Shown in pieces: positions 1 through 21,197 of a stretch of 21,197 nucleotides of DNA. Made by a program: the position numbers and the translations under genes. Origin of the DNA: a virus; IMG/VR virus record IMGVR_UViG_3300042453_000565, positions 1-21,197 of that record, one strand, 5' to 3'. Under the pieces are notes generated by a model, which saw only the letters and a program-made list of their open reading frames with translations, was not told the origin of the DNA and made no database searches. Position 1 is the first letter of the stretch. Each line of letters begins with the position of its first letter.

Positions 1-330
1 GGCGTGCTGGCGGAACTCGGCAACGGTGGGGCAATCGATGCGTCAACGACGCGCTCTAACATCATGGGGCGCATCGAGCATGGGGTGACGGTTGGCTGCG
101 TGGACTACTACATCGAGGAGCGGCAGTTAAAGGCGTTCTGCTCTAGCCTAAGTTTCGGCTACGCGGATTTCAAGCGGCAGCTTGAGTCGATGTTTAACGT
201 CTCGTACATGCCGAAGAAAGACATGATGGCGCGTACCAAAGGCCCACAGATGCGTGTGCCTGTGCTGAAGATAACCCGCAGAATGGATGAAGAAGAAATT
301 ACAAGTCAGCTACCCTTGGCAGCAGCTTAA
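1..330 (+). CDS. C-terminal part of an unrecognised phage protein (5' end outside window)
   Basis: The reading frame is open from the first base, so this is most likely the tail end of a longer gene; the GTG at position 4 is only the first possible start inside the window. About 109 residues are visible. They form a mixed alpha/beta sequence with the short stretches GRIEHGVTVGCVDYYIEE, LSFGYADFKRQLE and a basic patch KKDMMARTKGPQMRVPV, and end in a small hydrophobic LPLAAA. I do not recognise a family with certainty. It points the opposite way from the late genes and overlaps the next small gene by 44 bases, so it probably belongs to an early or replication module. The basic patch would suit a nucleic-acid-binding C-terminus, for example of a replicative helicase/primase, but that is a guess. 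No signal peptide or membrane segment is visible. Confidence 0.6.
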   Translation, partial: GVLAELGNGGAIDASTTRSNIMGRIEHGVTVGCVDYYIEERQLKAFCSSLSFGYADFKRQLESMFNVSYMPKKDMMARTKGPQMRVPVLKITRRMDEEEITSQLPLAAA

Positions 331-478
331 ACGCGGGGAAGGGTTCTTTGTTCCCTGTCTTGATCCGGAGGCCGTTAAACTCAACGGCCTCCGTGATGCT
401 TTACGCTATCGCTTGTTCTACGCCAAGGCTGAGACGGTCATCAAGGACGGGAAGCTTGGGGTCTGGTTTCACCTGTGA
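287..478 (+). CDS. Small phage protein of unknown function (63 aa)
   Basis: A 63-residue basic protein beginning MKKKLQVSYPWQQLKRGEGF and ending VIKDGKLGVWFHL. It has no signal peptide or membrane helix. The pattern of 'YPW..L..G.gFfvP' followed by a helix rich in Arg/Tyr (LRDALRYRLFYAKAE) and a short final strand looks like a compact single-domain protein. I know of no assigned function. The start overlaps the end of the preceding plus-strand gene by 44 bases with only a weak ribosome site, suggesting translational coupling. Its last 38 bases overlap the end of the giant minus-strand gene, so the two transcription units meet tail to tail here. A perfect 11-bp inverted repeat lies inside its codons for PEAVKLNGL. 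It is the last gene of the plus-strand unit. That it is real is supported by its normal composition and tight packing. Confidence 0.65.
   Translation: MKKKLQVSYPWQQLKRGEGFFVPCLDPEAVKLNGLRDALRYRLFYAKAETVIKDGKLGVWFHL
366..393. terminator. Perfect 11-bp inverted repeat at the convergent gene end
   Basis: The arms CGGAGGCCGTT (366-376) and AACGGCCTCCG (383-393) are exact reverse complements around a 6-base loop (AAACTC). The stem is GC-rich. It lies 48 bases beyond the stop of the giant minus-strand gene and inside the last plus-strand gene. Neither side has a clear T-run, so it is not a classical intrinsic terminator. It could stop or slow convergent polymerases, or protect the 3' end of the late mRNA. 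Position and symmetry are seen directly; the function is inferred. Confidence 0.45.
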
Positions 479-3400
479 CCTCCAAGAAACGCCGCGCCAG
501 TATCACCTGCTGGTCATCGAGGCGCTCTAGCAGCTGATCTTTCTTTTCCTGTGACAAGTTAGTCATCTCGATGACGCGTCTGCGCATGGTCGATAACTCA
601 CCTAGCTTCTGCTGCACCGCGCCCGATAACGATGCTGCCACCACCTTGTCACGGTACGTATCCAAGAACTCCAGCGCCTCTTGCTTGCGGCCTTGTTCGA
701 CCAGACGGTTGAACGTGCCCTTGGCTTGCTGAATCTCCAGCATGCGCTCGTAAGCAGCATCGAGTGTGCCCCGACCTTCTACCGGCTGGAATAGACCACC
801 AATGAACGGCGTCTCATGCAGCTTCTTGCTGGGGCGCTCGGCAGCAGTAGTCTCAGTATTTAGCAACGGGTTTGCCAACGAGATCAGCGCGATGCCCAGA
901 CCACCGGTGTAGCCACGGAACAAGTGATCCCAACCAATCGGCGTAATACCTGCGTCGCCTGTCAGACCGCCCAAGACTTTCGACAGCTCGGTTGTGGTGC
1001 TGCGGAAGCGTTCTGTTGGCTGGAGGTTAGCGATTTCACGCTGAGATTCAAGGTCGCCACCGAAGAACGACTTGCCCAGATACAGCTCGGTCACCGGCTT
1101 GACTGCTTGCGGCAGGCTAAATGGGTTGGACAGCATCATCAGTTTGCCCATGCCCTTGGTGATGTCCTGTGACCGCGCATCGTTTGCGGCCATATTGAAC
1201 ACGGCTTCCGGCAACGACTTGAACAGGTAGCCCAATTCAAACGGGATTGGCACCTTCAACGGCTGGCTCATGCCGGGGATGTAGACAAACCAGTTAGCCA
1301 GACGCTCTTCAGGCTTGGCGCGTTTGTACGCTTCGTCGTCCTGCATCATGGCAGCGTAGGCCAAGGTCGCAGCGCCGATCAGCAAACCACGGGCAATCAA
1401 CTTTTCCCGAATCTTCAACTGTTCGCTGTACGGCATCTTGTTGGTAAACGCCCGATACAGCACGTCCAGACCTTGCACCTGCGCGTTGAAGAACGGGATC
1501 AAGGTGTTCAGGTAGTACATTGAAGGCGACAAACCGCGTCGCCCAAAGTTCATGGACTCAAGTGTGCGCAGCAGTGCTTGCTGCTCTGACATACCTTTGG
1601 CTATCGAGTCCTTGTAGACAACCGCACGAGTCGCCGCGTCGCCCTGCAATGCAAAGGCGTCAGCTTTAGCCAGCAGCTTTTCCCACCCTGACTTACCGGC
1701 GCTGATGTCGCGCAAGAACTTTTTGAAGTCTTCTTGGTCGCCCGTAAACACGTTGGAAGAAATCGCGCCGGTTGACATCAGCTTTTTCTCAACTTCGCTG
1801 CGCCCGGCCACCATGCTGGAGAGTTCCTTGAACGCGTTCAAGATAGGCACACCGTCAGTGCCTGTTGTCATCCATGCGGTCAGCGGGTCACGAATAGACT
1901 GCCGGATAGCGTAGGCAGGGTTGCGGGTAACAAACTTGCGCAGTATGTCCGCAGGCACGCCCATCATCTTGATCGCCATCGGCAGCGTGGTCTTGATACC
2001 TTCCATGCCCTTAACGATCAGGTCAGCCGGGATGTCGTACAGGTCGCTGTCAATGATGGCGTAGTAGGGTTCGCCCTTGACCTTAAAGCGCACCGTGTCA
2101 CGGTTAGCAGGTCCTTCGCCTTTAGATAGCGTCTTGGCAAAACCAATCTTATGTAGCAGGAACGACGTGTCTTTGACGCGCTGGTTGCGCAAGCCCATAT
2201 CCACCAGCATGAAGGCGTTCTGCACGGCGCTAACAGACAGGGGCAGTATCTGGGTGTTGTCGCCCACCAGCTCTTGTAGCTGCGGCTCGTCCTTGATATT
2301 GCCAATACGGATCGGCGCTTCTTTGTCGGTGAACAACTCAACGTCGCCGCTACCCTTATTGACGCGGTAATACGGTACGTAGTCAATGGTCTTTAGCTTG
2401 TTTGCCAAGTCTTTGGTAATCGCGCCGGTCTGCACAAGGAAGTCCAGCAGTCCATTGTTAAATTCCTTGTATTCTGCCGACGCTGTTTCAAACGCGTCTT
2501 TCATCTGTGGGTTGGCGTTAAGCTGCGCCATAACTTCAGCGTACTCTTGCTTGGCCTTGCCGGGATTACCCACCCACAGCTTCTCCCAGCCAACCTGCTG
2601 GGCACGCTTGCCTGCCTGATACACCGTGAACATACGGTCTAGCTCAACGCCGTTTTTGATACCTGCGTTTTGCAGAATCTCAAACACCCGCATCAGGTTG
2701 GCACCGGCTTCGCTCTTGTAGATGTACTCGTTACCTTCTTTGGTTTCACGCGAGACGATGCGGCTAAGCGGTCCGTTGGTCAGTACTTGTTGTGCGTACT
2801 GGCTGCGGTTCTCACCAAAGCGTAGGAAATACTCGCCGTTGCTGGCTTCCAGCGCGTTGATCTTGCCAGCGTCCATACCCTTCTTAAATGCTTCAGAGAT
2901 CGCTGCAAACTTATCAACGAGCTGAACACGACCGCGCAAACCAAGGAAGTTAGCCTTCAGATTATCGATAGTGCTTGGCTCTTGGGCAACGATAGACGAC
3001 GCTGTTGTCTCTGGCTCACGGAACGACTTAAACGAGAAGATGCCCGGCTTGTCTTCCGTAACACCCACGTTCTTAAGCGCATAGCGCGGCTCTTCTACAA
3101 CCTCCACGTAGTTTGCATCAAATATCTCGGCTTCACGGGCAGCTTTTACAACGCGTTCAGGCGCTTCAACAGAACCAGTGTAAACATCCATGCGCTCCAT
3201 CAGTTCTGGAGAGGCTCCGATAGAAGCCATGTACTTTTTGGCCGCTTCTGCGCGAACTTTAAGCTCGTCAATCGGTACACTAAAGTGGATGTTCAAAAGC
3301 TCACGAACGTATGAGGTAAACCCCATTGTGCCGTGGTTTTTATAAACCCTAAGAAACTCGTCTTTGGTTTCTTTTGGGACGAGCTTGTCCAGTTGCGCAA

Positions 3401-6400
3401 GTGTGTTGCGCATGTAGTCAACCGTTTCTTGGTTAAGTTTGGTGCGCTTGGATTTTGGGTCTAATAACCCATCTTCTTCAAGCTGCTTAACAAGTTCTTT
3501 ATCGGTAGCAAACATTGACGTGTCGTACCCTGTTTGACCAAACGCCTCGTCTACCTGTGACGCAGAATAACCAAGTAGTTCGGGATCTTTTGCAAAGTCT
3601 TCTACAATTTCTCCATTTGGCGTTACGTCGTACGCATATGTGTCCGCCCATACATCAGGGTTTGAGTCCTGTACTGCGTTTACCACTGCGTTTCTGCGTG
3701 TGGAAGGATCTGTATGCTCGACAATAGCGTCAATGCGTTTTGCATCCGGTGCAACTAAGTGCAGTAGCTGGTTACGATCAGTAGCAACAACACGATGAAT
3801 AACGGCATCGCCCGAAACAATCAAACTGGTGTTTGTAGAATTAGGAACAATACTGTTAATCACAGCACCGTCTTTAACATCGACAATAGGCGGTGTCTCG
3901 CTGCTGTCATTATCAACGTAAATGTCGCCAATACGCGTGACTGCGGGTAACTGCAAAACGCTTTCGTTTCCATTAACGAAGAGTTCGTTAACACGCTTTA
4001 ACGAATTTAACGTCGCGTCGGTATCGCGTATCACAAAAGAAGCTAAAGACTTAACGTCTTGTATGTCGTGCACATACAAAAGCGACTTTGGGTTGTCAAT
4101 AGCCTCTCTTGTCATTTTTAACAAACGCTCGTAGCTTGCGCTTGAGTCGTCGTTAATAAAAAACGATTTGTTGCCAATCACCGCTCTGGTTCCGGGTGTG
4201 CTTGCAAGTTTGCCAAGAGCAGAAACCAACGCATCGTTGTTCATGCGTTTTTCTTCTGCAGAAACAAACGGGTGCGTAACAACGCCAATCAACGCTTGCT
4301 CGTTGTTAGCAAAACGATACATCGACATTTCGCTGCCAGTCAGCAACCGCAAGTTGGTATTAAACATCTCACCGTCGGCGTAAGCATTTGTCAAAGACTT
4401 TGCAATGATCTTGTCGCTAATTTTTGCAACAGCCGCAGACGGGCTTGGTGTTGTGTAACCCATGCCTTCGAGTCTTGGCATGAACATACGGGTTGGCGAA
4501 TACTGAAATTGCTCATTTGCATTTGACGCCTGCGCCATATTGTTAAAACGGTCAAGCAGATTTTTACCTAAGAAGAAACGGCTTGTCTGTTCTGGCGTAA
4601 GAATCCTATTGTTTTTAACTGCGTCTGCCATCGCAACACGCAGTTCGCTATCGTCAATATACTTCTGCCCGCCTTCAAACCCGCGCTTAGTCAAAAACTC
4701 GTTAGCAATCTTCTGTTGCGCAGGAGTCAGTGCTTGGTTGTGCGTGTTGCCGCGAACTTCTTGTATTTTTTCAGACCCGTCCATGCGAACAGCAACCTGC
4801 GGTACACCGTTCTCATAGTAAATATGGAAGTCGCCTCCACTAATATGCTCGGCTGCATTGCTTAAAGCTGAAGCAGTACACCACGTTGTCCCTGCAGCGC
4901 CAGCATTTAGTGCGACTGCAGCATCGTAGCTGTCCGACTGGTAAAAAGTCTTCCACCCCTGACGGCCCAGATTTTGTTTTTTATTACGGTTAGCAATACT
5001 CACCATACCGTCAAAGAAAGCGTCTTTAAGCGCCTTGCCCTTACGCAATTCTTCAACAATTGCGTTAGCTGAATCACGACCAACAACGGCTACTGGGTGC
5101 ATGTTGCTTGCATCCAGTGTTATCAATTTAAGATTACCGTCTTTACCAGAAATAATACCGAACTTCGACGCGGCTTTAGCCACCAACGCCATTTCCGCTT
5201 GGGTGTAGTCGGGATTATCCTTCAGGTAGTTTGCCAACTCTTGCAGCGCGGATGCGCGGTCAACTCCTACGTTGTCTGCGACATAGTACTTTCCTTCTTC
5301 ACCAAGCAAAGCGTATGCAAGAACATCAGGGCTGGCAGAATAATAGTCGTACGCACTGTCGGGATCAAATAACCGACCGTCTTCCATGCGCGTTAGCTGA
5401 TCCCAATTAATTTTTTGTTGGCTCGGGTACGTAATGTACTGCTCTGGATGTTGCGCCATGTCTGTCAGGTATTCACCTGCGATGCGGTCTACGTCTTCGT
5501 ATGTACGGTCTTTCTGTTTAATCTCTGTACCAAACTGCTCGGCAAATTGCTTCATCGAGTTACTGCCGGTGTGAAGCGCAGCAATATCTTTAGCCGAGTA
5601 CTGCCTGCTTACGGGCGTTTCTTTGATGGTCGGTCTGAGGCTGGTCGGCATCATCAACGCCTCAACCGCTTTCAGGCCGGTGCCCAACATAGACTGCGGC
5701 TGCTTAACACCCAGAATACGCAAGATGGCGCTGTAGATAGCGTCCAGCATATTAGAGATGCGCCACGGCTTAGTACGCAGTTGCTCGTGCAGGTTGCGGT
5801 TAGAGAACAGCTCAGCGGCAAATTCAGACAAGCTGCCCTTGGCGTTGGTACTGGTGATGCTCGGGTCGTTCTTAATACGAGCGTGGATCGCCTTCAGCTC
5901 ACGGAACGCAGCCTGCTGTTCTTTGGTCAGCAGATTAATGTCTTTTTCACCCAACTGGATTGTGCGCTCAACCGCCGCGTGTGTGGCTTCATGCAGCAGC
6001 ACTTCTTGCGACAACCCACCATTGCGTGACAGCTTGACCAGCTTACTAACAGCTTCACCCAGTACTTCTCTACCCTCTGGGTCGTACAGCTTGTTGTACA
6101 ACTTGACGTTGGTGGCGTCCAGTATAGGCAGCATCGCTTCGATGACCGCCTTGTAGATAGGCGTTGTTTCTGAAGCACTCATAATGGAGCGCAGTGCCCC
6201 ACGTATATCGTTGGCTTCTAGCAGCTTGATTTGCTCTGCTGTCAGGTCAGGACTTTCAACTTCCACACCACGGGCAAACTTGCCGGTTTCTTTAAGCCGT
6301 TTTGTAGCAGCAGCTTGGAAGGCCGACAGCATGGCGCTGGCAGACTTAGGTTCTGCTTTTGGCTTGACCGGTACTTCAGGCTTCTCGCCTGCCTGTGACG

Positions 6401-9400
6401 GCAGCAGACCCGGCTCACGTTTCTCCTGAATGGCGCGTGTCTTTGCACGGCTCTCTTCAGAGGCCGTCTGAATGGTTTTTAGTTTAGGTAGCTTGCGGGT
6501 AACTTGCGTGGTGCGCTTCGATGCGACTTCTTGTTCGCCCGTAGTTGCAACCGTTTCCTTAAACTTCTTGGTGGCTTCCAACTTTCTACGGCGGTAGTCA
6601 GGGCTGGCCTTACCCAACGCTTCTGCTTTAGCGTCCAGTGCTTTGTTCAGCGCCTTCTCTGCGTTCTTCCACGCGTCACGTTTTTGCTTAGAAGTCTTAG
6701 TGTACTCCGCAAGCCGGTGCCTATACTCTTCGTTTTTGGGCACCTTTACGTTTGCAAGATGTTCTTTAGTGCTGTTCATCTTTGCGCGAGCTTCGTCTTT
6801 TTTGATCGTTTGCTCGGCAGGAATCTCGTTGTACGCAAACGTAGCGGCCTTTAACTGTCTTTCAGCTTCGGCAACATCCTCTTTATTTACATACTGATTT
6901 GCTAGTCGTGCAAGCTCCGCTTTAGCCGCAACCTCATACTCTTCATACGCAGCCTTGCGCTTGGCTATCTCTTTTTCTTTTGGCGCAGCAAACGCTTTGT
7001 ACTCGTCCGTCTCACGACCAATTTCTATAGCAACACGCTTTGGGCTGGATGTAATACCTTTGCCTTCAATAACGTCTTTATATCGCTTGTACTCCGGCGA
7101 CATCTTGACCGTAAGGTTTTTGGCAACAAACTCTTTTACTTGCGGGCTTTCAGCACCGTACAGCTCGATGCGTTCCTTAAATTCGGCAATTTGTTCTTTG
7201 CGTGTCTTTTCTGCTTCTTGCGCCAGCATCTTTTCGGCGCTGCCAACAGGCGCTGCTTCTTTGACGTTGAACATGCTACGGTAAAGCGCGAAGATTTCAT
7301 CCCGCGCCGGTACCATCACGTTCTCGATCAGGTGGTTGTATTCCTTGACCTTGGCGTTGCGGCTCTTGCTTGCGCCTTGACGTGTCTTAGCAGGCAACGA
7401 CTTGTCTGCCAGCGTGGCTTCTAACCCCTCTATCTCACGCGCTAGGCGCTCAACTTTGTTTTTGATGGATTCTTTGGCGCGGCCTTTGGGCGTATCAATG
7501 CTGTCCATCAGCTCGGTAATACGCGCAGCAATCTGGTCGTACTCTTCTTCAGTGATTGTGCGTTCTGAAATTCGACCCGGCAAGCCCAGACGCTTACCCA
7601 AAGTTTCTACCAGCCTGTCTCTTTCTGACATGCCGCGCTGCGCACGCTCACCGGCTTTCTTGCCTGCCCGCTCTAGCACTTCTGTGCCCGGAACTTTGCC
7701 TTCTTTCTTCAACTGCTTAATGATCGCCATGATGGTCTTGGGATCATTGTTTAGTGTGGCAGTACGAAGCTGGTTGGCGTAATCAAACATGTCAACTACG
7801 GCACTCGACTTCTCAACCGGCGCAACGCCAATGTTGTCAATTTCGCGGTATAGCGCGTTGAGTTTGTCCGACTTTGCGTAGTAGTCTTTTAAAAACCGCT
7901 GCTGTACGTTTCTGGGCGCAATCCGCTCAAGGTCACGCTCTAGGCGTGCAATGTCTTTACGCAGCCTCTCTTTGCCCGCATCAATCTTGTCAAAGTACCC
8001 CGGCATAGCAGAGTCACCGCTTAGCTTGCCTTCGGCTTCTTGTAAGTCACGGTACTGCTGACGCACAGCATTGAGTTGATCTAGCACCGCCTGACGTTGT
8101 TCCGCATTAGCAGCGCCTGCTAAACCCAGTTCTTTATTTTCAGAACTTACACGCGGTGTCATTGCCACAATCTCGGCCAACAACGCGTCAGCTTCTTTTT
8201 GCTTTTCTGTTAACTGGTCTTTCTGCGCCTTGTCGAGTCCGGTTGGCTGCACAGGGCCTTGCGTCATCTTCTCGATGTCCGCAGCGGTGATCTTGCCGTA
8301 CTTTTCTGTCTCAAACTCTAGAACTTCTTCAGCCTTGGGCTGCTGTTCTTTGGCATCAAACAGCGGTATCTGTTCGCCCGCAGGCGTCTCTTTGACGCGC
8401 AGCACCCCGCGCTTACGCTCAAACTCTTCGGTCAGTGCTTTGCGTTGCGCTTGCAGTTTTTCTAACTGCTTCTCAGCCTTGTCCACCGCATCGTAGTCGC
8501 GCACATCAGCGCGGCTCATCTCATTGATGGTGTTCTTTAGCTTTGCTTCTTTGGCATCTAACGCTTTGAGCTGCTTGTCGTACCCCGCCTGAACTTCTTC
8601 GCTTGACTCCAGCACACCACCGGCTTCGGTGATTTGGGTAGCCAGCGCGTTCATCGCCGCTTCGTTGTCGCGGTACTCTTGGATCAAAGACCGGGCAGTC
8701 TCAACGTCACCTGCCTTACGTGCTTCTTCAATCTGTGTTGCCAAAGGATCAAGTGAGTTCTTCAGCGTCTCATGGCTGTCCATGAGTTTGAAGATGTCAG
8801 GCTGTTGCGGGGCTGCCGCAGGCGCTGCGGCTGTTGGAACAGGGGTAATGTCACGGAAACGACGTTCAGCCGCAGGCGCTTCTTCTGGTGCTACAGGCGC
8901 TGGTGGAACTTCTTCAACAGGTGCTGTTTCTGTAGGCAATGCCGCGCCCTGCGCTTGTGCTGCCTCGGCTGCACGGCGATCTGCAACCTCTTGTTGTGCG
9001 GCAAACTTATCTCCAAACCGACCAACAGCACCTAGCGGACCTAACAGGCCGACACGGTAAGCAGTTTCGCCGTACTCAGAAAATGCTTCAGGGCCCGTCA
9101 GCGGTAAGCCCGCTTGTGCCCGTTCCAACATCTGCTGAAGTATTTCGGTGGGAACTTCAACCGCAACACCTGTGGCGGTGCCTTTGGTTAGTGTGGCAAG
9201 TAGGCGCTCGTTGGCTAATTTCTCGGCTTGAGCTGCGCTGCGTCCAAAAAATGCTTTGAATGGAATACCCGTTAGCTTGGAGGCAAACTGCCCGCCCAAC
9301 GGGATTAGGGTAGATGCCGCGTCTAGCGCGGCACTAGGCACCGCTGTAGCTGCCAGTTCGCCTCGGTCAATACTGACCGGTTCACCACGTTTAGCCTGCT

Positions 9401-9935
9401 CTTGTGCACGACGTTCGGCTTGTGCGCCGGAAGCCATAAGGAACGAAGGAATAGTCGCCCCAGCTAAACCGCCCCCAATTACTCCCATAGGACCAAGCGG
9501 AGCGCCTGCCATTGCGCCCACTCGGGCACTTCCCAGCGTCGCAGCAATTTGAGGCGCTTGTTCTGCCAACGCCAACGGCACCTGTCGTACTACTTCTTTG
9601 CCTGCGGCTAAAAGCCCTTTTTCTTCGTACGCTTTCTTTAGCAGGTCCAGACCAATCTGGTCTTCATACTTACGCCCAATTTCTTCTTGGCGTGCCAATC
9701 CAGCACGTGCCGCTTCTTCGGGTGACCCTGTATAGACCCCAAGACCTGTGCGTCCCGCAGAAAGCTGAGACTCCAGCCCCCGCTCAAACGCCGCGCCTAT
9801 ACCCCGCTTGGGTGGCGGCGCAGCCGCCTCGGTCATCAATCTATTAATTTCTCCTGCAAGTGCACGCGCTGATTCAGTATCTCCCGCACGGTGTGCGGCG
9901 ATCATGGCCTGTTCAATTTGCTGGATCGTTGGCAT
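441..9935 (-). CDS. Giant polyvalent virion protein (3164 aa) with HExxH protease-like, WCTA and LPD38-like regions
   Basis: By far the largest gene here. Residues 7-33 and 402-421 share a helical motif (AGD-x-E-x-AR-x-L). Residues about 128-168 are a Gly/Ala-rich, membrane-prone stretch, and 252-309 resemble a recurring module of phage polyvalent proteins. An Ala/Pro linker (335-380) leads to long Lys/Glu-rich coiled coils (about 385-1200). HEATH at 1315-1319 with SEFAAE near 1370 looks like a zinc metalloprotease. WCTA starts at 1685 in a separate block. The C-terminal third holds an LPD38-like region (NPAYAIRQSIRDP near 2671; PFFNAQVQGLD near 2812) and hydrophobic helices. Such multi-domain proteins of short-tailed phages are known as polyvalent proteins (LPD families of Iyer and co-workers) and are thought to be injected with the DNA. 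The start ATG directly follows the transglycosylase stop (TAAATG) with no visible ribosome site, so coupled translation is likely. It is the last gene of the late unit. Confidence 0.85.
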   Translation of the reverse strand: MPTIQQIEQAMIAAHRAGDTESARALAGEINRLMTEAAAPPPKRGIGAAFERGLESQLSAGRTGLGVYTGSPEEAARAGLARQEEIGRKYEDQIGLDLLKKAYEEKGLLAAGKEVVRQVPLALAEQAPQIAATLGSARVGAMAGAPLGPMGVIGGGLAGATIPSFLMASGAQAERRAQEQAKRGEPVSIDRGELAATAVPSAALDAASTLIPLGGQFASKLTGIPFKAFFGRSAAQAEKLANERLLATLTKGTATGVAVEVPTEILQQMLERAQAGLPLTGPEAFSEYGETAYRVGLLGPLGAVGRFGDKFAAQQEVADRRAAEAAQAQGAALPTETAPVEEVPPAPVAPEEAPAAERRFRDITPVPTAAAPAAAPQQPDIFKLMDSHETLKNSLDPLATQIEEARKAGDVETARSLIQEYRDNEAAMNALATQITEAGGVLESSEEVQAGYDKQLKALDAKEAKLKNTINEMSRADVRDYDAVDKAEKQLEKLQAQRKALTEEFERKRGVLRVKETPAGEQIPLFDAKEQQPKAEEVLEFETEKYGKITAADIEKMTQGPVQPTGLDKAQKDQLTEKQKEADALLAEIVAMTPRVSSENKELGLAGAANAEQRQAVLDQLNAVRQQYRDLQEAEGKLSGDSAMPGYFDKIDAGKERLRKDIARLERDLERIAPRNVQQRFLKDYYAKSDKLNALYREIDNIGVAPVEKSSAVVDMFDYANQLRTATLNNDPKTIMAIIKQLKKEGKVPGTEVLERAGKKAGERAQRGMSERDRLVETLGKRLGLPGRISERTITEEEYDQIAARITELMDSIDTPKGRAKESIKNKVERLAREIEGLEATLADKSLPAKTRQGASKSRNAKVKEYNHLIENVMVPARDEIFALYRSMFNVKEAAPVGSAEKMLAQEAEKTRKEQIAEFKERIELYGAESPQVKEFVAKNLTVKMSPEYKRYKDVIEGKGITSSPKRVAIEIGRETDEYKAFAAPKEKEIAKRKAAYEEYEVAAKAELARLANQYVNKEDVAEAERQLKAATFAYNEIPAEQTIKKDEARAKMNSTKEHLANVKVPKNEEYRHRLAEYTKTSKQKRDAWKNAEKALNKALDAKAEALGKASPDYRRRKLEATKKFKETVATTGEQEVASKRTTQVTRKLPKLKTIQTASEESRAKTRAIQEKREPGLLPSQAGEKPEVPVKPKAEPKSASAMLSAFQAAATKRLKETGKFARGVEVESPDLTAEQIKLLEANDIRGALRSIMSASETTPIYKAVIEAMLPILDATNVKLYNKLYDPEGREVLGEAVSKLVKLSRNGGLSQEVLLHEATHAAVERTIQLGEKDINLLTKEQQAAFRELKAIHARIKNDPSITSTNAKGSLSEFAAELFSNRNLHEQLRTKPWRISNMLDAIYSAILRILGVKQPQSMLGTGLKAVEALMMPTSLRPTIKETPVSRQYSAKDIAALHTGSNSMKQFAEQFGTEIKQKDRTYEDVDRIAGEYLTDMAQHPEQYITYPSQQKINWDQLTRMEDGRLFDPDSAYDYYSASPDVLAYALLGEEGKYYVADNVGVDRASALQELANYLKDNPDYTQAEMALVAKAASKFGIISGKDGNLKLITLDASNMHPVAVVGRDSANAIVEELRKGKALKDAFFDGMVSIANRNKKQNLGRQGWKTFYQSDSYDAAVALNAGAAGTTWCTASALSNAAEHISGGDFHIYYENGVPQVAVRMDGSEKIQEVRGNTHNQALTPAQQKIANEFLTKRGFEGGQKYIDDSELRVAMADAVKNNRILTPEQTSRFFLGKNLLDRFNNMAQASNANEQFQYSPTRMFMPRLEGMGYTTPSPSAAVAKISDKIIAKSLTNAYADGEMFNTNLRLLTGSEMSMYRFANNEQALIGVVTHPFVSAEEKRMNNDALVSALGKLASTPGTRAVIGNKSFFINDDSSASYERLLKMTREAIDNPKSLLYVHDIQDVKSLASFVIRDTDATLNSLKRVNELFVNGNESVLQLPAVTRIGDIYVDNDSSETPPIVDVKDGAVINSIVPNSTNTSLIVSGDAVIHRVVATDRNQLLHLVAPDAKRIDAIVEHTDPSTRRNAVVNAVQDSNPDVWADTYAYDVTPNGEIVEDFAKDPELLGYSASQVDEAFGQTGYDTSMFATDKELVKQLEEDGLLDPKSKRTKLNQETVDYMRNTLAQLDKLVPKETKDEFLRVYKNHGTMGFTSYVRELLNIHFSVPIDELKVRAEAAKKYMASIGASPELMERMDVYTGSVEAPERVVKAAREAEIFDANYVEVVEEPRYALKNVGVTEDKPGIFSFKSFREPETTASSIVAQEPSTIDNLKANFLGLRGRVQLVDKFAAISEAFKKGMDAGKINALEASNGEYFLRFGENRSQYAQQVLTNGPLSRIVSRETKEGNEYIYKSEAGANLMRVFEILQNAGIKNGVELDRMFTVYQAGKRAQQVGWEKLWVGNPGKAKQEYAEVMAQLNANPQMKDAFETASAEYKEFNNGLLDFLVQTGAITKDLANKLKTIDYVPYYRVNKGSGDVELFTDKEAPIRIGNIKDEPQLQELVGDNTQILPLSVSAVQNAFMLVDMGLRNQRVKDTSFLLHKIGFAKTLSKGEGPANRDTVRFKVKGEPYYAIIDSDLYDIPADLIVKGMEGIKTTLPMAIKMMGVPADILRKFVTRNPAYAIRQSIRDPLTAWMTTGTDGVPILNAFKELSSMVAGRSEVEKKLMSTGAISSNVFTGDQEDFKKFLRDISAGKSGWEKLLAKADAFALQGDAATRAVVYKDSIAKGMSEQQALLRTLESMNFGRRGLSPSMYYLNTLIPFFNAQVQGLDVLYRAFTNKMPYSEQLKIREKLIARGLLIGAATLAYAAMMQDDEAYKRAKPEERLANWFVYIPGMSQPLKVPIPFELGYLFKSLPEAVFNMAANDARSQDITKGMGKLMMLSNPFSLPQAVKPVTELYLGKSFFGGDLESQREIANLQPTERFRSTTTELSKVLGGLTGDAGITPIGWDHLFRGYTGGLGIALISLANPLLNTETTAAERPSKKLHETPFIGGLFQPVEGRGTLDAAYERMLEIQQAKGTFNRLVEQGRKQEALEFLDTYRDKVVAASLSGAVQQKLGELSTMRRRVIEMTNLSQEKKDQLLERLDDQQVILARRFLEVTGETRPQASRP
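1356..2018 (-). other. LPD38-like domain within the giant protein
   Basis: Residues about 2640-2860. Diagnostic stretches are FVTRNPAYAIRQSIRDPLTA, a helix-rich middle (GWEKLLAKADAFALQGDAAT), MNFGRRG, and IPFFNAQVQGLDVLYRAF, followed by the hydrophobic run GLLIGAATLAYAAMM. This matches my memory of the large polyvalent-protein-associated domain 38. The domain is usually C-terminal in virion-carried phage proteins and its activity is unknown. Confidence 0.6.
4656..5018 (-). other. WCTA-type domain within the giant protein
   Basis: Residues about 1640-1760. The core is AAGTTWCTAS (W1685, C1686, T1687), then GGDFHIYYENGVPQVAVRMDG, then IQEVRGNTHNQAL and a helix. This order (W-C-T, a strand with 'y..g.P.vavR.dG', then 'EvrG..N') recurs in phage proteins of unknown function and is reminiscent of the PcfJ-like fold. 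That resemblance is my inference. The Cys could be catalytic or structural. Confidence 0.45.
5616..6068 (-). other. Metalloprotease-like domain within the giant protein (HExxH)
   Basis: Residues about 1290-1440 of the giant protein. HEATH (1315-1319) follows SQEVLL. After about 50 residues comes LSEFAAELFSN, whose Glu at about 1371 is the likely third zinc ligand. The pairing of HExxH with a downstream EF-x-AE-x-x-S/F-N pattern is typical of the protease-like domains of phage polyvalent proteins. Possible roles are processing the virion proteins themselves or cutting a host protein after injection; the sequence does not decide between them. Confidence 0.65.
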
Positions 9936-12341
9936 TTACGATTTTGGGTAGTATTGGTCAAAAATAGACTGTCCAGAAGGTGTCAGCTTCCCTGACGGCT
10001 CCATGTAACCCTGACCAAACAGCGCAGTAAACGGGTTTCTTAGCCGCGCTATTTCTTCTGCCGATTCTGCCCTTGGAGCGTACTGAGCTTTGGATAGGGC
10101 TTCAACAGCTTCCAAGTAAGACATACCGGGGTTAGCCTTCATGACTTCTGCAATCTGCCGCTCTGCCACGTCCGGGCGACCGTGCATTTGTGTGAGCTTC
10201 TTGTAGTAGCCGCCCATAGTATCTTGATAGGCTATCTCTTTTGCCAGTTTCTCACGCTCTTTACGCGCTTGCAATGTTGCAATACCAGAACGACCGATGT
10301 TCGAAAACAATTGCGAAACCTCACCCCCCGGCTGTCCGGACTGCGCCATCATCATGTTCAAACCCATCGTTAGATAGTCTTCGTTTGTCAAGCCGCCTGT
10401 CTTTGGCTTAACTTCTTCGGTGGGCGCTGCTGCTACTTCAGCAACTTTCTTGGCCTCTTCTACCTTATCAGGTGCAGGGAAGTTTTCTTCCCAAGGTTCG
10501 TAAGGACGTTTTTCTGGTGTTTCCGAAACAGCGCCGGGGGTGACCGCAGTACCAATAGCAATCGGCGCAAACACATTGCGGTTTGCTTCGGCTTGTCTAC
10601 GTGCGTCTGCAAACGTCTTATCACCACGATCAAGCGCGCGTTCTCTTTCGGCAATTACTGCCGCTTCTTCGGCTTTGCGTGCGGCTTTTGCCGCGTCTTC
10701 TTTGGCACGCATTACGTCTTTTGCTTGTTGTGCCCGTTTGCGTGCTAACACTGCTTCTATGCCTACTTGCTGGGCGGCGGGGTCAGGTGTAAACCCTTCT
10801 GTTTTAGGCATGCTTGCGCGTAGAGCCGCTGCTTTCTGTTTGCCGGTCATGAGCTTACCGTCAACTACAGAAGTAGCTAAAAGGTCGGCAGTCTCTAAGG
10901 CTTTAGCAGAACGCTCTTGTGCTTCAGCAAACCGCCGTTGCAAATCTGACGTACGACCTGCTGCGCCTTCAGATTTTGGTCCCTCAAGTCTTGGTGCTTT
11001 AGCAGTCTCAACGGCCTGCGCTGCTCTTGCTGCTTCGGCTTCTGCCAATTCTGCGGCAGTGACCGCCTTACCTGCTTTGGGTCTGGCGCTTGTGGTGCCA
11101 ACACCGGGAATGAATGGTGGAAGCCTAAAGTCCTCAACCGCTCGGGTTAATCCCGCCAAAGATTCTTTACCGGGTTCTGTAGGGGGCATAAACGTCATTG
11201 CCGCCGCACCTTCTTCTGCGGTTGTTGGTGTTCCAGCCAGTGTGCGGCCTGCGGCATATAGCGTACCTGTGAGCGGAGAAATTGCGCCTGTAAGCGCAGA
11301 CAACCCGGCTTCCGGTGCGCCTAATAGCTCGCGCCCACGTTGTGCAAGGTAAGACCGTTCTGGTCCTCTTCCGGCTTTTAACTGGCGTTCGTATTCAATA
11401 GCGTCAGGGTGTCCCGGCACATCTTTGAAGCGCAAGTCTGGCGTTGGTGCGGCTGTTGCCGCAGGCGCAGGTGCTGGAGCAGGCGCTTTTGGTAGTGTAG
11501 GTAGTGCTGTGACACCGCGTGCTGCCGGGGCACCCGGAGATGTAGCTGGCTTAAATTCCCCACGAGGCACCACATCGGCTGCTGCAGCAGCCGATATTGG
11601 GATGTAGTTGTTCAGCTTCTTAAGGTAATTAGCTGGTTCCTGCTTGTTTGTTGTACGGACGTTCTGATGCAGCTTCTCTGGCACCAGCTTGCCTTTGTTC
11701 TGTTTCAGGTGGTCGTTTAACACCCCTTCGCCTTGGTTGTAGGCGATAGCCACTTTGGCGGGGTCTTTGTACTTATCAAACAAGTACTTCATCAGCGACA
11801 TGGACGTGTCCATGTTCTTGTACGGGTCTTTGCGATCTTTTGGATCAAGGCCGAATGTTTTAGCCGTAGACTTAGTGAGCTGACCGATGCCTACAGGACC
11901 GGTCTTTGATTTGGCGGTGGATTTATACCCCGACTCAATTTGGAAAATAGCGTCCACAAACTTGGGATCAAGCCCCAACTGCCGCGCCTTACGCAGTGCA
12001 TACGCACGATACTCTTCGGTGTTTTCTGGTACACCGCCTTTTGCATACCCAGCGATGCCGCCATCGGCCATACCCTCAATATTCTGGGCTGGCAGTACAC
12101 CGATGCCTTGCTCTTCAGGCAACTGCATGGATGCGATGTTTTGGTCTGCAATAGTAGGTTGAGCGGCTTGTTGAGCAGCTTGCTGCCCAGCCGCGGCTTG
12201 GCGGGTTTGTTGACGGCGCTTAGCTTCTGCGGCGGCTAACGGCAAGATGTAGGGGTCATCCTTGTGCATGCGGGCATACTGCTGCAACTGCGCATCCGAC
12301 ATGGTCGCAAGTCGAGCGGTGATCTGCTGGACATTAAACAT
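9936..12341 (-). CDS. Lytic transglycosylase (SLT-type) internal or tail virion protein, 801 aa
   Basis: Cleaves the peptidoglycan glycan strand, probably to let the phage DNA tube through the cell wall during ejection. The transglycosylase domain spans about residues 108-245. It shows FVDAIFQIESG with the likely catalytic Glu136, then GPVGIGQL (148-155) and AIAYNQGEG (198-206), the classic order of the SLT fold. Before it is a Gln/Ala-rich N-terminus and the motif MADGGIAGYAKGG (91-103). After it comes a Pro/Ala linker (about 264-300). Residues 330-415 (LGAPEAGLSALTGAISPLTG, MTFMPPTEPGKESL) resemble a module usually seen in polyvalent proteins. Ala/Glu-rich helices fill the rest, and a conserved-looking end (LRNPFTALFGQGYMEPSG) closes it. 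The start has a good GAGAGGGG ribosome site inside the end of the preceding gene, two bases after which that gene stops. By position it parallels T7 gp16, although it is not clearly homologous beyond the enzyme domain. Confidence 0.8.
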   Translation of the reverse strand: MFNVQQITARLATMSDAQLQQYARMHKDDPYILPLAAAEAKRRQQTRQAAAGQQAAQQAAQPTIADQNIASMQLPEEQGIGVLPAQNIEGMADGGIAGYAKGGVPENTEEYRAYALRKARQLGLDPKFVDAIFQIESGYKSTAKSKTGPVGIGQLTKSTAKTFGLDPKDRKDPYKNMDTSMSLMKYLFDKYKDPAKVAIAYNQGEGVLNDHLKQNKGKLVPEKLHQNVRTTNKQEPANYLKKLNNYIPISAAAAADVVPRGEFKPATSPGAPAARGVTALPTLPKAPAPAPAPAATAAPTPDLRFKDVPGHPDAIEYERQLKAGRGPERSYLAQRGRELLGAPEAGLSALTGAISPLTGTLYAAGRTLAGTPTTAEEGAAAMTFMPPTEPGKESLAGLTRAVEDFRLPPFIPGVGTTSARPKAGKAVTAAELAEAEAARAAQAVETAKAPRLEGPKSEGAAGRTSDLQRRFAEAQERSAKALETADLLATSVVDGKLMTGKQKAAALRASMPKTEGFTPDPAAQQVGIEAVLARKRAQQAKDVMRAKEDAAKAARKAEEAAVIAERERALDRGDKTFADARRQAEANRNVFAPIAIGTAVTPGAVSETPEKRPYEPWEENFPAPDKVEEAKKVAEVAAAPTEEVKPKTGGLTNEDYLTMGLNMMMAQSGQPGGEVSQLFSNIGRSGIATLQARKEREKLAKEIAYQDTMGGYYKKLTQMHGRPDVAERQIAEVMKANPGMSYLEAVEALSKAQYAPRAESAEEIARLRNPFTALFGQGYMEPSGKLTPSGQSIFDQYYPKS

Positions 12342-12343
12342 GA

Positions 12344-13435
12344 TTAACCCCTCTCAATATCGTACATCAGCAAATCAGCCAAACCCGCAGGCATCTCTTG
12401 CATATCCTTAGTGCTACCGCCTTCAGCGCCCGTCTTAATCATGGGATTCTGCCCGCCAAACAGACCGTAGGCTGTCAGCCCTAAACCGCCTGCTTGAGAC
12501 AACAGCGACGGCGGGGCTTGATACATCTGCTGTGCAGACTGCGACAACGGTAAGCCGCGTAGCATGTCCGACATAAACGCCAACTGCTGATACGGATACT
12601 GCCGCTGGTTCTGGAAGTCTTGGTACTGCTGGGATAAGCGTTGCTGCTCCAGTGCGCGTTGCTGTTCGCCTGCCGATAGCTGCCCTTGCAGAATGTCTTT
12701 CTGTTGACCGAACTGCGTCTGACCTAGCTGGCCTAACTGCCCAGCCGCTTGTAACCCCGTGCCAGCACCGCGCAGACCAAGATCGGCACCGAACTGCTGC
12801 GCCTGACGTGCTTGCTCGAATGCCGTCTGCATCCCACGCCCGTAGATGTCGGACTGTAGTTGGCCTAAATTACGCTGGCGTTCCGCTTCGATTAGCCCTG
12901 ATCTTGACCCACCAAATGCACCCCGCTGCACAGCTTGCGCTTGATTCATCTGACCTTCTATAGCCGAGCGACGTGCGGCTTCACGTAGCTGTGGTTCAAG
13001 CGCGAGGTCTGTATAGGGTGACATGTACGCCTGCATGGAACCGGGAGATGTGGCCTGCTGTGCGTATTGAGCACCCGCGCCGAGACCTTGCAGTCCCGCT
13101 ATGCCGCCCATCTGTGTTGCCACGCCTAACTGCTGTGCGGGCTGAAGATTTGCCACACCCTGAAACGCCTGCTGCTGCATAGGCGTAAAACCAGCGAGAC
13201 GCTCTCCGCCGTAGGCTTGGTAAGGAGTATCGCTTAACGCCTCGCTTTTACCCAGCATGCGCTCGACATACGGCTTAGCGTAGTCTGGGATCGATGTTTG
13301 AGTAACGGTCTGGTTTGTAGGGGTTGATGGTGCGCTGCTGCCGCCCCCGTAGATGCGTCCACCGGGTTTTAAGCGTGTGGCACTTTCTCCAAACGGTTCG
13401 CCCAACGCCTCAAGTTGTCTGCGTGAGTAAGTCAT
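12344..13435 (-). CDS. Gln/Ala/Gly-rich putative internal virion protein (363 aa)
   Basis: I chose the ATG at 13435 (MTYSRRQLEALGEPFG) rather than an upstream ATG at 13477 because AGAGGT sits just in front of it and the upstream choice would run 34 bases into the preceding gene. The protein has a Gly/Ser/Pro-rich N-terminus and then helices with GFTPMQQQAFQGVANLQPAQ. A core carries YMSPYTDLALEPQLREAARR and QRGAFGGSRSGLIEAERQRN, followed by a very Gln-rich coiled-coil stretch. The block 'YMSPY ... GAFGGSR ... EaeRqRnl' recurs in environmental phage proteins without an assigned function. There is no signal peptide. Its place between a GNAT gene and the transglycosylase suggests an ejected core protein in the position of T7 gp14, but I cannot show homology. 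Confidence 0.75.
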   Translation of the reverse strand: MTYSRRQLEALGEPFGESATRLKPGGRIYGGGSSAPSTPTNQTVTQTSIPDYAKPYVERMLGKSEALSDTPYQAYGGERLAGFTPMQQQAFQGVANLQPAQQLGVATQMGGIAGLQGLGAGAQYAQQATSPGSMQAYMSPYTDLALEPQLREAARRSAIEGQMNQAQAVQRGAFGGSRSGLIEAERQRNLGQLQSDIYGRGMQTAFEQARQAQQFGADLGLRGAGTGLQAAGQLGQLGQTQFGQQKDILQGQLSAGEQQRALEQQRLSQQYQDFQNQRQYPYQQLAFMSDMLRGLPLSQSAQQMYQAPPSLLSQAGGLGLTAYGLFGGQNPMIKTGAEGGSTKDMQEMPAGLADLLMYDIERG

Positions 13436-13439
13436 AGTG

Positions 13440-13445
13440 ACCTCT
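13440..13445 (-). promoter_or_regulatory. Ribosome binding site deciding the start of the 363-aa protein
   Basis: Read on the minus strand this is AGAGGT, ending four bases before the ATG at 13435. It overlaps the TAG stop of the acetyltransferase gene. It supports the shorter start over the in-frame ATG at 13477. Confidence 0.7.
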
Positions 13446-13896
13446 ACAAAATCTTGGTGAACAGTTTGTCTGTCCACTTATAGCCCAAGTATTCAAACAA
13501 CTTGGAGTTGTCCATGTGAATCTTCGTGTGCATGATGACTCGGTTTACGCCGATGCCCTTCAACACTTCTTCTGCATACTTAAACAACCGAATACCCACA
13601 CGCCCTTTGCGAAAATCTGGTCGTATGTAGTAAATATCCTCAAATGCGGTCTTGCATGTCATGTAGTGCAAATGCGGTTGGATAATAAAAATGGCATAAC
13701 CAATCACTGTCTCATCAGCACGTACCGTAATACACCGCAGCATTCCTGCGTCTGCCAGCCTCTTGTACGCGTCATAGTCAGGGGCTAACGGAAAATCTTT
13801 GGTTACACACAACTCTTCGTAGTGCAGCGGGAAGAGTTCTTTAAGCTCCTCTACAAACGCAAACGGATCACAGTCAGCGTAAACAAGAGTCGTCAT
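13444..13896 (-). CDS. GNAT-family N-acetyltransferase (150 aa)
   Basis: Expected to transfer an acetyl group from acetyl-CoA to an amine; the substrate is unknown. It has the GNAT order: an N-terminal helix pair, the strands MLRCITVRADETVIGYAIFII, a beta-4 strand EDIYYIRPDF and an acetyl-CoA loop FRKGRVGIRLF (95-105). Then come a helix (KYAEEVLKGIG), the strand VNRVIMHTKI, and HMDNSKLFEYLGYKWTDKLF, where the Tyr in LGYKW is at the usual C-terminal place. In the loop the middle Gly of the R-x-x-G-x-G/A consensus appears to be Arg, although RKG..G still offers a loop. The length is typical. Its ATG overlaps the stop of the preceding gene (ATGA), so it is coupled to the putative ejection proteins. 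It might modify a virion protein or a host protein. Similar enzymes occur beside phage structural genes. Confidence 0.85.
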   Translation of the reverse strand: MTTLVYADCDPFAFVEELKELFPLHYEELCVTKDFPLAPDYDAYKRLADAGMLRCITVRADETVIGYAIFIIQPHLHYMTCKTAFEDIYYIRPDFRKGRVGIRLFKYAEEVLKGIGVNRVIMHTKIHMDNSKLFEYLGYKWTDKLFTKIL

Positions 13897-15383
13897 GCAG
13901 GCAGCAACTTCTCTGCTCTACTATCAACAGCTACTTTCTTTTTGCCAATGCTTTTCTTTCGTGCGTTCTGCACGCGGTCCATCATCTTGTAGAGTTTTTT
14001 CGCGCCTGCTTCAGTCGAGCCATTACCCAACTCAGACACGATACGCGCCGGAATTACAAACTCACCATCAGCAAGACGAGCAGGCTGGCGCTCGCCAATA
14101 ACAGCAGGAATAGAATCTGAAACTCCATCGCCGGGTCCTTTCAATAGACGACCGCCATCGGAATAACCACCGAGATCAGAAAGACCACCGCCAGCAAACT
14201 TTTGCTCGCCACTGTACGCACCTACTGCGGGGCCTTCACCGGGGGATATGACATTCACCGACTCTGGACGCTGCATCATTGGGTTGCTATACAGCGCGGT
14301 CTGTAGGTTGGCTTGCGGGTAGTCCATATTGCCGCCTACGGCGTTCATCGCAGACATAGTTTCCACAGGACCGCCCACTGCTAATGCAACAAGCCCGCCA
14401 TCCGCAGCATACTCAGGCCCCGGCGCTCTGTAAGGCTTAAGGGCGGTATACCGCTCATCAAAGTAAAGGTTCTCTGCGCTTGATCCCGGTGTCTCAGAAT
14501 AGATAGGCGCTCCTACATCAAACGCTCCCGGACGCACTGTGCGGGCGTATTCGTACGGGCGGATCATCCCGGGATCCATTTTTGGCGGGCCTTTTCCTTT
14601 GTCCTCGCCTACACCCATGTAATTCATTGCCGAACTGGCAAGCGAAGCTGCACCTGAATACGGCGCGGCTGCTTCGGACGCTGCATACAAATCTTTTAGC
14701 CCTGCCATCCCACGCGTTGTAGCAGATTTAACGCCCGCACCTAGTGTGCTCATCGTGCTCGGCGGTGCAGTCACCCCTTGTCCTATGCTGCCAAGCGTAC
14801 TTGTTGGCATTGTTGATATGCTAGACGTGTATGCTGGGTTGAACGCTAGTGGTTTAGCCGTTGTTAAGGCCACATTCTTTGGTATTGCCGACGGGAATAT
14901 GTTCGAAGGCGCACCAGCACCAGTCATGCCGGATAAGTTCCCTAATGTGCTTGTTTGTGCATTTGCCACTGTGGGAGCAATAGCCGTAGGAGTCGCGCCA
15001 GCAGCATTAGCCGCAGCGGTTTGCCCCATACTGCTCAAGCCCGCGCCCAAGCCAGCGCCACCATAGGCACCCAGACCCATCATCAAACCTTTGCCCAGAC
15101 TGCCTGTCATGACGGTACCTGCTGCACCGGTAATTAACGCGGCTTTCATGGCGCTCATCCCCAACCCAGCCGGACCCAAAGCAAGTCCAGCCACCATCGG
15201 CAAGATAGACGACAAAAAGCCTGCTTCTGGCAGGCCGGTCTCTGGGTTGATTGTCAGGCTTCCGCCGTGCGCCATCGCCAGTGCTTGCAGGCCACCGACC
15301 TCTTTCGGGGTCATGTGGACTAGGATTTTGTCTTCGCCGCGCCCAGCAGACTGCACGTGGTGGGCTAATTGATGGAGGCTCAT
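13893..15383 (-). CDS. Gly/Ala-rich hydrophobic putative ejection protein with C-terminal SDSIPA motif (496 aa)
   Basis: The N-terminus holds RGEDKILVHMTPKEVGGLQ and LTINPETGLPEAGF, then a long hydrophobic Gly/Ala region (about 55-130) that could enter a membrane. A low-complexity Thr/Ser/Ala middle follows. AADGGLVALAVGG lies at 326-338 and GGGLSDLGGYSDGG near 398-411. The C-terminal unit is KGPGDGVSDSIPAVIG, ARLADGEFVIPARIVS and LGNGSTEAGAKKLYKMMDRV, with a basic tail. The N-terminal and C-terminal blocks both recur in environmental short-tailed phages, but no biochemical role is known to me. The start has a GAGGT ribosome site and the stop overlaps the GNAT start by four bases. Position and hydrophobic content suggest a membrane-inserting ejection protein; a tail component is the alternative. 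Confidence 0.75.
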   Translation of the reverse strand: MSLHQLAHHVQSAGRGEDKILVHMTPKEVGGLQALAMAHGGSLTINPETGLPEAGFLSSILPMVAGLALGPAGLGMSAMKAALITGAAGTVMTGSLGKGLMMGLGAYGGAGLGAGLSSMGQTAAANAAGATPTAIAPTVANAQTSTLGNLSGMTGAGAPSNIFPSAIPKNVALTTAKPLAFNPAYTSSISTMPTSTLGSIGQGVTAPPSTMSTLGAGVKSATTRGMAGLKDLYAASEAAAPYSGAASLASSAMNYMGVGEDKGKGPPKMDPGMIRPYEYARTVRPGAFDVGAPIYSETPGSSAENLYFDERYTALKPYRAPGPEYAADGGLVALAVGGPVETMSAMNAVGGNMDYPQANLQTALYSNPMMQRPESVNVISPGEGPAVGAYSGEQKFAGGGLSDLGGYSDGGRLLKGPGDGVSDSIPAVIGERQPARLADGEFVIPARIVSELGNGSTEAGAKKLYKMMDRVQNARKKSIGKKKVAVDSRAEKLLPA

Positions 15384-15434
15384 CGCTACCTCATCCGTAA
15401 AAATTTGTCAAAGTTTAGCACTTCAGCACGCTAA
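15384..15434. other. 51-base intergenic gap, the only one of note in the late unit
   Basis: This separates the tail genes from the putative ejection genes. On the minus strand it begins with TTAGC, a 10-base spacer and GCTAA (15434-15415), a weak 5-bp inverted repeat right after the preceding stop. It then contains TTGACA, an A/T-rich stretch and the GAGGT ribosome site of the next gene. No -10 box at the proper distance follows TTGACA before the start codon, so I do not call a promoter. Confidence 0.4.
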
Positions 15435-15755
15435 TTACCCAACTTTCCAGTCGGTTCCGTCAGAATAAACCGGCACTTTTGTGCTGCCCCCTCCAGCCAC
15501 CGTGGTGCCAAATGTCGATACCGACGAGTCAATAACAAACGCTCTAGCCCCCGCACCGAGAGTGCCAGCGCCGGGTAGTGTTGCTACTGTGAAAACACCG
15601 CTCAGACAAAACTGCGCGGCAATATTGTCAACCGTAGCGAAGTACTGGCGGAGGATATTGTTGAGGGTGTCGTGGTACGCACGGTCGTACTGAACTGGCG
15701 CAAACGGCAACAGCGGTGTTCTGGTAAGCGCTATGGTTTTTAGGCGTATTGTCAT
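15435..15755 (-). CDS. Small tail fibre/decoration-like protein (106 aa)
   Basis: Residues 1-50 form a helical N-terminus (IRLKTIALTRTPLLPFAPVQ, then LNNILRQYFATVDNIAAQF). Residues 58-106 are a beta-rich Gly/Ala/Thr unit with VATLPGAG, GAGARAFVIDSS and VAGGGSTKVPVYSDGTDWKV. The second unit is a recurring ending of phage fibre and decoration proteins ('gaRafVtDs ... vaGGGs..vPVysDGt.W'), so a structural role at the tail or on the virion surface is likely. The start ATG follows the stop of the tail-nozzle gene directly (TAAATG) with no strong ribosome site, so it is probably translated by coupling. There is no signal peptide. The receptor-binding or structural role is an inference from the family pattern and position. 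Confidence 0.75.
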   Translation of the reverse strand: MTIRLKTIALTRTPLLPFAPVQYDRAYHDTLNNILRQYFATVDNIAAQFCLSGVFTVATLPGAGTLGAGARAFVIDSSVSTFGTTVAGGGSTKVPVYSDGTDWKVG

Positions 15756-17936
15756 TTATTGCCGTCCGTCTGGTCTGACATCGATACGGGGTACGCCCAA
15801 CTGCCACTGTGTGCCGAGCGTATCTGAACTAACCTTGAACGCCATCTGCCGCCCACGAATCCTGCTGTACACAATCTCGGTAAATTCCTGCACGGTATAG
15901 GTTGTCTGCCCAGCGTAGCTCTGCGCTGACTTAACCGTTGGCGATGGAGATACGCCATACCCAGAGCCGGGATTCTGCCGAGGACGTACCGTAAACTGGA
16001 CTGCCGGGTTTACCGATGTAGCGCCGCTAGTATTAGAACCATCAAACGTAATGTCGGGGATGATCCGCCACACAAACCCATAGTTATGCCCATCATCAAT
16101 ATCAAAGTCGGATGACTGCACGTACGAATTGATTGGGCTTGGTGGGTTGGTAGTGCCGTCGTCAATCGCCGCCTCGTGGTAGACCATCAGATTGCCGCCT
16201 GTAGTTGCAACAGGGAACTGCCGCAACGGGGAATCAAGCCACGCCGTGCGATCTATCGAGCCGTAATACCAAACACGGTCAAGGTAGTTAAAGATGACGT
16301 AGCGGTCTATCTCATCAGAATTAGCAGAACAGTAGAACCACCAGACCTCTGAATACCCTTCGTTAGTACCCGCCTGAATTTGGGAAAACTGTTGTCGGTT
16401 GATGTCGTTAAAGATATATGTACGCACCGAACATGGCAGCGTCTCAACCCGACCAGAATAGATATAAAACTTGTCCACCCCCATCCAGTACACAACACCA
16501 GATGCGGTTGCCATAGCGTTTGGTGAAGCGATTGAAATGTTGTCAGCTAGTAGTGTGATCTGCCAAACCAGCGGTGGGCCAATATATTGCATGGCGTAGA
16601 TGGCTGCATCCGTCCAGATGTTAATCTCTTGACGCGTTTGCAATGCCCCGATGATCTGTGAACCATGCGATAACCGCTGATCACCTGCTTGGTTGGTAGC
16701 TTGTGGCTCCCAAACCGTGTAGCTTTCTTGCGCAGACCAACGAATCTGCATCGGGTCAAGCTCAGTCGTTGCGTAAGTACCGCTCGGGTCGTTACAACCA
16801 AAACAAATGACGATCCGTGACTGATCCGATACTAGGATTTCATTGATGAGAGACGGCGTATATGTGCCGGACACAACAGTGCCGCGAGTGCCGTAGGCAG
16901 GGGTTGCACCTGAACCCGGTGCCCAGTCATATAAAGAGCCACCACGTGGATTGAACAGCAAAATTTCTCCGAAGTTAGCTTGGCTCCAAAGACGGAGCTG
17001 CAAACCAAAACCGGTACTAAACGACGAGCCCCACGTACCACGCGACCACGATCCCGTACCCCAACCGGTACCAATCGTGAAAATTGGAAAGCCAGTATTG
17101 ATCTGATACGCAGTGTCAGTTGCCGACCCTCCAGTGCCTGAATCGGAAGCGTTGGAGAAAACGGTAAAGTAAAGCGCCTGAAGTCCGATGCCTTCGCTAG
17201 TTAAAGTAATAGGTGTGCCGCCGCTGGTGAGTGATAGTTGGCAAGTGTTCCCTACGACATTAACCAAGTAATACGTAACCGCATAACCCAACCCGCCCGG
17301 CGCACCAGCGCCCCCACCAATTACCAGCGCAACAGTATTACCATTTGCCATCGTGGTGCCAACTGGCAGTGAGATAGTGGACGTTGCTGTGTTTACCGTG
17401 AAGTTAAGCCCAGCAACAGAAGTTCCCGCCGCACGGGTAACAATCGTATATACAGTCCCCGATGTGACAGACTGTATTTGAAATTCTTGATTGAGAATGC
17501 CCGCAGTTATATTGCCGCCAAGCCCGACTGCGTTTGAGAACGTAATGAAGTCACCAACCTGCAAGCTTGATGCACTGCTATCAGTAACAGTAATAAACGC
17601 AGAGAAAGGTGAAGACGTAACCGCTGCAAAAGTTGTTGAGTTTAAGTTGGTAACACGAATAGGTGTGATGTCATAAAACACCCCGCCGTTCTCAACATAA
17701 AACTTTGCATTCGTACCAACACCCATAAGGTTAAAACCTTTGAGCGTCACCCAGTTCCACAATGAGCGGCAGTAGCCAAGAAATGTAGTGTAAGTTTCAA
17801 CCGCCCAGCCACCTATCTTTTCAGGGAAGCCAGAGCGAAACCGCACCTTGTCGCAGTCATACCAACCACCTTCGTTGGCGAGTGTGGTACCTTCCCGATT
17901 TACACCGGGGCGGAACTGTAGTTTTTGTAATGGCAT
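15756..17936 (-). CDS. Tail nozzle / tail tubular protein B-like (P22 gp10-type stabilisation protein), 726 aa
   Basis: Likely the nozzle at the distal end of the short tail, attached beneath the adaptor ring and bearing the fibres. The N-terminus LQFRPGVNREGTTLANEGGW, followed by KVRFRSGFPEKIGGW (30-44), is the signature start of this group. Later WS-containing stretches, Trp-rich loops (WGTGSWSRGTWG), LSHGSQIIGALQ and VYWMGVDKFYIYSGRVETLP suit a beta-propeller-like body. Residues about 95-265 appear to be inserted beta-domains (VGDFITFSNAVGLGGNITAG, ILNQEFQI, then a Gly/Thr-rich unit), which often decorate such tail proteins. The C-terminus ends RQMAFKVSSDTLGTQWQLGV and RIDVRPDGRQ. There is a good AGAGG ribosome site before the ATG. 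It lies nine bases after the tail fibre gene. A related hub or neck protein is possible. Confidence 0.75.
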   Translation of the reverse strand: MPLQKLQFRPGVNREGTTLANEGGWYDCDKVRFRSGFPEKIGGWAVETYTTFLGYCRSLWNWVTLKGFNLMGVGTNAKFYVENGGVFYDITPIRVTNLNSTTFAAVTSSPFSAFITVTDSSASSLQVGDFITFSNAVGLGGNITAGILNQEFQIQSVTSGTVYTIVTRAAGTSVAGLNFTVNTATSTISLPVGTTMANGNTVALVIGGGAGAPGGLGYAVTYYLVNVVGNTCQLSLTSGGTPITLTSEGIGLQALYFTVFSNASDSGTGGSATDTAYQINTGFPIFTIGTGWGTGSWSRGTWGSSFSTGFGLQLRLWSQANFGEILLFNPRGGSLYDWAPGSGATPAYGTRGTVVSGTYTPSLINEILVSDQSRIVICFGCNDPSGTYATTELDPMQIRWSAQESYTVWEPQATNQAGDQRLSHGSQIIGALQTRQEINIWTDAAIYAMQYIGPPLVWQITLLADNISIASPNAMATASGVVYWMGVDKFYIYSGRVETLPCSVRTYIFNDINRQQFSQIQAGTNEGYSEVWWFYCSANSDEIDRYVIFNYLDRVWYYGSIDRTAWLDSPLRQFPVATTGGNLMVYHEAAIDDGTTNPPSPINSYVQSSDFDIDDGHNYGFVWRIIPDITFDGSNTSGATSVNPAVQFTVRPRQNPGSGYGVSPSPTVKSAQSYAGQTTYTVQEFTEIVYSRIRGRQMAFKVSSDTLGTQWQLGVPRIDVRPDGRQ

Positions 17937-17945
17937 CGTCGCCTC

Positions 17946-19010
17946 TTACGTTTTCATGATGTACGCAAGTGCGAAGTACGGAACGAGATTAGCGTTAGTT
18001 CCGGATGAACCAGCCGAATCAACTGTCGTAGACGCAGTAATGTTTGCCGAAGCAGAGTTGGTGCTAATTTGACCGCCAAACCCTGTTGTATTCTGCGCAT
18101 ACTGTTGAGCGGCGCCAGAAGCCGAGTGAGGTCGATAGTAAAGAGCTGTGCTGTGTACATGCCCTGAGTCAGTCGCTGTAGTTGATGCTGTGTGCGTGTG
18201 ACTTACAACAATCGCGTCTTTAGAGCCACCGGTCTGGGTTGGCGATCCTGTAATAGTAGTTTTCGCTGCCCCAGCGTCATCTGAATGTGCGCCAATAATG
18301 AATCGGTTACGTAAATCAGGCGTTCCACTAGACCCGTTACACAATACCCAGCCCGATGGAATCGTAGCAATCGTGCCAGACCACATCATGATCATACCGG
18401 CAACAAACGCGTTACCCCATACTGGCGGATTACCTGCGCCCTGAGACACAACAACTTGTCCTGCTGTGCCAGACGAACTATTAAGAATAAGATCATCAAG
18501 TAGTGTTGTCGTACCTGTGACACTTGCATTACCTGTGACACTAGCATTGCCCCCAATCGAAAGACTCCCGGTAATGTGGTTAAGCTGCTCAACAATGTTT
18601 GTGCCGTCCGAACGCAGAAGAACTGATTTGCCTGCTGGGACTGCAACCCCCGTACCTGCTGCTGTGGTGTTGCCTAGAACTGTGGAACAGTAGACTGTAG
18701 CCGTATAGGTAGAGTCTGTATTACGCACAACGTACAACTTAGTAACCGGGGGCACATAAACATTAAAGTTAGCGGGAGAACCCCATGCGCCTATTGAGAG
18801 GTCTACCGCAGCACACCGTGCTTCATCCGCCGATCCGTTTGATGCAGTTAAAGCTTGATTAACAGAGGTAACTGAAACGGATGCCCGTCCAGCAATAGCA
18901 TCTTCAATCAACGTGCCAAGATTGGTATTAGTCGTACTGCCCCACGTACCAGACTGTTCACCGTTGGCAATGAGTTCGATCCGTAGATCGGGAGAGTATG
19001 TACTAGGCAT
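17946..19010 (-). CDS. Tail fibre protein with C-terminal collar domain (354 aa)
   Basis: Probably a host-recognition fibre. The N-terminus YSPDLRIELIANGEQSGTWG with TNTNLGTLIEDAIAG is a recurring attachment end of such fibres. A beta-rich shaft (about 45-200) follows and includes a hexapeptide repeat NASVTG (155-166). The collar-type domain (about 203-240) shows GMIMMWSGTIATIPSGWVLC and PDLRNRFIIGA. Two HxH motifs follow (H271-T-H273 and H284-V-H286), resembling the metal-binding repeats of trimeric fibre tips such as T4 gp12. The last residues NLVPYFALAYIMK close it as in this family. It is probably trimeric. The ribosome site AGGAA precedes the ATG, which sits two bases after the o-spanin stop, so lysis and tail genes are continuous. 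Chaperone genes for folding are not seen in the window. Confidence 0.85.
   Translation of the reverse strand: MPSTYSPDLRIELIANGEQSGTWGSTTNTNLGTLIEDAIAGRASVSVTSVNQALTASNGSADEARCAAVDLSIGAWGSPANFNVYVPPVTKLYVVRNTDSTYTATVYCSTVLGNTTAAGTGVAVPAGKSVLLRSDGTNIVEQLNHITGSLSIGGNASVTGNASVTGTTTLLDDLILNSSSGTAGQVVVSQGAGNPPVWGNAFVAGMIMMWSGTIATIPSGWVLCNGSSGTPDLRNRFIIGAHSDDAGAAKTTITGSPTQTGGSKDAIVVSHTHTASTTATDSGHVHSTALYYRPHSASGAAQQYAQNTTGFGGQISTNSASANITASTTVDSAGSSGTNANLVPYFALAYIMKT
18513..18548 (-). repeat. 18-bp tandem repeat in the tail fibre shaft
   Basis: Two adjacent 18-base units (18513-18530 and 18531-18548) differ at a single base. On the minus strand each encodes NASVTG. The length is a multiple of three, so gain or loss of a unit would lengthen or shorten the fibre without a frameshift. 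Confidence 0.8.
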
Positions 19011-19012
19011 CG

Positions 19013-19264
19013 CTATTCCTTACTTTTGCCTGACGGCGTTGTATTGTTTGACGCATTGGTCGAGGGCTGCTTGGAGACGGGCGGCGTCGGCAGCGTACCC
19101 TGCAAGAAACTCTCCATCTCCTTTTGCCAATTCCGCACCGGAGGCTCCACTGCAAGCTCGGGCGGTACCGGAGGCGGTACCATTTTCGGCGGGGCGCTCC
19201 TGCCTGTTGCGCAAGCTGTTAGTAAGAGCGGTAGCACGAGCATTAATATCCCTGATCTGCGCAT
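19013..19264 (-). CDS. Rz1: o-spanin, outer-membrane lipoprotein (Rz1-like, 83 aa)
   Basis: The outer-membrane half of the spanin complex, which fuses inner and outer membranes in the last step of lysis. A short basic start (MRRS) precedes the hydrophobic stretch GILMLVLPLLLTAC. Its lipobox LTAC places the lipid-bearing Cys at 18, with Ala at +2, consistent with outer-membrane sorting. The mature part is Pro-rich (KMVPPPVPPELAVEPP) with a helix-forming NWQKEMESFLQ, as usual for Rz1. It lies in a different frame almost wholly inside the i-spanin gene, passing the i-spanin stop by seven bases. The start at 19264 is set by GGAGG seven bases upstream; a longer frame reaching 19444 lacks this support and would bury the signal peptide. 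The stop is two bases before the tail fibre start. Confidence 0.85.
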   Translation of the reverse strand: MRRSGILMLVLPLLLTACATGRSAPPKMVPPPVPPELAVEPPVRNWQKEMESFLQGTLPTPPVSKQPSTNASNNTTPSGKSKE

Positions 19265-19493
19265 CCTTTTCCCTCCGCAGCTTGTCCGCCGCCTGTTGCA
19301 TTTCCTGCTCACGTTGCCGGGCTTCTTCCTGCCCCTTGGCGTAAGCGGCGTACTGTTCTGCCTTCTCTTTATCCCACGCCTGCTGCACCTCTGCTTGGCC
19401 CGCAGAATTGCCTTTATAATACCCGCCCCCAGCTGCACCGGCAATCGCCAATACGAGCGTCAACAGCACCCACGGGTTGAAGAACGCGGTCAC
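19020..19493 (-). CDS. Rz: i-spanin, inner-membrane spanin (Rz-like, 157 aa)
   Basis: Anchored in the inner membrane with a periplasmic coiled coil that meets the o-spanin to bring the membranes together. An N-terminal anchor covers about residues 8-25 (WVLLTLVLAIAGAAGGGYY). A highly charged Gln/Glu/Lys helix follows (about 33-95). A short Gly/Ala-rich stretch with Cys114 lies between this and a final helix with Cys147. Size and order fit Rz. The start is GTG at 19493, overlapping the stop of the upstream exported-protein gene (GTGA), with AAGGTG upstream as a ribosome site. The o-spanin gene lies inside its 3' half. Two cysteines could give disulphide-linked dimers. Confidence 0.85.
   Translation of the reverse strand: MTAFFNPWVLLTLVLAIAGAAGGGYYKGNSAGQAEVQQAWDKEKAEQYAAYAKGQEEARQREQEMQQAADKLRREKDAQIRDINARATALTNSLRNRQERPAENGTASGTARACSGASGAELAKGDGEFLAGYAADAARLQAALDQCVKQYNAVRQK
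19161..19181 (-). repeat. Short direct repeat in the doubly coding spanin region
   Basis: GGCGGTACC occurs at 19161-19169 and again at 19173-19181, a 12-base period. It reads as the VPPPVPP-type repeat in the o-spanin frame and as GTASGTA in the i-spanin frame. One duplication would therefore have extended both overlapping proteins by four residues. Confidence 0.6.
19272..19276 (-). promoter_or_regulatory. Ribosome binding site of the embedded o-spanin
   Basis: On the minus strand this is GGAGG, seven bases before the ATG at 19264 and inside the i-spanin coding sequence. It is the strongest Shine-Dalgarno match in the lysis cassette and fixes the o-spanin start. Confidence 0.75.
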
Positions 19494-19675
19494 TTAGTAG
19501 GCACCTTGGTAGCGTCGAGTTTCTTGTGGACTCGGACTTCTTTGCAGACCTGCACTTCCTTACCCTTCTTGTCCTTCTGGGCGTTGCAGACCTTCTTAGT
19601 CTCGGCAGCGTGAATCTGGAATACCAAGAATAAACTTGCAATAACGGTAACAGCCATACGAGCGTAGATAAACAT
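19490..19675 (-). CDS. Small exported protein of unknown function (61 aa)
   Basis: Residues 1-24 look like a cleavable signal peptide (basic start with R6, hydrophobic MAVTVIASLFLVF, then IHAAE with likely cleavage after A23 or A24). The mature part is about 37 residues, very basic (KKVCNAQKDKKGKEVQVCKE, ending KKLDATKVPTK), with two cysteines (C30 and C44) that could pair in the periplasm. I do not recognise a function. It sits between the holin candidate and the i-spanin. It overlaps the holin gene's stop by one base (TAATG) and the i-spanin start by three bases (GTGA), which strongly suggests a real lysis-cassette gene. It might act on peptidoglycan or the outer membrane through its charge. 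Confidence 0.7.
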   Translation of the reverse strand: MFIYARMAVTVIASLFLVFQIHAAETKKVCNAQKDKKGKEVQVCKEVRVHKKLDATKVPTK

Positions 19676-20145
19676 TACGAAATCTCCGGGTGAGGTGGTT
19701 GTACTGGGGCAGGTTTGCCGCCATAGCCTGTGGCTACTGATGGCGCTGAACTGATAGGGTCGATGGTTGGCTCCATGCGTACAGGTGCATGTGCTGGTGC
19801 TGCGGCTTTAGGAGCTGGTGGCGTTGGCTTATCGTCGCGCTCTTCCTTGGTTGACAGCCCCGGTGGCACGAACTGCTGGAGTGCGTCTTTGCCTTTAACA
19901 GCAAGCAGGGTTGCCAATGAGCCAAGTATGTACTTGGACATGTCTGACAGGATCAGGAAGAACTGCTTATCTGCCGGGGCCATCCCGCTCATCGGTTGCT
20001 CGACGAACACGACTGAGTACAAGCTGACGCCCACCATGATGATCACGGTGCAGCAAAACGTAACCGCGATACAGAACTTAATTACTGCATCGTGCTGCTC
20101 CTGCGTCAGTGCAAGGAACTGGCTTATTAGTTTTAGCGGGTTCAT
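19675..20145 (-). CDS. Putative holin or lysis-cassette membrane protein (156 aa, two membrane helices)
   Basis: Probable inner-membrane protein. Helix one covers about residues 22-48 (FCIAVTFCCTVIIMVGVSLY). A short loop with a PADK turn leads to helix two at about 63-84 (FLILSDMSKYILGSLATLLA). After that comes a Lys-rich boundary (KGKDALQQFVPPG) and a long Pro/Ala-rich charged tail (about 95-156). Two helices with a charged tail, placed next to an endolysin and spanins, fit a class II-like holin that makes the hole releasing the endolysin. However, the tail is longer than usual, so the call is inferred from position. The ribosome site AGAGGAA precedes the ATG. It overlaps the upstream lipoprotein gene by 68 bases. 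Confidence 0.6.
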   Translation of the reverse strand: MNPLKLISQFLALTQEQHDAVIKFCIAVTFCCTVIIMVGVSLYSVVFVEQPMSGMAPADKQFFLILSDMSKYILGSLATLLAVKGKDALQQFVPPGLSTKEERDDKPTPPAPKAAAPAHAPVRMEPTIDPISSAPSVATGYGGKPAPVQPPHPEIS

Positions 20146-20329
20146 TGGGTTCCTCTTTCATCACTTCCGGTTTCAACAACTGATCCGGGCAGGTTCCTGT
20201 TACAGCACATTGTGGACGTTGGCATCGCGGTTTGTCCCAGTTTTCTGGGTTCTGGCAAAAGTACCGAACCCGCTCACACCCACTAAGCCAAACGACTGCC
20301 AGTATCAAGCATAGCCAACGCAATTTCAT
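20078..20329 (-). CDS. Cys-rich lipoprotein of unknown function in the lysis cassette (83 aa)
   Basis: I start at the ATG at 20329, which has AGGGAG seven bases upstream; an ATG at 20377 would place 16 residues before the signal peptide. MKLRWLCLILAVVWLSGC is a lipoprotein signal with lipobox LSGC (Cys18) and Glu at +2, so outer-membrane sorting is expected. The mature chain has six more cysteines (25, 36, 41, 47, 73 and 81) in a short Pro-rich sequence (QNPENWDKPRCQRPQC, TGTCPDQLLKPEV), suggesting a disulphide-held periplasmic knot. Similar lipoproteins appear in environmental phage lysis modules, without a known role that I can name. It is neither a second Rz1 by sequence nor obviously a toxin. 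It overlaps the endolysin by 47 bases and the holin candidate by 68 bases. Confidence 0.75.
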   Translation of the reverse strand: MKLRWLCLILAVVWLSGCERVRYFCQNPENWDKPRCQRPQCAVTGTCPDQLLKPEVMKEEPNEPAKTNKPVPCTDAGAARCSN

Positions 20330-20936
20330 AGTGATGCTCCCTATCTGCCAATCCAATATAGCCGCCGTTGATCGCACGGGTTAAGCCCTTGAAGTCGTTG
20401 CTATCGACAAACCGGTTCAACTTGTTCGTCTCCCAGAACCAGCACGCGCTCTGGGCTGCACCCTCGAAGGTCTCCAAGTATTCCGACGCTTGCTCCGGGG
20501 TCAGGTCAAGTGACGCGCCAAACCAAAAATAGTTGTCCTTGCCAGTCAACTGCAAAATTCCTCGGCCACGGAACGCGAACCCCTCTTGGCTGGCTTCATC
20601 CCCATTACCCATCCGGTTGGCGTACACACGGCTGGCGATCTTCTTCGGGTTGCGCTCGTACTGCTTGGCAAGGTCAAGGGTTGGGAAGTACTTCGGGAAG
20701 ACGCGCATCAAGCCGGAAGCTGAGTAGTTCAGGTTCTCGGTAACAAACACAAAGCCGCCTGACTCATGACCACACTGCGCTAGGAACGCCGCAACGCGCT
20801 TCGGGGTGTTGATCTGGTATTCATCTAGCAGAGACTTGCCGCCGAACTCCGTCTGCGGGCCAAACAGCGTGTCGTACCACTGCTGGGCGTACTTGGTGTG
20901 CGGGGCGAACTTCTTGAATTGTGCCAACGTAATCAT
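20283..20936 (-). CDS. Endolysin, GH19 chitinase-like muramidase (217 aa)
   Basis: Degrades peptidoglycan at the end of infection. The GH19 fold is clear. RVAAFLAQCGHESGGFVFVT holds the probable catalytic Glu58, with Glu67 in ENLNYS. RGRGILQLTGKDNYF (123-137) is the family's signature stretch, and TRAINGGYIGLADR (about 186-199) is the C-terminal active-site loop. There is no signal peptide or membrane anchor, so release should depend on a holin. The size is typical for a single-domain phage GH19 endolysin without an added wall-binding domain. Its ATG overlaps the stop of the upstream small membrane gene (ATGA), with AAAGGA upstream. Its end overlaps the lipoprotein gene by 47 bases. Confidence 0.9.
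   Translation of the reverse strand: MITLAQFKKFAPHTKYAQQWYDTLFGPQTEFGGKSLLDEYQINTPKRVAAFLAQCGHESGGFVFVTENLNYSASGLMRVFPKYFPTLDLAKQYERNPKKIASRVYANRMGNGDEASQEGFAFRGRGILQLTGKDNYFWFGASLDLTPEQASEYLETFEGAAQSACWFWETNKLNRFVDSNDFKGLTRAINGGYIGLADREHHYEIALAMLDTGSRLA
20337..20342 (-). promoter_or_regulatory. Ribosome binding site deciding the lipoprotein start
   Basis: On the minus strand this is AGGGAG, seven bases before the ATG at 20329. It lies inside the end of the endolysin gene. It supports the start that puts the signal peptide at the N-terminus. Confidence 0.65.
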
Positions 20937-21197
20937 CTGTCGTACATCCTTTCAACCTGAATCTCGCGCCGTAACTCCCGCATCTTCCTTACCTCATGCA
21001 CCGCCGCTTGGGTGGCAAAGTACATGTCGTAGTACATGAAAGCTAAGATCGGCATCACGATAAAGAACATCAGCACCACGGTCAGCACTACAACAATCAA
21101 TGACCAAGGGACGTTCTCATCATCGCGCTTCTTGTCGTCAGCCACATTATTCCCACCGCCCATATAACTACGAACACCACTGCCGAAACCCACGCCG
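20933..21197 (-). CDS. Small membrane protein, possible holin or antiholin (start uncertain, may be cut by window edge)
   Basis: The frame is open to the window edge. Possible starts are GTG at 21193 (86 aa), ATG at 21163, or GTG at 21145 (70 aa, MADDKKRDDENVPW), the last having GGTGGG just upstream. The hydrophobic segment VPWSLIVVVLTVVLMFFIVMPI continues to LAFMYY, one long or two tight membrane helices (about residues 29-56 of the longest form). A charged amphipathic end follows (HEVRKMRELRREIQVERMYD). A basic C-terminal helix just after a membrane segment and a position directly before the endolysin are compatible with a holin or a holin regulator. The family is not certain. It overlaps the endolysin start by four bases. 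Confidence 0.6.
   Translation of the reverse strand, partial: GVGFGSGVRSYMGGGNNVADDKKRDDENVPWSLIVVVLTVVLMFFIVMPILAFMYYDMYFATQAAVHEVRKMRELRREIQVERMYDR

Follow-up and report, generated by a model that had tools for sequence, protein, structure and literature searches.

PcfJ-type proteins (PF14284), such as PcfJ from the Enterococcus plasmid pCF10 and its PcfJ-like counterparts in phages, occur widely on conjugative plasmids and in phages, and no function or activity is known for them. In phages and plasmids (L094-L173, L069, L071), a PcfK/AcrIIA9-like ORF mostly precedes the PcfJ genes, often overlapping them. A same-strand PcfK-like ORF lies within about 250 bases upstream in 85 of 105 PcfJ loci, and in pCF10 as well as in a second Enterococcus plasmid PcfJ overlaps a gene annotated as an AcrIIA9-family Cas9 inhibitor. 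Searches of NCBIfam returned nothing for PcfJ or PcfK. AcrIIA9 itself carries the Pfam PcfK domain (PMC6739104). Another class of relevance are the phage polyvalent proteins, which have been proposed to enter the host together with the DNA and to be cut by their own zincin domains (Iyer et al. 2017, PMC5512222).

Here we consider a domain, referred to as the WCT core, from an uncultivated virus (IMG/VR record IMGVR_UViG_3300042453_000565, positions 1 to 21,197; these 21,197 bases are the whole stretch analyzed and are called the window below). According to our leading reading, which we hold with about even confidence, the WCT core is an uncatalogued PcfJ-type, GNAT-like domain that forms an optional effector cassette in the polyvalent ejection protein of a short-tailed phage.

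A giant protein encoded among ejection genes

The segment that had attracted attention in a sequence-only reading (4656-5018, minus strand) encodes residues 1640-1760 of a giant ORF (Table 1). This ORF specifies a large multidomain protein with zincin and LPD domains and is located among late virion genes. The same-strand genes upstream encode an SLT internal virion protein, a DNA ejection protein, a GNAT-family ORF, a virion structural protein and a tail collar fibre, and 31 of 35 relatives have the SLT protein gene immediately upstream of the giant one. The HExxH motif was detected in 40 of the 41 relatives with enough upstream sequence, where it lies 340-520 residues ahead of the WCT core. 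Owing to the zincin HExxH, LPD38 and the adjoining SLT virion and DNA ejection genes, the giant ORF is a predicted polyvalent ejection protein of a short-tailed phage, which, judged from this context, probably enters the bacterium together with the DNA. The initial description of the domain as part of an apparently injected protein is hence well supported by the ejection-protein neighbors and the zincin and LPD38 architecture.

Table 1. Features of the giant ORF and its neighboring genes in the window.
Feature	Position	Strand	Residues	Evidence or remarks
Polyvalent ejection-type protein (predicted), 3164 aa	441..9935	-		ORF and LPD38
LPD38 domain (Pfam PF18857)	801..1337	-	2867-3045	E 1.8e-28
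Optional cassette, about 840 residues	3081..5603	-	about 1445-2285	missing in close relatives L174, L219
WCT core domain (~110 residues)	4641..4973	-	1655-1765	AlphaFold2 model and conservation
Trp1685-Cys1686	4878..4883	-	1685-1686	invariant in 31 aligned sequences; in every confident match
N-module, helical, starts DIAALHTGSNSMKQFAEQFG	4974..5588	-	1450-1654	always accompanies WCT core
Zincin-like metallopeptidase motif region	5736..6038	-		HEATH at residues 1315-1319, then SEFAAELFSN downstream
Internal virion protein with SLT transglycosylase domain, gene directly upstream	9936..12341	-		PF01464, E 1.5e-20; phrog_342
DNA ejection protein	12344..13477	-		phrog_4287, E 5e-19

Two further observations concern the surroundings of the giant gene. 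A true GNAT-family acetyltransferase gene lies within the ejection-protein cluster (13444-13896, minus strand; PF00583, E 2.2e-9). In addition, overlapping ORFs in two frames at 19013-19493 (minus strand) encode a DUF2514 protein and a lipobox-bearing ORF (LLLTACATG); they probably represent an Rz/Rz1-type spanin pair, next to the endolysin at 20283-20936.

A conserved core in an optional cassette

W1685 (codon 4883-4881), C1686 and T1687 are all found in the giant ORF, as are the motif residues G1710-V-P1712-Q-V-A1715-V-R1717, E1726-V-R1728-G1729-N1730 and Q1734. Two scans of viral contigs yielded 15 and 50 loci, which collapsed to 47 distinct core sequences, all residing inside ORFs of more than 1500 residues even where contigs cut the ORFs. 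W and C are unvarying among these 47 relatives. In an alignment of 31 sequences, the invariant columns comprise A, L, A, T, W, C, A, G-D-F, G, V-A, R, E, R-G, Q, L and A, with the strand motif reading VAxR and the loop motif ExRG. The dN/dS values over the core amount to 0.05-0.16 for seven pairs of relatives. Since the pattern recurs in about 47 distinct viral proteins, it is far beyond chance and is evidently a domain under selection. The strongly patterned core initially proposed (W-C-T, GxPxxAxR, EVRG and N) has thus been borne out. Its candidate catalytic residues hold as conserved positions, with W, C and polar residues being invariant, and the lack of conservation of W1685 and C1686 that would have spoken against the proposal was not observed. 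By contrast, the fourth letter of the originally suggested "WCTA" motif is not conserved: the window has A, but most relatives read WCTG.

Scans of the WCT domain against Pfam and PHROGs gave no match. When 15 WCT members were searched in Pfam up to an E-value of 10, neither a PcfJ (PF14284) nor a GNAT match was returned, and PF14284 likewise has no match in the window. As no WCT relatives were retrieved by tblastn from phage and plasmid records or by a scan of one bacterial genome collection, the family is known here solely from uncultivated viral contigs. The best sequence match in the PDB, a glutathione S-transferase (E 0.11), was judged to be due to chance, and no true PDB sequence relative was found. 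A papain- or transglutaminase-like thiol protease was also considered and set aside because the WCT alignment has no conserved histidine. Divergent WCT members with EPPRG occur in L065 (10001-10318; 4656-residue ORF) and L054 (10001-10324; 3851-residue ORF); an SLT ejection neighbor was not found beside either, and the zincin motif was also not found in L065.

Because the first relatives had been picked by the WCT core itself, relatives were re-collected using the C-terminal block (residues 2550-2900) as query. WCT is present in 12 of the 67 relatives having more than 1000 residues upstream, a count in which contigs of the same virus may be included more than once. The relative L174, with 93% identity over the C-terminal query, can be aligned with residues 1-1440 and 2278-3164 but has no counterpart of the part in between, and L219 shows a matching break at 1449/2289. 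In the window, the first junction runs from ...IKETPVSRQYS into AKDIAALHTGSNSMK and the second from ...ALK into NVGVTEDKPGIFSFKS, while the joined sequence of L174 across the cassette site is ...EVKETAKAMPKNIGVKEEKPGVFSFKS. Given that relatives with an up to 93% identical C-terminal block cleanly lack the cassette, residues of about 1445-2285 are, as the alignments indicate, movable, optional cargo and not scaffold. This cargo is composed of the helical N-module of about 200 residues, the WCT core and a variable tail. Since near relatives manage without it, assembly and emptying of the virion probably do not depend on the cassette. The location of WCT within a large ejection-type protein adjoining ejection genes could also be taken to indicate a structural role in the ejection apparatus or internal core. 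We consider this improbable, since the whole cassette can be missing from an otherwise nearly identical C-terminal scaffold and since its predicted fold is matched by PcfJ proteins of plasmids and phages, which are free-standing and, by position, not virion parts. A ready-made natural comparison is offered by these nearly identical phages, which differ in whether they carry the cassette.

The cassette tail contains what looks like a short β-repeat stretch (window about 3560-3970, minus strand; residues about 1990-2125) with units such as IGDIYVDN..., GAVINSIV..., GDAVIHRVV... and AKRIDAIV. Other relatives with the same scaffold (L186, L188, L192, L194, L196, L200 and L217) carry alternative long cargo without any Pfam match, possibly representing unknown effectors.

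The predicted fold and its resemblance to PcfJ and GNAT proteins

The AlphaFold2 model of the WCT core (m0e5c430377a9; 35 natural sequences; pLDDT 90.8, pTM 0.87) predicts a β-α-α-β-β-β-α order, consisting of β1 (1660-1664), α1 (1670-1679), the W1685-C1686 loop, α2 (1694-1700), β2 (1703-1708), β3 (1711-1720), β4 (1723-1729) and α3 (1738-1751). In a Foldseek search of a viral structure library, the top match was uncharacterized, while ranks 2, 3, 5 and 7 were occupied by "PcfJ-like" proteins (E 0.018-0.19), labels that are annotation names and not tests. The corresponding search against the PDB gave no match under E 0.4. A purely structural fold, which the sequence-only reading had named as evidence against an activity, is not apparent, as the predicted fold is no obvious structural one.

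For comparison, a PcfJ set was assembled starting from pCF10 PcfJ via bacterial genomes, plus 80 phage loci. A separate model of the PcfJ core (66 natural sequences; pLDDT 86.9) exhibits the same order of elements as WCT and places an invariant Cys34 in the α1-α2 loop, matching the loop of the WCT cysteine. On the profile level, hhalign aligned 47 WCT with 80 PcfJ sequences over 62 columns at a weak E-value of 0.038. Scores as high were obtained with 25 of 400 column shuffles, and the length of 62 columns was reached by none of the 400. The alignment register is the one predicted by the structures, with C on C, the glycine before strand 2 aligned and RGN on RG. A long WCT alignment compared with three PcfJ sequences yielded nothing. 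The original impression of a PcfJ-like fold is therefore upheld by structure, i.e. by four of the seven best viral-library matches and the independent PcfJ model, but not by a Pfam match; the suggested profile comparison agrees in register over the aligned columns and is weak in E-value and shuffle score. Overall, a PcfJ-type fold of the WCT core is supported by these predicted models.

Many phage proteins, all of unknown function, carry an NTKWCTT motif (at least loci L253-L332); they are assigned to phrog_17056 and phrog_28193 (unknown function). Comparison with these phage WCT proteins gave an hhalign E-value of 1.3e-4, which rose to 0.66 with the motif masked. The match was downgraded because it rests on the very motif that was used to fetch the proteins, and this second suggested comparison consequently holds up for the unmasked motif but not beyond it. 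The profile link between NTKWCTT proteins and PcfJ, in turn, survives motif masking (E 0.0038). One could argue that the resemblance of WCT to PcfJ and GNAT proteins is superficial and that the core is an unrelated thiol enzyme or binding fold, given that the WCT-PcfJ sequence comparison is not significant and that the NTKWCTT match vanishes upon masking. Yet, two independently modelled families agree in element order, cysteine position and first-ranked PDB fold, which renders this alternative improbable.

The PDB fold in question emerged from a structural second look, from which alone the GNAT signal for WCT derives. For WCT, GNAT-fold proteins appeared in nearly every row covering the core (model residues 207-320) with Z-scores of 4-6.6, and for PcfJ in all of the 50 matches listed, with Z-scores of up to 7.9 over about 98 of 107 residues; values below 8 can mean just a common arrangement and lie below the level that proves homology. 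In light of this caveat, WCT and PcfJ are read as having a GNAT-like half-fold and not as GNAT members, and both are placed there more tentatively than WCT is placed with PcfJ. In the WCT model, no strand of at least three residues was detected after α3 that could correspond to GNAT strand 5. Instead of the Q/R-x-x-G-x-G/A CoA loop, the sequence E-x-R-G-N-x-x-N-Q is found at the same place (β4 to α3). Acyl-CoA binding by WCT is doubtful, as neither a clear strand 5 nor the exact Q/RxxGxG/A motif is present. The predicted WCT site (W1685/C1686, R1717 and the E1726-x-R-G-N loop) is located where GNATs bind the CoA pyrophosphate.

Possible roles and comparison with described systems

The 110-residue WCT domain is probably a delivered effector with a putative activity and not a structural part. 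Following gene order and architecture, the giant protein would be packaged and then leave the virion together with the DNA, alongside the SLT lysozyme protein and the second ejection protein. The adjacent zincin peptidase may then free the cassette, either before or after entry, in analogy to the known proposal for polyvalent proteins. In the host cytoplasm, WCT could bind and probably modify a host molecule; the cleft used for this would be lined by the loop with W-C, by D-F and V-A-R on the strands and by the E-x-R-G-N loop. The foremost candidate for catalysis or for contact with the ligand is the invariant cysteine. An early takeover or anti-defense function, as proposed in the sequence-only reading, appears plausible by analogy, considering the optional nature of the cassette and the PcfK/AcrIIA9 partner of PcfJ elsewhere. 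A PcfK-like ORF was not found in the window or in the WCT loci, so that this hint about purpose transfers only loosely. Conceivably, the cassette could also serve late in infection rather than after injection.

The strongest rival explanation remains that WCT adopts the PcfJ/GNAT-like fold but merely binds a partner, be it DNA, RNA, a nucleotide or a host protein, without catalysis, with Cys and Trp being structural. There is precedent in T7 gp16-C, which binds DNA in the cytoplasm (PMC8954989), and such a role would be compatible with a fold that lacks the second half of GNAT and with a set of sequences that lacks both a conserved histidine and a complete classical catalytic triad. Strict conservation of several polar residues (D, R, E, R, Q) that surround a single loop and two strands, however, typifies an active or ligand site, and we regard a purely binding role as somewhat unlikely. 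With the reading of WCT as a PcfJ-type, GNAT-like effector, a broader scenario could be drawn, in which PcfJ, the WCT domains of ejected proteins and the NTKWCTT proteins all belong to a single superfamily of cysteine-bearing enzymes with a shortened GNAT-like fold, which mobile elements would deliver or express early to disarm or remodel the host; this is a speculative and rather unlikely extension.

Compared with phage polyvalent proteins (PMC5512222), the giant ORF shares a size of more than 1000 residues, a zincin-type motif, LPD38, a late virion-gene context and mosaic cargo, while the WCT cassette lies outside all LPD and enzyme models of Pfam. NTKWCTT proteins resemble WCT in having T-x-W-C-T at the same place after a strand and a helix, with another helix and a hydrophobic strand coming next, but are separate, smaller proteins, whereas WCT is part of a giant ORF. 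With GNAT acyltransferases, including the GNAT-fold domains of MprF/A-PGS and ATE1, WCT may share, according to its predicted model, the way in which the first half of the fold is ordered and packed, and it differs by lacking strand 5, the standard CoA-loop motif and a Pfam GNAT match. The likeness to PcfJ comprises the predicted core order, the cysteine in the α1-α2 loop, the G before strand 2 and a strand 4 that ends in Q/E-x-R-G and is followed by N and then a helix. In contrast, PcfJ has H-C-V after EGxxL where WCT has A-G-T-x-W-C-T, with C alone in common, and WCT has neither a Pfam match nor a PcfK partner gene and is embedded in a giant ejection protein. What is new here is that an uncatalogued and probably ejected cassette can be placed with PcfJ on structural grounds and that the two can be placed, more tentatively, with the GNAT-like half-fold. 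A concrete, testable functional hypothesis for the PcfJ-type group follows from its structural link to a phage cassette that is optional and probably injected, taken together with the GNAT-like fold and the one invariant cysteine.
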